A DNA stretch of 64,000 nucleotides from Nitzschia sp. pyKryTriq1 (lineage: Eukaryota > Bacillariophyta > Bacillariophyceae > Bacillariales > Bacillariaceae): assembly GCA_956465555.1 (NCBI GenBank), contig OY101116.1, positions 3,720,001-3,784,000 of the forward strand. The letters are read 5' to 3'. The notes below the pieces were generated by a model. The model did not search any database, was not told the DNA's origin, and saw only the letters and a list, made by a program, of their open reading frames with translations. Made by a program: the position numbers and the translations under genes. Below are positions 1 through 64,000 of the stretch, in pieces. Position 1 is the first letter of the stretch. The number at the start of each line of letters is the position of its first letter.

Positions 1-372
1 TCACGTTATTATTTATCATTTGGTGAAATGAACGCGGTATTATTCATAGTAAGATGTACGAATAATAATATTTATAGTTTAGAATTCATTTGGCGAGGCA
101 TGTTTCTGGTACATATTCTACTGTACAATAGTACATACAGAGAGGTTACAAAACTTTCCATTGAGAAGGTTTTTTGTTTGATGTGATGGTGAGATTCTGT
201 TGTGAGAATCTTTTGATCAAGATGAGAGATTAGAAACGACAATACTAACTAATACTTGTAATGCTACCACGATCATAAATGTATTGAACCACACCTTTGC
301 AAATTTCGAAAGATTGTGATATTCTTTTTAAAGCTCGAAACGTTACTTAGTGGCAGGAAATAAAAATATCCA
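1..372. other. intergenic, no gene seen
   Basis: AT-rich sequence upstream of the first gene. I see no open frame, RNA gene or repeat in it. It may hold the 5' leader and promoter of the sulfotransferase-like gene. Confidence 0.5.
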
Positions 373-1602
373 ATGGTGGCAATCGTCGGTCCAAAAAGAT
401 GTGCCAGGAGGCGGGAGCTTCTGTTATTATTGAGCGCCATGGCAGCCGCCGTCTTAGGTGCTATCGCTGGTTTTCTTGGGACGCAATCGTTTGCTTCGCT
501 TACGATCAAGGGTGATGTTAATAATGATGTTGTTGAGAGTTTCGCTGCGGCTGACGAGGTGGTGGCAGCAACAAGGAAAATGCTTCCCGGGAGTCATCTC
601 AATCAAAGCATCATTTATATCCACATCGGTAAGACAGGTGGAACGACATTGGATTCTGTGTTACGTTCCAATTGCCGCTGGTACAGTAGCATCTCCAAAG
701 GAAATATCTGCAACGGAGTGCTGGATCATCAAGAAGAAGAAGGAATTCTCTCGATGGTTTCCAGATCCACCAAAGCCACTCTTCACATGAATCCAAAGGA
801 TGAATTCCATGCTTGGATCGATGACGCGACGGCTTTTCTTGTGACTCTTCGAGATCCGATTTCTCGTGCTGTGTCCGCGTTCAACATGGGTCATCCCAAC
901 AATACAGAGGCCTGGCGCACCACGAAGCGACCTCTTCGACAGATGCCACTGATGCTTGAATTCTATGGCTGCTTCCCGACAGTGGAGGACCTTGCCAATG
1001 CCATTCGCAAAGCCGATCCTGAACAAGATGATTGTTATATCTCTGGTCTAAATACTTTGAAAGGACATGGTCATCCAAAAGTTGCAGGTCAATTGCGCTA
1101 CAATTTTGCCTACTATTACAAGATGTCATTCCGCAGATATCCAGAACGGCCAGTACTAGCACTTCGAACCGAGCATCTTTGGGACGATTTGAAGCGCGTG
1201 GATCAAATTTTGGGGGGTAATGGGATCTTTCCACAGGCAGGTGACAAGCACACCTGGGGTAGTGAGCAATATCAAGTTCAAGAAGGTTTGTCGGCAAGTG
1301 GTTTAGAAACATTTTGTTGCTTCTTGGCCAGGGAGTTGCAAATTTACGAAATTTTGGTGCGAAAGGCTATCAATCTTTCGCCATCTGAGAAAGTAGCAAC
1401 TCTTAGCAAGCTCTACGAGCAATGTGGGGTGAACGCTGCGGTTGCGACCCAAAATGGGAGGATACGTCCTTTTCCTTGGGTGGATTGGGCGCTTGAGCCT
1501 GATAATATGTGTCCTCCTCAGCAACACGGGGTATTCTGGCTGCAAGCCGCTATACCGGATCATGATCGATTCGTAGACAGAGCTAGAAAATTCGACAACT
1601 AA
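373..1602 (+). CDS. sulfotransferase-like type II membrane protein
   Basis: The protein has 409 residues. A basic N-terminus is followed by one hydrophobic segment (about residues 14-35), as in Golgi type II enzymes. After it come the two PAPS-binding signatures of sulfotransferases: the 5'-phosphosulfate loop IHIGKTGGTT and, further on, a 3'-phosphate motif RDPISRAVSAF. These indicate transfer of sulfate from PAPS to a sugar or protein acceptor in the Golgi lumen. The acceptor cannot be told from sequence; diatoms make sulfated polysaccharides, so a glycan is the natural guess. Several Cys residues in the C-terminal half (CYISG, CCFLA, QCGVN) fit a lumenal disulfide-bonded domain. Single exon, ATG at 373. 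Confidence 0.75.
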   Translation: MVAIVGPKRCARRRELLLLLSAMAAAVLGAIAGFLGTQSFASLTIKGDVNNDVVESFAAADEVVAATRKMLPGSHLNQSIIYIHIGKTGGTTLDSVLRSNCRWYSSISKGNICNGVLDHQEEEGILSMVSRSTKATLHMNPKDEFHAWIDDATAFLVTLRDPISRAVSAFNMGHPNNTEAWRTTKRPLRQMPLMLEFYGCFPTVEDLANAIRKADPEQDDCYISGLNTLKGHGHPKVAGQLRYNFAYYYKMSFRRYPERPVLALRTEHLWDDLKRVDQILGGNGIFPQAGDKHTWGSEQYQVQEGLSASGLETFCCFLARELQIYEILVRKAINLSPSEKVATLSKLYEQCGVNAAVATQNGRIRPFPWVDWALEPDNMCPPQQHGVFWLQAAIPDHDRFVDRARKFDN

Positions 1603-1862
1603 GTTTAAGTAACGCAAAACAGCCGTGCATGTTTCGTAGACAAGTCATTATGGTTATTGGCTAGTAGTCCCTTGTCAAAGATATGATCTACGAGTATACA
1701 TCAGTACGTTTCGAACTGCCCATGAAGTGCGCATAGTACGATTGATTCCGGAAAGAACCAGTCTATTGCATCCGGAGCTATACTTGTAGAAGTCTCGGTC
1801 AGTCTCTCTAGGACCGCCTTGAGCGTTGCAGCAAACAATTCATTCATTCATTCAGAGCGGTT

Positions 1863-3182
1863 CTACCATATTCGCCCAACTTCAGAGTTGGCAGCACGGT
1901 TATTGTAGAAATTGTCCTCGTCGTCATCATCATCGTACACTGGAACAGATTTATACTCGCCACTGAATTGTCGCTCCATTCGGTATCGTGGCCCAGACGA
2001 CCTGCGGCCTCTTCCGTAGTAGGCATCACCTCGATTCGTACCGTAGTATGATGGTGGTGGAATGGGGTCTTGTTCTTCAAACGATCGAATGGCTGGCGAC
2101 GAATTGAACGACCCAGCTTTGCTTCCAAATTCGTCTGCTGGCCGAAGGTTACCAGCATTTCGGTATCGTCCCTGTTGGAACCATCCAAAATTGCTTTGCC
2201 TCCTTTCCGGCGGAGCCATGCGGTATCTCTTTCTCGGATTCGATGGTCGGTATTGGCTCCGGCCCATGCCTGTAAGTTGTTTCAGAAACTTTTCAGTACC
2301 CTTGGCCAGGTTTTTGAGAGGTTCATTCCTGTTGTATCTGCTCTCGTAGTCGCCGTCGTCGTCGTCGTCAAAGTCGTATCGGTTTCTCCTAGGGTCAAAA
2401 TCATTTTCCTCCCGTCGGAACTTTCGCATTTCTCTGCGGAATTCCTCACCAACAAGCTTGGCTTGGAATCGTTCCATTTCCCTGCGACGCTGAGGAGACA
2501 TGCCCCCTTGTTGTCGTCTAGGGGGAGGAGGAGGAGGAGGAGGTTGACGCCTAGGATCGTACTGAGGCCGACGACTTAGCTGGGGTGGCATCATGGGCGG
2601 CGGCGGCGGCATCATGCGCCGGTCGTCCGGAGAAATGTCGGGGACGTAGCCAGTGCCATCGACTCTTCCAAACTGCGCGTTGGTGACTCGATGATCGAAA
2701 CTAGGATCGTAGTCATCGTATGAGATCGTCTTCATATCTCCGCTAAACGTTCGCACCTGTCGGAGTCGTGGCTTGGGACGATCCCCGGGCCTCTCCCATC
2801 CCCATTGTTTGTCCATCAGTGCTCTCGCAGGAGAAGTCAGCGGTGGTTGTCGTCTATTCATCATCTCAATTCTCCGCATTTCGGATTCCGCTGCGGGGTT
2901 TCGATCCATATTATCGCCTTCGTAATAAGGGACGGCCTTGAAATCGCCGTTGAATTGCTTCACCATTCGAAACTGCCGCTGCCCTCCGTTGTTATTATTG
3001 GAGTCGTAATCATTGTAACCATTATTGTTGTAGTTGTTCTGACTGGAAAGCATCACGCTGCTGCTGACCTTTTCCAGTTTCGCCTTGGATGCTGTGCTAA
3101 ATGATGTAAAGGCATGTGATGGGCTGCTGGCAGAAATTAGCCATACTAGGCACGCCGTTGTCGACAAGCGATAGGAGTTCAT
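1863..3182 (-). CDS. secreted or plastid-targeted protein with three F-x-G-x-x-K repeats
   Basis: I do not recognise a family. The 439-residue protein starts with a signal peptide ending SHA|FTSF, an ASAFAP-like site that in diatoms marks plastid import. A motif of the form R-x-F-[NS]-G-[DE]-x-K-x-[VI] occurs three times, near residues 69-88, 139-157 and 399-418. Each copy is followed about 15-20 residues later by a short segment resembling AA-x-SE-x-x-R-[IV], so the true repeat unit is about 40 residues. The rest is low complexity: Asn/Tyr-rich near the N-terminus, Pro runs, and Arg/Asp-rich stretches. The protein looks largely disordered with three conserved docking-type motifs. No catalytic motif is visible. 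Single exon. Confidence 0.7.
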   Translation of the reverse strand: MNSYRLSTTACLVWLISASSPSHAFTSFSTASKAKLEKVSSSVMLSSQNNYNNNGYNDYDSNNNNGGQRQFRMVKQFNGDFKAVPYYEGDNMDRNPAAESEMRRIEMMNRRQPPLTSPARALMDKQWGWERPGDRPKPRLRQVRTFSGDMKTISYDDYDPSFDHRVTNAQFGRVDGTGYVPDISPDDRRMMPPPPPMMPPQLSRRPQYDPRRQPPPPPPPPRRQQGGMSPQRRREMERFQAKLVGEEFRREMRKFRREENDFDPRRNRYDFDDDDDGDYESRYNRNEPLKNLAKGTEKFLKQLTGMGRSQYRPSNPRKRYRMAPPERRQSNFGWFQQGRYRNAGNLRPADEFGSKAGSFNSSPAIRSFEEQDPIPPPSYYGTNRGDAYYGRGRRSSGPRYRMERQFSGEYKSVPVYDDDDDEDNFYNNRAANSEVGRIW

Positions 3183-4352
3183 CGCAATATGCAGGAATTT
3201 AATAGAATGGTTCGGGTAGATAATGTTCTGTGGAGCAAGCGTTGTGAGGAGCGAGAGGAGTTCTTGTGGTTTCTGATTTCGAAAGTGGCAATAGCACTAT
3301 CAACGAAAGAAACAAGGTTGTAATAAGATATCGCTTTCTTTTGGACTCCTTTGTGACAACTACATCATCTTCTGACATCGACCGCCACTCACTCGTCCGC
3401 CCGTGTGGTCCTGGAGAGGGAGCAAAAGAAGCAACGTCTTTGCGATTTTTCATTCGAGAAGCCGTCTTGCTTCGAGAACATCATTATTTTTCTGTTTTTA
3501 CCGGGCCACGTCAGCCGAAGCGGCAATAATTGCGTGTGTCTTTCGAATGACGGCATCTTGCGGTGGACCAATCAAATCTAAGTAATTTTGAGTAAAATCG
3601 CAGGTACGTATTACTATGTGCATGTATAATGCAGTGAACGATACATACCCGACACACCGCGCGCGCCGCCCGCTCCCGCGCCGCCCCCACCCCGCCACCG
3701 TTCTGCTTGCCCCCACAGACAGTGCATGTTGGTCCCGGCGGGTCCCTGCCTGCGGGTCCGTCCGCACTGGTTGGTTGAGAAGAAGCGAATCATCAATCAT
3801 CATCATCATGCATCGTCGGAGGAACACAAACACACGCACGTTGTCAGGAATACTCGTGCTTGGACTGTACCGGTACCTGTTTGGTGTAATAAAAAAGACA
3901 GAAGAAAGTTCAAGAGCTTTCTTCAACCACAACGATATGTGAAGCTTTAATATTTGTGACCTCTTGAGAGCTAAATGATATGCCGAGTCATGATATTTTC
4001 TACCCGCTGAGGAATCGAGTTGGCGCGGAGGAATAGAAACACTGTTGTTGCTATTAGGGGGCTATATTTGTTATAATATCAGTTGTGCCATGATGTTCTC
4101 CCTCAGCGACATTTTGGAACATGGAAGAAAGAGCGAAGACTTGCTACACGAGTACTTATTTGCAAGGAAATACAAAAAATACGAGTTTCAGTATTTTTAC
4201 AAGCAAGCCAAAAGTGCCCAGATCGTAGATAATCTCAGACGACACATTTCTCTCGCTCATAAAATTGTTTGAGAGACAGAAGAAGAATCTTCAGACGACA
4301 CCATTCGCAGTCTACGAATAAGTCGTTCGTTAATCCCTAACTTGACAACATC
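3183..4352. other. divergent intergenic region with a GC-rich stretch
   Basis: Separates two divergently transcribed genes and probably holds both promoters. Positions about 3650-3715 are strikingly GC-rich, mostly C/G triplets, against an AT-rich background. A TACCGGTACC palindrome occurs near 3868. Short open frames here, including one at 4045-4272, have no family match and no good start context, so I do not call a gene. Confidence 0.5.
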
Positions 4353-7300
4353 ATGAACGGCAAGAAAGCGACCCTTGGGCAGCTCTTCGCAGCGACAATG
4401 TTGCTGGCTCAACTGGGTGATCGAGTAAGCGCTCAGCAAGCGGACAGCAGGATCTGGCTTCCTGGTGCCACAGGGTCTGGGCCATTTGATGTTGCAGAAG
4501 CTTGGGCCACTGCCTTTGTGGCGGTATATCCTGAAGCACATGTGACACTGTCCAGCGTTGGTTCTGGAGCAGCACAAAAGGCGCTCTGGGGATCCGTTGA
4601 CTGCGAGGGCCGACCAGTTGACGCAATTTGCGCGCAGAATGAAGTGAACCAAACCGTTTGGGGGCTAGGTGATGCTCCCATTGAATCCAAAGTCTACGAA
4701 GAACAGTCCGTTCACCGACTCCAGCAGTTCCCAGCTTGTTCGGGTGCAGTGGCCGTTGCTTATTCCAAGGAAGTTTCAACCGAAGTTCCTTTGAGATTGA
4801 CATTTGACGTCCTGGCTGGTATTTTCAATTCATCGATTGTGTACTGGGACGATCCCAGCATTCAGGCCATTAATCCTACCATCATTCTGCCCGACAAAGA
4901 GATCTCCACAATCGTCCGTTCGGACTCTTCTGGTCAGACTTCAATCATCACTGACGCACTTGGTTACCACGTTCCCACGTGGCCAGACGAAGCGGTTGGA
5001 CAGCTACCAGAGTGGCCGCTGGGAGATCTCCATCATCCTAGTGAGCTCGTTCAATCTTGTGCCCTCAGAGGTGAGAACGAAACACTGAATGCCTTTGAGG
5101 CGGAAGGCAAGTCTGGTATTTCGCTTGGCATGCTCCGGGTGCCTTACAGCATTGGCTACGTGGAGGCTGGGGCTTTGGAAAGATGGTCTGAATTTCTTGG
5201 TATGGCCGAAATCGGCAAACCCAATGACCCAGACTCTTTTGTCGGTCCCACTGAAGAAGGTCTTGTAATCCAAATGGACGGACTTTCTGTCCACCTAGAC
5301 CCCAACACCCTGGGAGTGAACCTAGCTGCCTCCGATGCTCCCCTGGGGGGGTATCCAATCGCAGGCTACGCCTACTGGTATCTCAAGAAAGATGCTTCTG
5401 CCTACACAAACTGCTACCAAGCATGGCTGGTCTGCAAATTCGTGGAGTGGTCCTACACACACCCTCAAGCAGCTGAGTTGGCGCGAGGCTATGGGTGGGT
5501 AGTGCCGCCCGAGTCAGTGGTCGAAAAGACACTCGAGCGCCTCCGCGAGGTCCAGTGCTTGAACAAAGAAGAAAACCCACCCAAAGTCATCTCAGCCATG
5601 AGCTACACCCCCCCTCCATATCGGACTGAGAGCGAGGTGGATGTTGAAATGTATGCCAGCATCGGAGCCGCTGTTTTTGTCATCCTGGTAGTGCTTTTGT
5701 GTCGATGGCGGGAGATGCATAAAAGAAATGCCGACCATGTGTGGAAGGTTGACAAAAAGGAGCTTATCTTCCAAGAGCCTCCACAGGTCATCGGGCGGGG
5801 TTCATTTGGTCTCGTGCTTCTTGCAGAGTACCGTGGAACCAGAGTTGCCGTGAAAAGAGCGCTTGCCCCCAACAACAACAAAGGCGGCTCGCTAAAGAAA
5901 TCTCGGGGCAAGGGTTCAGTTACCAAAAACCCAATCTTTGACGCCGAAAGGGACGCGACCCCATACGATTCAGGAAGTTCTGGCGGAAGTGGTGGCAGTG
6001 GCAGTGATGGAAGTGGCACAGGCTTGAATTCAGGGGAATATAATCAGCCTGGAGAAGGTTCAACGGTGCCTAAGGGACCACCATCTGGTTCAAGTCTCCA
6101 ACGAAAGTCGAGTCTTTTTCGATTTACTTCCTCGAATTCTCGGACCGTGGGCCGCCAGGATTTTATTGAGGAAATGCGAATTCTTGCCAGGCTCCGACAC
6201 CCATGCATCACGACGGTCATGGGCGCAGTATTGAACATGTATGAAGAGCCCATGTTGATCATGGAGTACATGGAACACGGGTCTTTGTATGATATTCTCC
6301 ATAATGACACTTTGGTTCTGGATGAAGAACTCATTGTTCCCATCATTCAAGACGTTTCACAAGGGCTTCGGTTCCTCCATGCGGGTGTGCCTCCTGTGAT
6401 TCACGGCGACCTCAAGGCAAAGAACGTTCTTGTTGATAGACGATTCCGGGCAAAGGTTGCCGACTTTGGTCTTTCGCAAAGAAGCACCGAGCGCACCTGT
6501 GGGACGCCCTACTTCATGGCACCGGAATTGCTTGCGGGCAAAAGCGTCAACTCGGCAACTTCTGACGTCTATGCTTTTGGAATCCTTCTCTACGAATCCT
6601 TTTCTCGAAAAGACCCATACGAAGGGGAGAAAATTGAAGTTGTAATTCAGGAAATCATCGACCCTGAAATCAACAAACGACCTCCAGTTCCTCCACAAAT
6701 GCCCGAGAGTATTGTAGGCATCATGCAAGACTGTCTTGAAACCGATCCAGAACTCCGCCCTAGTGCCGCAGAATTGGACAACAGGCTCAAGCGCGTCGAT
6801 GCAGACAAAGTTGCTAGCAACAAGCCACTGAAACCAAAGGGCTCCAACGTCTCCCTGTTCGACATCTTCCCGCGCCATGTCGCTGAAGCTCTTCGAGATG
6901 GGCGAAAAGTTGAACCGGAGCACAAAGACTGCGTCACATTGTTTTTCTCAGACATTGTCGGTTTCACGGACATAAGCGCCAGTTTGAAACCTGAAAAGGT
7001 CGCACAAATGCTTGACCGTCTTTACAACATTTTTGACGACATCTCGGCTAAACATGATGTTTTCAAGGTTGAAACTATCGGAGATGCGTACATGGCGTGC
7101 ACGAACTTAGTCAAAGACCAGTCGCAGGATCACGCCAAGCGCATCGCCTTGTTCGCCATCGAAGCTATGGAAGCGGCGAGCAAGACTTTGATCGATTTCG
7201 AGAATCCGGAATTGGGATACATCAACATCAGGGCGGGATTTCATAGTGGACCTGTGGTTGCAGATGTGGTGGGAAATCGAAACCCGCGATACTGCTTGTT

Positions 7301-7769
7301 TGGGGACACGGTCAATACAGCTAGCAGGATGGAAAGCAGTAGTGAAAGAAATCGCATTCAGTGCTCCAAACCGACTCGTGATCTTATCCGTCGCCAAATG
7401 CCACAGATGTCGATTTCTCTTCGGGGCAAGATCCCAATCAAAGGAAAAGGCAATATGATCACCTACTGGGTAAACGAGAAGCCAAACGCAATTGGGAATG
7501 TGATGACTTCGTATGAAGAGCTACCACTAACGGAACTTGACAAATCGGGGCGGCAAGGGACGATGGATGCTAAGCAGTCCATTACTCCCGAACTCCCCAA
7601 GGTGTTGAAAGAAAGCGCCGAAGCAATCTTCGCTCCAGAGGCCCCGCGACCGACTTCGAACAAAAAAGACCTCATTGGGCAATCAGCCTCTGAATCTGCG
7701 GAGTCAAGAAACGCTCTAAGGAATTGGCTCAAGCACAACAGCAACTACGAAGGGGACAACATGGTATAA
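4353..7769 (+). CDS. receptor guanylate cyclase with PstS-type phosphate-binding ectodomain and kinase domain
   Basis: 1138 residues, one exon. Order: signal peptide (1-27, ending VSA); PstS-like type II periplasmic-binding fold (about 30-415); one membrane helix (about 436-455); protein kinase (about 470-790); class III nucleotidyl cyclase (about 850-1040); unstructured tail. The ectodomain keeps PstS landmarks: GATGSGPF at 38-45, GSGAAQ at 70-75, GDAPI with D107, and RSDSSGQT at 189-196, equivalent to the bacterial phosphate loop. The kinase has VAVK (K501), HGDLKAKN (D686) and DFG (D704), so it looks catalytically able. A Gly/Ser-rich insert of about 100 residues follows K501. The cyclase has metal-binding Asp in FSDIVGF (D867) and IGDAY (D911), and the guanylate-specific pair E907 and C981. 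Inferred role: a plasma-membrane receptor turning external phosphate, or a similar anion, into cGMP. Ligand untested. Confidence 0.9.
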   Translation: MNGKKATLGQLFAATMLLAQLGDRVSAQQADSRIWLPGATGSGPFDVAEAWATAFVAVYPEAHVTLSSVGSGAAQKALWGSVDCEGRPVDAICAQNEVNQTVWGLGDAPIESKVYEEQSVHRLQQFPACSGAVAVAYSKEVSTEVPLRLTFDVLAGIFNSSIVYWDDPSIQAINPTIILPDKEISTIVRSDSSGQTSIITDALGYHVPTWPDEAVGQLPEWPLGDLHHPSELVQSCALRGENETLNAFEAEGKSGISLGMLRVPYSIGYVEAGALERWSEFLGMAEIGKPNDPDSFVGPTEEGLVIQMDGLSVHLDPNTLGVNLAASDAPLGGYPIAGYAYWYLKKDASAYTNCYQAWLVCKFVEWSYTHPQAAELARGYGWVVPPESVVEKTLERLREVQCLNKEENPPKVISAMSYTPPPYRTESEVDVEMYASIGAAVFVILVVLLCRWREMHKRNADHVWKVDKKELIFQEPPQVIGRGSFGLVLLAEYRGTRVAVKRALAPNNNKGGSLKKSRGKGSVTKNPIFDAERDATPYDSGSSGGSGGSGSDGSGTGLNSGEYNQPGEGSTVPKGPPSGSSLQRKSSLFRFTSSNSRTVGRQDFIEEMRILARLRHPCITTVMGAVLNMYEEPMLIMEYMEHGSLYDILHNDTLVLDEELIVPIIQDVSQGLRFLHAGVPPVIHGDLKAKNVLVDRRFRAKVADFGLSQRSTERTCGTPYFMAPELLAGKSVNSATSDVYAFGILLYESFSRKDPYEGEKIEVVIQEIIDPEINKRPPVPPQMPESIVGIMQDCLETDPELRPSAAELDNRLKRVDADKVASNKPLKPKGSNVSLFDIFPRHVAEALRDGRKVEPEHKDCVTLFFSDIVGFTDISASLKPEKVAQMLDRLYNIFDDISAKHDVFKVETIGDAYMACTNLVKDQSQDHAKRIALFAIEAMEAASKTLIDFENPELGYINIRAGFHSGPVVADVVGNRNPRYCLFGDTVNTASRMESSSERNRIQCSKPTRDLIRRQMPQMSISLRGKIPIKGKGNMITYWVNEKPNAIGNVMTSYEELPLTELDKSGRQGTMDAKQSITPELPKVLKESAEAIFAPEAPRPTSNKKDLIGQSASESAESRNALRNWLKHNSNYEGDNMV

Positions 7770-8077
7770 AAACAGGTAGTAGAAGGAGACAACAATAGCG
7801 CTTAATGGATGATTATCGGGGATTAGTATTTTTGCTCGTCATCGTGTCATTTTTATCTATTACTCCGGGTTACGCGTAAAGGCGGTACTAAAGGAAAACG
7901 TGCAGAGGAAGCAAACTTGGGCTCCGCACTGTGCAGGTTGTTATCTCAAGGAAATGATATTGAACTGCACACTCGTGCCAGTAGGAGCTGGAGCGACGCA
8001 TATTCACCCATCGCAATTCTTGACACACGAGACTATAATATTGTACATCTTAGGTAATATAATACAGAGTCTAGTTT
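7770..8077. other. convergent gap, no gene seen
   Basis: 3' ends of two converging genes meet here. I see no open frame with family support and no repeat. Confidence 0.5.
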
Positions 8078-10066
8078 CTAGTTCATTTTATTGCCAAGTT
8101 CCCGTTTGAGTTCTTCGTATTTTTGCAGCTTCTCCATCATTTGAGTGGCGAGCCCGATGGCGTATTCATTGGATTGATCAACTTGTACGCTTTCGTACAA
8201 TATCGCCGCCTTTTCATGGATATCTTCTGTACAGTGGGCTTTAGCCACCAAAAGATTCGATTCTGTTCTTGACAAGGCTGCTTCGGTATTCCTAACCCCC
8301 CCTTCCCTTCGTTTTTGATTCACGACTGCAAAAGCTTCGTCCAACAATTCATTCGCTCGATCGCACCGTTTCAGATTGAAGAGTACCATGGCGTAGACGA
8401 AGGTATTGTTGGGTCCTTCGACATGAGGATCTCCGATGGGTCTCAACACTGGCTCTGCTTCCTCGAAACGGCCCTTGAGAGACAATTCGTATCCATAGTT
8501 GTATCTCGTATGCATACTTTTGGAATTGATGTAATAGGCCGACTCCCAGAGTCGCAGTGGATCACTCCAGGCTAGATTGCGCTCATGGGTCCGTCCACAG
8601 CATATCAGACATTGGAACATGAAGAAGAAGTGCGCCACCCAGAATTGGCGTTGACGCTTGGTATCAAAGGCTGTCGGCATACTAACCTTGCCTTTGAGCA
8701 AGTAATGTTGCAACAGAGACGCCTCTAGCAGCAAAAATCCAAAAAGAGGAAGATAAATGACTCGATCTGCCTTCATCAAACCGACCACCACCAGGATATT
8801 GCTGGAAAGTAAAAAGGGACTAAAAGCAAATGCCCAAACGCCCATGTTGACTTTTCGCAAGAGAGCATCGTTCCGGAAATAGGTTCGACTGCTATTATTG
8901 CCATCGCGAGGTCGTGCTGCGGATGGTCCAAGACCGACAATCAAACTCCAAAAGCTCACGGCTGCTCCATACCATAGGCACAGAACAACCATTGCTCGAG
9001 GATCCGACAGGCTACGAATCAAGTCAACGCTGAGACCCGACCAGTCGGGACAGAGATAGTAGGGGTAGAGCGCATCTCGAATGTATAAACAGTAGACCCA
9101 GCTGACAGAAAAGGCTCGAGTGAACCTATCCTTGGCAAATCCAGCAGGATTTTGTGCCTCGATGAAATCGGGAACCGTTTCTCCGTTGAGAATGTATCGC
9201 CAAAATACAACCACCAAGGTTTCCACCGCCAAGACGAGAGTTCGAATGACAAATCGAATGGCGGATGACTCTCGTGCCACTACTAGTTTTTTCCACAAAT
9301 TGACAACATTTCCATGATGCTGTAAAAAGTCCCACAATACTAGCGTGATCAACGTCGTAGCACCTTGTTCCTTGCTAAACAAGGACAACGTCATGAAGAG
9401 CCAAGGAATAATGTAGATGCCGAAGAATCGGCCCACTCGGCTTCCCTCTGGAGACGACGATGTGGCCTCTGTTGTATCGGTAGGATCTTTGCTTGCAACG
9501 GCGGGATGATGTTCGTTATCGATTGCTTGAGTAAGTGACTTGGCAAAACTCAAAAAGGCAATGCACGAGAAAAGACTCATCAGCATCTCTCCGCGACTGG
9601 TAATGTTGCTGACCACTTCAGCGTGCACTGGATGGACCCCAAACAGAAACCCCACAATGAGCTGCGAGACAACGTCCGGTAAAATGTACCACGTGGCTTC
9701 AGTAATCAATCCCGTGACAGCCCCGTGCAACAGAACATTGACCAAGTGAAAGGAAAATGTCGGTGGGTGTTTTTCTCCCGAAGCTTGGAAACTCGGCCGG
9801 GACGTCTCAAAGACATAATTCAGCTTGAGCGACAAGGTTGTCAACGGACGGAAGGACTTGTGCGAGCCCGCTTCCTTCATCTCCTGTCCCCAAAAGTCCC
9901 GAGTAAAGGCTTCCTTCCATGGCACTTGGCCCGTCACTACGACATTTCTAATGACCGACCCAGCATCGTCGTACACGTATTTTCCATTCAGCGCCGTCCA
10001 ATCCCAGTACGCAATCACAGCCACCAAAGCCGTCCAGAAGGAAGGACGCTTCCAGAAACCGAGCAT
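8078..10066 (-). CDS. TMTC-like O-mannosyltransferase (membrane, TPR)
   Basis: 662 residues, single exon. The N-terminal half has the TMTC family hallmarks: a first membrane segment, then the acidic loop KYVYDDAGSVIRN, a DFWG motif, SHKSFRPLT, FHLVNVLLHG and GVHPVHAEVV. About ten hydrophobic segments follow. The C-terminal 150 residues contain weak TPR-like helices (around RYNYGYELSLKGRFEEAE and FNLKRCDRANELLDEA). In animals TMTC proteins sit in the ER membrane and transfer mannose from dolichol-phosphate-mannose to cadherin-type domains. Diatoms lack classical cadherins, so the acceptor here is unknown. The TPR part is shorter than in animal TMTCs. ATG at 10066 begins directly before the first membrane segment, which supports the start. 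Confidence 0.8.
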   Translation of the reverse strand: MLGFWKRPSFWTALVAVIAYWDWTALNGKYVYDDAGSVIRNVVVTGQVPWKEAFTRDFWGQEMKEAGSHKSFRPLTTLSLKLNYVFETSRPSFQASGEKHPPTFSFHLVNVLLHGAVTGLITEATWYILPDVVSQLIVGFLFGVHPVHAEVVSNITSRGEMLMSLFSCIAFLSFAKSLTQAIDNEHHPAVASKDPTDTTEATSSSPEGSRVGRFFGIYIIPWLFMTLSLFSKEQGATTLITLVLWDFLQHHGNVVNLWKKLVVARESSAIRFVIRTLVLAVETLVVVFWRYILNGETVPDFIEAQNPAGFAKDRFTRAFSVSWVYCLYIRDALYPYYLCPDWSGLSVDLIRSLSDPRAMVVLCLWYGAAVSFWSLIVGLGPSAARPRDGNNSSRTYFRNDALLRKVNMGVWAFAFSPFLLSSNILVVVGLMKADRVIYLPLFGFLLLEASLLQHYLLKGKVSMPTAFDTKRQRQFWVAHFFFMFQCLICCGRTHERNLAWSDPLRLWESAYYINSKSMHTRYNYGYELSLKGRFEEAEPVLRPIGDPHVEGPNNTFVYAMVLFNLKRCDRANELLDEAFAVVNQKRREGGVRNTEAALSRTESNLLVAKAHCTEDIHEKAAILYESVQVDQSNEYAIGLATQMMEKLQKYEELKRELGNKMN

Positions 10067-10887
10067 GACGACAGTATTATCAAAGCCAGTGGGTCAAAGT
10101 GTAGATGGGAAGGCAGTCTGTCAAGAATTTTAGTGTTGGGTTGGCGGCGGGTCAAGCGCTTTGTTTTCCATGTCATCATCTTCATCATCTCATGGATCAT
10201 CCGCGGCGCTATTATTCCGTTGGATCTCGGATGATTCGATCTCGATCTCGTCTTTTCGTGTTTCGCTGACTCTCGTCCTCCCCGCTATTTAGCGAGACAA
10301 GGTCGAAGAAATCGACAATCGAACGTTGACGGACAGAACGAAATTTTTAAAAAAGACAGTCGAATGGGTCCTATTGTCGATTATCTCGGTCGCGATCACT
10401 CGTCATCTGTAAAAAAAGGTATTCTTGCTTTTCAGAGTGTACTATGATACCGGTAGTAGCAATAGATTGGTGCCGGAGCCAATGCACGTAATAACTACTC
10501 GATCAAAGACTTGATCTTGTAGTTGATAAAGCAATAGACTTGAATATAACATGATGTAATCGTACGCGTCCGGCAGGGTAACTCATGGGAACTTGCATGA
10601 CGAGGGGTGGGGAAGCTCCTCCTCCTCGCATGATTGGATTTTTTGAATCACCAGTCACCCTTGTACTTATCAGACAGCAACATGGTATCAGCTGATCCAT
10701 CGAATGTCTTTGCTTTTCCACAGCTGTCTTCTTGGGTCATCAGAAGCGGCCGACTCGACGTACAGGACCCAACATTCTACAGTAGACGAACTGCAGGGGT
10801 GATCGCCACGCCACAAACCACTTCAATAGTCGGCCCGAAGACCTCGAGCAGGGCTTGCATCATAGATCCAGTCCGGAAATGTAACAA
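10067..10887. other. intergenic, no gene seen
   Basis: Upstream side of the TMTC-like gene and downstream side of the next minus-strand gene. Short open frames on both strands lack family features. A GTACC-type palindrome is not prominent here. Confidence 0.45.
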
Positions 10888-11415
10888 TCATTCAAATTCT
10901 CCCAATAGATCGTCATCGCAAACATCGTCGTCATTTATACCGCTTTCTCGTTTCTCGTCTTCTTTTCGAATCCTGTTCAAAAATAGATCGATAGCTCCTT
11001 CGGAACCCAATTCTTCCTTGGCCTCTTTGAATTCTTGACTGGCCTCCTTCATGGCTTGCAAAAATTCTTCTTGGGCTCTTGATGCCGATTCTTCGAGTTG
11101 CTTCTTTGGAATACTGGCACCCAATTTGGCTTTCTTGGCCTCTTCGAGATCTCGATAAAAGCGTGTTTCACCATCAATGCCATCGTCATTATTTTTGTCG
11201 TCGTAGTTGCCATCATCTTCATCATCATCATTATTGAGTTGTGAAAGGAGCATCTTGGGCCGAAACGAAAGGCGATAGCCATGATAATCTCTCTTGTTGC
11301 TACTACAAGACAGTAGACAAAAGGCCGACGATCCAGGAGTCAGCATGCAGAGTAATAGGGCAGCGGCGAGGGCAATACGGAATGCCATGCTGCCACGATG
11401 ACGAAGCCGAAGCAT
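10888..11415 (-). CDS. small plastid-targeted acidic protein, unknown function
   Basis: 175 residues. The N-terminus MAFRIALAAALLL is a signal peptide ending SSA|FCLL, an ASAFAP-type site that predicts plastid import in diatoms. Two ATGs are possible: 11415, or nine codons further in, right before the hydrophobic core; the second fits a signal peptide better. The mature part has an Asp/Asn-rich linker, then an Ala/Glu/Lys-rich helix of about 60 residues with heptad-like spacing, perhaps a coiled coil, and an acidic tail. No known domain is recognised. Single exon. Confidence 0.6.
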   Translation of the reverse strand: MLRLRHRGSMAFRIALAAALLLCMLTPGSSAFCLLSCSSNKRDYHGYRLSFRPKMLLSQLNNDDDEDDGNYDDKNNDDGIDGETRFYRDLEEAKKAKLGASIPKKQLEESASRAQEEFLQAMKEASQEFKEAKEELGSEGAIDLFLNRIRKEDEKRESGINDDDVCDDDLLGEFE

Positions 11416-11800
11416 TATTTACTAATGAGTTTTCACTCCGAGCAAAGGAAGAAGCACAGTTTTTCGCGATGCAAGTTAGAAGGTTTCTCTCCAATTGTAA
11501 CAGCCGGGCATGTCAACAACTCAGATCAATAACCTTTCCATGGTCGGTGAGATGATGCTGATGATTGTTTGATGATGATGTACCGGTACCTGGTACCTGG
11601 TAGTAGGTCATCACCCGACGTCGTTGTGATTGGAACCACACAAAAACAGCAGGTTTTGCGCGCGACAATGCGATGACGTCAGTGATCGTCGGCGGGAAAA
11701 ATAAGAATATGAATAATAATGCATCCGCCGCCGTTCGACATCATGTCGTAAAACGAGACGATGACGATGATATGCTGCTCGCATCACTCGAATAGTCTAC

Positions 11801-11806
11801 TATAAA
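11801..11806 (+). promoter_or_regulatory. TATA box candidate
   Basis: TATAAA lies 111 bases before the ATG at 11917 and overlaps an earlier in-frame ATG at 11806. If it works as a TATA box, transcription would begin about 30 bases further on, so the 11806 ATG would not be in the mRNA. This favours 11917 as the start of the dehydrogenase gene. Confidence 0.45.
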
Positions 11807-11916
11807 TGAGGCCTTTTTCGTTCATTCTACTGCAACTTTATCTGACCAAGTTCGATCTACCTCGATACCTTGATAGAATCTTTGGAGACTCCTGTTGCAG
11901 CATCATATCTGGAGCG

Positions 11917-13380
11917 ATGAAATCGTTTTCAATCGTCACCCAATCGTCATCGACCTATCGCCGGCGATCCTTGGTTAGTCTCCCATGGAGAGTATCAATA
12001 CCGGTAGCTCTGATCGTTCTGGTTTCAATTTGTCATACATCAATCAGTGTGAATGGGTTGTCCTCCCCGAATGGTTCTCCTCCCTCCAAACCCCCAAAAT
12101 CCAACTACTACAGCTACAAGACATTCAAGAAGCTCGGACTCCCTGCATTGGCGTATTCGGCCTTTTCCAAGGCGGCAGTGTATCTATTGCGAGTCAGACC
12201 CAAGGAAATCCCAATTTCGACTGGTGAGGAAATTTCTCTCAATGGCAACAGGCGTCCGCGACGACGACGAGTTGCGATAGTGACTGGCAGTAATACGGGG
12301 GTCGGTTTCGAGACGGCCAAATCATTGGTGCAGGATCATGGATTTGAAGTCATCATTGCCTGCCGGTCGATGGAAAAGGGCATCCAGGCTTGTCAGGCTA
12401 TCAATGGCAATGTCAATGTCAACGGTGGAATGGCTATCTTTGTTCAATCAGTCGATCTTGCCGATACGGAGAGCGTTAGAAAATTTGCCAACGCTGTCAA
12501 TCAACAATACGAAACTATTGATGTCTTGGTGAATAACGCCGGACGAAATTCCGCCGGGGTGCCTCCTATCGATAGTACTACTGAAGCCACTTCTTCACAA
12601 TCTTTGGATATCATTTTCAAAACTAATTTCCTGGGGCATTTTCTCTTGACCAACCTGCTCTTGGAGAAGTGTCATCGTATCGTCAATCTGGCATCCGTCA
12701 TGCATCATTTTCCAAAATACGCCAAGGGCGACAACGATGACATTGGCAGCGTTGAGTATTGGAGGAACGTGGCATTAGAACCGACATTGAATGGGGAAGA
12801 AACCACGGTTCGAAAGACTTATGGGCCTAGTAAGCTCGCCGCCCTGCTCTTCTCGATAGAGTTGAATCGCCGATACAGTGAGAGCCGAGGAATTCGCTCC
12901 ATTGCGGTCAATCCAGGTGCCGTGTATGTAGGAATGGTCTGCTCGTAGACGATAATCACTGTGCGTGGGTTGACTTTAGGTGAGGACAGCCGCTCACGAT
13001 GTTCATTTTTTTCTCCTTTCGTTTGGAACCACAGGAATAGTGATATCTGGCGCAACTACCCGAGCGCAATAAGATACGTGTATCGCCTGCTCTACTTGAC
13101 GGCGGAGCAAGGATCATCAACGTCCGTGGCGGCTTCTGTCGTGGATTTTGACCCCAAAACAATCTACTTGCAGCCGTATTTACTGCCTTCTGTAAAGCGA
13201 AAGAGAGTTTCGCCACCTTTTCCAGTATTCGAAATGCTTGGTCCTTACGCTGGATTTGTCGAGACAATACCCCGACTCCCCGAAGACGGTGGCAAACAAG
13301 CTTGTGAAAGTTTATTTGCTGTTTGCGAGGAACTCACGGGGTGCTCCTTTGAGCAAATACCGGCACGTAATGCAGGATAA
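11917..13380 (+). CDS. short-chain dehydrogenase/reductase, membrane-anchored
   Basis: Two exons: 11917-12923 and 13035-13380, with a 111-bp intron (GTATGT...CAG). Joining them restores the family segment NPGAVNSDIWRN, which is strong support. The 450-residue product is a classical SDR: NAD(P)-binding TGSNTGVG, NNAG, and the active-site YGPSK. The C-terminal PEQG-like segment (TAEQGSST) follows in exon 2. It resembles retinol dehydrogenase and protochlorophyllide-reductase-type SDRs. An N-terminal hydrophobic stretch (VSIPVALIVLVSICHTSIS) could be a signal anchor or an organelle-import signal. Without the splice, the frame ends just after GAVYVGMVCS, losing the C-terminal lid. Substrate unknown. 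Confidence 0.85.
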
Positions 13381-13495
13381 AGCAAATTTTGCTAGCTCTT
13401 CAGGGAATGACCTGACACAATATTGTCGTCCAACCCTCGGCCTCTTGTCCAGTTACTTCTAAATTTTAACAAAGCTGATAGTGTTTACTACTCAA

Positions 13496-15532
13496 TCATT
13501 TCTTCGCCTTTTTCCTCATGCGATCCCGTAAGGAGACTTTGCGTTTAACTTTGCTCTTCTTCTCATCCGCAGCCACAGCCTGAGTCTGTTCTAGATCCCG
13601 TTGTTCGGCAGCGACTTCATCCCGACATCGACTGCAGAAACGTGATTGCCCTGAACTCCGGTCTTCATAGCATTTGCCGTCGGGCTTGTTCAACTTGGGC
13701 GGATCGATCGCTGGTGGAGGTGCGGACCACCACAAAGGTGGATCGATCTGACGCTTCGCAATGTGCTTCGTGACCATTTCGATGTAATCCAACAAGGCAC
13801 TTCGCGCCACGTACTTTTCATAGAATTTGAGGCAGTTGGCCGCGATTTCCCGGCACTTATCATCGTTCTCTCGGCACCAACGGATCTTCTCTTCGAGATC
13901 ACTCAGATCAGCTTTGACTGGAACATGGTCCACCCAAGGCTCCAAAAGGGGAAAGAACCACATGCGATCTGCCACTTGTCGAGGTGCCACTTTCAAAATC
14001 ACGGATCCCAAACGCATCATGAATGCATAACGACAGGCTGCACAATGCCCATCAACGTATACCAAATACTTATACTTGCTTTGTTCGTAAATGGGAGTAA
14101 AGTGATGTTTGCCGGCGGTAAAGTCAAATTGATCGGAACGCAAAAAGGTCATGGGATGGTCGGCCGTTTTCTTGTCTCGTAAATTCCATCCAACAATGGC
14201 AGCATTCAAAAATGGTTCCTTTCCACCCTTTTCAGGATCATCCTTCCAAAGATGAGACAAGTGGGCAACCTTCAAACGCTGATTGTTCTCAATTGTCGTC
14301 CCGCCGCCCGTGGCGGTACCCCGAAAGAATGCCGTAGCAACTCGATCTTCATCCCATCCTCGTTCAAACTTCCGAAAGTTTGCTTCGGTAAACAAATCAC
14401 GAGGGTTTCCAAAGACGGGCATACCTTCTGCATCCTTCTCAAAACTTATAAAGGTTTGGGGAAACACTAGACCACATGCTCCTTCCCAATCTTCCGAGGA
14501 GGGCCAAGGAATATCCGTAAAACGATCTTCGGCTGCGGCGTAGAAACTCACAATCGGCGCATACGTTTTAAAGCGATGTTCGGGTGGCAGATCCACATCC
14601 TGCTCGGGATCCCGATCATCCTTGTCAAAAATAAAACCGTAGGGTTCTACAGGAATCCCTCGCTCCACATTGAACTTGAGTTGTGGGTAATCTCGTTTGT
14701 TGAGAAAAAATTCACAATCTGGAATCGTTCGTTGATTGCAAGCTTCGGCTATGGCATCCCGAAGGGGACTCAAGAATTGATCTCCCCAGTGTTGCATTTT
14801 ACTTGTATCCTGATCTTTGGACAGTTCGTTACAAATGATATTGCCATTGGCCCACCATTTACTCAAATCTGGCTCCACGTTTTCTTCCCGATACAGACCC
14901 GCCTTTCGAGTGTAGTACGTGTTGAGAGAACCGTCACCTTCGATCGTCAAAGCCTTGCTCCAAGTGTTGCGATAGTCCGAGTTTGTAAAGGGACAGAAAA
15001 TACGGAGTTTTCCGTTGCGAATCATGACATAGATTCCACATTTCATGTGGAAAAAGAGATACTTCATAGTATTCAGCACCGATGCTGGCGTCGTACACTT
15101 GTGAATGGGTTGGTCCAGACGAAAGTTGATGGCATCGACTGCGGTCTTGCCTCCCGATTGCTCGTAAATATTCGAAGACGAATCATCTGGCTGGACGCCG
15201 TAGGATTGAGGAATCTTCTTGGCAAAGCTTGGCTCCTTGCGGGCCTTTTCAATGGCGGGTAGGAGAATGCGCTCCACCTGGTTCCAGGTGATTAGCGTTG
15301 TGAAAATGTGCCGCAGCTGGGGAAACTCTGGATTGGATCCACCGTGGTATAAATTATAATCTCGCATGAACTTGAGACACTCGTCGCGGGTTTCAAAGCG
15401 TGGAACGCCGTTGGGGAATTTACTCGTCTCATCCAACCAATCCAAACTATCGCCCTTGGAACCAAAAATCCCTCGGAATTCCGGCGGAGGATCGGTGGGC
15501 GGCGGAGGCATGGAAGGTCCGTCGTCGTTCAT
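13496..15532 (-). CDS. GT90/CAP10-like glycosyltransferase
   Basis: 678 residues, single exon, no signal peptide. The C-terminal half resembles the CAP10/KDEL/POGLUT (GT90) fold: FFRGTATGGG, then YKYLVYVDGHCAACRYAF, which lines up with the family's YKYL-x-x-x-DG-x-x-x-x-x-R signature, and GSVILKV, followed by WFFPLLEPWVDHVPV. GT90 enzymes transfer glucose or xylose to proteins or glycans. The lack of a signal peptide is odd for a secretory glycosyltransferase and suggests a cytosolic substrate or a missed upstream exon. The C-terminus has a Cys pair plus a basic tail (KKSKVKRKVSLRDRMRKKAKK is near the stop), which could be a nuclear signal. The long N-terminal 250 residues I do not recognise. 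Confidence 0.7.
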   Translation of the reverse strand: MNDDGPSMPPPPTDPPPEFRGIFGSKGDSLDWLDETSKFPNGVPRFETRDECLKFMRDYNLYHGGSNPEFPQLRHIFTTLITWNQVERILLPAIEKARKEPSFAKKIPQSYGVQPDDSSSNIYEQSGGKTAVDAINFRLDQPIHKCTTPASVLNTMKYLFFHMKCGIYVMIRNGKLRIFCPFTNSDYRNTWSKALTIEGDGSLNTYYTRKAGLYREENVEPDLSKWWANGNIICNELSKDQDTSKMQHWGDQFLSPLRDAIAEACNQRTIPDCEFFLNKRDYPQLKFNVERGIPVEPYGFIFDKDDRDPEQDVDLPPEHRFKTYAPIVSFYAAAEDRFTDIPWPSSEDWEGACGLVFPQTFISFEKDAEGMPVFGNPRDLFTEANFRKFERGWDEDRVATAFFRGTATGGGTTIENNQRLKVAHLSHLWKDDPEKGGKEPFLNAAIVGWNLRDKKTADHPMTFLRSDQFDFTAGKHHFTPIYEQSKYKYLVYVDGHCAACRYAFMMRLGSVILKVAPRQVADRMWFFPLLEPWVDHVPVKADLSDLEEKIRWCRENDDKCREIAANCLKFYEKYVARSALLDYIEMVTKHIAKRQIDPPLWWSAPPPAIDPPKLNKPDGKCYEDRSSGQSRFCSRCRDEVAAEQRDLEQTQAVAADEKKSKVKRKVSLRDRMRKKAKK

Positions 15533-16087
15533 CGTGGCGGTCGGTATGGAGTAGACTACTTTCTGTATTATAATAGCTTATTCGTGTGTTAGTATCGCAC
15601 GCATCGTTGCGACCAGGAGTGCTGTAACGGTATGATACTTATTGCTATTGTAGCTTGTGCACCTGGTTGCGACTTCGACTTTTCCGATGCGTTTGCGGTG
15701 ATGGGCCGATGTCGATGCCGGCGGCGGGGGGGGGTCATGGAAGATCGGACTCATTCGACATTCCAATGACGGCAACGGGCAACGGGTAACGATTATAACG
15801 GTCTGATCGTCGCTCCCCCCGATTGCACCTTGCGCCTGCGTGGTGCGGTGAACGCACGTTTGTGCGTGTGCGATCCCAAAAGATTATTCTTCGAACAAGA
15901 AAATGCTACCACTGTACTACTTGTCGTACCGGTAGTTGTTTTCAACCTCACGTTTCAAGTTTTGTTTAAAAAAAAGAAAAGAACCGACTTCTTGTTATAG
16001 ACTATCAGGTACTCATAGCTAGAGCGACAGAAGCTTCCTATTACATTGTTCCCTTCAACGAAACAAGATAGAGGACTAACGGATTGA
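15533..16087. other. divergent intergenic region
   Basis: Likely promoters of the GT90-like gene and the EamA transporter. Contains a GTACCGGTAG palindrome near 15928. The transporter frame has no ATG at its 5' end, and a possible splice acceptor (TTCATTCAG) ends near 16111, so a short first exon of that gene may lie in this region. Confidence 0.45.
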
Positions 16088-17389
16088 TTGATTCATTCAT
16101 TTTATTCATTCAGTCATTCTGATGTGCGCCCACCAACCACAAAATTTGCCTCCGACGACGGCGCCGAAACTGGGAGTGAGGAAAACCAGGAAAAGGACCG
16201 ATTGATAATTGCTGTCCACCCAGAAGCACCAAAGCTATTCTGTCAGCCGAAATGTTTATCTAACGAATCCTATTCGCTATTGATATTGGTTTGTTCGGCT
16301 GTACTCTACAGTGTCATGGCGGCGTATATCAAACTCGCCGCGGCCACGGGTATTCCATCGACCGAGTTGGTATTTCTGCGCGCCACTTTCCAGGGAATTT
16401 TTGTGGTGCTGGCAATGCTGTGGTGTCGAGATGCGAACAATAACGACTACCCGGATCAACCATTGATTTGGCTTCCCTTTGGAGCGCCACACGTTCGGAA
16501 TGTGGTTCTGGCACGGGGTCTTATCAGAGGATTTGGATTTTTGTTGTATTACTATACCATCAGTGTGTTGCCAATCGGAGATGCCACGACGCTTCTGTCA
16601 TTAAATCCTGTCATTACAGTTCTGGCCGCATCGTTCTTTCTAGGAGAACCAATTCGGATCACGCATGTCGTGGCGGCTGTAGCCAGTTTGATTGGATGCG
16701 TCTTGATTGCCAAACCATCCTTTCTCTTTGGTCGTGGAACTTCTTCCAACACAGCCGTTTTTGACAAAGACGTGCATTCGTCCACGGGTTACATTACTGC
16801 TTTGATGGGAGCCTGCTGTGGCGCTGCTGTATATATTCTCATTCGACGTGCCGGTAAAGGAGGGGTGCATACTCTCCAGCTACTCTTTTCTTGGGTCACA
16901 TTTGGAATATTTTTCAGCGTCCTCGTGGGGGTCATTATCCCTACACTTTCGGGACGAGAGCATGTCTTTGTGTGGCCATCCAGCTATGCTTCTTGGGGAT
17001 ATATCTTGGGAGTCTCTACCTTTGGATCACTCGGTCATTTGCTCATGAACTATGCTGGACGCCACGCTCCTGCTGGATTGGCTTCTGTGATGCGTAGCAG
17101 CGGAATTATGTGGTCGTATACACTGGAAGTAATTGTCTTTGGACAAGTGCCCCAAGGGCTTACCATGGGAGGAGCAGCATTGATTGTAGTTTCCTTGGTC
17201 ACAATTGCTATTGAGAAGCACCAAGAGAATCGTACAGAGTCTCGACGAGGAAAGCATCAATATACAGCATTGGCAAAAGATTCGTCATCATTTCTCGAAC
17301 AAGACCAAAAGGAGTATCATGAATCAGTTGTTCAAATGGAGCCTACCGCATTCACAACGAAAGTCGGATATGGCAGTGTAAATGTATGA
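16088..17389 (+). CDS. EamA/DMT-superfamily transporter, 5' end unresolved
   Basis: The open frame from 16088 encodes about 433 residues but starts with no ATG; the first in-frame ATG lies inside the first membrane helix. A CAG acceptor before the SHSDVRPP segment (near 16111) suggests a missing small upstream exon. About ten membrane helices in two halves match two EamA domains: helix-rich N-terminal unit with FLRATFQGIF, LARGLIRGFGFLLYYY and DATTLLSLNPVITVLAASFFLGEPI, and a second half with GSLGHLLMNYAGRHAP and VMRSSGIMWSYTLEVIVFGQ. This is typical of the drug/metabolite transporter superfamily (SLC35G-like). Substrate unknown. The C-terminal tail is hydrophilic. Confidence 0.8.
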   Translation: MIHSFYSFSHSDVRPPTTKFASDDGAETGSEENQEKDRLIIAVHPEAPKLFCQPKCLSNESYSLLILVCSAVLYSVMAAYIKLAAATGIPSTELVFLRATFQGIFVVLAMLWCRDANNNDYPDQPLIWLPFGAPHVRNVVLARGLIRGFGFLLYYYTISVLPIGDATTLLSLNPVITVLAASFFLGEPIRITHVVAAVASLIGCVLIAKPSFLFGRGTSSNTAVFDKDVHSSTGYITALMGACCGAAVYILIRRAGKGGVHTLQLLFSWVTFGIFFSVLVGVIIPTLSGREHVFVWPSSYASWGYILGVSTFGSLGHLLMNYAGRHAPAGLASVMRSSGIMWSYTLEVIVFGQVPQGLTMGGAALIVVSLVTIAIEKHQENRTESRRGKHQYTALAKDSSSFLEQDQKEYHESVVQMEPTAFTTKVGYGSVNV

Positions 17390-17733
17390 GAGTGATTATG
17401 GAGAGCAAGGTAAATATAACATGACGTCCACCGCACTTGGGTACAGTACGACGAACGAGCATATGCTATCAAAATAATGTCGTAGGTCTCTGCAGGGCAC
17501 ACGTTTCTACCATCGAGTCAGTCAATTGTCGCCAAAAGGCTCAGATTTCCAGAGCGCGATGGAGTAGCAAGGCCACAATGGATGCATTTTATGGGTGCGG
17601 CCATTTACGACCGATCTCGTGCTCTTCCATACCCAGCGTCCTCCAGGAGATTCAGTCGAGGGTCTCAGGATATACAGCTTCTCGAGTAGCTTAAGATTCC
17701 GTCCTTACTTCGCAGTTACCATGATTTCAACTA
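17390..17733. other. convergent gap, no gene seen
   Basis: 3' ends of converging genes. Only short unsupported frames seen. Confidence 0.45.
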
Positions 17734-19167
17734 TTATTCATCATCATGCATCTCGCTCTCTTTTTTCTGACGTTTCCGCGATCCCTGTGTATCCTGGCAT
17801 GCTTGTATCCATGCTAAATGGTCCGACATATCCATAGATCCATCTTCACCGATAGGAAGAGAGGTGATTCCCAGGCATGCCAGCTGATAAATACATTCCT
17901 GATAGGACCCTGGTAACATATTTAGGAATGTACGAGGAGTCGTCGACAACAATAGATGGTGCGAGTGTGAAAGTAAGCTCGGGCGAATATAGTTCGTTCT
18001 GCGAAGCGTTTGTCGAAGATTCATTCATTCGGTGGCTTACCTGATAAAAGGCGTGTACGCACGACCAAAGCAGTGTTCAAAAGCTTTAGGGTGGAGTTGA
18101 TCGGTGCATCCCAAACTCGCGGCTGCGACACAATGTAAATGGCAGCGAATCGTATCGGTAAGGCTTGAGCGAGTTGCAATTGACCTCGGTACACGCTGAC
18201 CTCAGACAGGGCAGTATTGGCTGCCGGAGTATAGTTCAGTAGATAACTCAGCCGAACCACGCCCATTTTTTGAACGGTTTCATCCTCCTTTATCGTTTTC
18301 ATGATGAGATACCAATTGGCTCGAATCTATAGAGATCCCCGTACACGAAAAAGACATGGCAGTTTCACAAGCTCGGTTAGTTTTGGCGCCGACTCCTTTC
18401 AAAAACACAGCATCAAATTTGATTCAGAAGCCACTTACGATGGATTTTGCTTTCGCATAGTTGAGCGCAGCCCGGTTGGTCAAGTAAATTCGTCGACCAC
18501 TAGATTCGAGGTTTGGAAGCATAGTATGTCCTCCCATCGTGAGGCACGCAAGGTCTTCTTCGTCAAGATCGGTGATCGAAATATCGCGCCCTAAGCAATG
18601 TTCCCCCCAAATTTTTCGCTTCTCCTCAAAATATCGCATCATTCTCGCTGTGGCGTCCTTAACATTGAACCTGTCGCAACGAAGAAACTGCATCCGAAAG
18701 TCTGGACTGTTGATGTATTCTGGATTTTGCTGCTGCACTTTCCTCAGCAATGTAAAAGTCGGTGCACGTTGAATTTCAGCGTCCAGCTCCTCCATGGCAC
18801 GCTGGATATTCTCTGGTGTTTCTTTGAGCTTTGGATCAAGTTCTTGGTAGTACATCGATCCTTTACGATTCCCTGAAAGATCGACCCAAACGAGTTCGCG
18901 GCGCTCTCGCGACATCCCCCGCAGCTCCGCGGCTATCGTCGGATGATCTGGGTTACACCAAATTTGAAAAGACGCCATGCACCTTTGCGCCTGATCGTCT
19001 TCTTGACCACTATCATACATGTCCGCCGATGCGCGACTTTCACTGTGGGAACCAGAACGAGGACGAGACGCAACTTGGGATTTAGCGTCTCCATCTTCCC
19101 CAGCCATTTCTGCTTGCATTCCTACTGGCTGTGCTTCTGCATCTTGTGACTGCCCCCCATACGTCAT
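17734..19167 (-). CDS. CRAL-TRIO (Sec14-like) lipid-binding protein
   Basis: Three exons on the minus strand: 18439-19167, 18041-18326 and 17734-17909. Introns start GTAAGT and GTAAGC and end TAG and CAG. Joining keeps the frame and gives a 396-residue protein. The N-terminal about 100 residues are hydrophilic. A CRAL-TRIO N-type helical segment (DFRMQFLRCDRFNVKDATARMMRYF pattern: LR-x-x-x-F-x-x-x-A) precedes the lipid-binding core: GVVRLSYLL, LPIRFAAIYIVSQPRVWDA and the final ECIYQLACLGITSLPIGEDG. These proteins carry phosphoinositides, tocopherol or retinoid-like lipids between membranes. The start at 19167 is the first real ATG; a frame extending upstream begins with GTG only. No membrane helix or import signal. 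Confidence 0.85.
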
Positions 19168-19785
19168 GTTTGTTATATTTCTCTCGCGTTCTGCCACCTC
19201 TACGTCAATGTCCTCTTTGATCAGCAGCGGCTTCTTTCAATTGTTTGTTGTTTTATTTGATCGTTGTCCACGCATACCGTACCGGTATGTTGTTGTTGTT
19301 GCGCTTCTTGCTTTTTTTGCTGTGCTACTACCCACGAGTACTACGCAGTCTACTGTAAGTAGTTCGAAGTTCGGTAGTCGGAAGCGTGACGCCATCACTT
19401 CTCCAAACTGGTATGATACCGACCGGTACCGCCGGTACTCGTACAGTACAAGTACTGGTACGAAGGCGCTCGCTCGCGCGCATAATACTAAAATACAGTG
19501 TAGTTCAACAACCGGAAAGAGAACAGAGCTGAGATATAGCGAGCCCCTCAATGCCACCTTTTTGTAGCCGGCCCGGTCCTGTTCAAACCAACTCGTCCTG
19601 GCCTACTCCGACTAAACAGTGGTACTCCGACCGTCCGGCACACTCACCAATCAGGAATTAGGAATCAGAAAATTCAATAGAAAAATCGAATTTTTCCCTT
19701 GTCAGCAGAGGGAGCAGGTGGCGCTCACTCACTCCACAACAATAAAAAAAGGGCACACAATTTCCCATCACATCGCCGGAACAAC
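19168..19785. other. intergenic with GTAC/CCGG palindromes
   Basis: Divergent promoter region. Positions about 19275-19470 carry many TACCGGTA-, GTACTG- and GAGTAC-type short palindromes, as seen in other gaps of this window. No gene supported. Confidence 0.5.
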
Positions 19786-20172
19786 ATGTCCAGGTCGAAC
19801 TTCGAGCCCCTTCCAAAAAAATACATCAAAAGACAGCAGCCTGCCATCGTCAAGCATGATGGCAAGTTCTTTGGCTTCCTTCATCCAGGGCAGATGGTAG
19901 TATGTGCCTTGTGTGGATTCGTGAGTATGCCGACCGACCGGTCGAATTTAATTCGAGTTAACTTATTCCTGTGTATTTTTGTATTCAACATAAATTCTTA
20001 TTCACTTTTCTGTTCTGTTTTTCCGATCTTTTTTCTGATCTATTTTTCGAATTTAATTTCGAATCTCGTCTTGCATTTGCAGACATCAAGGAGTATGGAG
20101 TCCCTTTCGAAACACTTCGTGTACAAGTGCCCTGTAGCTGTCCCTATACCTCCCCCCTCGCCCGCTTCCTAG
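19786..20172 (+). CDS. small two-exon protein with C2HC zinc finger
   Basis: Exon 1 19786-19920, intron 19921-20082 (GTGAGT to a long pyrimidine tract and TTTGCAG), exon 2 20083-20172. The spliced product is 74 residues. The splice joins CALCGF to TSRSMESLSKHFVYKC, giving a Cys-x2-Cys-x12-His-x4-Cys array that neither exon has alone; this restoration is the main support for the model. The N-terminus is basic (KKYIKRQQ) and the end is Pro-rich. I do not recognise a family; small Cys-His fingers of this spacing are common in DNA-binding domains of host factors and of transposases. It could be a fragment of a longer gene. No transcript evidence is available to me. Confidence 0.4.
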   Translation: MSRSNFEPLPKKYIKRQQPAIVKHDGKFFGFLHPGQMVVCALCGFVSMPTDRSNLIRVNLFLCIFVFNINSYSLFCSVFPIFFLIYFSNLISNLVLHLQTSRSMESLSKHFVYKCPVAVPIPPPSPAS

Positions 20173-20488
20173 GTGCCTTGGTTCGTGTTTCTGTATTGGG
20201 GAGGGACGCTACTCCTTTATTGTTTCCTTTCTCTTTTGGCTTTCCTGCCAGGACTATTTGGTGCATAATGTTGAATTGTTCCTGAACCTTCTTCACGTCA
20301 TCTGTTGTCTTTATTTGTTGCATAACAACCTTGTACATCGGCATGAATTTGGCAATAGGGTCTCTTTTCCACTCTTCCAACTCTGCATCTCCCGAGGACT
20401 CCTTGTGCTCTGTATTCGTAGATGCTTCTCCATCTGAATCATTGTTGGTGCAGCTGAAGTCAAATCCGTCATCCCCTGATTCACTTTC
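20144..20488 (-). CDS. hypothetical terminal exon or gene remnant
   Basis: An open frame of about 114 residues preceded by a possible acceptor (GATAG at 20493-20489). It has an acidic Ser-rich start, a helical middle (EEWKRDPIAKFMPMYKVV and VKKVQEQFNIMHQIV) and a basic end (RTKAPRKRARGEV). Its 3' end overlaps the last bases of the plus-strand C2HC gene. No upstream exon is found: only 14 bases above lies a dispersed repeat copy. It may be the 3' end of a gene disrupted by that repeat. Family not recognised. Confidence 0.3.
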   Translation of the reverse strand, partial: ESESGDDGFDFSCTNNDSDGEASTNTEHKESSGDAELEEWKRDPIAKFMPMYKVVMQQIKTTDDVKKVQEQFNIMHQIVLAGKPKEKGNNKGVASLPNTETRTKAPRKRARGEV

Positions 20489-20501
20489 CTATCGTATCTA
20501 C

Positions 20502-20670
20502 TGCCCTATGCACGAGGTACTAGTCGACAAGAATGATTGAAAGTGAAAATTATGAGCTAGAAATGAATTGTTATTTTGGAACTACTTGTTTCGAAATCAA
20601 TTGTTGAGAAAAGATATTGCTCTGACTTGGCGAAATATTAGTCTTGCATGACTTTCACATGGTTGACCAG
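20502..20670 (+). repeat. dispersed repeat family A, copy 1
   Basis: About 169 bp, from TGCCCTATGCACGAGGTA to CATGGTTGACCAG. Near-identical to copies at 24157 and 53266. No clear terminal inverted repeats, no tRNA-like boxes and no coding potential seen. Family unclassified. Confidence 0.85.
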
Positions 20671-21230
20671 CATCAGAGGCGCAGAATCGGCAGGATTGGC
20701 AGGATGTCCCCGATATTATTTATATAGTAGGCAGAATTCTCTTAAGACAAAACTTCAGAATTAATTATCATCGGATCTACAGAGTACGAGGGGAAAACCT
20801 CACACGCTCTGAGTGATCGCTGGATACAGGTAACATGATGATCATCGTGTTAAACTATTTCAATTCAATGCTACTGTACCTTTCGAAGCCTACTAGTAGA
20901 GACGATGCTACATTAGAAAGAGTCAAGAAAGGTGTCAAATACTTGTACTACCGTATTGGGGGGGGGCACTAAATAGCTTCGAGTGTACTTTCCAATACAC
21001 TCTATGTACCTTGTTTTCTGCTGAGGCAGGCTCAGCCCGAACAAGTAGACTAATACGAATATTCTCCCAGAATAAAAAAAGATAGCGCAAAACGGTGCTT
21101 GTATTATTTGTGGTCTCAAGTCTATTGTTACACCGTTGGAACCTTTCCGTTTTCCTTTCGGATTACCTGAGACAGACTACAACTACGAGTACAGTACTCC
21201 ACGTACGGACGAGAGAGCACAGACGAGCAG
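20671..21230. other. intergenic, no gene seen
   Basis: AT-rich promoter side of the next gene. A run of nine G lies near 20958. No supported open frame. Confidence 0.45.
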
Positions 21231-22304
21231 ATGGGTTACCGGAACTGGTATAACATTGTTGGATTGTTTACCTTGTTAACGTTGTCGTCCCTTGACGCCT
21301 TATCCGGACTCTCCCTGCACCACACAAGACGTACGAGTACGAGTAAAACAAATGTCAGCTCCAGACGAGAATGGTTGCAAGAGATGCCTGTATTTTTAGC
21401 AGGTCATATCGCTGCTAGCACAGCATGTGCTACTTTACTACTCATCCTTGACCCTCATGTCGCTCTTGCCGGCCCATTGGATGTTGCCACCGCAGCTACT
21501 GCCGCAGGTGAAACGTCTCTGCAGTCATCAGAAACAATAATAGGAGCATCAGGGAATAGTGTCAAGCCTTATGCGCCTACATCGGCTCTCTTACCGGCTA
21601 CAAGGTGCAAACTATGGTTGGATAATGCTCAAGAAATCACGACGAACCTTGCAACAGCTGATACCAAGCAAACCCAATTCGAACATCTACAGAAATTGGA
21701 TGACGTTTTGCAGAATCGCCCTCTGCTCTTTCGCGGCGAAAAGCCCTTGACACGCACCCCGTCGTCGGCAATGGCACAAATTACTGTCAGCGTATCGGGC
21801 GCGAACAAATTGGATTCGCGGAACAATCGACGAGACTTGAATACGAATTTCGGTACCCAGCTGGCGGCCATATTGAATCAAGCGGATGTTGAACGACAAT
21901 GGGGCATGTTACAGTACAGTGAATCGCAGCGGGAACGTTCCAACGAGCTTCGGGCTGCTTTGAACTATTACACGCAACAGTTGGAATTCGACGGAGACCG
22001 CTACTTATTAACAGCCTCGAAGGAAGACAGAAAACGAATGATTCGGAACGACCAGTTGCCCACGTTGACAGCTGTTATTACCTCTGATTTGGACTTGCGT
22101 GATTTATATCGAAATCAGTTCCTGACGGCCATCGAAGACGCCAAGGCGGAAGCGGCGTATCAAGTCAAGCAGTCTCCAGAAAGCGTAGAGATCGACGATG
22201 TTGTTGATTTGATGAAGCAAGCGTCCACCGCGTTTGGGAATTGGTTTGATCTGATCGATTCTACAGATGTCCGGGAAGCTATTGCAGCGGTACGATCAGA
22301 ATAA
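21231..22304 (+). CDS. probable thylakoid-lumen protein, unknown function
   Basis: 357 residues, single exon. The N-terminus has three targeting parts: a signal peptide (about 1-25), a Ser/Thr/Arg-rich transit segment, and a second export signal containing the twin-arginine motif SRREWLQ, a hydrophobic core ACATLLLILD and a cleavage-like HVALAGP. This order is what is expected of a protein sent through the plastid and then across the thylakoid membrane by the Tat route. The mature part is about 260 residues, mostly helical and charged, with no membrane span. I do not recognise the fold; four-helix lumenal photosystem II proteins such as PsbQ are one possible comparison, but I cannot support it further. 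Confidence 0.65.
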   Translation: MGYRNWYNIVGLFTLLTLSSLDALSGLSLHHTRRTSTSKTNVSSRREWLQEMPVFLAGHIAASTACATLLLILDPHVALAGPLDVATAATAAGETSLQSSETIIGASGNSVKPYAPTSALLPATRCKLWLDNAQEITTNLATADTKQTQFEHLQKLDDVLQNRPLLFRGEKPLTRTPSSAMAQITVSVSGANKLDSRNNRRDLNTNFGTQLAAILNQADVERQWGMLQYSESQRERSNELRAALNYYTQQLEFDGDRYLLTASKEDRKRMIRNDQLPTLTAVITSDLDLRDLYRNQFLTAIEDAKAEAAYQVKQSPESVEIDDVVDLMKQASTAFGNWFDLIDSTDVREAIAAVRSE

Positions 22305-22365
22305 AATGTATATTTTGACCATTATTAGTCGACACATGCAATTTCTAAATGTCGATTGCGTATCA

Positions 22366-23788
22366 TCACTGGGCAAACTCTACCGCCGATTTGATAGCCT
22401 CATAATTCTTGAGTGCATCTGGGATATAGTACTTCTCGAAAACCAGAGGAAAGGGAGTATCATATCCACACACACGTTGAATAGGAGCTTCCAGGTGCAA
22501 AAAACAATCGTGTTGCAAACTCGCCACAATTTCGGCCCCAAATCCACAGGTAATGGGTGCCTCATGACTGACAATGAGCTTGCCTGTCTTTTGGACACTT
22601 TGAATCAGGCACTCTTTATCCCAAGGAATAATCGTTTGTAAATCAATGAGTTCACATTTGATTCCATCCTTTTCCAGGGCCAGGTCGCAGGCAGCCTCTA
22701 GAACTCGCAAATGGCCACCCCATCCGACCACGGTCACATCCGAACCCGTTCGAAGAATTTCGGCCTGTCCCAGAGGAATCTCGTAGTCGCCCACGGGAAC
22801 CTCTTCCACAGATGCTCGGTATAATGCCTTGGGTTCTAGAAAGACCACGGGATCCTTGGATCGAATCGAGCTCAACAGCAATCCCTATAATAAAAAGATG
22901 ATGATTCGTCATTGTCGTAATGAACAAATAGTATAGTAGTAGAATGAATGGAGCAAGGAGGAGGAGTGAGTACAGGACGGTCTTTCATTCGGTACTAGTA
23001 ATTACTTGGAAGTGCTAGCAGCAGCAATAATAACATAACAAAACCCAGCACGTACCTTGGCAGCCTTGGGACCTCGCGGCATGACTACAACGATACCGGG
23101 GGTATGGGCCAGATAGGCTTCGGGACTTTGGGAGTGATAGTGTCCGCCATGTCCCACGGCCCCACAGGGAGATCGAAGCGTCACACCTCCACAATTCCAT
23201 TGATTCCCACTGCGATACCGAAATTTTGCCATCTCATTGACAATTTGATCAAAGGCCGGGAAAATATAATCGGCAAATTGAATCTAGAGTAATATAGACA
23301 TAGAGAGAAAATAATGGTAAGACTAAACGAAGCGACGACTGGTTCTTCTTCTTGTCTCTTGCTTGTTTGCTTCTTCTTACCTCTCCAATAGCTGTTCCAC
23401 CCATACTAGCATATCCGATAGCAAACCCGGCAATTCCATTCTCCGACAGGGGAGTGTTAAAGACACGATCTTCTCCGAATTGTTCTCGCAGGGTTTGAGA
23501 GCAACGAAAGACACCTCCAAATGCGACGTCTTCTCCAAAGACTACGGCACTTTCGTCTGTCTGGAGGGCAATCGCCATGGCATTGTTGATAGCCGTAAAT
23601 AAATTCATTCGTTCTTCTCGATTCATCGAAGAGTCAGGATCATGATTATTATGATCGTTCTCATGTTCATCCTGGGTGGCGGTAGCCACGGAGGAAAAGA
23701 CCCGCTGTCGTCGCAGTGCTGCTGATCGTCGGCGCAACAAATGCTGTGCAATCCTCCTTGCCGAAGAAGAAGAGCAAGATGGAAACAT
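22366..23788 (-). CDS. BCKDHB: branched-chain 2-oxoacid dehydrogenase E1 beta subunit
   Basis: Three exons: 23381-23788, 23056-23283 and 22366-22884, all joined in phase at GTAAG, GTACGT and two TAG acceptors; 384 residues. An Arg/Ser-rich start ([21 protein letters not shown] region) is a mitochondrial presequence. The body follows the animal E1 beta almost end to end: [88 protein letters not shown] and CGYDTPFP. With the alpha subunit it forms the thiamine-diphosphate E1 that decarboxylates keto acids from Leu, Ile and Val in the mitochondrial matrix. FRCS and SQSPEA segments favour the branched-chain enzyme over pyruvate dehydrogenase. The gene looks intact. Confidence 0.93.
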
Positions 23789-24156
23789 TGTTGCTTACTC
23801 TAGTAGTAGTAGTTGTAGTAGTAGTAGGATGCGAAATGAAAATAATGTCGGATGGAGACAGCACTGCATCTATCTGTCGATCAGTGAACAATGACACCAC
23901 CTCTTCCTTATTCTTTTGCTGGATGATTATGATGAGAACAGAGGGCGGTGTTCGAGCGTCTCCGAGAATGTTCTGTGAAAAATTGAAGCTGATGGCGTGT
24001 CTTGAACGCACCGGCGGCGGCCGGCGGCAGATGATGTGTGAACGCGCGTGATGTCACGCCATGATACAAGAATTCTGAGGCTCCGGGTCTCTTTCAATCG
24101 AGCCAATGAAATCAAAGCAAGAGCGGCGCATCCCCCGCGTGATGATGATTGCGTGT
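23789..24156. other. upstream region of the E1 beta gene
   Basis: Contains a short run of TAGTAG triplets near 23800-23830. Otherwise no gene or repeat seen before the dispersed repeat at 24157. Confidence 0.4.
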
Positions 24157-24327
24157 TGCCCTATGCACGAGGTAGTCCACAAGAATGATTGAAAGTGAAA
24201 AAATTATGAGCTAGTAGAAATGAATTGTTATTTTGGAACTACTTGTTTCAAAATCAATTGTTGAGAAAAGATATCGAGCTGACTTGGCGAAATATTAGTC
24301 TTGCATGACTTTCACATGGTTGACCAG
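24157..24327 (+). repeat. dispersed repeat family A, copy 2
   Basis: About 171 bp, same orientation and same ends as copy 1 (20502), differing by small indels and a few substitutions. Lies between genes. Confidence 0.85.
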
Positions 24328-24879
24328 ATGAATTTATTTCATGTGGTGTGAATCTCATTTTATGTGGTGAGCTATTTTCGGTGCCTGTTTGGCAGTTGTA
24401 TAGACTTGTAGTTGCTGTTGAGTCTTTGCAACGGACGGGGGCCAGTGGTACGTCGCACGTCTCAGCACATGCACCCGGTAGTACCATGGTGTTTCGTCAA
24501 AAGCTGTCTGGTGACAAACTCGTGATCTCTACAAGTAGAGCATCTTGCAGTAGTGCTTGTAGACAAGGATAGATATGATGTTATTACCAATACATGGTGG
24601 TTGAGACAATACTCATAATGAATGAATTGCAATAGAGTACCTGCTGGTACTGGTAGTTCGCGAAGTGCTGGACGTCCACAGAAACGTCACGCGGGACTGA
24701 ATAAGTGACGTCATTGCCTCTTCTTTTCGCTTCGTTTTTGCCGTGCTTTTTGCTTTGTTTTTTGTGCAGTCTCGCGTCTCGCAGCAGCGACGATTGACAA
24801 AACGATGGCAGGATGTGTATTCAAAGTTCAAAACATAGAACCAGCAGACAGTATTAGAGAGGTGCGCTACTATTGAAGG
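24328..24879. other. intergenic, no gene seen
   Basis: Upstream region of the aldo-keto reductase. No supported open frame or repeat. Confidence 0.45.
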
Positions 24880-26289
24880 ATGAAGACATCACTCCTCTTT
24901 GTCCTTGTGTTGCCCGAATTCAGCCATGGCTTCTACATGGCGACTCCCGACCTGGCAAGCAGCAGCAGGCGTACGATCCTTCAGGCGGGCGGCTCAATCT
25001 TTGGCATTCCTTTCTTTGGATCTGGCGACGCAAATGCGGCTACCCCCAAGGGGCTGAGTGGTCAGACCAACGAAATTGTAAAGGTCGTCAATGGAATGAA
25101 GCATCGTCGACTTGGTGGCTCTGATATTTTTGTCAGCGAGCTAGGTCTAGGCTCCCAACGATGGGCGTCGAGCGACTTCAATGCCCCATCAAAGGAGCTT
25201 TGCTACGAGTTTATGGATGAAGCTATTCTGAAGCGCGGGGTCAACTTGATTGATACTGCTGAACAGTATCCGATTCCCAGCAATGGTGGTACGGCTCTTG
25301 AAGGTGACACGGAGCAACTGATCGGAAGTTGGATGAAGGATCGAAGGGTCCCTCGGAGCGATGTAGTGATTGCAACAAAAATTACGGGAGGGAGAAACGT
25401 CAATCCTCGCAACATTCTCAAATGCTGCGAAACAAGCTTGAAACGACTGAATACCGACTTTATTGACGTATATCTACTTCATTGGCCTCAGCGTTACTCT
25501 CCCCAAAGCAACTGGGGTCAGTCCCTCAAGTACAATATCGCGGAGGAAGCCAGCCCGTACTGGAGAGCGGACGGTGGGCCGACGTCCTTTGAAGAAGTCT
25601 GCGTGGGAATGCAGGAGCTTTTAGACAAGGGAATGATACGCGGTTGGGGTCTTTGCAACGATAACGCCTACGGGTTGACGGCTTGCACGACGACGGCGAA
25701 ATATCTCGGAACTACGCCACCCTGTACCATGCAAGGAGATTTCAGTATCTTGGACAGAAAAAGTGAAGAGAATGGCGTTGCCGAGGCTGCCTCTCCCTTC
25801 AATGAAAATGTTGGTTTCATGTCGTACAATGCCCTGGCCGGTGGAATGTTGACTGGAAAGTATATGGATGTGCCGGCTGCGCTGGACGACCCAGTTAAAG
25901 ATCGCGCTATGGCATCCCTTGAAAAGCCGAGAGGAAGGATGGACACACGAGGCTGGGGCGGGACGCTGTACCGCTATAGGACAGCAGCGGCTCAAGAAGC
26001 GATTAAAGACTACTCCAAGCTAGCGAAGGCGAGTGGAATGTCGCTGACGGAATTAAGTCTTCGATGGAACCGACAACGTGATCTGGTTACCACGACATTA
26101 CTCGGACATACAAATATTGACCAACTGAGGGAAACCTTGGACATTTTCACGAAGAAGGATCCTTTACCAGATGAACTAATGTGGGAGATCGATCGAATTC
26201 ACATGCGCAATCGTTTGCCTTTGTTCAGCAGCAATCGCGTCGGTAAAGACTGGTTCGGCGAAGGCGAGATTGGAGAACCAATCCCCTAG
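24880..26289 (+). CDS. aldo-keto reductase, predicted plastid/thylakoid lumen
   Basis: 469 residues, single exon, longer than the usual 320-350 of the family because of targeting sequence and a long insert. Signal peptide ends SHG|FYMA, an ASAFAP-like site. It is followed by a twin-arginine-like SSRRTILQ, a hydrophobic GGSIFGIPFFGSG and a possible lumen cleavage ANA|ATP. The TIM-barrel has the catalytic set of AKRs: D and Y in LIDTAEQY, K in VIATKI and H in LLHWPQ. The final segment LLGHTNIDQLRETLDIF is the family's NADPH-binding C-terminal element. It most resembles the bacterial Tas/YghZ type. Substrate unknown; it may reduce reactive carbonyls in the plastid. Confidence 0.85.
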   Translation: MKTSLLFVLVLPEFSHGFYMATPDLASSSRRTILQAGGSIFGIPFFGSGDANAATPKGLSGQTNEIVKVVNGMKHRRLGGSDIFVSELGLGSQRWASSDFNAPSKELCYEFMDEAILKRGVNLIDTAEQYPIPSNGGTALEGDTEQLIGSWMKDRRVPRSDVVIATKITGGRNVNPRNILKCCETSLKRLNTDFIDVYLLHWPQRYSPQSNWGQSLKYNIAEEASPYWRADGGPTSFEEVCVGMQELLDKGMIRGWGLCNDNAYGLTACTTTAKYLGTTPPCTMQGDFSILDRKSEENGVAEAASPFNENVGFMSYNALAGGMLTGKYMDVPAALDDPVKDRAMASLEKPRGRMDTRGWGGTLYRYRTAAAQEAIKDYSKLAKASGMSLTELSLRWNRQRDLVTTTLLGHTNIDQLRETLDIFTKKDPLPDELMWEIDRIHMRNRLPLFSSNRVGKDWFGEGEIGEPIP

Positions 26290-26543
26290 CTTCGAGCTAC
26301 AAGTCGTCTATTTTTTTCTATTTTAAAAACACAGTATAAGTGGAGACATGCATCAGATGGCTCATAATACATTCGACCTCTACCTGTATAGCCTAGAGAG
26401 GGAAAGGCTCAATCCGGCACAGCCTGAATATGAGCGATGCCCATTTCGTCTACGAATATGTTGGAAAAATTCATGTTGAAATTGATAGCCTTTTCTATGC
26501 TTAGGATCCAGCATTCGCTGCAGAATGAAAGAACGAATCATTT

Positions 26544-27140
26544 CTAATCATCTTCCTCGTTCGTTGGAGAAGTATTCCGCGACGAAACAAGATTTTTTCT
26601 TCTTTCCTCCAGAACTTCATCCGCCGCATCTGCCATTGCTGTTCCGATCAGTGTCAGTGCCCATTCCCATGCATCTGATACGTCGAAAATCCAATTGACG
26701 GCGTTGTTGTTCGGCATCTGCGATAGAATATAGGTATTTAGAGTCCAAAGGAAGCATTCTGTCACGGCCTCATAATGTGCCCGAACAACCCCGAAGCCAG
26801 CATGTGCCACGCCGAGCTTTTGCAGGACTGGAACAAGGTTATCCATGTCGTCCAGGCAATCCACAGCTAAAGACACAGCCTGATACAGCTTGTTATACTG
26901 AGCTTGCATATCGTCCCGGAACATTGGCCGCACCATCGGATATTCCTCAAACAGCTTGCCATAGAAAACCTCCGTCGCCTTGACATCCAACCCGAACTTC
27001 ACGGCACGCCAGGTGGTTCGGATAGTGTGCTTCCTTCGTTCGGTGAGCTCCTTTCGAGACTCTTCTTCCTCTGCTGATCTTTCAAGGGGAACATTGATAT
27101 TGTCATGCCTCGTCTCCATGATTGTGTATGATTGATCCAT
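26544..27140 (-). CDS. single-domain globin
   Basis: 198 residues, single exon. A hydrophilic N-terminal arm of about 35 residues is followed by a globin fold: helix A RTTWRAVKFG, helix B/C FYGKLFEEYPMVRPMF, helix E region around MQAQYNKLYQAVSLAVDCL, and helix F GVAHAGFGVVRAHYEAV, which carries the likely proximal His. The pattern FEEYP-x-x-RP-x-F is typical of flavohemoglobin-like and neuroglobin-like single-domain globins. No reductase domain follows. Role could be oxygen or nitric oxide handling, which might interest readers given the two cyclases in the window, but no link is shown. The C-terminal tail is acidic. Confidence 0.8.
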   Translation of the reverse strand: MDQSYTIMETRHDNINVPLERSAEEEESRKELTERRKHTIRTTWRAVKFGLDVKATEVFYGKLFEEYPMVRPMFRDDMQAQYNKLYQAVSLAVDCLDDMDNLVPVLQKLGVAHAGFGVVRAHYEAVTECFLWTLNTYILSQMPNNNAVNWIFDVSDAWEWALTLIGTAMADAADEVLEERRKNLVSSRNTSPTNEEDD

Positions 27141-28120
27141 GATTGCTTGACTTGCAAAGATTGCTAATGAGAAAGAAAGGCAGGAGGTGCGATCGAGTTG
27201 AAAGAGTTTAGCTGTAAATGGTACCGGTATACCGGTGCCGGTAGACTACTTCCGGTATAGTTCTACCAGCACTGCTACTACTGCATCCGGTACCGGTACT
27301 GACTGACTGTACCGTACCGATACCCCGTTCTGGTAGAGGTACAAGTACCGCGTACATACGACTGGGAATAGCGGATGAGGCGCCAGTAGACATCGTGCAT
27401 TCGTGGGCCGTGGCCCTGCTGTGGTGGTACCGGTATCGTAGGTAATGACGTGCAGATAAAAAAAATCGACTGAAGAACAAAGTTCGGCAGAACCTCCTGG
27501 AACGCCGCAGTTTCGCGGTTTTGGTCATTCTCTAAGAGGAGTATGTCCTTTTCAACCATGTTTATTAAGTATTTTTTCGACATTCTGGGTATTCGTGCGT
27601 CAGTTCACAATCCTAACGCATCATTCATTCCTTAAGCCCCAGATAGTCATATGCGCTGGTATTAAATAGGCGTTTGAGCAATCATTTATGGATTGAAATA
27701 CGGGAGAACGTATGTCGAATGCCAACGGTCCGGGACGGAGAGCGGGGTATCAGCGATGATAGTATAACAAGACTCGATTCATTCAGGACTCAGAGAAGAA
27801 CGACTTCACGAAGAACACAAAGAATAACAAAATGGGGGGCGCGAGCCCCCTCTCGCGGGGTGCCCTGAGATGATGACTACCGGTACTGTACGAGGGCGAC
27901 CCACAGAGCGCCTGCTCCCTAACCTGTACCGGTACAGTATGTTCTGTCCCTGGTACCCGTACTTTGTTGTCCCCTCTACGGTGGTTTGAGAGTTCGAGAT
28001 AGCACAGCCAGTGTAGTATGATCGATTGTTGTTGCAATACATGCCATTTCAGAGTTAGGAAAGCCAATGAAGTGGTCTGACTTCCAGCCTAACCAGTAGG
28101 TATAGAGTGATCATGATGGG
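27141..28120. other. intergenic rich in GTACC/GGTAC palindromes
   Basis: About 27215-27330, 27425-27440 and 27875-27960 are dense in TACCGGTA, GGTACC and CAGTAC-type palindromes. Short open frames through these are artefacts of the repeat composition. No gene supported. Confidence 0.5.
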
Positions 28121-29686
28121 CTATTGTTTGCTATCCTCCGCGTTTCTTAAAAAGTCCATTAGGATAGGGGCCACTTGTTTCCTACTTCCCTTGGCGTTCC
28201 CTTGTTCCATTGTCACTCTATAAAGCCCTGTCGCCAAATCTTTCGTCGTTTCCTTGTTGGCAAGTTGAATCTGCAATGAACCCTCTTTCTCCAAGAACCG
28301 CACTAGTGATTGGACTAGGCTTTCGTCAAAACTGGACAAAAGTATTTGCCTCTTTGGACTGCCATTTTCCACGGTCATGAACATGATGCCAAAAAAATTT
28401 TGGGCTGTAGGAAGCAAATATTCATCGGCGATACTCTTGAAGACATCTGACTTCTCCAAGAATTCGGGCATAGATTGTAGCACCGATGAGACTCCAAACG
28501 TGAGGAGATTGTTATTTGGGTCTTTCCCTCTTTCGACTGTGAACGATTTGTAATCCAGTTTCAAAGCTTGCAAGGCAGTCAAACCATTCCAGAATTCGGG
28601 TTGAAATTTCTGATTTTGCAACGTATCGAATAGTTTCGTGAGATCTGGGGATGCTCCAGTCTTCTCATCTTGGCCATCCTCATCCCCACAGATATTGGAT
28701 GGTAGCTGTAGCGCCCCCCAATCGGTTTCTTTTATCAAAGTTTCCACCGCTTTTCGATCTCTCGCTGTCACTTTGCCTGCTTGGACCGATAGATTGACGG
28801 AATCCAATAGAATCACCCCTAATAGGAGAATCGATAGACTTGGTGGGATTGGTACCGCCGCATCCGATGATTCTTTCATCGAGGTGGGGACATGGACATA
28901 TTTCTTCCATTGCTCCACAAGAAGAGTACAGGTACTTGCTACCAAGGCTGATGACGTGGACGCATCAAAAGCGATCATTCGATCTTCACTTCCATCACCA
29001 TTGCTGCACGTGTCTGTGTGGTACCCTTCGTCCAAATGATGATCCAAAATAGTGTCCACCTTCCAGACACTTGATTTTTCGGTAAGAGTCAATTGATTGT
29101 GATCGACCAGCGTGACGGATGCGACATCGGGCAGGCCGTCTGGATGGTCAATGGTCAGAAAAGATGAGCGATCGAAATCTGTAACTCCTGACAATTTGAG
29201 AAGATACCTAGTTTCCGGTCGCAACGACTTTAAATCCTCCAGTGGAATGGAAATGATGGGCACCGTCGGTTTCCGTCGAATGACCGTGTCCAGGTAAGCC
29301 AATCCGATGGAGCTAACGATGCTATCGGCATCCCCAGCTGGATTGCCAAGAGCCAACCGAGGAGCAGAACCATCATCATCATTGTCTCCAAAAGGCGGGG
29401 GGAGTGGTCTGGCGGAAGAAGCGGTTTGTTTCAGAAAGTCCGCAACGGATGGGAAAGCTGTACATGTTGTAGCGCTTGAAGAATCAAACGATGATAATGA
29501 TGATGATGATATCATCCTTCGAAAAATAGAAGTTGACTTTTGAGAATACCTGTACAACGACGGTCGTCTGCCTGTGGTGGCTCCTCGTTGTTGACGTTGA
29601 AATCCCAAAGATAAATAATAATGTCGTCCGCCCCTGCAGCACAAGAAAAAGAAGGCAGTGGTTGCTTTCCTACTACTAGACTTCAT
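28121..29686 (-). CDS. DHH/DHHA2 exopolyphosphatase (PPX1/prune-like)
   Basis: 521 residues, single exon. After a basic Ser-rich N-terminus that may target an organelle, the DHH superfamily motifs appear in order: NPAGDADS (motif with metal-binding Asp), VTLVDHNQL, and LDHHLDEG (the DHH-type motif), then a DHHA2 C-terminal domain (GVILLDSVNL, AVETLIKETDW, KDYKSF-like segment LDYKSFTV, and FGVSSVLQ). Fungal PPX1 and animal prune share this layout and hydrolyse short polyphosphate or pyrophosphate-like substrates with divalent metals. The DHN variant in place of one DHH is seen in PPX1-type enzymes. Likely removes terminal phosphate from polyphosphate. Confidence 0.85.
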   Translation of the reverse strand: MKSSSRKATTAFFFLCCRGGRHYYLSLGFQRQQRGATTGRRPSLYRYSQKSTSIFRRMISSSSLSSFDSSSATTCTAFPSVADFLKQTASSARPLPPPFGDNDDDGSAPRLALGNPAGDADSIVSSIGLAYLDTVIRRKPTVPIISIPLEDLKSLRPETRYLLKLSGVTDFDRSSFLTIDHPDGLPDVASVTLVDHNQLTLTEKSSVWKVDTILDHHLDEGYHTDTCSNGDGSEDRMIAFDASTSSALVASTCTLLVEQWKKYVHVPTSMKESSDAAVPIPPSLSILLLGVILLDSVNLSVQAGKVTARDRKAVETLIKETDWGALQLPSNICGDEDGQDEKTGASPDLTKLFDTLQNQKFQPEFWNGLTALQALKLDYKSFTVERGKDPNNNLLTFGVSSVLQSMPEFLEKSDVFKSIADEYLLPTAQNFFGIMFMTVENGSPKRQILLSSFDESLVQSLVRFLEKEGSLQIQLANKETTKDLATGLYRVTMEQGNAKGSRKQVAPILMDFLRNAEDSKQ

Positions 29687-30045
29687 TCATAGAGAACTGC
29701 ACAATAAAAGTGGATCGCGAATTGTCAAGGTCGGCAACTAAAGGCGTGAGGATGACTCTTCGAACAGCAACAGTTTGAATGAATTTAAAGCTAGCTAGTA
29801 GGAGCAAGAAAGAAGAAAGGAAGGGGATAATAGCGAGTTGCGTTTGTCGCGTCGCAATAAAAGCCGAGATGGGATACAGTATCGTTTAAATCCCGTGGGA
29901 TTGGGAAGGAATGCGTCATGGGCATGTTGAGAAACGTTCTCATGATGACGTACAATGAACGACGTACGGACGATATAGGACTCGACTCGTTACTCAATAC
30001 TATTACGAGACCGAGGACTATACGTCCAATAGATCAAGAGCTCTG
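29687..30045. other. upstream region, no gene seen
   Basis: 5' side of the exopolyphosphatase gene. No repeat or gene supported. Confidence 0.4.
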
Positions 30046-30091
30046 GGCCCAACGAAGCAAGAGTTAAAGGCCCAACGAAGCACGAGTTAAA
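30046..30091 (+). repeat. 23-bp tandem repeat, two copies plus partial
   Basis: GGCCCAACGAAGC-[AC]-GAGTTAAA occurs twice, at 30046-30068 and 30069-30091, differing at one base; two partial GGCCCATGG units follow within 30092-30130. Function unknown. Confidence 0.8.
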
Positions 30092-30571
30092 GGCCCATGG
30101 AAACCATGTGTAACAGGCCCATGGGGCCACCTCAAACATTCATAAAAGCAGAAAGTAGACAGATAAAATAGTAGGATCATAATTTGGAAAACGAAACATT
30201 CGTAACTCGTACGACTTATCAGACTAGAGACTTCGCAACATACCAATTGGTACTAAAGCCTGAAGCTTACTAGTACATCGAAACAGTAAACGATACACTA
30301 CTTCTGCTAGCCCAGATTATCGAACGACCGGCCGTAAGACTCACTCCTTGTGGTTGCTGCACCTGATAGTGATCCATTGCCGGAAAGGTAGTTACTACAA
30401 CACGTGTTATTGCGTGGGCGAGACGCGCGGCCTCACCTTTGGGCGTTTTATGGGGATTTAACACGGAGAACAATTGTGCGCGATGCGCCGTGATGAAGGT
30501 GGCTTGCTTTCTGCCACGAAGGGAATTTTTCTTTTCACGAGCCGTCGCGCGGCTTGGCACATCGCTCGTAT

Positions 30572-30848
30572 TTATTGATCCCTGTTGCATTCCATTGATG
30601 GGATGAGGCCCTGTGGACAAGCAAAGAAGCAAAAATTAGTCTATCGCAATACTGATACTGTTCGAATGACGTACGCAAGTACTGGTACGGTATGTCACAA
30701 ACCCTCCTTTCTGTTCCAACAACAGGATCTCTTCTGCGGACTGTTGGATACTTGACCGGAACGAGTTGAAGTTGGGGTCGAACTCAAGCAAGGCGATAGA
30801 AGCCAATGAAAACAGCCAAGGGCATAATCTCGCTAGAAAGCCGGCCAT
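30572..30848 (-). CDS. possible small two-exon gene, unknown
   Basis: A frame from the ATG at 30848 begins with a hydrophobic stretch (FLARLCPWLFSLASIALL). A strong GTACGT donor at 30674 and CACAG acceptor before 30610 would join exons 30675-30848 and 30572-30610 into a protein of about 70 residues, perhaps secreted. A weaker donor upstream would instead lead into a longer frame reaching 30270. Neither product matches a family I know. Weakly supported. Confidence 0.22.
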
Positions 30849-31665
30849 GCATCGAATCCCGGAAGCCTTGCACCCTACGGACTACAAGACGAAAATACGA
30901 CTCATGGAGCACCTTCTCAGGTTCTTGTTCAACTTGACTTCTGAAATTGACAATTCCCAAGAATCATTATTAGTGCCCCAGGGACATTGGAAACGGAGAC
31001 AACACACAGTTGAATCTTGAGAATTATGACTTCCGTGCACCACCCTCGTTCTTCAAAGCAACCAAATTACGGACTACAAGACGATGAATACAACACAACA
31101 TACATAGACCTTTTCAAGGTGTTCAAGTCAGTTAATACGGCAGTTAATCTTGATTAGTGCCCTCAGACATGGAAAGCAGTCATTGCGTGATGAGAATTTA
31201 TGGTTCCTTCTCCTCGTTCGCTCGTTCATCACCACCACGTCGATGCATCGGTCTACCTGTAACGTCCGTTCGTCGGAATACGTAGAAAAGTACGTAAGTG
31301 GGTACCACAAGTCGCAAGATCATAAAAGATATTATTTTTTCATCCTACCTTTTTTTCTTCCGATTCTCTTGTCATTTTTTATTCTTTCATCATTTACATC
31401 CACACAAACACGTCGCAAGCAGACCAAGATACACCATCCACTCTTCTTTCTCCCGATTCTTCTCTAGTCATATTTTTTTCAGACGGTCAAACGAAACCAG
31501 TCAAAGCAACAAACAAGGTAGGAACCATCGGTCGCGGCCGCTCAAGACATGCATCCACAACATTGAGACTTCAAAAGGTCAAAGAAGAACGATTATCTCA
31601 CCGTCGCCTGCTCTGATCGCCTCAAAACAGGGGGGAAACAGACATCTCAAGGACATCTTATCATC
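30849..31665. other. intergenic and 5' leader of the cyclase gene
   Basis: Pyrimidine-rich (long T/C runs near 31330-31480). No gene supported. Confidence 0.45.
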
Positions 31666-34600
31666 ATGAACGACGCCGAGAAAAGTACGGCCTCTGGTGC
31701 AAGTGACAATGATGATGACTACAGTAGCAGCGCAGGTACTGGTTCCAGCAAGGGAAACAACGGCAGCACCAGCACGGGAGAGTCCGAGTCTGCCGGCACA
31801 TACAGCAGCAGCAATAATGACTCCTCGACCGGCAAAGGGCAGCTTGCACGAAGAGAGACTGAAAACGTTAACCGTCTTCGATACATGGTCCTCGCTATCC
31901 TCTTCATGGCTGCAGTTGGAGTATCAGTCATGGTGTTTTTGATCAGTTCAAATTCGGAAGATGAAGAAATGGCCACCCAGTTCGATTCTGCGTCCGCTCG
32001 CTTGTCGGATGCATTTGACGCCATTCGAACCGAACGCATTGCTACTTTGGCCAGTTTGGCCGTTGCCGCTATTGCTCACGGAGTTGATCACAGTCGAGAC
32101 TGGCCCTTTGTCAGTCTTTCTTCGTACCAACAACGTGCGTTTACGGCCAAGCAGAACTCTGGTGTTCTGCAGGTCAGCATCGCCCCATATGTTTCTGCTA
32201 AAGATCGCGAACTTTGGGAAGAATATATCGTGAGCAATGAAGCTGAGGTGGACTGGATTGAGCGCTCCGTCACCTATCAACAAGAGGTTGGTGCGGAAGT
32301 TTTCATAAAAAACTACGGTGAATCGTTCCGCGGTAACGTGAACACGTCCCACTCCATCAAGCGCTGGGATGATGTGGAGAACACGGTTGTTCCTCTGGAC
32401 TATGGAACGAAGGACGACTATCTCCCATTCTGGGAGATGTCTCCTCTCCTAAGTTATGACGAAGTCAACATTGATATGTTGCAAGAAGGTGATGAACGGG
32501 GATACTATGGAAACTTGAGCATTGCAGAGGGTGCAATTGTCATCGGAGACATGAACTATCACATGCCTGGAGGCATTGATTCTCCAGATGCCACAACTTC
32601 CTCCTACGCGCAGTTGCTCAGCATTGATGCGGGACGCGAGGTCAGGTATGAAGGGGACCCCATGACCAACTTGTTCATTCCAATTTTCGATTCGTTTGAA
32701 GATGATCGAGTCCCAAGGGCCGTGCTGGTTGGGTTTTTCAATTGGGGGAACCTATTCAAGGGTGTCCTGCCTGACAACCTCAAAGGCATCGACGTTGTGC
32801 TCAAGAATACCTGCTTTGACCCATTTACGTTCCGAGTGGTCGGAGAGAACGTGATCCCTCGTGGAAAAGGCGTAAGTGAAGCCGAGGACCCAAGCTTTCC
32901 CTTGACTGTGTCCATGCATTTCTAACCGTGATTTCCATCCCTTGGCTCCTCTGATTTTAGGACCTCCACGAGAATGCATTCAACGACTGGGAAGTGAAGA
33001 GTGATATTCTTCAGAGTGGAAGGACCGCCGATGGAACCAAAACTGGACTTGGTTTCGTTGACCGAGAATGTAAATATTCCATTTCCATCTATCCAAGTGA
33101 AGCGTTTGCTAACGAGTTTGAAACTCCCACCCCATGGATTTTGGTTTCTGCGGTAGCAGGAGTTCTTCTTTTTGCTATCATCATGTTCTTCGTGTACGAC
33201 CACTTGGTTGAACGTCGTCAGTCTTTGGTCCTCCGGAAGGCCGTGCAATCGACTGCTATTGTCTCGTCGTTGTTTCCAAAAACCGTCCGCGATCGCCTCA
33301 TGAACGGCGCAGCCTCACCAGAAGACGGCGACGTGAAAAACATTTCAGCATTTCGAGACAGGCTTCGCAACAAGCAGAAGCAGGGCTTGAACCCTCAAGC
33401 AGACAAGCTGGAACAAGATAGCACTCTGCCTGGGATGGGTGATTACATGGGTGATACTATTGCTGACTTGTTCCCCCACTGCACAGTTCTATTCGCTGGT
33501 ACGTAGTGCGAGACATCTGGAAAATGTATCCAATTTGAAAACGCTCTCACTTTCTTCGTCCACTCTCGTCTTGACAGATATCGCCGGTTTCACTGCTTGG
33601 AGCTCTACTCGAGATCCCTCTCAAGTTTTCACTCTTCTCCAGAATTTGTATCAGGCATTCGACAAAGTTGCAATGAGGCGCCGGGTGTTCAAGGTGGAAA
33701 CCATTGGAGACTCTTGTAAGTGAAGACACTGTGGTACAGCGCGGAAAGGGAGCCGCTGATTAGGAAGACTCCTCATGGCTCACTCTTCTTTTTGTGCTTC
33801 ACTTTACAGATGTGGCAGTAACCGGCCTTCCAGAACCGCAACAGGATCACGCTATTATCATGGCGAAGTTTGCCCGCGACTGTTTGCAGAAAATGGAGGA
33901 AGTGACGAGTGCCCTCGAAGTTCGTCTCGGCCCCGATACGACCGACCTTTCGATTCGAGTTGGTATGAACAGGTAAGCAAGCATCATCGAGAGGGGAAGA
34001 GAAGCAGGTGCAGTAGAAGAACAATAAAAATACTCACACCCGCCTCGTCTCGTCTCTTCCTCTATTGTAGTGGCCAAGTTACGGGTGGCGTTTTGAGAGG
34101 AGACCGCGCTCGTTTTCAATTGTTCGGAGATACTGTCAACACTGCTGCACGCATGGAAAGTACCGGAGAGCGCGGCCGTATTCAGCTGTCGCAGAGTACT
34201 TGTGATTTGCTGGTTAGCGCAGGAAAAGAACGATGGGTCTTTCCACGCAAAGATACAGTGGCGGCTAAAGGCAAGGGTATTCTTCAAACTTATTGGTTGC
34301 AAATGGATGGCGGGCCCCGAGCTGCAAACATGGCCGATTCTTCTAGCGCTGTGCTTCAAGAAAATGCAGTAGCTCTAGTGCCCAACACACCGCACGCACT
34401 GAACTCTGCTACTGTAGCAGGCAAACAAGAATCCCGCCTCGTCGGTTGGATGACTGAAGTCTTGTTGGATTACGTGAAACAGATTGTAAGCGATGAACCA
34501 AAGGAGGGTGGGCTCACTCAACTCTTCCTACACATTCCAACCGAAACTCACTTTGCATTTCTCTTCTCTCGCTATTTCTTCTTTAGGTGGCCAAGAACAA

Positions 34601-35783
34601 GGTCGCTCGAGGTGGAACTCCGCGCTCCTCTGGAGTTGCCTACCGCCACGATCCTGGAACTATTTGCTTGGATGAGCTGGTGGAGTCCTTCCCACTTCCC
34701 AAAGAAAACACCCAAGAAGTTTCCTTGGCCATGGACCAATACTACCGTTCCATTGAATTGCACCCTGACGTGGCCAAGCAACTCCGCCAGTATGTCGCGG
34801 AAATCTCTTATCGATACCATGCTGAAAATCCTTTCCACAACTTTGCTCATGCATGTCATGTGACCATGAGTGTTCACAAGCTTATGAAGCGTGTCGTCAG
34901 TGATCACAATGGAACTGACGAATCGACCACCGGATCTAGCACCCTGAACGAGGACAACAAGCACTCGGCAACGTACGGAATTCTAACATCGGATCCGTTG
35001 ACATTGTTTGCCATCGTTTTTTCTGGCTTGATTCACGACGTCGATCACCGCGGAGTCTCGAACATGCAACTTTCGATAGAAGACCCTGAGCTTGCGGAAC
35101 ACTATCGCAACAAGAGTATAGCCGAACAGAATTCGTTTGATATCGCCTGGGACTTGCTCATGATGAGTCAATTCGACTCCCTTCGACAAGCCATTTTCCC
35201 CACATTGCCGGATCTTATGCGATTCCGCCAAGTGGTTGTCAACACTGTACTTGCCACTGATATATTTGACAAGGAACTCGGAGACATGCGCAAAGCCCGT
35301 TGGGACCGTGTGTTCGGAGACATCGAAACTGATGGTAGCGCGGCAGCAGCAGGATCAGAGAGTATCATCTCTAAAAATACCAGGGCTACCATTGTATTGG
35401 AGCACATCATCCAAGCCTCGGACGTTTCACACACGATGCAGCACTGGCATGTGTACACTAAGTGGAATCGTCGATTGTTTGAAGAAATGCATCTGGCATT
35501 TACACAAGGAAGAATGGGGAAAGACCCCTCCGAATTCTGGTACCAGGGTGAACTTGGATTCTTTGACAACTATGTTATTCCTCTGGCCAAGAAGTTGCAG
35601 GAGTGTCGCGTGTTTGGGGTTTCCAGTGATGAATATCTGAATTACGCCATGTCCAACCGCGCCGAGTGGGAGAGAAAAGGACAATCCATCGTCGAAGATA
35701 TGGTCATATCGATTCAGCCCGTTGAGCAGGAGTCGTCCGAGACCGAGGATGAACCGAATGAAGTACCGGTGGGAGTAGTCTAG
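31666..35783 (+). CDS. membrane class III cyclase fused to class I cyclic-nucleotide phosphodiesterase
   Basis: Six exons: 31666-32871, 32961-33498, 33578-33715, 33810-33972, 34071-34485 and 34587-35783, all GT-AG and in phase; 1218 residues. A Ser/Gly-rich N-terminus, helix 1 (about 72-93), an extracellular domain (about 95-455, perhaps CHASE-like), helix 2 (about 460-482), then cyclase and phosphodiesterase. Cyclase: metal Asp in FADIAGF (D582) and IGDSY, E622 as in guanylate cyclases, but Q698 at the second base-recognition site. Phosphodiesterase: HNFAHACH and the class I signature HDVDHRGVSN (H970), then the C-terminal DVSHTMQHW and EFWYQGELGFFD. One polypeptide can thus make and hydrolyse a cyclic nucleotide at the membrane. 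The small third and fourth exons split the cyclase active site. Confidence 0.9.
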
Positions 35784-36264
35784 AAGAGCAAGCAATGCAG
35801 AAGTTGAAACAAAATACATAAGGATACAATAGATACAACACAGTATATTTTCGCCTCGGCATTGTATGAGTTGGTCTAGTTGTCGTCCATTGTCAATCGA
35901 TTCAACATCTGACATTTAAATCTTTTTTCGTCGTCACAAAAGCAGGGCTGAATGCGACACAGTCCGGCAAGTCGAGTTTTTCTGATCGAATTGTTCGACC
36001 ATTGACTGGTACGATCGCGTGCTTCGACTTCACTGCTCACTGCGGGGCTCAATAAAATGCCGGGTTAGTTTAGCGCGGTGCTTGTGGTGCTCTGATTGCG
36101 ATGCTTCTACCGGTACCCAGGATGTATAATATGGATCTGGATCCGATCCGTTCATTCCCTTGTTGGTTGTTGCCGTTGCAATCCATTTCAAAGCCTACAG
36201 TATATCGCCCACAGTCTTTCAACGTTCCATAGGACGCAAATCAGAGAGTATAAGCAACAAAACA
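35784..36264. other. intergenic, no gene seen
   Basis: Upstream of the pyroglutamyl-peptidase gene; one TACCGGTACC palindrome near 36110. The frame continues upstream of 36265 but without ATG. Confidence 0.45.
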
Positions 36265-37008
36265 ATGTTACCATCAGACACAGTAGAAGGAACAAAAGAA
36301 GAAAATGAAAAAGAAACGATTGTCCTTGTTTTGACGGCGTTTGGTCCCTTTGGTGGCGTGGACGAAAACCCGTCGAATATTTTGATTCAGGAATTGCCGT
36401 CTTTTCTAGAAGAAAAACAGCAACACCATCAGTCGACGAAGAATAGCAAACCATGGAAGGCCCAAGTCAAAGATCGAATCCAAGATATGGTGATCGTGGA
36501 AACATCGGCAGAAGGCGCAGCTGCCGCCATGGAAGAATTGGCTCTGAATATTTCTCAAAAAATGCAAGACGGCAATAAGACCAAGGTATTCTGCTTACAT
36601 TTGGGGGTGAACGTCTTTGGAACGGGATATCACTTGGAACAGTGTGCATACAATGATGCTACCTTTCGAATCCCCGACCAGCGGGGCTACCAACCCCAAA
36701 AGGAGTCTATTCTTCCCAGTGCGCCCCTAGGAACACCATGCGACACGAGTTGTAACGTATCGGATCTGGTAGAACAGCTATCCAAGGCGTTCCCAGCCGT
36801 AGAAAGCAAAGTGAGCACTGATCCTGGTCGTTTCGTTTGTAACTATTTGTATTACACAAGTTTACACAAGGTCCAGAAGGAGTTGCCGAAGATAGTTGAG
36901 GGCACTCTGTTCCTACACATTCCTTCCTTTGACAAAATTCCGAAAGAAATCCAGCTAGAATATCTTGCAGAGTTGATGCGGATACTGACACAAGTCGAGT
37001 CGAATTGA
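36265..37008 (+). CDS. pyroglutamyl-peptidase I (C15 family)
   Basis: 247 residues, about the usual length (around 215) plus a hydrophilic N-terminus. The frame stays open to 36160 but only without ATG, so the ATG at 36265 is chosen. Family landmarks: TAFGPFGGVDENPSN at the start of the core, the Glu-containing VETSAEGA region, FCLHLGVN, the nucleophile Cys in DPGRFVCNYLYY, and the His in TLFLHIPSF. It removes N-terminal pyroglutamate from peptides in the cytosol. No import signal. Single exon. Confidence 0.9.
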   Translation: MLPSDTVEGTKEENEKETIVLVLTAFGPFGGVDENPSNILIQELPSFLEEKQQHHQSTKNSKPWKAQVKDRIQDMVIVETSAEGAAAAMEELALNISQKMQDGNKTKVFCLHLGVNVFGTGYHLEQCAYNDATFRIPDQRGYQPQKESILPSAPLGTPCDTSCNVSDLVEQLSKAFPAVESKVSTDPGRFVCNYLYYTSLHKVQKELPKIVEGTLFLHIPSFDKIPKEIQLEYLAELMRILTQVESN

Positions 37009-37071
37009 ATTAATAATTATCGCTATGGTAGCAACTTCACTTTTACATTAAGAGCGTTCTCAGTGCGGCTA

Positions 37072-38511
37072 CTATGCCGCTGTAGCTGGGCTCTTCGCCT
37101 GAAAGGGCCATGAAAAGGCGCCACTTGTCTCTGTATTGCCCGCCCCGTTGAGCAAAACTACATCTTCCAGCCACTGCACCATGAAGTCATTGCATTCTGG
37201 GAGCTCATCGAAAGGAATATGACCTCCCTGCACAATACTAATGGAGACGGGATGTTCGGGACTCTTGACCAAATCCAAGTAGAATTGACCCACCGGTCCC
37301 GCAAAAGGAGTTACCTGATCCTTTGTGCCCCACACCAAATGCACAGGAGTTTTCTTCATAAAATCTGCATGGTCTTCGTGCAATTGCATGGGCGTCTTTC
37401 CAGCATCGTTTGTGTATATCTGATTCAGTGCTTCGACCGACCCGGGATCCTTTGCGGGGAGGTAGAAGCTTTCGACCAACGCGTCATCTACTCGAAGCTC
37501 GGGATCTGGTGAGCACTTGTAAAGTCCCAACAGAGCATTCCGAAGCAAATCTTTCGTCACAACATCTTCCAGCACATACTTTAGCAATGGGACATTGTCA
37601 AAAATCAACTTGTCCAGGGTGTCGAACAAAAAGGTGAACAGCACGCGTTGAAATGAATTCAAGTTGGGATCCTTTAAAAGATTTCGACTGTTCATGCCGA
37701 CTCCACAATTGAACATTCCTATCCCTTGAATTCGAGACGGCAATTTCGCCTCTCCTTTCGTTTGGTCGTCGTCTCCCACCAGCACAACGTGATCGCCAGT
37801 GGCGGCAGACAATGCCACGACACTACCCAAGGAGTTTCCTATCAATACGACACGATTTTGCCTTGGAATGAATTTCTGGGTGTATTCTTCCACCATTTTG
37901 GCCCATAAGTTGATGGAATATTCGACATTATCAGCCCGTCCAGGTTTGGTGGATTTGCCCTGGCCCAGTAAATCGAGGGCATGAACGGTGTATCCCGCCT
38001 GAGTCAAGGCTTTCAGAGTTTCTCGCCAATATAGAGTGGAGCATCCAAACCCATGAATTAAAACAACTTCCGGCTTCTTCGTTTTGCTGCCTTTTCTTTT
38101 TGCTTGCTTGCGTTCTAATGATGATGATGATGATGATGATGCTGACCCCAAACCTGTCAAAACCTCAATACCCTCTCCACCAAACAAGAATCGGCCTGCA
38201 GCTTCGGCCGGATTGGTCGGAAGCCCCGCCGCCGGGTCAGGGCGCGCAATTTCCGCATAGCATTGATGACCCTGAAACTCCCACAATTTCTCCTCGGAAA
38301 CCGTGGTTGCCTTATTATTAGAAGTATTGCCCGACGATGAAAAGAGAAAAGAAGGACTGTCGGATAATCGAGCGATTCCTTGTCTTCGAAAGTCTAGACT
38401 GGAAGCAGGAGTGTAGGCAGCTGTAGATACGATGCAATAAGCCGAAGAAAGGAGTCTCACGCTCCACAAGTGGGAAATCAAGGAAATCCGTAGATTCTTC
38501 TCTGCAATCAT
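37072..38511 (-). CDS. alpha/beta hydrolase, pheophytinase-like, plastid-targeted
   Basis: 479 residues, single exon. The N-terminus is a signal peptide ending TAA|YTPASS, acceptable as an aromatic-plus-one plastid site. The hydrolase core has the oxyanion region LIHGFGCS, a WRETL segment, ALDLLGQGKS, the nucleophile elbow IGNSLGSV (Ser), the acid WGTKDQVTPF (Asp) and the base GGHIPFDE (His). DLLG-x-G-x-S with the following KP resembles pheophytinase and related plastid esterases that act on phytol or chlorophyll derivatives. A Ser-run/Lys-rich insert (SSSSSSSLERKQAKRKG) sits before the core. Its substrate is not certain. Confidence 0.82.
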   Translation of the reverse strand: MIAEKNLRISLISHLWSVRLLSSAYCIVSTAAYTPASSLDFRRQGIARLSDSPSFLFSSSGNTSNNKATTVSEEKLWEFQGHQCYAEIARPDPAAGLPTNPAEAAGRFLFGGEGIEVLTGLGSASSSSSSSLERKQAKRKGSKTKKPEVVLIHGFGCSTLYWRETLKALTQAGYTVHALDLLGQGKSTKPGRADNVEYSINLWAKMVEEYTQKFIPRQNRVVLIGNSLGSVVALSAATGDHVVLVGDDDQTKGEAKLPSRIQGIGMFNCGVGMNSRNLLKDPNLNSFQRVLFTFLFDTLDKLIFDNVPLLKYVLEDVVTKDLLRNALLGLYKCSPDPELRVDDALVESFYLPAKDPGSVEALNQIYTNDAGKTPMQLHEDHADFMKKTPVHLVWGTKDQVTPFAGPVGQFYLDLVKSPEHPVSISIVQGGHIPFDELPECNDFMVQWLEDVVLLNGAGNTETSGAFSWPFQAKSPATAA

Positions 38512-39400
38512 AATCTTGAAGATATTGCCAGTGACAGTCGGTCAGTGCCCTTTCTATGCTTTCTGGCTGCAATATGTGCTTTCGGATCAGCAGGAATCAG
38601 CACTTGCAATAACAAAAAATAGAGCCATGAGCGACATGAGGCGCAATTTTTTTCATTGTGGTATGGTTTATGGTTTCTGGTTTCTGGTTTCACATCTGCA
38701 CACGTCACGGCCGAAGAAAAGAATCTCCGACTCGACTGACTTCAAATTATGCTATCGCCTGCTGGAACGATACCAGGTACAGTACCAGTACCAGGTACCG
38801 TACTGTACCAGGTACCTGGCACTGTACAAGTGCTGTACCATGTACAAGTACCGTACCCGTACAGTACCAGGTCCGGTATGTAGGCCCTCTACCCCTACCG
38901 GTACCAGGTACAGTACTCGTAGCTAGTACCGGTAGAGCCACGATTCATTCATTCAAGGAACAACGTGGAACATAACGACTGAGAGTCATTGTTTTTGGTT
39001 GTGTCGCAGGGCATAATTATAATTCTAGCAACGCACGCACGACCGACCGTCGTCGTCAAGGATTATTAGAAGCAGATGTCAAAAGCAATATTCCATCATG
39101 CATCATGCAAAAGAAATTCAACGACGGGGATATTACAGTCGATACCGGTACGGTAGAGATCTAATAGAGAGATGATGTATCCCGTGGGGTGAGAACTCTC
39201 TCTCTCTCTCAGTTGTACTCAGTACTGTATGTACCTGAAACCCGAACCAACAGAACAAGACGAGAAGACACAAGGTTCCAACTCTTGTCCCTTGGTACGA
39301 ATATTCCACTACTTGTAGAATTTCCATGACAACACAAAAAGGAGGCAAGCCACAGTACTCTTACAGTCGAACTACAAGTACAGTAAATTGATCATCCGCC
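38512..39400. other. intergenic, divergent promoters with GTACC-rich tract
   Basis: 5' sides of the hydrolase and ABC transporter genes. Apart from the palindrome-rich tract at 38770-38940 and a TC run near 39200, no gene is seen. Confidence 0.45.
38770..38940. repeat. GTACC/GGTAC/CAGTAC palindromic tract
   Basis: About 170 bp made largely of GTACC, CAGTAC and TACCGGTACC units in irregular order, the densest such tract in the window. It is not a simple tandem repeat. Related tracts occur in other gaps but not in exons. Confidence 0.8.
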
Positions 39401-42400
39401 ATGGCACCGACAAATTCGTACGCTCCGTCGGACGAGCTTCAAGACGATGAAGAGGACGTTGAAAAGCCCCTTGAGGAAACGAGCAAGCCCGGCGGCGAGG
39501 TCGAGGAGTCATCATCAACGTCCTCCCAAAAACCAGCTGATGCTGCTGCCTTGGCGACGGCGAAAGAAGTCATAAGTTTCATGCCGGATCTCAAGACTAA
39601 AGTCTATTTTGGGGTCGGTGTCTTTTGTGCCGCTGTCTCAGGATGCGTCTTTCCAGCCATGGCATTTCTCTTTTCCAAAAGTTTCGAAGATTTATCAGGA
39701 TCGACCAGTAAGTACATATGATGCATATAGTTCATACGGTTCCGCATGATGCACAGTCAGTATATACATGTTGGTCCTCGAGTGTCGACTCAAAAACTGC
39801 ATTTTGTTTTCAGGCGAGGACTCATACATTGGGACGATTCGAACGCTTGCTTTTTCATTCATGGTACTCGGGTAAGGAGGACAGCTGCGCGTCTCATCCA
39901 TTTCATTGCATTTCATCTTAATCAAACACCAAGAATTTCTGTACCAACATGATTCAATATCTGCCTGTCGATGGTTTTGATATCTAACATTTTCGTTTTT
40001 CGTTTTCTTTGACCAACAGAGTCGTTGCCTTCGTCTTCATGACGCTACAAGCGACATTTCTGGAAATGGCTGCCATGGCAACCACCAATAACCTCAAAAC
40101 AAAATGGTTCCGAGCGCTGCTTCGCCAGGATATGGCCTACTATGATCTACGTGACATATCTGGCACAGCCACTCTACTGTCGTCCAACGCCATCAAATTC
40201 CGACGGGGGATAGGGAAGAAATTAGGCGATGGTGTCCAGTTCTTTTTCACAATCATTTTAGGTCTTGCCTATGGTTTTTGGAGTTCTTGGGAGATCTCGC
40301 TCTTCATCCTGGCGGTGGTGCCGTTTATGGCAGCAAGTGGGGCGTTTCTGACGAAAATGGTCACCACTCAAACCAAACGGGCCAATTCTTCCTACGCCAA
40401 GGCCGGCTCTATCGCGTACACGGCGGTCTCTGCCATTCGAACGGTTCTCTCCTTGAATGCCGTAGATAGCATGGTATCGAAGTACACAGAGGCAACACAA
40501 GACGCCTACGAGGGTGCCACAACGCAAATTATGCAACTAGGACTCGCCAATGGATGCCTGCTGTCGTCGGTCCTCTTATCTTATATCCCTGTTGCTTTGT
40601 ATGGGGCCTACATGCTCTATTCTGGTGTGCAGGAAGATGGTTGCGATCCTTCAGGGTCGTCGATCAATAATCCGGAATGTGAGCCAGTGACTGCCGCGGG
40701 CATCTTTGGAGCGATGTTCGGTATATCATTTGCAGGATCGGTAATGCCTCAAATTACGGCCTCATATGAAGCTTTCATGGGAGCCCAGTCGGCCGCTTAT
40801 CCAGCACTGGAAGCGATTTATCGAGATACGTCCACCGACAAGGAAAAGGCGGCCGAGCTGGATGAAAAGTCGCAAGCACTGCAGCGTCGTGGCTCCTCAG
40901 TGGCATTGCCAAAATATGCTATTGACTCGTTGTCCTCTGCTGGAACAAAACTGAAAGCTTTGACCGGCGACATCGAATTTCACGACGTTCATTTCGCCTA
41001 CCCATCCCGTCTGGAGGTGGAAGTCTTTCGTGGCTTTTCATTGAAGGTACCCGCTGGCAAGACTGTCGCTCTCGTAGGAGCAAGTGGTGGGGGGAAAAGC
41101 ACAACCGTCCACTTGGTGGAGCGCTTTTACGATGTTCGGAGTGGGCTCATCACTTTGGACGGAGTCGACATTCGAAGTTTGAACATCAAGTGGCTTCGCG
41201 AACAGATTGGCTTGGTCAGCCAGGAACCCAAGCTGTTCGCTCAATCCATCCGCGACAATATTGCGATTGGTTTACCAGGAGCTTCGCAAGAGCAAATAGA
41301 GGAAGCCGCCCGCAAGGCCAATGCTCACGATTTCATCATGAGTTTTCCCAACGGCTATGACACTCAAGTTGGAGATGAAGGTAGCCAAATGAGCGGTGGG
41401 CAGAAGCAACGCATCGCTATTGCTCGAGTCCTCATCAAGAAACCCAAGATTCTGTTGCTGGATGAAGCCACAAGTGCGTTGGACAGCGAGTCTGAAGCGG
41501 TGGTCCAAGAAGCGTTGGACGTGTTGATGCAAGAAGGAAACCAGACGGTCATTGTGATTGCCCATCGTCTTTCTACAATTCGAAACGCCGACATGATCGC
41601 GGTAGTATCAGATGGCAAAGTCGTGGAGACGGGAAGTCACAGTGAGCTCATGGCGAAGGGTGGTGCTTACGCTGACCTTGTCGCAGCGCAGACTCGGAAA
41701 AACATACATGACAAGAAGGACGAAAGCACAGTAGCAACTAGTTCTGCTTCATCACAAACAAGTAGCAACCCTCCTTCAAGATCTGCGAGTTTTGTGGGAG
41801 AGCCATCCGAGTTGTTGAGCCAAGATATGGCTGGTAACGTGGAAGTAGACATCGGTGACGCTGTTCCAGTAATCCGGTTCCGCGATGTCCACTTTCACTA
41901 CCCCAGCCGTCCCCAGAACAAAATCTTCCGTGGCCTCAACTTGGCGGTGAAGGAAGGCGAAACATTGGCAATTGTTGGTCCATCGGGCCAAGGCAAGTCC
42001 ACTCTCGTACAATTGATCGAAGCCTTTTACCGTCCAACCAAAGGTTCGGTAGAGTTTCATGGTGAAGATATGGAAGCCCTGAATGTCAGGTGGGTCCGTG
42101 ACCAGCTTTCTCTAGTAAGCCAAGAACCCGTCCTCTTTGATTCGACCATCGGAGAGAATATCCGCTTTGGATGCACAGGAGCAAGTCAAGAAGACGTGGA
42201 ATGGGCCGCACGAGAAGCCAATGCCCATGATTTCATCATGGGTTTTCCCGATGGCTACAACACGCAGGTTGGCGCCGGATCGTCACTTCAAGTGTCTGGG
42301 GGTCAAAAGCAGCGTATCGCGATTGCTCGCGCTTTGCTTCGCAAGCCGAAAGTACTACTGTTGGACGAAGCTACGTCTGGTATGTGGTCATTGTCCTATC

Positions 42401-43933
42401 CTCCGATCGGTGTTGTATTGCGTCCCAAAATATGTGAAGCTAACACTCGTTTCTCTTTGCAACCAAACCACAGCGTTGGACAGTGAATCAGAACACGTCG
42501 TCCAAGAAGCCTTGGACAAGATCATGGCCGATATGACCCAGACTTTCATTGTCATTGCTCATCGGCTTTCTACCGTCCGCAATGCAGATCGCATTGCAGT
42601 GATTGAGCATGGCAAGGTTCGTGAGCTGGGTACACACGATGAGCTCATGGCCATTCCTAACGGCAAATATCGACGCCTCCAGGATCTTCAAAACTTGGAT
42701 ATAATTACCAAGTCTAAACAACACGAGGATGACAAAGATCACCAGAACGAAGACGAGGATCTCCATGGAGAGCACAAGAAGAAGGAGGAGGAGGAAGATG
42801 ATGAAGTAAAGCTTACCAAAGAGGAAGAGAGAAAGTATGCCGAACGCGCTCGGCTCTTTGCGAAGGGCGACAGATATTACTTCGTCGTGGGCGCGTTTGG
42901 TGCTACCCTGGCTGGCTTGATGTTCCCAGGTTGGGGATTTGTCTTTGCCTATATGGTGCAGGTCTTGTACTATCGCGTGGACGGGTGTGACGACAGTCAA
43001 GTACCGCCCATTGCCTATTATCCCCAGTTCGATACCTGCCAAGAGTACTGGGACGATGTGGCGGACTACATGAAGGATTTGTCCTTCAAAATCTTCTACG
43101 GCCTCTTGGGGCTGATGGGTTCTTCCATGATTGGAAATATCCTAATGTTTTATGGATTCGGAACAGCTACAGAGCGAATGAACAAGCGCGTCCGCGATGC
43201 GGCCTTTGGCAATTTGATTCGTCAAGAAGTCGCGTATTTCGATCTTCGTCCCGTGGGGACTATCACCACCGAGTTGTCCGATGATGCTGCCTTGATTCAT
43301 TCGTTTTCAGGACAGCCTATTCGTATGCTTGTCATGAATCTGTCAAGTGTGCTCGTTGGAATCGTCGTCGCATTTGTGTACATGTGGCCCTTTGCCTTGA
43401 TGACGTTTGCCGTTATGCCTTTTATGAGCATTGGGAAGGCTATGGAAATCCAAACTTATGTCAGCGATGAAGGCAAGGAAGTCAAGGACGGAGAACAATG
43501 GCCATCCAATACTTCCGGAGGAATCATGGTGGAATCCTTATTGAACATTCGAACTGTCGCTTCTTTGACAATTGAAGACGAGCGCATTGATTCCTACCAA
43601 AAGGCTCTTTTGAAAGAGGATCCTCATCCCGTCCGCCAAACGGTGATAAAAGGAAGTACCGGTGGCATTTCGCAATTTGTTCAAATGTGGTGCATGGCAT
43701 TGATGTTCTGGTTCGGAGGCTGGCTCATGTTTCGTTTCCCAGAAGACTATACGTTTCAAGACATGTTGATTTCCATGTTTGGACTCATGTTTGGTTTGAC
43801 TGGCCTTGGAATCGCCATGGCCGACTTGGCCGATAGCGAAAAAGCCAAGGCGGCGGCCAAACGTATCTTTGACTTGATTGATCGGAAGTCCCAGATCGAT
43901 CCCTTGAGTGAGGCCGGAAAGAAACTTGATTAA
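39401..43933 (+). CDS. ABCB-like transporter with order TMD-NBD-NBD-TMD
   Basis: Four exons: 39401-39707, 39814-39871, 40020-42379 and 42474-43933, GT-AG and in phase; 1394 residues. An acidic N-terminus is followed by membrane domain 1 (exons 1-3), nucleotide-binding domain 1 (about 40960-41700: Walker A GASGGGKST, signature MSGGQ, LLLDEATSALD), then at once a second nucleotide-binding domain (about 41860-42690: GPSGQGKST, VSGGQ, LLLDEATSALD across the last intron), a charged linker (Asp/Glu/Lys-rich), and membrane domain 2. The protein ends at SEAGKKLD, exactly where a canonical ABCB would enter its last nucleotide-binding domain. Both NBDs look able to bind ATP. Canonical full ABCB is TMD-NBD-TMD-NBD. 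Substrate unknown. Confidence 0.85.
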
Positions 43934-44642
43934 TTCAAATCTTCTCGTATGAAAAACTACATTTCAAAATGTAGTCTACCAAAAGCATGGTATAATGTAT
44001 TAGTTTTCATCTTCTTGCGGTCTACTATTATAGTAATACCAGGACGTGTGTGGTATAGTGTAGTCTACGTAGAGAATAGATTCTACTACTACTACTACCG
44101 GTACTACTACTCTACTATATCGTAAAGCAGCGAAAAAGTGCACTGTCTAATTTAGTTACTACCTTGACGGTCGAGAGCAATGAATCTCTACTCTAGTAGT
44201 CCGCCGGAACGATAGCAGCCACACCAGACAGTCCTCTTATTGACTCAGTGGACTCTTTTCACCCGTGCGGGATCCGATCGCAGCGCTACCTATTAGTAGT
44301 CTGCACATCTACGAAGACGATGGAACCTAGTTCTGTGCTTGCATCCTTCGTCGATTTCGCTTGCGCGATTCATTCAACATCAGAGCAGGCTGCTGCCAAC
44401 TAGCACGTAGCATAGCAAGCTTCTCTTCCATGTATAGTTGGCAGCGCAGAGTACCAAACGATTTCATACAACTGATTGCCTTGCCTATAGTACTAGAGTA
44501 GAGAGACGAGAGAGTAGGAAGAGAGAACCCAGCACCATCAGGAAGGGGGGATATTATGCGCAACAAATTCGAATCACACGACTCAAAAATTTCAAATCGC
44601 TACACACGTATAGTTACTACCAGATGGTACATAGGCCTCGAC
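43934..44642. other. intergenic, no gene seen
   Basis: Searched for a further nucleotide-binding domain for the ABC gene and found none. Contains TACTACTAC runs and a CCGGTAC site near 44098. Ends at the target-site duplication of the copia element. Confidence 0.5.
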
Positions 44643-44647
44643 GACTC

Positions 44648-44879
44648 CAAATAACTTACGTCGATTGAGGTAGGATAATAGAGATGCTACAACTAGTTGA
44701 GATAAAGATCACAAATCCAAAAGGAATTATACACAGTTACATCCTCACATTCGGGTTTCAGGTACCAGCTTCAATCAGGATGATTTGCTATCGCCAACTC
44801 GCTAATGGCCGGCTGGCGCAAGCCACATGGTATAACGGCCTTATCATATGCGCGCTGGCTCGCCATCTTATACTTGCTT
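44648..44879 (-). repeat. copia terminal repeat (3' side of the element)
   Basis: 232 bp, appears identical to the copy at 47670-47901. Read on the element strand, this is the downstream long terminal repeat. Confidence 0.88.
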
Positions 44880-47669
44880 GGTCCCCGTGGACTGGTTTTC
44901 TAGTCCATCTTTCTTTTATTTCGTCTCTAATACATAAACTGACCAAATAGGTCATTCCTGTCATCTTTGCCCATACGCTTGGTGAGTGGATCCGCCAACA
45001 TTTTATGTGTCGGAACCCATGCCACAATCGTCGCTCCAGCTGCTACCGAGTATCGCGTGACATGGTATGCCAGTTGGTTATGCTTCTTGTCCAAGCGTGA
45101 CTCGACCTTTGATGAGTTCTTGACCACTGTTTCATTATCACATAGTATTTTCGTTGCTCCATCCAGTGGCACGCCAAACATCCGCAATTTGAATCTCAAG
45201 GCTTGGATTGCCTCTGTGCACGTCTTCAGTGCAATAAACTCCGACCCGAAGGTACTTGATTCCACAGTTCGTTGCCTCTTACTATAAAATATGATAGGGG
45301 CCATATTCATGAAAATCAGAAATCCTGTGTGGGATCTTCTCGTCTTCTTGTTGGCCGCATGCGAGGCATCACAATATGCCGTCGTTGTAACGGACTCCCC
45401 TCGAGGTTCAGGTGCTCCCTTTGGGATTTCTTCTGCAGCATCAGTATAAACTTCCTTGAAGTGATTCACTGCTTCGAAATCGAAGTGGATATGCGATAGG
45501 TTCGGCCTTCCTGGGACAAAACATAAGGTCCTCTTGGGATATGCCTTGAGGTATCCGAAGATATTTAGTAGCTCATTCAGATGTCCCCGCCTTGGTCCTG
45601 CCTGGTATTCACTCAGGATCGCAACTTCATGTAAAATATCAATCCTTCCAATCTCCGTTGCCCACCTGAGGATTCCTATCAGTTCTTGGTAGTACGTAGT
45701 CTCATCCTCATCGAGTTCTTCACTTTCATCCAACTCTGGAATACACCCGGCCGTCATGGGAGTTGTGGTCCTTGAAGGTAGGGGTCGTTGGTTCTTTCGC
45801 TTTAGCTTGTCCTCCACTGACTCAAGAGCGGCAATTATATACTTGGAACTATCCATGCACCAACAGTCATAGCCCATGATATCCGTTTTCCAAGTTAACT
45901 TTGCGCCAAGGTAGTCGTCTGGGGGCTTGATCCCATCCAAGCCTCCTTTGAATGTAAATTGATCCATCAATCCCTTCATGATATCTTGAGGCTTCTCGGA
46001 TATGGCTAATATGTCATCAACATACACGAGCACATACTCGTAGTACTTCGATCCGTCTATCTTGGTCGCTGCCCTCATCCATACATCTGGGTCCGCATCG
46101 CTGGGTTTGAATCCGAGGTCAGCAATCTTCATGGCCAAGAAGGATCTGAAGCTCGCCCCTGCTGACTTCAATCCGTACAAGGCGCGTTCCACAATGAAGA
46201 GCGTGCCCTTTTCTGCTCCGAACTCGTCCCCGGCGACCGTGTATATCTTCTCCTTGTTTGGGGCCGTGAGGTATGCATTTTGTATGTCACCGGCCAAAAT
46301 GTCCAGACCGTTAAGAGCCGCCAATGTGAGGCAAATGCGAACAGAGTCCCTCGCCACAACCGAACTATAGGTTACAGAAGCTGGAACATCGGTGGTATGT
46401 CCCCCAGCTACCAACCGAGCTTTTCTTCTGAAGTTCTCACCGAGTTTTACATCAAAGATCATGTGACACTTGATGCCTTGATAGCCAAGTTTCTCCAATT
46501 CATGCGGATTTTGTTCCTCTGACTTCGCGAAAGCGACTCGGACGTTTGCCATTTCCTTTGCAATGGCTTCCTGCCATAGCCTGTTCCCATTTTCTTCATC
46601 AATCTCGATGGCTTCTTTAACCGACTTGGGGATCCGTATTCCATACTTGTGCGTTCGCTGCCAGTACTTGGACTTTACCTTTCCGATCATGTTCTGTCGT
46701 TTCTTCATTGTATATGGTACCCACCAGGCGAACGCCGGTTCTTCTTGTAAGCCGTGTGCTGTAGCAAACTCTGCCAGCTCGATTGGGTACGAGTCTTTCA
46801 GATCCTTGAGGTCGATCCAGTCAGTCATGCCCCCTTTCCATCTGACCTGGATCTGCCAGCCCTTTAGGGTCCTTACACGCGTGGTGGTTCCGTGCTTATT
46901 TAGTCTCATGCCGCGGGAGATCGGCACCGCATTCTTGTCCTTCTTGATATCAATGATTTCGTCAAGCATAAGGTGCCTGTGCCCTTCGTCATCGGTTTGT
47001 GCGAATAAGTTCTCGGCGATTACGTTTGCAGTTATCTTCTCTTCTTCACCGTTCAAGCCCACACACACGTATTGTGCTGTGTTGGTTACGAAGTTATCCG
47101 TCCTCTTGCCTACTGGCTTGCCGTCTTCATCGATCACTCTCTTCTTTACTGAATATTGAACTGGGTGGTGCCTGTGCCCTTCGTCATCGGTTTGTGCGAA
47201 TAAGTTCTCGGCGATTACGTTTGCAGTTATCTTCTCTTCTTCACCGTTCAAGCCCACACACACGTATTGTGCTGTGTTGGTTACGAAGTTATCCGTCCTC
47301 TTGCCTACTGGCTTGCCGTCTTCATCGATCACTCTCTTCTTTACTGAATATTGAACTGGGGTTCCGTCTTCTCCCCGCGGCAGTGTGAACTGCATGTCCA
47401 AATAGGGATCAGGAGCCACTTCATCTGTGTCAGCGTCATCCTGTCCGGCAGGGACGTCGTCATTGCTGATCAGGCGGGTGTACTCTCGGATGAAATCTTC
47501 GTCTTCATCCTCGAGGCTCAGGACATGCGCAGATGGTCCGTGAAGGATCGAGTGATTTGGTCCTCGCTCTTGAATTCAAATCCAAAACAAAACGATTCAA
47601 GCATCCCACGAACGAAAACGATTCCATACGCAACCCCATTGTCATCATAAGAGCACGGGTCTGATAAAC

Positions 47670-47901
47670 CAAATAACTTACGTCGATTGAGGTAGGATAA
47701 TAGAGATGCTACAACTAGTTGAGATAAAGATCACAAATCCAAAAGGAATTATACACAGTTACATCCTCACATTCGGGTTTCAGGTACCAGCTTCAATCAG
47801 GATGATTTGCTATCGCCAACTCGCTAATGGCCGGCTGGCGCAAGCCACATGGTATAACGGCCTTATCATATGCGCGCTGGCTCGCCATCTTATACTTGCT
47901 T
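47670..47901 (-). repeat. copia terminal repeat (5' side of the element)
   Basis: 232 bp, appears identical to 44648-44879. Read on the element strand, this is the upstream long terminal repeat and promoter side. Confidence 0.88.
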
Positions 47902-48118
47902 GACTCATCGTACGCGGACAACACGAAGAGAACGTGACGGCGTTAGGCGGTACTCGTACAGTACTGTATCCATGCAGTACCTTACAAGTACAAGTACTGT
48001 ACACGTACCGGTACAAATATTTAGCATTTATTTTTCACAAGATTGAGTATTGAGATTGAAGGAAGCTTCGTCCATAAAGTATCATCATTTCACACATAAT
48101 ACGAATAATAGTAGCAAG

Positions 48119-50158
48119 ATGGTGTCGGCTACCGATCCAACTCCTCTGAAAGCGAATACTACCAAAAGCCGCCAGCAGCAGCAGCAGCAGCAGCACCAAC
48201 ATAGATTATTCCGGGACGCGGAGGATGAAATTTCCTTCGGAGAGGCCTCGCTATCATTCTCGGCCGACGATGAAGTCACGGAAGTGGATAAACTCCGACG
48301 AAGAGAAAAAGCACAACATCGAGTACGAGTGCCGGTACCCAGCATTGCTCTAAATGGCACCTTCCCCGATAGTCCGATGAGAACATTATCTTTCGAACCA
48401 AGTACTACGAGTACACATAGCAGACCTCGCTCCCCTCCTAATATTATTAGAGCAGGAGGAGGTGCTGCTGCTGCTGCTGCCACTGGCGAGATGTCTGCGA
48501 CTGTCGAAGGAACCCCTGACAGCACTCGCGGAGATACTCATGCTAATTCCGAGGAAGGAGGAACCCCTGCTGCGGCGGCCCCATCACCACCACCACCACC
48601 ACCACTCTACCAATCTCGCAGATTCAAGGGTTATTTGACAATATTCTTGGCCTCGATTATCAACTACCAAGCCGCCTATCTGGCGAACGAGCCGCTCGGC
48701 ATTACAGCGGTACGTCCCACCATGTCTCAGATAGTATATGCACAGTGGGTCTCGATGCTATCCGCGGTTGTGACTGGAGTGATTGTCCTCATTCACTTGG
48801 ATCGATATTCCCCGCTCGAGTCCTCCTTGTGGCGGCCCGCCTTTTCACCGAAATCCAAATTTGAATCGTGCATTATTTTCTTTCTATTGCTCTGGTGGTC
48901 CGTCGCTACCATTGTACAAACATCGGTCACGGGAATCGCTGGGGATGGTAAGGAACAATACAATCTATATTATTCTACTTGGGTCTGTTGCTGGACCTGT
49001 TTGTGGATTGCCGAGCGAAAATTTGTAGACTATGGCTATCCGGCCTTTCGGAGCTTTGTCACTGGCTGGCCGTATCGTGCTCCTGGGTGGATCTCAATCT
49101 TTATCACAGATTTTTTCACCCTCTGGTGGTATATCGATTGTTTCAATAACCAAGAGGTAAATCCGGATCGGATTTCGGAACAGCTGGTACCCTTTTACGA
49201 AAAAATACCGCGCTCCCAATACCAATGGCTGATATTTGTCGCCGCCTTTACGCTCCTTCCAAGTGCCATCTTTATAATGGCCGAAATCGTGCGGGCAGGG
49301 GAAGAAAATAATCATCAGCAGCATGAGCCCGCCATAGTCACCACGTCTGCTGGTGGTGGTGGTATTACGGATTCAATGACAAGCATTCACGGAGGAGGCC
49401 GAGTACGAGCCTCTACGCTAACCTCGGCCAGTGATGTCCACAGCATGACGGCGGCACGTGAATCGTCACCTAATCTTATCAATGGCTCGGCAATACGCCA
49501 GCAAAAATCGTCTCGACACCCCGATAAAAAGAGCGGGGAAACGATTTTTGAAGGCTTTTGTTTGCTGTGTTTGACCATTTGTTGGATTCCCAGTGTCATT
49601 GCTGCCACAACTCCGGGAGGGTTTGCCAGTCAAGTGGGAAATGCCTACTTTTTCACGTGGGCCACCACTGTGTTTGTTTTGGAAACCTTTCTATGGTTTA
49701 TTCATGACTGGCGTCAAAGTGTCCACAATGCGTTGGAAGAGAAGGAGTGGGAGTATCGGCAACATCAACAGCGCGTATTGCAAATGACATTGCAAAGAGT
49801 TCAAGCAGCTGAAGCTCGTACCAAAGAAGAAGAAGAAGAAGATTCTGATGAAGAAGAATCCGAAGGCGAAGATGGCGACTATTATTACGACTACGACAAT
49901 GATGCCGACCAAAGAAGCGAGCATGTCGATTTGGACGGTCGAAACGACGACAACGACAGAATCGTCTCGCCCCCTCGACCGATCCATCATTTCCAAGGCG
50001 ATGATGATAGAGGAGCACGATATGTAGGTTTCAAGGAGGATCATCATTTGAAGGAAGAAGAAAGTGGACACCACGATGATGATGTAGCAGAGGAACTCCG
50101 ATTGAAACAGGCAAATGCGACAGCCTACTTTGACACATTGGACGACATCTTGGAGTAA
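48119..50158 (+). CDS. multipass membrane protein, unknown family
   Basis: 679 residues from the ATG at 48119; the frame upstream has no ATG. Single exon. About 180 N-terminal residues are low complexity, with Gln, Ala and Pro runs. Seven or so hydrophobic segments follow: GYLTIFLASIINYQ, QWVSMLSAVVTGVIVLIHL, CIIFFLLLWWSVATIVQ, STWVCCWTCLWIAE, GWISIFITDFFTLWWYI, WLIFVAAFTLLPSAIFIMAEI, FCLLCLTICWIPSVIAAT and AYFFTWATTVFVLETFLWFI. The tail is strongly acidic, with DDDDD- and EEEEE-type runs. I do not recognise the family; the repeated WW/FFLLLWW pattern may be diagnostic for a diatom-specific family. Neither transporter nor receptor motifs are clear. Confidence 0.7.
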   Translation: MVSATDPTPLKANTTKSRQQQQQQQHQHRLFRDAEDEISFGEASLSFSADDEVTEVDKLRRREKAQHRVRVPVPSIALNGTFPDSPMRTLSFEPSTTSTHSRPRSPPNIIRAGGGAAAAAATGEMSATVEGTPDSTRGDTHANSEEGGTPAAAAPSPPPPPPLYQSRRFKGYLTIFLASIINYQAAYLANEPLGITAVRPTMSQIVYAQWVSMLSAVVTGVIVLIHLDRYSPLESSLWRPAFSPKSKFESCIIFFLLLWWSVATIVQTSVTGIAGDGKEQYNLYYSTWVCCWTCLWIAERKFVDYGYPAFRSFVTGWPYRAPGWISIFITDFFTLWWYIDCFNNQEVNPDRISEQLVPFYEKIPRSQYQWLIFVAAFTLLPSAIFIMAEIVRAGEENNHQQHEPAIVTTSAGGGGITDSMTSIHGGGRVRASTLTSASDVHSMTAARESSPNLINGSAIRQQKSSRHPDKKSGETIFEGFCLLCLTICWIPSVIAATTPGGFASQVGNAYFFTWATTVFVLETFLWFIHDWRQSVHNALEEKEWEYRQHQQRVLQMTLQRVQAAEARTKEEEEEDSDEEESEGEDGDYYYDYDNDADQRSEHVDLDGRNDDNDRIVSPPRPIHHFQGDDDRGARYVGFKEDHHLKEEESGHHDDDVAEELRLKQANATAYFDTLDDILE

Positions 50159-50393
50159 CAAGCGAACCTCTTCTTGGGGTTTAATCACTGTTCTTTTAAG
50201 CTAGAGTAGAGTAGAAGATTAGTTACCGCTCTACACTAGCATCCAAACATCACCGACGAGGACGACTCAAGATTAACAATGGCACAATACTTTTACATCA
50301 ACAAAGTACTCAGTAGCACTATATTTCAAGCATTACTACACAACCATCCCTTCAAGCAACGACGCTGCTGTAGTTCAAAGACTTCTTGGTGGT

Positions 50394-51794
50394 TTACCAT
50401 CCAGGTTTTTCTTCAGTTTCATTGGATCCCACCGATGTCGCATTGGGTAATCCTGCATTCTGCAAAAGTTCTCGAGCTACATCCATACCCATACTGTCTA
50501 CAAAGCCTTGAATCCATGGTCGTATCTCATCGTCCGAGCCTCCACCTCTTTCTACCGCCCGCTCCAACCATATATCTCTTCGTCGCAATGTTCCCTTTCT
50601 TGCATCGTCACGAAACGAGTAAGATTCCCAACTGCCCAAATAGTGGTGAATACCCAGGGGAATCGATCCATAATTCCGCCAAGGAGAAGATGCGGGACAG
50701 ACAGATAGCAAGGGTCTATGTGTTCTTCCACCTTGTCGCAGATCCTCGTCCGTTATCCGAGACACATCAATGACGGCCTTTCCAAGTCCATCATGCTTGC
50801 CTCTCTTGGTATGTCTATATCGATACCGGAGAGTATCGAATCGATCGGGATCGATCCAATCTGGTACATAATATCGTTGTTGGACCACATTTCTTTCGCT
50901 TTCCACGGCACTGTAGAGAGCGCGCGGGACATGTAAACATATCTCCGAAAGATCACGTTGTATTGTTTGACTGACGTTGCTGCTGCTGCTGCTGCTGCTG
51001 TTGTTGTTGTTGCTATTGTTGTTGTGTGAGCCTGGTGGAGCTTGCTTGTAGGCCTGGATCAGCTTCAGAATGTGGCCAGGCTGACGCTTGAACGCTACGC
51101 TGCTATAATCCTCAGCATCATGTGTTGCTGTTGTTGTTGTTGTTCTAGATTGGTGGTTTTGTTCTCTGGAAAAGAAGAACTCATCACTGATTGTCAAGAA
51201 TTCATCGGTATCGTGATACGTCGTGTATGTCCGGTTCCGATGGTGCAAATATCGGGAGCATTCTTGATAAAACTGAGCCTGCCGTGCATTGTGCATGTTT
51301 TTGAGCTTGCCCTTGTCATCCTTTGGACTTCTTGTTAAATTTTCTTGTGCAAAATCCGAGTCACTCCACACTGTGATTTCGTCCATGAGAGAATACCAGC
51401 GTTTGGGGATTTCTAGTTGGGTCGACGAGTACGGATCCACGGCGATCACGAGATGCCTCAATGGTAGCGCAAAATAGTGATAAGCGATCCATTCCGCCAT
51501 GTGGTGGTTATCATCCATCCAGAGGATGCAAGCCGAAAAGCTCTCGTCAGGCACCAAACTATTCATATGCATTTCATTCTTGCTGTTCAAAATATCATGA
51601 TTGGCTTGTTGGCTGTAGGATGGGCGATTTTTTGTGATTTCCCACGAGAGGCCTTTCAGTGACTGGAATTCATGGTACTTTCGAAACGACAAGAGGAATA
51701 GAGGAATGGTGAATAATATGATTTTTTTCAGTTGTTGCTGTCGTCTTGTTGTTTCTCCCTTGTTGGTTGTTAGCTTGGATAGCAAAATCGTCAT
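50394..51794 (-). CDS. GT92-like (DUF23) glycosyltransferase, type II membrane
   Basis: The first real ATG at 51794 gives 466 residues; the frame extends three codons further only with TTG. A short cytosolic arm and one membrane helix (KKIILFTIPLFLLSF) precede a lumenal domain. Family features: WIAYHYFALPLRHLVIAVD, DPYSSTQLEIPKRW, QAQFYQECSRYL and the metal-site-like HDTDEFLTI, which resembles the D-x-D region (D-x-DEF) of GT92. A Gln/Asn/Ser low-complexity stretch (around SNNNNSSSS) sits in the middle. Probably adds galactose or another hexose to glycans in the Golgi. The gene is convergent with the membrane protein at 48-50 kb, with 235 bases between. Confidence 0.72.
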   Translation of the reverse strand: MTILLSKLTTNKGETTRRQQQLKKIILFTIPLFLLSFRKYHEFQSLKGLSWEITKNRPSYSQQANHDILNSKNEMHMNSLVPDESFSACILWMDDNHHMAEWIAYHYFALPLRHLVIAVDPYSSTQLEIPKRWYSLMDEITVWSDSDFAQENLTRSPKDDKGKLKNMHNARQAQFYQECSRYLHHRNRTYTTYHDTDEFLTISDEFFFSREQNHQSRTTTTTATHDAEDYSSVAFKRQPGHILKLIQAYKQAPPGSHNNNSNNNNSSSSSSSNVSQTIQRDLSEICLHVPRALYSAVESERNVVQQRYYVPDWIDPDRFDTLRYRYRHTKRGKHDGLGKAVIDVSRITDEDLRQGGRTHRPLLSVCPASSPWRNYGSIPLGIHHYLGSWESYSFRDDARKGTLRRRDIWLERAVERGGGSDDEIRPWIQGFVDSMGMDVARELLQNAGLPNATSVGSNETEEKPGW

Positions 51795-52038
51795 TTCCGA
51801 CAATGAGAAAACGAAACAAAGCTACCACTCCAAGCCGCTCCACAACCAAACCTCACGCCCTGTTCATATTCTTCGCGACACCGCAATAATAAGAGCAAAG
51901 AGCAAACAAAACGTTGTTGAAGTATTCGTGAGATAAAAAATACCGAATTGATGTGGTCATATTAGTCAGATTAGTAGCGGCCGGGTCATTTCGAGAATGA
52001 CTCGTCACCGATCGCTTGTTGCTGATCGTAATACTTTC
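51795..52038. other. upstream region of the GT92-like gene
   Basis: No gene or repeat supported. Confidence 0.35.
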
Positions 52039-52133
52039 ATAACTTTCATGTTACTGCTTGCAATTATCCTATGCACACTCTTTGGCTACAGTATAACTTT
52101 CATGTTACTACTTGCAATTATCCTACACTCTTT
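52039..52133 (+). repeat. two-copy direct repeat of about 41-45 bp
   Basis: ATAACTTTCATGTTACT-[GA]-CTTGCAATTATCCTA...CACTCTTT at 52039-52083 and 52093-52133. The second copy lacks four bases. Lies just outside the inverted-repeat element. Confidence 0.75.
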
Positions 52134-52256
52134 CTTATTCGATACCCCGAATGGATTCTCCCGAACGACTAAAGGGATTAGAAGGGAAGGCCTATTAATT
52201 CGATAACGGTACCGGTAGTGTATGGCGGGGCACTGTTGAAATCGTAGAGTTCCGGG

Positions 52257-53166
52257 CTGCAACCTGCGGTACTTCCGGGATTTCTTGGGTTCACGAAAAC
52301 TACAGAACATGCCGGCACATAAAATAACAGATACTCAACGGACAGTACGACATGGAATTCCAAATTGGAATTCCATTTTCCATTTTGGAATTCCAAAATG
52401 GAAATTGGAATTCCATTTTCCATTTTGGAATTCCATTTTGGAAATTGGAATTCCATTTTCCATTTTGGAATTCCATTTTGGAATTTGGAATTCCAAAAGG
52501 GGGCGAGTGCTGACTAAGGGGTCGCCCCCGCCACTCCAGTCAAGCGACAGTCAATCACAGCGCTACGGATCCGTTGGAAGCGCGCTATTTTACAAGGTGT
52601 TTCTGCTATTTCACAACGCGCGTGCCACAATTAATACGTCAGCAAATAACGATAATCACAAAGTTAGTGTTCTACAGGTAAGTTTTAACGTCCAACATAC
52701 AACTACTGTAGAGTACTGTATTCAAACTACCGTAGAGTTCTGTATTCAAACTCTACGAGTACTCGTAGTACAGTCCTGTAGTTGTACCGGTACCGGTACG
52801 TACGCACAACAATCGAAATAGGCCGGCGACCATGGGATTATTTTTCATGCATGGCCGGCGCGAGAAGAAGCGCCAGTGCGCTTGAGAATACTTGTACCCG
52901 TACCTGGTACTGTACGAGTACCGGTAGTTGTACAGGGCGCAGCGGGGGGCGTTCGTTGCGAACCGCTCACCCCCTTAGGCAAATAAAACTTGGAATTCCA
53001 AAATGGGAAATGGAATTCCAAAATGGAAAATGGAATTCCATTTTCCATTTTGGAATTCCAAGCGCTTATGTATTTAAATTGACACTTAGGATTTTTGGGT
53101 TCAACGGTTCGCTGCAATTCTGCCGATAGCCGGAGAAATCCCGAAATTACTGCAGGTTGCTGGCTG
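52257..53166. mobile_element. inverted-repeat element with TGGAATTCCA arrays
   Basis: About 910 bp with imperfect inverted ends: 52257-52289 (GCAACCTGCGGTA... GGGATTTCTTGG) and 53131-53166 (its reverse complement reads GCAACCTGCAGTA...). Inside each arm is an array of TGGAATTCCA palindromes joined by ATTTTCCATTTT-type spacers: about eight copies at 52353-52497 and four at 52991-53061. Next to the left array and before the right array lie facing GGGGGCGAG/CGCCCCC-type segments. The centre holds GTACCGGTAC palindromes and no open frame with a recognised transposase. The layout resembles a foldback or MITE-type DNA element; no target duplication was identified. Confidence 0.6.
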
Positions 53167-53265
53167 CTCGACGATTTGGGCTCTTTTGAATACTTGGACT
53201 AACTAAACACGATTCGAAGTTTCGAAATGTAAATTAATGAGCTATTAGTGTCAGGGTATTCTTAG

Positions 53266-53382
53266 TGCCCTATGCACGAGGTAGTCGACAAGAATGATTG
53301 AAAGTAAAAATTATGAGCTAGAAATGAATTGTTATTTTGGAACCACTTGTTTCAAAATCAATTGTTGAGAAAAGATATTGCG
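53266..53382 (+). repeat. dispersed repeat family A, copy 3 (short)
   Basis: About 117 bp, matching the first two thirds of copies 1 and 2 (TGCCCTATGCACGAGGTA through GAGAAAAGATATTGC), with a few substitutions. The 3' third seen in the others is absent. Confidence 0.8.
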
Positions 53383-53825
53383 CTTGAAGTACCTGTAGTT
53401 TTATTACCTGTAGCCTGAGTAACGAGTCGAGTCTTGTAACGTCTGTACGACGCTCAGCCGCTATTTACGAAACGGCCCCTTGATCGAGTAGGTCTAAAAG
53501 GTCGAATTGGTCATTCTCAGACATCAAAGAGACCACGCATAGTTCTACTAGAGAGTAGTAGAGTGCAGAAAAAAAAGTATCTTCAAGACAGAAAGATCGA
53601 AAGCGGCCAGGTGATGTCGCGGTGTGATCATCGTTCATTTGTCACATCCCCATCGCACCATCCCCGATAGCAAGCTTAGTGCAGAGCCATCAATCTCGCC
53701 TCTACGAAACCTTTTGGAGTTGGAGATACTGTACTCGTAGTCAGCAAACGATATTGCTACACGTACTATATACCAGCACTTTCAGTACGAAGAAATCGTC
53801 GACTACTATATTGTGGCTGATAGCG
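53383..53825. other. upstream region of the peroxiredoxin-like gene
   Basis: No gene seen. An open frame runs into the next gene from 53679 but begins with GTG and encodes no targeting signal, so it is not used. Confidence 0.4.
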
Positions 53826-55835
53826 ATGAATCGACTACTGCTACTAATGCCGAGAGTGACGATTCTCGTGATGATTCCGATGATTATGTTTCTTTCTTTC
53901 TTGGGACAACCGGTCAGTGCCTTTCGGATGGCACAGTACCATCAATCCATCAGACGTATTGTAAGATCTCCGTTGTTGAGACCGATCACCGTGGAACCCC
54001 CTCTTCCATATCCTATTACTAGTAGCATTCCTCCTTTTACCGCAGCTACCGCGGTCACCACAAGAATGTCTCAGCAGACGAGTAAAAGCAGCAGCGGTGG
54101 CGACGACGACCAACTTAGTCTCGTGTCGTCAATCGCCGATTCGGTACAAGTCAGCACAGTGGACGGAGAAACATTGTCTCTGGGCCAAGCGCTTCGTGGT
54201 GGACAGGACGAGGACAAAAGCGATGACAACACATCATCACCATCATCACCAGTTGTCTTGTCGTGCCTCTCTCATTTTGGAGATTTCAATGCCTGGGAAT
54301 TGACACAGCAATATGTGGCTGCTCTCAAACCGGGCGGTAAATTGGCCGAATCACCATCATCGTCTACTGGTACGACTCCTCCTCCTCGAGTCGTCTTGGT
54401 GGGTATCGGATCCGTGGCGTCGGCCAACCAATTCGCAAAGGACTTGGAGTTACAAGACCTAATAGATTCAAATCGATTGACACTGGTGGCTGATCCAAAT
54501 GGTGCTGTCACGGAAGCCTTGAATTGCTACAAAGGATGGCTGACGGTAGATCCGGTTCATCGGGAACGATATCCTCAGTCCGATGTCTCCCCTTATATCA
54601 AGCTACTTGGAATGATATTTGGATTTGGATCGCCTGGAACTATTCAAAATGTATTGTATGGCTATGTGGGAGACACATCGGGGCGTAAAGGAGTCGATGG
54701 GCGTGCGTGGGTTGTCGATTCCTTGTTGCAAGGAGCCTCAAAAGGACGGTTTCCGAAACTGTCATCCGAAGCCTTCAAAGATACGCCAATCACTTCATGC
54801 CTTCGTCCGTTTGAATTGGCCACTCTGAGGTTACAAACTGGGTTGCACATTGTTCAAAATTGGGGGAAACTTGTGCCTCAAGAAGCTACCAGTGGAATGA
54901 CTCGCGTCGGGGACTTGTTGACTCGCATGGGAGGGACCTTTGTCTTGGACTCCTCGGATATGAATTGTCAATGGAGTTATTTTGATCAAGGAATTCTGAA
55001 CTATGCCGATGTGGATGAGGTCTGCCAGGTCGTACAAGCGGTTTCTAGTGGACAGCAATATGTCCCATGGACCAAGCAGCAACGAGAAGCACTGAATCAA
55101 GAACGCGAAGCGGCGTTGGCTCGCAAGGTGAAAGAATCCTCCAATACTAGTCAAACGCCACCGGCCAAGCCCGCCTATTTTGCGGCGCCCATTGAAGAGG
55201 TTGTGGAGGCGGATCCATCGCTTGAAGTGACTGAGGAAGAATCTGCTATGGACGATGATTCATTGGACGAGTTAGAGGACGCTATCATAGAGGAGCTCGA
55301 CGAAGAGGCGGTTGAAGAGCTGGAAGCGGCATTTGCAATGGATGGTGTTGAGGAAGGAGCATTGATTGAGGAAGGAGCATTGATTGAGGAAGGAGCATTG
55401 ATTGAGGAAGGAGCATTGATTGAGGAAGCGCTCTCAAGCAGTCCAGGAGAAGCATCGGAAGAAACTGCTCGTACCAAGGAATTATTCCAACGTTCCCTGC
55501 TGAAGGCGCGTCTCAAGTATGCATCGACTGCAATTGCAACCAAACGAGTAGAGCCAAAGAATAGTATGCGACTCTCCCCTCCGCTGTCGAAAACAATCTC
55601 GGAAGAGAACAATGTACCTGCGACAAGCGTGATCACCGACGATAAAGAGCTCTTTCATCGAAACTTGCTCCAAGCACAATACCGATATTCCAACTGGTCG
55701 GTTACAGCTACGTCCAAAGAAGAATCCCCGGCAACCCCTGATTACCATCATGTGGGCGTCTCAGCTGAGAGTAAGAAGAAGGAAATGTTCCACCGAGCAA
55801 TGTTGAAAGCCCAAATGCAGTACAACCCGTCCTAA
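53826..55835 (+). CDS. peroxiredoxin-like (AhpC/TSA-2, PRXL2-type) plastid protein with C-terminal KE-F-R repeats
   Basis: 669 residues from the ATG at 53826, which directly starts a signal peptide (MNRLLLLMPRVTILVMIPMI region) ending VSA|FRM, an ASAFAP plastid site. Residues about 115-430 match the thioredoxin-fold AhpC/TSA-2 family: LSCLSHFGDFNAWEL, a VVLVGIGSVASANQFAKDL stretch, VADPNGAVTEALN, then WVVDSLLQG and GGTFVLDSSD. The CxxC seen in active PRXL2 enzymes is not clear here; instead SCLSHFGD occupies the region. The C-terminal part is acidic and ends with three copies of KE-[LM]-F-[HQ]-R-x-x-L-[KQ]-A-[RQ]-x-x-Y at about residues 551, 607 and 652. Lipid or thiol redox in the plastid is possible. 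Confidence 0.72.
   Translation: MNRLLLLMPRVTILVMIPMIMFLSFLGQPVSAFRMAQYHQSIRRIVRSPLLRPITVEPPLPYPITSSIPPFTAATAVTTRMSQQTSKSSSGGDDDQLSLVSSIADSVQVSTVDGETLSLGQALRGGQDEDKSDDNTSSPSSPVVLSCLSHFGDFNAWELTQQYVAALKPGGKLAESPSSSTGTTPPPRVVLVGIGSVASANQFAKDLELQDLIDSNRLTLVADPNGAVTEALNCYKGWLTVDPVHRERYPQSDVSPYIKLLGMIFGFGSPGTIQNVLYGYVGDTSGRKGVDGRAWVVDSLLQGASKGRFPKLSSEAFKDTPITSCLRPFELATLRLQTGLHIVQNWGKLVPQEATSGMTRVGDLLTRMGGTFVLDSSDMNCQWSYFDQGILNYADVDEVCQVVQAVSSGQQYVPWTKQQREALNQEREAALARKVKESSNTSQTPPAKPAYFAAPIEEVVEADPSLEVTEEESAMDDDSLDELEDAIIEELDEEAVEELEAAFAMDGVEEGALIEEGALIEEGALIEEGALIEEALSSSPGEASEETARTKELFQRSLLKARLKYASTAIATKRVEPKNSMRLSPPLSKTISEENNVPATSVITDDKELFHRNLLQAQYRYSNWSVTATSKEESPATPDYHHVGVSAESKKKEMFHRAMLKAQMQYNPS
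55350..55421 (+). repeat. 18-bp coding minisatellite, four copies
   Basis: GAGGAAGGAGCATTGATT occurs four times in a row inside the peroxiredoxin-like gene and encodes four exact EEGALI units. Copies look identical, which suggests a recent expansion; length may vary between strains. Confidence 0.9.
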
Positions 55836-56089
55836 ATCAAGTGAGTCGCCCGGGGCCCCGGACACCGAAAATGACAACGACTAAAGATCCACCGAACCAT
55901 ACAGTAAGATCAAGGATGTAAATAAGTCAGATCCATGAAGCAGCAAGCGAACCAGGGAGGCAGAATCACATTGCGCCTTCATCCAGCAACGTCAAAAGGC
56001 CACCCAGCAGGTCACATTCACCAATAAACGACTATAAAGTGTACACAAATTATTATTAACCGTTTCGAGGCGACTGGTGAATGAATTAA
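55836..56089. other. convergent gap, no gene seen
   Basis: 3' ends of two converging genes; nothing else supported. Confidence 0.35.
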
Positions 56090-57163
56090 TCATCGAGATT
56101 TCGCAGCAAGTGGGCACACTTTGCCTCGACACTCTGTAGATCCATCCAAATGCTGGACAATAGTCCTCCACGTCAAATTGATTCTTTCTCCTTGAGTGAA
56201 CGGGTCATCCATGTACTCTTGAGAATCTCCTGGCCATATCGAATGGAAATAGTGCTTCTGAAACATTCCCTCCATGGTCATTATATCCCCGTGTCGCAGA
56301 ATTTGCTCATGGACCATTCCCGATGGGTATTCATCTTGGGCTTGGTCCTCGCTGTACTCCTTTTTCTTCACAAGAAACTTTCTGGCTCCTCCATTCCGGC
56401 ACAGAGATAACGAAATGATACAAGTCGGACGCTGCAACCCATCAAACAAGAATTCATCGTCGGCATGGAATCCCACCCCGCCACCTTGAGGATAGTAATT
56501 CAGGTTGCACGAATTCAGTAAATGCTGACATCCAGTCACTTGTTGAATGACTTGCGTCAATTCCTCAACTGTGCGTTGGAACGGAGAGGATGCCATCACC
56601 CGAGTTTGCCAGGTATCCGAATATCCGTAGTCGCACTCACAGCCTTGTTGAAAGGTACACCATGCTGTCTTTCGAAGCAATTTCTTTCCCTTGTAGTAGG
56701 CGTCTGTCCAAGCGAGCGAAGAGGAGGAGTCTTCCTCGTACTTCGAAGGATGTAAGGCATCAAACCATTGGTCTAGCTCACTGCGAGTCGTCCAGTTATT
56801 GTCTTTTCCTCTCTTGTCGTCATCTCCGCCATCGCCATCATCCCGCCAGGGCAACAAGTATGAAAAACTCTCTCTTGGTTCGTCCACCAAGAAAGGAAGC
56901 CATAGGCGTTCGTCCAGCGAACTCGTCTGTGGGATTCTGTCGGCGTTGTCACCTGTCACTGGATGCGATGTCTTCATCGCGGAAAGGTGGTCAGCATAGA
57001 CAAGAGATGCTAATAGTACCAAGAGAAATGGCAGAAGAGATCTTTTCTTCTTGCGTTGATGCGATTTTGGATTTTTGTGGAGAAGAAGGTTATGAGCCAC
57101 AAATATTGGCGCGCCACTTTGAGGTCGAGTCGCACTAGTCAATGCAATCGCGAAACCTCTCAA
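56090..57163 (-). CDS. AlkB-like 2-oxoglutarate/Fe(II) dioxygenase, 5' end unresolved
   Basis: The open frame gives up to 357 residues but starts with TTG at 57163; an upstream in-frame stop leaves no ATG before it. The first ATG is at 56977. Because a basic-hydrophobic segment (KKKRSLLPFLLVLLASLVYA) lies before that ATG and looks real, a missed upstream exon is more likely. The catalytic domain is ALKBH2/3-like: NLNYYPQGGGVGFHADDE with the metal-binding H-x-D, SLSLCRNGGARKF, GDIMTMEGMFQKHYFHSIW with the distal His, and RINLTWR with the 2-oxoglutarate-binding Arg. Function: oxidative removal of alkyl groups, from DNA or RNA. The hydrophobic N-terminus suggests membrane or organelle placement. 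Confidence 0.78.
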   Translation of the reverse strand: MRGFAIALTSATRPQSGAPIFVAHNLLLHKNPKSHQRKKKRSLLPFLLVLLASLVYADHLSAMKTSHPVTGDNADRIPQTSSLDERLWLPFLVDEPRESFSYLLPWRDDGDGGDDDKRGKDNNWTTRSELDQWFDALHPSKYEEDSSSSLAWTDAYYKGKKLLRKTAWCTFQQGCECDYGYSDTWQTRVMASSPFQRTVEELTQVIQQVTGCQHLLNSCNLNYYPQGGGVGFHADDEFLFDGLQRPTCIISLSLCRNGGARKFLVKKKEYSEDQAQDEYPSGMVHEQILRHGDIMTMEGMFQKHYFHSIWPGDSQEYMDDPFTQGERINLTWRTIVQHLDGSTECRGKVCPLAAKSR

Positions 57164-57469
57164 GCACGATGACGATTTTGCGTGAATGAAGAATCGTTGC
57201 AGCCCTTATTGGTTCCGTGAACACCATGGAATTGGATCTTTTCTGTTCATCTCGCCTGGGCAACCTTGATATCTTCACAACGTGGTTCGATCGAAGTCAA
57301 TTTCATACAATAGATGCTTCGAGGAAGGCACTGGAACGATGCATCCATCTCAAGGCTCCCTTCGCCGTAAGGATACTTGCATCGTTCCTCTTCTCACAAA
57401 AAATCATTCCCAACACTGTGAAAGACCGACACTATACACTTACAATAGCATACATTGACAACATCCAAC
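57164..57469. other. divergent promoter region
   Basis: Short shared upstream region of the AlkB-like gene (minus) and the glutathione transferase (plus), about 300 bp. May also contain the missing first exon of the AlkB-like gene. Confidence 0.4.
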
Positions 57470-58156
57470 ATGACCATCCTTCCCAATTCTCCTCTCGTCT
57501 TCAAGTACCTGAACTTGCCCCTTGGAGCTCGTGGAGGGGTCACTCGATTCTTCCTCCTCAGTCAAAATATCCCATATGAAGAACAACTCGTCTCCATGGG
57601 CGACGCGTGGAGCACCGAAAAGAAGCGCATGATTGAGACTGGCGAGAACCCTTCCGGGACCTTGCCCCTATTGTACTCTAACAATGGTCAAGCCCATCCC
57701 CAACACATTGCCTCGATTCGCTACTTGGCACGCGTGCACAAGTTGACGTCGGGTGACGACTACAAGGACTACGTCCAAGATTTGGTGGCTGATGAGTATC
57801 AAGGCTTTCGTGATGAGTGGGTCAAGGTGACCTTTACTGGAAGCGACGAGGACAAGACTATATACAAGAAGGGAAATTTGGTGGATCAGTTGAACAAGTT
57901 CAATGCCTTGTATGAAAAGTTCCAGACTGACAGCACCTTTTTGAGTGTCAGCGCCAAGACCAGTCAGCCCTTGTGGGGAGATGCCGCCATATACGGCTTG
58001 ATTCGCGATCACATTTTGACCGGATACATTTCCTTGGAGGACCTGGCTGCATACCCCCGTTTGTTGAACATGTACCAAGCTTATGAATCGATTCCTGCCG
58101 TGAAGGAATGGCTCGAAAAGTCGAACAACAAGGACGAAAAGAAGTCTCAAGAATAA
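57470..58156 (+). CDS. glutathione S-transferase
   Basis: 228 residues from the ATG at 57470 (the frame begins earlier with TTG only). The N-terminal thioredoxin-like half reads FKYLNLPLGARGGVTRFFLLSQNIPYEEQLVS, then GTLPLLYSNNGQ and the glutathione-anchoring QHIASIRYLAR in place of the usual Q-x-S-x-AI-x-RYLA. The C-terminal helical half ends LEDLAAYPRLLNMYQAYESIPAVKEWLEKS. It resembles sigma or related classes. Cytosolic, no import signal. Joins glutathione to electrophiles; the divergent partner is an alkylation-repair-like enzyme, which fits a detoxification theme but shows no more. Confidence 0.85.
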   Translation: MTILPNSPLVFKYLNLPLGARGGVTRFFLLSQNIPYEEQLVSMGDAWSTEKKRMIETGENPSGTLPLLYSNNGQAHPQHIASIRYLARVHKLTSGDDYKDYVQDLVADEYQGFRDEWVKVTFTGSDEDKTIYKKGNLVDQLNKFNALYEKFQTDSTFLSVSAKTSQPLWGDAAIYGLIRDHILTGYISLEDLAAYPRLLNMYQAYESIPAVKEWLEKSNNKDEKKSQE

Positions 58157-58560
58157 AATGGAAACGAAACGGTTCAAGAGAACAGCATTTGACAGTGTTA
58201 CGTGGTACGAATGCAGCTTATGCGAGATGGTAGCAATGTGTTTTTTTGAAAAACGACATAAGACTAGATATTATGTTAACTATATCTTCACTCTATCTAC
58301 AGTCTCTAGGAACGAAAGTAGTAATGTAGTGCATCATCAAAATCCCTGTGCACTCTCCCCAATGCTATATTCCGAACTCACCTTGAGATTGATTCGCCAT
58401 AGTACTTGTCCCCTGAATCCAAACCTACTGATGCAAGCCGTAACTGCACCCCTATTTGACGTCAGTCCCCGCTTAACGACAGCATGATAGCAAGAAAAAA
58501 GGTCGAAACTTCGGTCTCTGCTCACGCCACCACGCACTTACAAAAAGTACACGCGTCAAC
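58157..58560. other. convergent gap, no gene seen
   Basis: Between GST and the Cdc20-like gene. No supported frame or repeat. Confidence 0.4.
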
Positions 58561-60327
58561 TTACCGAATCACAGGAGAGCAGGCCAGAGTCGCCGCGCCC
58601 AAGGGCAATCGATTGGGTCTGTTCTTCATTGTCGTCGTGGCGCTTGATGATCCAAATGATTTCCAACAAATCATCATTTCGTTACCCCCCTGCTGTTCCC
58701 AATTGCTCCCATGTAAACTCAAGACCCGCCCATCGTTCGTGTTCATACGCTCCACTGCTAGGACCGGCCCGACATTTGGTTGTGTCCATTGACACAGTCG
58801 TTGACTAGAAGTATATGACGATGAGAAGGACCAGATGCCCAAGTATCGACCAAAGCCCGCCAAGAGTTCACATCGGTGAGGAGACCACGTGAGACTGGTG
58901 ACAGGTTCTTTGGTGTCGATTCTACTTCGAAGTGTGCCCGCTTGTACATTCCACAATCGAATCCCCTCCTGGCCTCCCGAAGCTAGAGTATTCCGATGCA
59001 TTGGACAAAAGTCAAGCCCCTTGACCTTGTCGTGATCCATTGTTTGCATGGGAATGCGAGAATAACGCAAATCCCAGAGCGCCACAAGTCCTTTTCCTGG
59101 AATCGCCGCTGCCATCAAGTTGCCATTCTGTGGCTGGAGTTGCATCTTGGCCGCTGGCGCATCTCGTATTGCCGAATGCAAATCAGTCGTGTAGGTAAAT
59201 ACTTCAGGCATGTTCAATCTCAAATCGTATCGACGGATCCCTACCGAACTGGACGCAAGCAACTCATAGTCGCTACCCACTCCATCATCGCCTTGGATCC
59301 ATTCCAGGGACGTGATTGTATCTATATGATCGGTCAATTGGGCCCAGCAACTGCACCGTTCGACGTTGTAGACTTCGACAGAATCTTCAGCTCCCACTGC
59401 CAATAGGTACTTGTTGTGGTTGTTGCTGCTACTGCTGCAGTCCACCAGCGACTTGTATCTCCATTGTAGGGCAGACACATACCCCATGTGTTCCAAGTGC
59501 AAGGGAGGAAGATATACTGGTGCTGGTCGACTGTCTGTAGTAGGATTGGTTCCACTGTGAACTCCCCATTCGTCAAAGTGCACCGTATCCTCAATTCCCA
59601 CAGCGATCCGAGGGCCGACACTCATGACATGCAAATCGTCTCGAGAGGAGTCCACGCCTGCCATGTCCAAAGTAAAACATCTTGTCAAATCGACGACAGC
59701 TTTGCTGCCCGTACGATGATGAGATCTGGCATCATTGTTCTTTGCTTTCCAATGACGATCATGATGATGGTTCGGAGATCGAAGAATGTCTTGATCCATC
59801 GGATGATGATGATTCCTGGTCATGTTGGCTCTCGTCAGCGTGGAACCACCACTACCCTCCGTGCTCGAAGCACTACTCCCAGCCAGGGCCAGCAAAGACG
59901 AGGATTCTTCGTCGTCGTTGCTATCGTCGTCATCGTCAAAGAGAACTCGTCGTAGCTGCCGTTTGTATTCCTCCGTGTGCCGCGATGTTTCTTCGTTGTC
60001 GTCGTCACGCTGCTCCTCCGTAGTGAACGTCAAAGCCCGCCGAGCACGTGAAGTATCGATGCGTGAACGGTTGGGGATGAATCGATCGGCTCCGACATGA
60101 TGGTGAAGATGACGAGACTTGCTCTTGATGGCCGAGGATGATGACAGAGAGACAAGGGTCGTTCTCGGTGTTCGAGTGATCCTGGGCGAACTGAGAGCAT
60201 CGGGTCGACGATGAACACGACCAGCACATCGTGGAGTAGAAGTCAATGATCTAGTGCTTTGTTGTTGCTGCTTGCGGGTAGGTGTCGTCAAGTAGTGACT
60301 CTTGGTGGTACTGATGTTGTGGTTCAT
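58561..60327 (-). CDS. divergent Cdc20/Cdh1-like APC/C activator (C-box, WD40, IR tail)
   Basis: 588 residues from the ATG at 60327 (the frame extends upstream only with TTG). The disordered N-terminal 220 residues contain a C-box, DRFIPNRS at about 81-88, the element by which Cdc20 and Cdh1 bind the anaphase-promoting complex. Then come VDLTRCFTLDMAGVDSS, HVMSVGPRIAVGIEDTVHF and six or seven WD40-type repeats (about 220-575): LAVGAEDSVEVYNV, LLASSSVGIRRYDLR, MAAAIPGKGLVALWDLR, TLASGGQEGIRLWNV and LLAGFGRYLGIWSF. The protein ends in Ile-Arg, the IR tail found in APC/C co-activators. The repeats are unusually divergent, with large Ser-rich and acidic inserts, so it is not an ordinary Cdc20. 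Likely regulates ubiquitination at a cell-cycle stage or in meiosis. Confidence 0.75.
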   Translation of the reverse strand: MNHNISTTKSHYLTTPTRKQQQQSTRSLTSTPRCAGRVHRRPDALSSPRITRTPRTTLVSLSSSSAIKSKSRHLHHHVGADRFIPNRSRIDTSRARRALTFTTEEQRDDDNEETSRHTEEYKRQLRRVLFDDDDDSNDDEESSSLLALAGSSASSTEGSGGSTLTRANMTRNHHHPMDQDILRSPNHHHDRHWKAKNNDARSHHRTGSKAVVDLTRCFTLDMAGVDSSRDDLHVMSVGPRIAVGIEDTVHFDEWGVHSGTNPTTDSRPAPVYLPPLHLEHMGYVSALQWRYKSLVDCSSSSNNHNKYLLAVGAEDSVEVYNVERCSCWAQLTDHIDTITSLEWIQGDDGVGSDYELLASSSVGIRRYDLRLNMPEVFTYTTDLHSAIRDAPAAKMQLQPQNGNLMAAAIPGKGLVALWDLRYSRIPMQTMDHDKVKGLDFCPMHRNTLASGGQEGIRLWNVQAGTLRSRIDTKEPVTSLTWSPHRCELLAGFGRYLGIWSFSSSYTSSQRLCQWTQPNVGPVLAVERMNTNDGRVLSLHGSNWEQQGGNEMMICWKSFGSSSATTTMKNRPNRLPLGAATLACSPVIR

Positions 60328-60848
60328 GGTACCCGTATAGATGCTGCGTCGTTGATGTTTGATGTTGATGAAATGTTTCTTTGATTTTGATGAAGTAATG
60401 CTGTTGCTCTTTGTGTGTCGGGCACAAAACAATGTGCCTCCAAAGTGCGAATTTGTGGGAATTTCGCTGCAAAATGTATGAACGGTATGAGGTTTCGTCG
60501 CAGCGGCGGCGGGAGGCGCGCACGCGAGAACATCGTGGGATCAATAATCATCGAACGGTTTCCGCCCAGTTTCTTTTTCGGTTTCTCGAAAACCGAGAGC
60601 GAAAAACGGAACTTCATGACGTCACATACGAGGAGCCTGCCGGCCGGCGCCCGGCGCGGCGCGCTGGGTGCTTGCGTGCGTGAGACGATCGAAGAACTTC
60701 ATCGAAGATGTGAAGAGTGAAAGCGACACAAAAAATCAGAACAAACTCTCGTTCCATTATTCTTCCCTTATTGCTCGAGAAAACTCTACTAGACTGAACG
60801 TACACAAACACACCATCACTAACCACGAGCTCATTAATCCCCAGTACA
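60328..60848. other. divergent promoter region
   Basis: Short upstream region shared by the Cdc20-like gene and the oxidoreductase gene. No gene supported. A GC-rich stretch lies near 60635-60665. Confidence 0.45.
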
Positions 60849-61843
60849 ATGAAGGCGGCCTACGTTCATAAAAATGGCGAGTCTACCACGTCGGAAGTGA
60901 TTTCGGTCGTTGAGGATTTGCCAGTTCCGGAACCCAAGGAAGGAGAGATTTTGGTCAAAGTCCATGCAGCAGCCATAAATCCTGTCGACTGGAAAATGAT
61001 TGAAGGTTTGTTTCCGGGAGTAAAGGAAGGGCCTATCGGATGCGACGTGAGCGGTGTCGTGGAAAAAATTGGACCCAATACGACGACCGACCTCAAAGTC
61101 GGCGACGAAGTCTATGGAGATGCCATTGCGACCAAGGGAGCTTTTGGGGAATATCTTGTTGCCAGAGCAGAAGTATTGGGAAAGAAGCCTTCGAATATCA
61201 GCATGGCAGAGGCGGCAGCTCTGCCACTTGCCGGTCTCACAGCGTTGCAAGGATTGACGACCCAAGGACATATTCAAAAAGACCAGAAAGTTCTCATCTT
61301 TGGGGGTCTGGCGGTGTTGGATCGTTGGCGATTCAAATGGCCAAGGCTTTGGGTGCTTCTGAGGTCACCGCGACTGGAAGTAATGTCGACTTGATCAAGA
61401 GCTTTGGTGCCGATGTGGTTGTCAACTACAGAGAGCAAAATCTCATGGAAGCTCTGAAAGGACGAGACTTTGATCTCGTGTACGACACAGTCGGTGGGTA
61501 CGAACATTGGGAGATTGCGCAGGCAAGCATGAAATCTACGGGATATTTTGTTACGGTTGTGGGCGATGGAGGTACTCTCCTTCAGACTGTGACGTCCTTC
61601 CTTTGGAGAAAGATGTATGGCAAGGTTTTTAGAGGTCCACAATATTCACTTTTCTTGACAGATACTACATCGCCTACAGTCGTGGAAGATATGAAGAAAA
61701 TGACGGATCTTGTCGAGAAAGGATCTGTCAAGCCCATTTTGGACGATACTCAGTACGAGCTGACGACAAAGGGAGTTCATGGCATGATAAAGGCAAGCAA
61801 AAGTCATCGCGCCAAGGGCAAGCTCATTCTCAAGGTAGTCTAA
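60849..61843 (+). CDS. quinone oxidoreductase (MDR family), frame broken by one base
   Basis: Medium-chain dehydrogenase/reductase without the zinc site: MKAAYVHKNGE, EILVKVHAAAINPVDWK, GCDVSGVVEKIG, GDEVYGD and AEAAALPLAGLTALQGL in the first frame, up to about 61300. The second frame takes up at once: GSGGVGSLAIQMAKALGA (the NADPH-binding glycine motif), then VVNYREQ, DLVYDTVGG and the C-terminal FLWRKMYGK region. The switch lies in a run of five G at 61302-61306; six G would restore one frame through FGGSGGVG. This is the pattern of a sequencing or assembly error in a homopolymer, though a recent inactivating change cannot be excluded. Full product would be about 331 residues, the normal size for the family. 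Confidence 0.8.
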
Positions 61844-61958
61844 GAATTATGGATGAACTCTGGTCACACAAACAACGTAACATGATAGGTAGATTTGTCT
61901 AAATAATAGTTGCGTCCAAGGTTTTCGTGATAGACCTCTCCAGTTCTTGCAAGAAACG
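61844..61958. other. convergent gap
   Basis: 3' ends of two converging genes, nothing else seen. Confidence 0.35.
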
Positions 61959-64000
61959 TCATGATTCGCTCGTTGATGGTGGGTCCAGTCGGGGGCTCTT
62001 CTCGGGTACTGCTTGCTTCCTCTTTGGCTGGCGCGGCTTGTTCGCTGGACGCCGGGTCTTTTCGTTCCCACTTCTCGCGTTACTCTTGCCTTGCATATTC
62101 TCTCTAGGTTTTGGTTGGGGAGAATTCTTGTTGTTAGCTGGACTCTTATTGCTTTTGTTTGGGGCATTCTTCTTCGTTTGCCTATCACCGCTGGAGGTTG
62201 CCTTTTTGTTCTGTTCTCTCTGCGCGGCAAGCTCCTTTTTGATCTGCGCTTCGATCGCCAACTGTTCCTGAATCATCAGCTGTGTTTCTCGGTCTTTTTC
62301 GGCCGCTTCTTGAATAGCATGGAGAGAGTCAGCACGCTCTCGGCGCTCAATAAACCAAGAGGTCTCACCATTATCACCGGCTGCGTACAACCTGTCTTGA
62401 CGAGCCTTCAAATCAGCTTCTTCAGCCTGGATTTCTGCCAGACTCTTGCTTTGACCAGCCATCTTCGTCGCGATCTTAACGACTTTCGTAGGAGTTGAAC
62501 TCCACGCGGACGTGGTTGCGATCTTGGTAGGCGTCGCCTGTGGCTTCGGGGCGAGAAAATCCGCGAGGGAGTAGGCATTCCGTTGCCCATTTCGACTAGT
62601 AGAACCAGTTAAATCAGGCGCCGCGTGCAAATGGAATGGAGCTTGCTTGTTGGGATTAGGAGAGGCAGTAGCACCGGTCCAAATTGGAAAGGCGACCTTC
62701 GTGTATAGCGATTTGGGCTGAGGAGAGTTCTTCTTCTGGGATGCTTGTTGCTCAAGCAGAATGCTTTGAAAGTTGGCAGCCGGTACTTGCGGTGGTGTTT
62801 TGGGGGTGAAGGCAACATTGTTCTGTGGGGCGACCTGGGCAACAACTGGGTGCGGAGGCGGGGGAAGCTTAAACTTTGGTGGAGGCGTACAAGAGGCGCC
62901 CCACACATTCTTCTGTCTTGTCTTGGCAGACGATCGGGGCGTCGAAGTTAGTGCGTTAACTTGCTCGAGCTGCTTTTGCACCATGATGGATTCGGCTGCC
63001 TTCTGTTGCTCGGCCTCGGCAACTTGAGCCAAACGGTTTCGATGTTTCCTTCCATTTTGGTGGAGTTCAAAGCTTGTTTTGTCTGGGCATCTGATACCAC
63101 AGATTTCACAAGCGTAGGTGGTGTTACTCGACTCCTCGCCTTCCTCTACCATTGTCTCCAACTTCATTTCAGGGCCTTGGGCTTTCGGTACATTTTTTTC
63201 TGCCAAACGCTCACCTGCTGTAGTGTATTGCTTCTGGTCCTCCAGGATGAGCTCCTGAATACGCTTCTTCACTTCCTCGAGAGCTGTCTCGTAAACATGC
63301 AGTTCGGCCTCCAGAACCGGTCGGCGTTCTACTTTGGCTTGTTCAGCAATAGTCAAAACAATCGATTTGGCTTCTGACTCACGGAGTTTCTCGATCTGGT
63401 TCAACTTCTTTCGGACGCCTCGAATTTCCTTTCCAAGCCAACATGAGTTCTTGTCAGCCAATTCTTTGGTTGACAAGTCCATGGTGGCTGTTTTGTTAAT
63501 GATGGCGTCCAATACTCCTTCAGAAGGGGGCCGCTCTTTTGATGCTCCGTCCTGTTCACTACCATATGAGGTGGCTCTGGCTCTACCTGTAGAACCATCA
63601 TACTCATTTGCACTGGAGGATGCGCGACGCTTTCGCCCCTTGGCCGCTACTGCCAATTCATCCTCTTGCTCACGGCTAGCGGCAAATGCCAAAATCTGTC
63701 TCGCAACGGAAGATTGAGAGATCTGCTTGCAGCCTTGGACCCACTCTTCGGTCGTCGAGAGCCATTCCCGATGAAAGGTGGGTTTTCCCTTATTCCCTGC
63801 AGTGATGACATCCGTAATGAATGGGTGATGATGGTCATCGCGGAATTTTCTCCCCGAGTGATACAAATTCTGGGCCAACATGTTGTTCAAGTATTGCTCC
63901 ATCACACCTTTCTTGCCCACATTTAAAACTCCATCCAGATTTTGTCGAACAAATTCGGTACAAAACTCAATCAAAAATTTGCACTGCAACACGAGCACGA
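61959..64000 (-). CDS. zinc-finger (C2H2, U1-like) protein, 5' end beyond the window
   Basis: At least 679 residues; the frame is still open at the right edge, so the start is missing. One C2H2 finger with Cys-x2-Cys-x12-His-x5-His spacing (YACEICGIRCPDKTSFELHQ and GRKH) sits near the middle, a spacing typical of U1-type or matrin-type RNA-binding fingers. Around it are a basic N-terminal part with RKRRASSS-like segments, a long helical charged region (LRESEAKSIVLTIAEQAKVE to EEVKKRIQELILED), Pro-rich stretches and a second helical charged region near the end (IQAEEADLKARQ; ERRERADSLHAIQEAAEKD), then a basic tail. A nuclear RNA-processing role is a fair guess, not shown. Confidence 0.6.
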   Translation of the reverse strand, partial: VLVLQCKFLIEFCTEFVRQNLDGVLNVGKKGVMEQYLNNMLAQNLYHSGRKFRDDHHHPFITDVITAGNKGKPTFHREWLSTTEEWVQGCKQISQSSVARQILAFAASREQEDELAVAAKGRKRRASSSANEYDGSTGRARATSYGSEQDGASKERPPSEGVLDAIINKTATMDLSTKELADKNSCWLGKEIRGVRKKLNQIEKLRESEAKSIVLTIAEQAKVERRPVLEAELHVYETALEEVKKRIQELILEDQKQYTTAGERLAEKNVPKAQGPEMKLETMVEEGEESSNTTYACEICGIRCPDKTSFELHQNGRKHRNRLAQVAEAEQQKAAESIMVQKQLEQVNALTSTPRSSAKTRQKNVWGASCTPPPKFKLPPPPHPVVAQVAPQNNVAFTPKTPPQVPAANFQSILLEQQASQKKNSPQPKSLYTKVAFPIWTGATASPNPNKQAPFHLHAAPDLTGSTSRNGQRNAYSLADFLAPKPQATPTKIATTSAWSSTPTKVVKIATKMAGQSKSLAEIQAEEADLKARQDRLYAAGDNGETSWFIERRERADSLHAIQEAAEKDRETQLMIQEQLAIEAQIKKELAAQREQNKKATSSGDRQTKKNAPNKSNKSPANNKNSPQPKPRENMQGKSNARSGNEKTRRPANKPRQPKRKQAVPEKSPRLDPPSTSES

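Follow-up and report, generated by a model that had tools for sequence, protein, structure and literature searches.

An unbroken open reading frame for a predicted receptor-type guanylate cyclase

The locus lies in a 64,000-nt stretch of diatom DNA, referred to here as the window. At 4353..7769 on the forward strand, it contains an unbroken open reading frame (ORF) of 1138 aa plus a stop codon, with 0 internal stops and with an in-frame stop that precedes the first ATG by five codons. Pfam searches of the predicted protein returned PF12849 at aa 36-366 (E 8.4e-16), PF07714 at aa 596-812 (E 2.9e-45) and PF00211 at aa 854-1041 (E 3.2e-54), all above their own curated gathering scores. The features are as follows.

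4353..7769, + strand: whole ORF, predicted receptor guanylate cyclase with a PstS-type ectodomain (ORF and Pfam)
4353..4430, + strand: putative signal peptide, aa 1-26, cleavage site guessed (Kyte-Doolittle only)
4458..5450, + strand: PstS-type periplasmic-binding domain, PF12849, aa 36-366 (Pfam, NCBIfam, PDB, Foldseek and profile comparison)
4476..4481, + strand: S42-G43, equivalents of Thr10-Phe11, with a departure from Phe to Gly (alignment)
4563..4565, + strand: S71, equivalent of Ser38 (alignment)
4671..4673, + strand: D107, equivalent of Asp56 (alignment)
4917..4937, + strand: R189-x-D191-x-S193-G194-Q195, equivalents of Arg135, Asp137, Ser139, Gly140 and Thr141, with a departure from Thr to Gln (alignment)
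5643..5702, + strand: single transmembrane helix, about aa 431-450 (hydrophobicity)
5763..6788, + strand: TKL-like protein kinase domain, aa 471-812 (Pfam for 596-812; N-lobe start by motifs and a weak CTR1 match)
5868..6122, + strand: Gly/Ser-rich insert in the kinase N-lobe, about aa 506-590 (85 aa), between the Lys strand and helix C (motifs and codon preference)
6912..7475, + strand: class III guanylate cyclase domain, aa 854-1041 (PF00211 and motifs)
7476..7766, + strand: C-terminal tail, aa 1042-1138, without a Pfam match (Pfam)

Codon preference in frame 0 was positive in all five stretches scored, including the Gly/Ser-rich kinase insert, whereas both alternative forward frames gave negative values. 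In the one reverse frame scored, it was weakly positive for the kinase (0.035) and the cyclase (0.075) and negative in the other three stretches. The original prediction had placed a PstS domain, a membrane helix, a kinase and a cyclase in a single exon. The Pfam and NCBIfam matches within one ORF confirmed this architecture, and the sequence is compatible with a single exon, with no stop in 1138 codons and a frame-0 codon preference throughout. As read from the sequence, the domain order, one membrane helix, a PstS-family ectodomain, intact kinase motifs and guanylate-type cyclase residues are all present.

The ectodomain is a PstS-family domain

The predicted membership of the ectodomain in the PstS family was borne out by PF12849, which scored 59 bits against a gathering score of 27, and by the PDB and Foldseek matches given below. 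The NCBIfam model for the phosphate ABC transporter protein PstS, TIGR00975, matched at E 1e-34, with 120.1 bits for the whole protein and 125.1 bits for the ectodomain alone; as 120.1 bits lies below the equivalog cut-off of 205, the protein is not a member by that model. Among the 21 PDB sequences listed at E <= 10, 20 were named phosphate-binding or phosphate-transport proteins (the two weakest at E 0.67 and 0.92), and the remaining match was glutamate dehydrogenase at E 1.5. Profile comparison of the ectodomain with four proteobacterial PstS proteins yielded a probability of 98.9 and an E value of 3.2e-17. Searching by tblastn with the ectodomain retrieved 68 plasmid and 29 phage records, every match below 60% identity; the annotated rows (22 among the 30 plasmid matches listed and 13 among the 15 phage matches listed) were all phosphate-binding or phosphate-transport proteins. 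Aligned together, the ectodomain and seven plasmid or phage PstS proteins proved too divergent to serve as a search query.

Bacterial PstS proteins were fetched from prokaryotic genomes, with the best 80 of 578 relatives kept. The 42 bacterial rows used for comparison form a narrow, mostly proteobacterial sample with 23-31% identity to the ectodomain, relative to which the diatom domain carries several insertions, in loops at 79-84, 91-102 and 224-246. With these 42 rows, AlphaFold2 produced an ectodomain model with a pLDDT of 78.8 and a pTM of 0.80. Modelling against PstS had been suggested with the original prediction, and the Foldseek search with this model returned 516 matches at E <= 0.001; among the 50 best, ranks 1-49 were phosphate-binding-type proteins by title, and rank 50 was a molybdate binder (E 2.6e-7). 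Because bacterial PstS rows were used in building it, the model is biased towards the PstS fold and is not independent evidence. The model built without relatives reached a mean pLDDT of 33.5 and is uninformative, so that the PstS fold rests on homology.

Six phosphate-site residues are retained and two depart

Site positions were numbered as in mature E. coli PstS and compared with the 42 bacterial rows, and the aligned positions were assigned the site residues and roles known for E. coli PstS. The results showed that S71, D107, R189, D191, S193 and G194 correspond to Ser38, Asp56, Arg135, Asp137, Ser139 and Gly140, six residues identical in 42/42 rows, in agreement with the conserved phosphate-site segments, including D107 and R189, that had been proposed. 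Thr10 is replaced by S42, a mild change, with Ser also found in 3 of the 41 ungapped bacterial rows. Phe11 is replaced by G43 and Thr141 by Q195, at positions where the bacterial rows have Phe and Thr in 42/42 cases, a count that for Phe is biased because one of the two retrieval patterns includes Thr10-Phe11; seven plasmid or phage PstS proteins retrieved otherwise also have Phe and Thr at 11 and 141 (7/7). The proposal that Q195 is the single departing residue was therefore incorrect, since two residues depart, in addition to the mild change at S42.

At the Thr141 position, Asp is present in the solved M. tuberculosis PstS-1 and in the E. coli entries 1ixg, 1oib and 1pbp, entries of the T141D mutant with phosphate bound. 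In view of the Asp in solved PstS-1, Q195 need not abolish phosphate binding, and with the three E. coli entries added, Q195 alone is no argument for another ligand. The suggestion that Q195 hints at another oxyanion was weakened accordingly, whereas G43 keeps a shift of ligand alive. Asp56 of PstS lets the protein tell protonated phosphate from sulfate, and the retained D107 favours, for the predicted site, a protonated oxyanion (phosphate or arsenate) over sulfate.

A single strong membrane helix separates the ectodomain from the cytoplasmic half

The N-terminal hydrophobic peak was located at aa 7-25 with a mean Kyte-Doolittle value of 0.85, which is weak on a crude measure. The signal peptide that had been claimed is only plausible at this value: the hydrophobic N-terminal stretch was found, but it is weak. 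The strongest 19-mer, at aa 431-449 (mean Kyte-Doolittle 2.39), lies between the ectodomain and the kinase and is the sole strong peak, the second-highest (1.39) being within the cyclase domain, which supports the one membrane helix of the original prediction. Directly after the helix, RWR (451-453) is followed by a stretch at 454-470 with five Lys/Arg and four Asp/Glu, compared with one Lys/Arg and three Asp/Glu in the pre-helix stretch at 413-430; this charge balance fits an N-terminus outside. Three of the five N-glycosylation sequons fall in the ectodomain, which also contains seven Cys, compared with a mean of 0.14 and a maximum of 1 in the 42 bacterial PstS rows, as expected of a domain of the secretory pathway.

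The kinase motifs and the cyclase residues are both complete

PF07714 supported the kinase domain that had been claimed, to which it can be added that the catalytic Asp and the DFG motif are intact. The motifs comprise a glycine loop from 481, Lys501, HGD at 684-686, DFG at 704-706 and APE at 723-725, with a candidate for the helix-C Glu at 606-607; the catalytic loop reads HGD rather than HRD. The N-lobe start was placed by motifs and a 6.9-bit match to CTR1 only. The closest PDB kinase was plant CTR1, a TKL kinase. Judged by its motifs, the kinase looks active.

In the cyclase domain, motif comparison identified Asp867, Asp911, Glu907, Cys981, Asn988 and Arg992, residues with catalytic or guanylate-type roles, and the same letters were found at these motifs in aligned atrial natriuretic peptide receptor 1 (NPR1). 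The nearest PDB proteins to the domain were guanylyl cyclase C and NPR1. For the cytoplasmic half, the best PDB match was again NPR1 (E 1.6e-70), in an alignment that begins in the helix-C region and extends to where the cyclase ends, with HGN and DYG of NPR1 opposite HGD and DFG of the diatom protein. Between kinase and cyclase, where animal receptor cyclases have a coiled-coil linker, the stretch is shorter than in NPR1, the gap columns amounting to about 25 by visual count.

A candidate receptor for external phosphate

We see an even chance that the protein is a single-pass receptor guanylate cyclase of the plasma membrane, in which a phosphate-binding flytrap sensor converts phosphate into a change in cGMP. 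As a type I membrane receptor, it would hold its PstS-like venus-flytrap domain outside the plasma membrane and bind inorganic phosphate between the two lobes of that domain. Lobe closure in a receptor dimer would move the single transmembrane helices, and this movement would alter the state of the cytoplasmic kinase and the paired cyclase domains and thereby the cGMP level; a further role of the kinase may be to phosphorylate targets or the Ser-rich insert within itself. Within this proposal, we infer the plasma-membrane location, dimerisation, phosphate as the ligand, the sign of the cGMP change and the activity of the kinase. The proposal is favoured by the Pfam and NCBIfam matches, the matches to phosphate proteins, the six site residues, the Cys and sequons and the NPR1 match, and is weakened by the TIGR00975 score below cut-off, by G43 and Q195, by the HGD and by the lack of an upstream P1BS motif (below). 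More tentatively, and with a chance clearly short of even, it may be a eukaryotic receptor at the cell surface devoted to inorganic phosphate, with a sensor derived from a bacterial nutrient-scavenging domain and possibly with an active kinase, that starts the response of phosphate-starved diatoms when phosphate is resupplied.

The same receptor could also read a ligand other than free phosphate, such as another oxyanion, an organic phosphate or a different small molecule, through a pocket altered at Gly43, Gln195 and the loop insertions. We consider this unlikely, although by no means negligible: two pocket positions invariant in the sampled PstS differ, the ectodomain has several insertions relative to bacterial PstS, and the score falls under the PstS equivalog cut-off, whereas the equivalents of Asp56, Arg135, Asp137, Ser38, Ser139 and Gly140 are retained and Asp occupies the Thr141 position in solved phosphate-binding proteins. 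With topology and chemistry unchanged, the receptor might instead sit in a vacuole or endosome, facing the lumen and reading stored or endocytosed phosphate rather than seawater phosphate, since the putative signal peptide, the one helix, the sequons and the Cys indicate no more than a lumenal position of the domain in the secretory pathway. Animal receptor cyclases with a single membrane pass, by contrast, sit at the cell surface, and by this analogy an internal location would be improbable.

An ectodomain without a small ligand, serving a structural or protein-docking role, would account for the two site departures, and complete kinase motifs would allow the signal to be carried by the kinase rather than the cyclase. 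Both variants together appear quite improbable, as the retention of six site residues is not expected under drift and the cyclase residues are complete too. Least credible is an artefact of the gene model, in which two genes are read as one or an in-frame intron is translated. Such an intron is conceivable for the 85-aa Gly/Ser-rich stretch in the kinase, but this insert shares the frame-0 codon preference seen in 5/5 stretches, the 1138 codons contain no stop, and the signal peptide, helix and domain order are coherent.

Regulatory motifs, viral relatives and published context

P1BS, the plant-type motif that is the PHR1/PSR1 site, has 18 occurrences in the window where 11.86 would be expected, a count of 18 being reached in 5 of 100 shuffles. 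Upstream of the ORF within the window, there were 0 P1BS motifs, and regulation therefore gives no support to the proposal. Viral contigs yielded no relatives, whether scanned with the full-length protein, with its ectodomain or cyclase domain separately, or with a single degenerate motif.

In the open-licence PMC literature, no PstS-type receptor cyclase was described in the titles and abstract openings among the matches listed, and the combination of guanylate cyclase, PstS and diatom returned 0 papers. Meeda et al. 2024 state that the means of phosphate sensing in diatoms are unknown. In excerpts of PMC4726125 and PMC8027222, diatom cGMP is tied to sexual signalling, not to phosphate, and an excerpt of PMC3478156 ties diatom cAMP and cGMP levels to cell division, likewise not to phosphate. 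The gene is a concrete candidate for the protein with which diatoms sense a resupply of phosphate.

Comparison with known systems

Where the excerpts of PMC4726125 and PMC8027222 give a topology for receptor-type cyclases of diatoms, these are fusions of a guanylate cyclase and a phosphodiesterase (GC/PDE) with two membrane helices. Among these, the bifunctional GC/PDE proteins of Seminavis robusta are membrane cyclases with a presumed extracellular sensor; according to the same excerpts, they combine a phosphodiesterase with a pair of predicted membrane helices, whereas the present protein has one strong helix and a kinase. No PDEase_I Pfam match was found in the 1138-aa ORF. Natriuretic peptide receptor annotations are listed for PSN0007679 of Pseudo-nitzschia and THAPSDRAFT_263505 of Thalassiosira, a receptor-cyclase-like annotation for which the excerpts of PMC6390554 and PMC13059764 name no sensor domain; an excerpt of PMC3478156 has the same number, 263505, in a set of adenylate/guanylate cyclases that respond to silicon. 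On the sensor side, Table 1 of Chan et al. 2011 (PMC3237598, in excerpt) includes under cluster A03NE22 two PstS-type proteins from diatoms, each bearing a signal peptide, which are classed as transporters and as putatively green-algal-derived with a prokaryote outgroup, and the excerpt names no kinase or cyclase domain in them. Because PstS proteins and natriuretic-receptor annotations have already been listed in diatoms, neither half of the present protein is new there as an annotation.

Bacterial PstS (PF12849, TIGR00975; PDB 2abh, 1pc3 and 8ods) and the diatom ectodomain share a family by sequence, a modelled fold and six site residues. The bacterial protein serves an ABC importer, whereas the diatom domain is fused to a kinase and a cyclase and differs in Phe11 to Gly, Thr141 to Gln, several insertions and seven Cys. 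Bacterial kinase/cyclase fusion proteins (TIGR03903, E 8.8e-19) likewise carry a kinase and a cyclase in one chain, with a match of 66.9 bits against a cut-off of 705.75 that spans aa 600-1017 only.

The animal receptor guanylate cyclases NPR1 and guanylyl cyclase C have the same order of ectodomain, one helix, kinase-type domain and class III cyclase. Their ectodomain is of the type I binding-protein fold, whereas the sensor of the diatom protein is of the PstS type, a type II binding protein; no type I (ANF receptor) ectodomain matched the ORF in Pfam at E <= 1, and PF12849 was found there instead. The parallel with animal receptor cyclases carrying an unrelated sensor fold, as drawn in the original prediction, is supported by the NPR1 match of the cytoplasmic half and the PF12849 ectodomain. 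The kinase-homology domain of NPR1 lacks the catalytic Asp (HGN, DYG), whereas the diatom kinase has HGD and DFG. The predicted protein is built like an animal receptor cyclase, yet with another sensor and an active-looking kinase.

Features within and around the receptor cyclase

5868-6122 (+), Gly/Ser-rich insert of 85 aa in the N-lobe of the receptor's kinase domain
8078-10066 (-), TMTC-type protein O-mannosyltransferase
28121-29686 (-), DHH/DHHA2-type phosphoesterase
31666-35783 (+), second cyclase gene, in ORF pieces
44927-47395 (-), ORF resembling a Copia-type retrotransposon polyprotein on inspection of its translation by eye alone

The kinase insert of the PstS-type receptor guanylate cyclase is possibly a loop under phosphorylation control. 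Downstream, the receptor is adjoined in convergent orientation by the O-mannosyltransferase gene, which matched DUF1736 (E 2.5e-18) when queried without its start codon. The phosphoesterase, from a family that includes some exopolyphosphatases, scored above the cut-off for DHHA2 (E 1.7e-10) and slightly under the separate cut-off for DHH; its location about 20 kb from the receptor is probably coincidental.

Pfam searches of the second cyclase gene, which probably contains introns, matched 33775-34860 (+) to part of PF00211 at E 4.2e-16; the PDEase_I match spans 34731-35780 (+), at E 5e-27. The ORF ahead of these domain-bearing pieces had no Pfam match and contains a hydrophobic stretch, as judged by eye. 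This gene is similar to the bifunctional membrane proteins of diatoms such as Seminavis robusta, in which guanylate cyclase and phosphodiesterase are fused in one chain.
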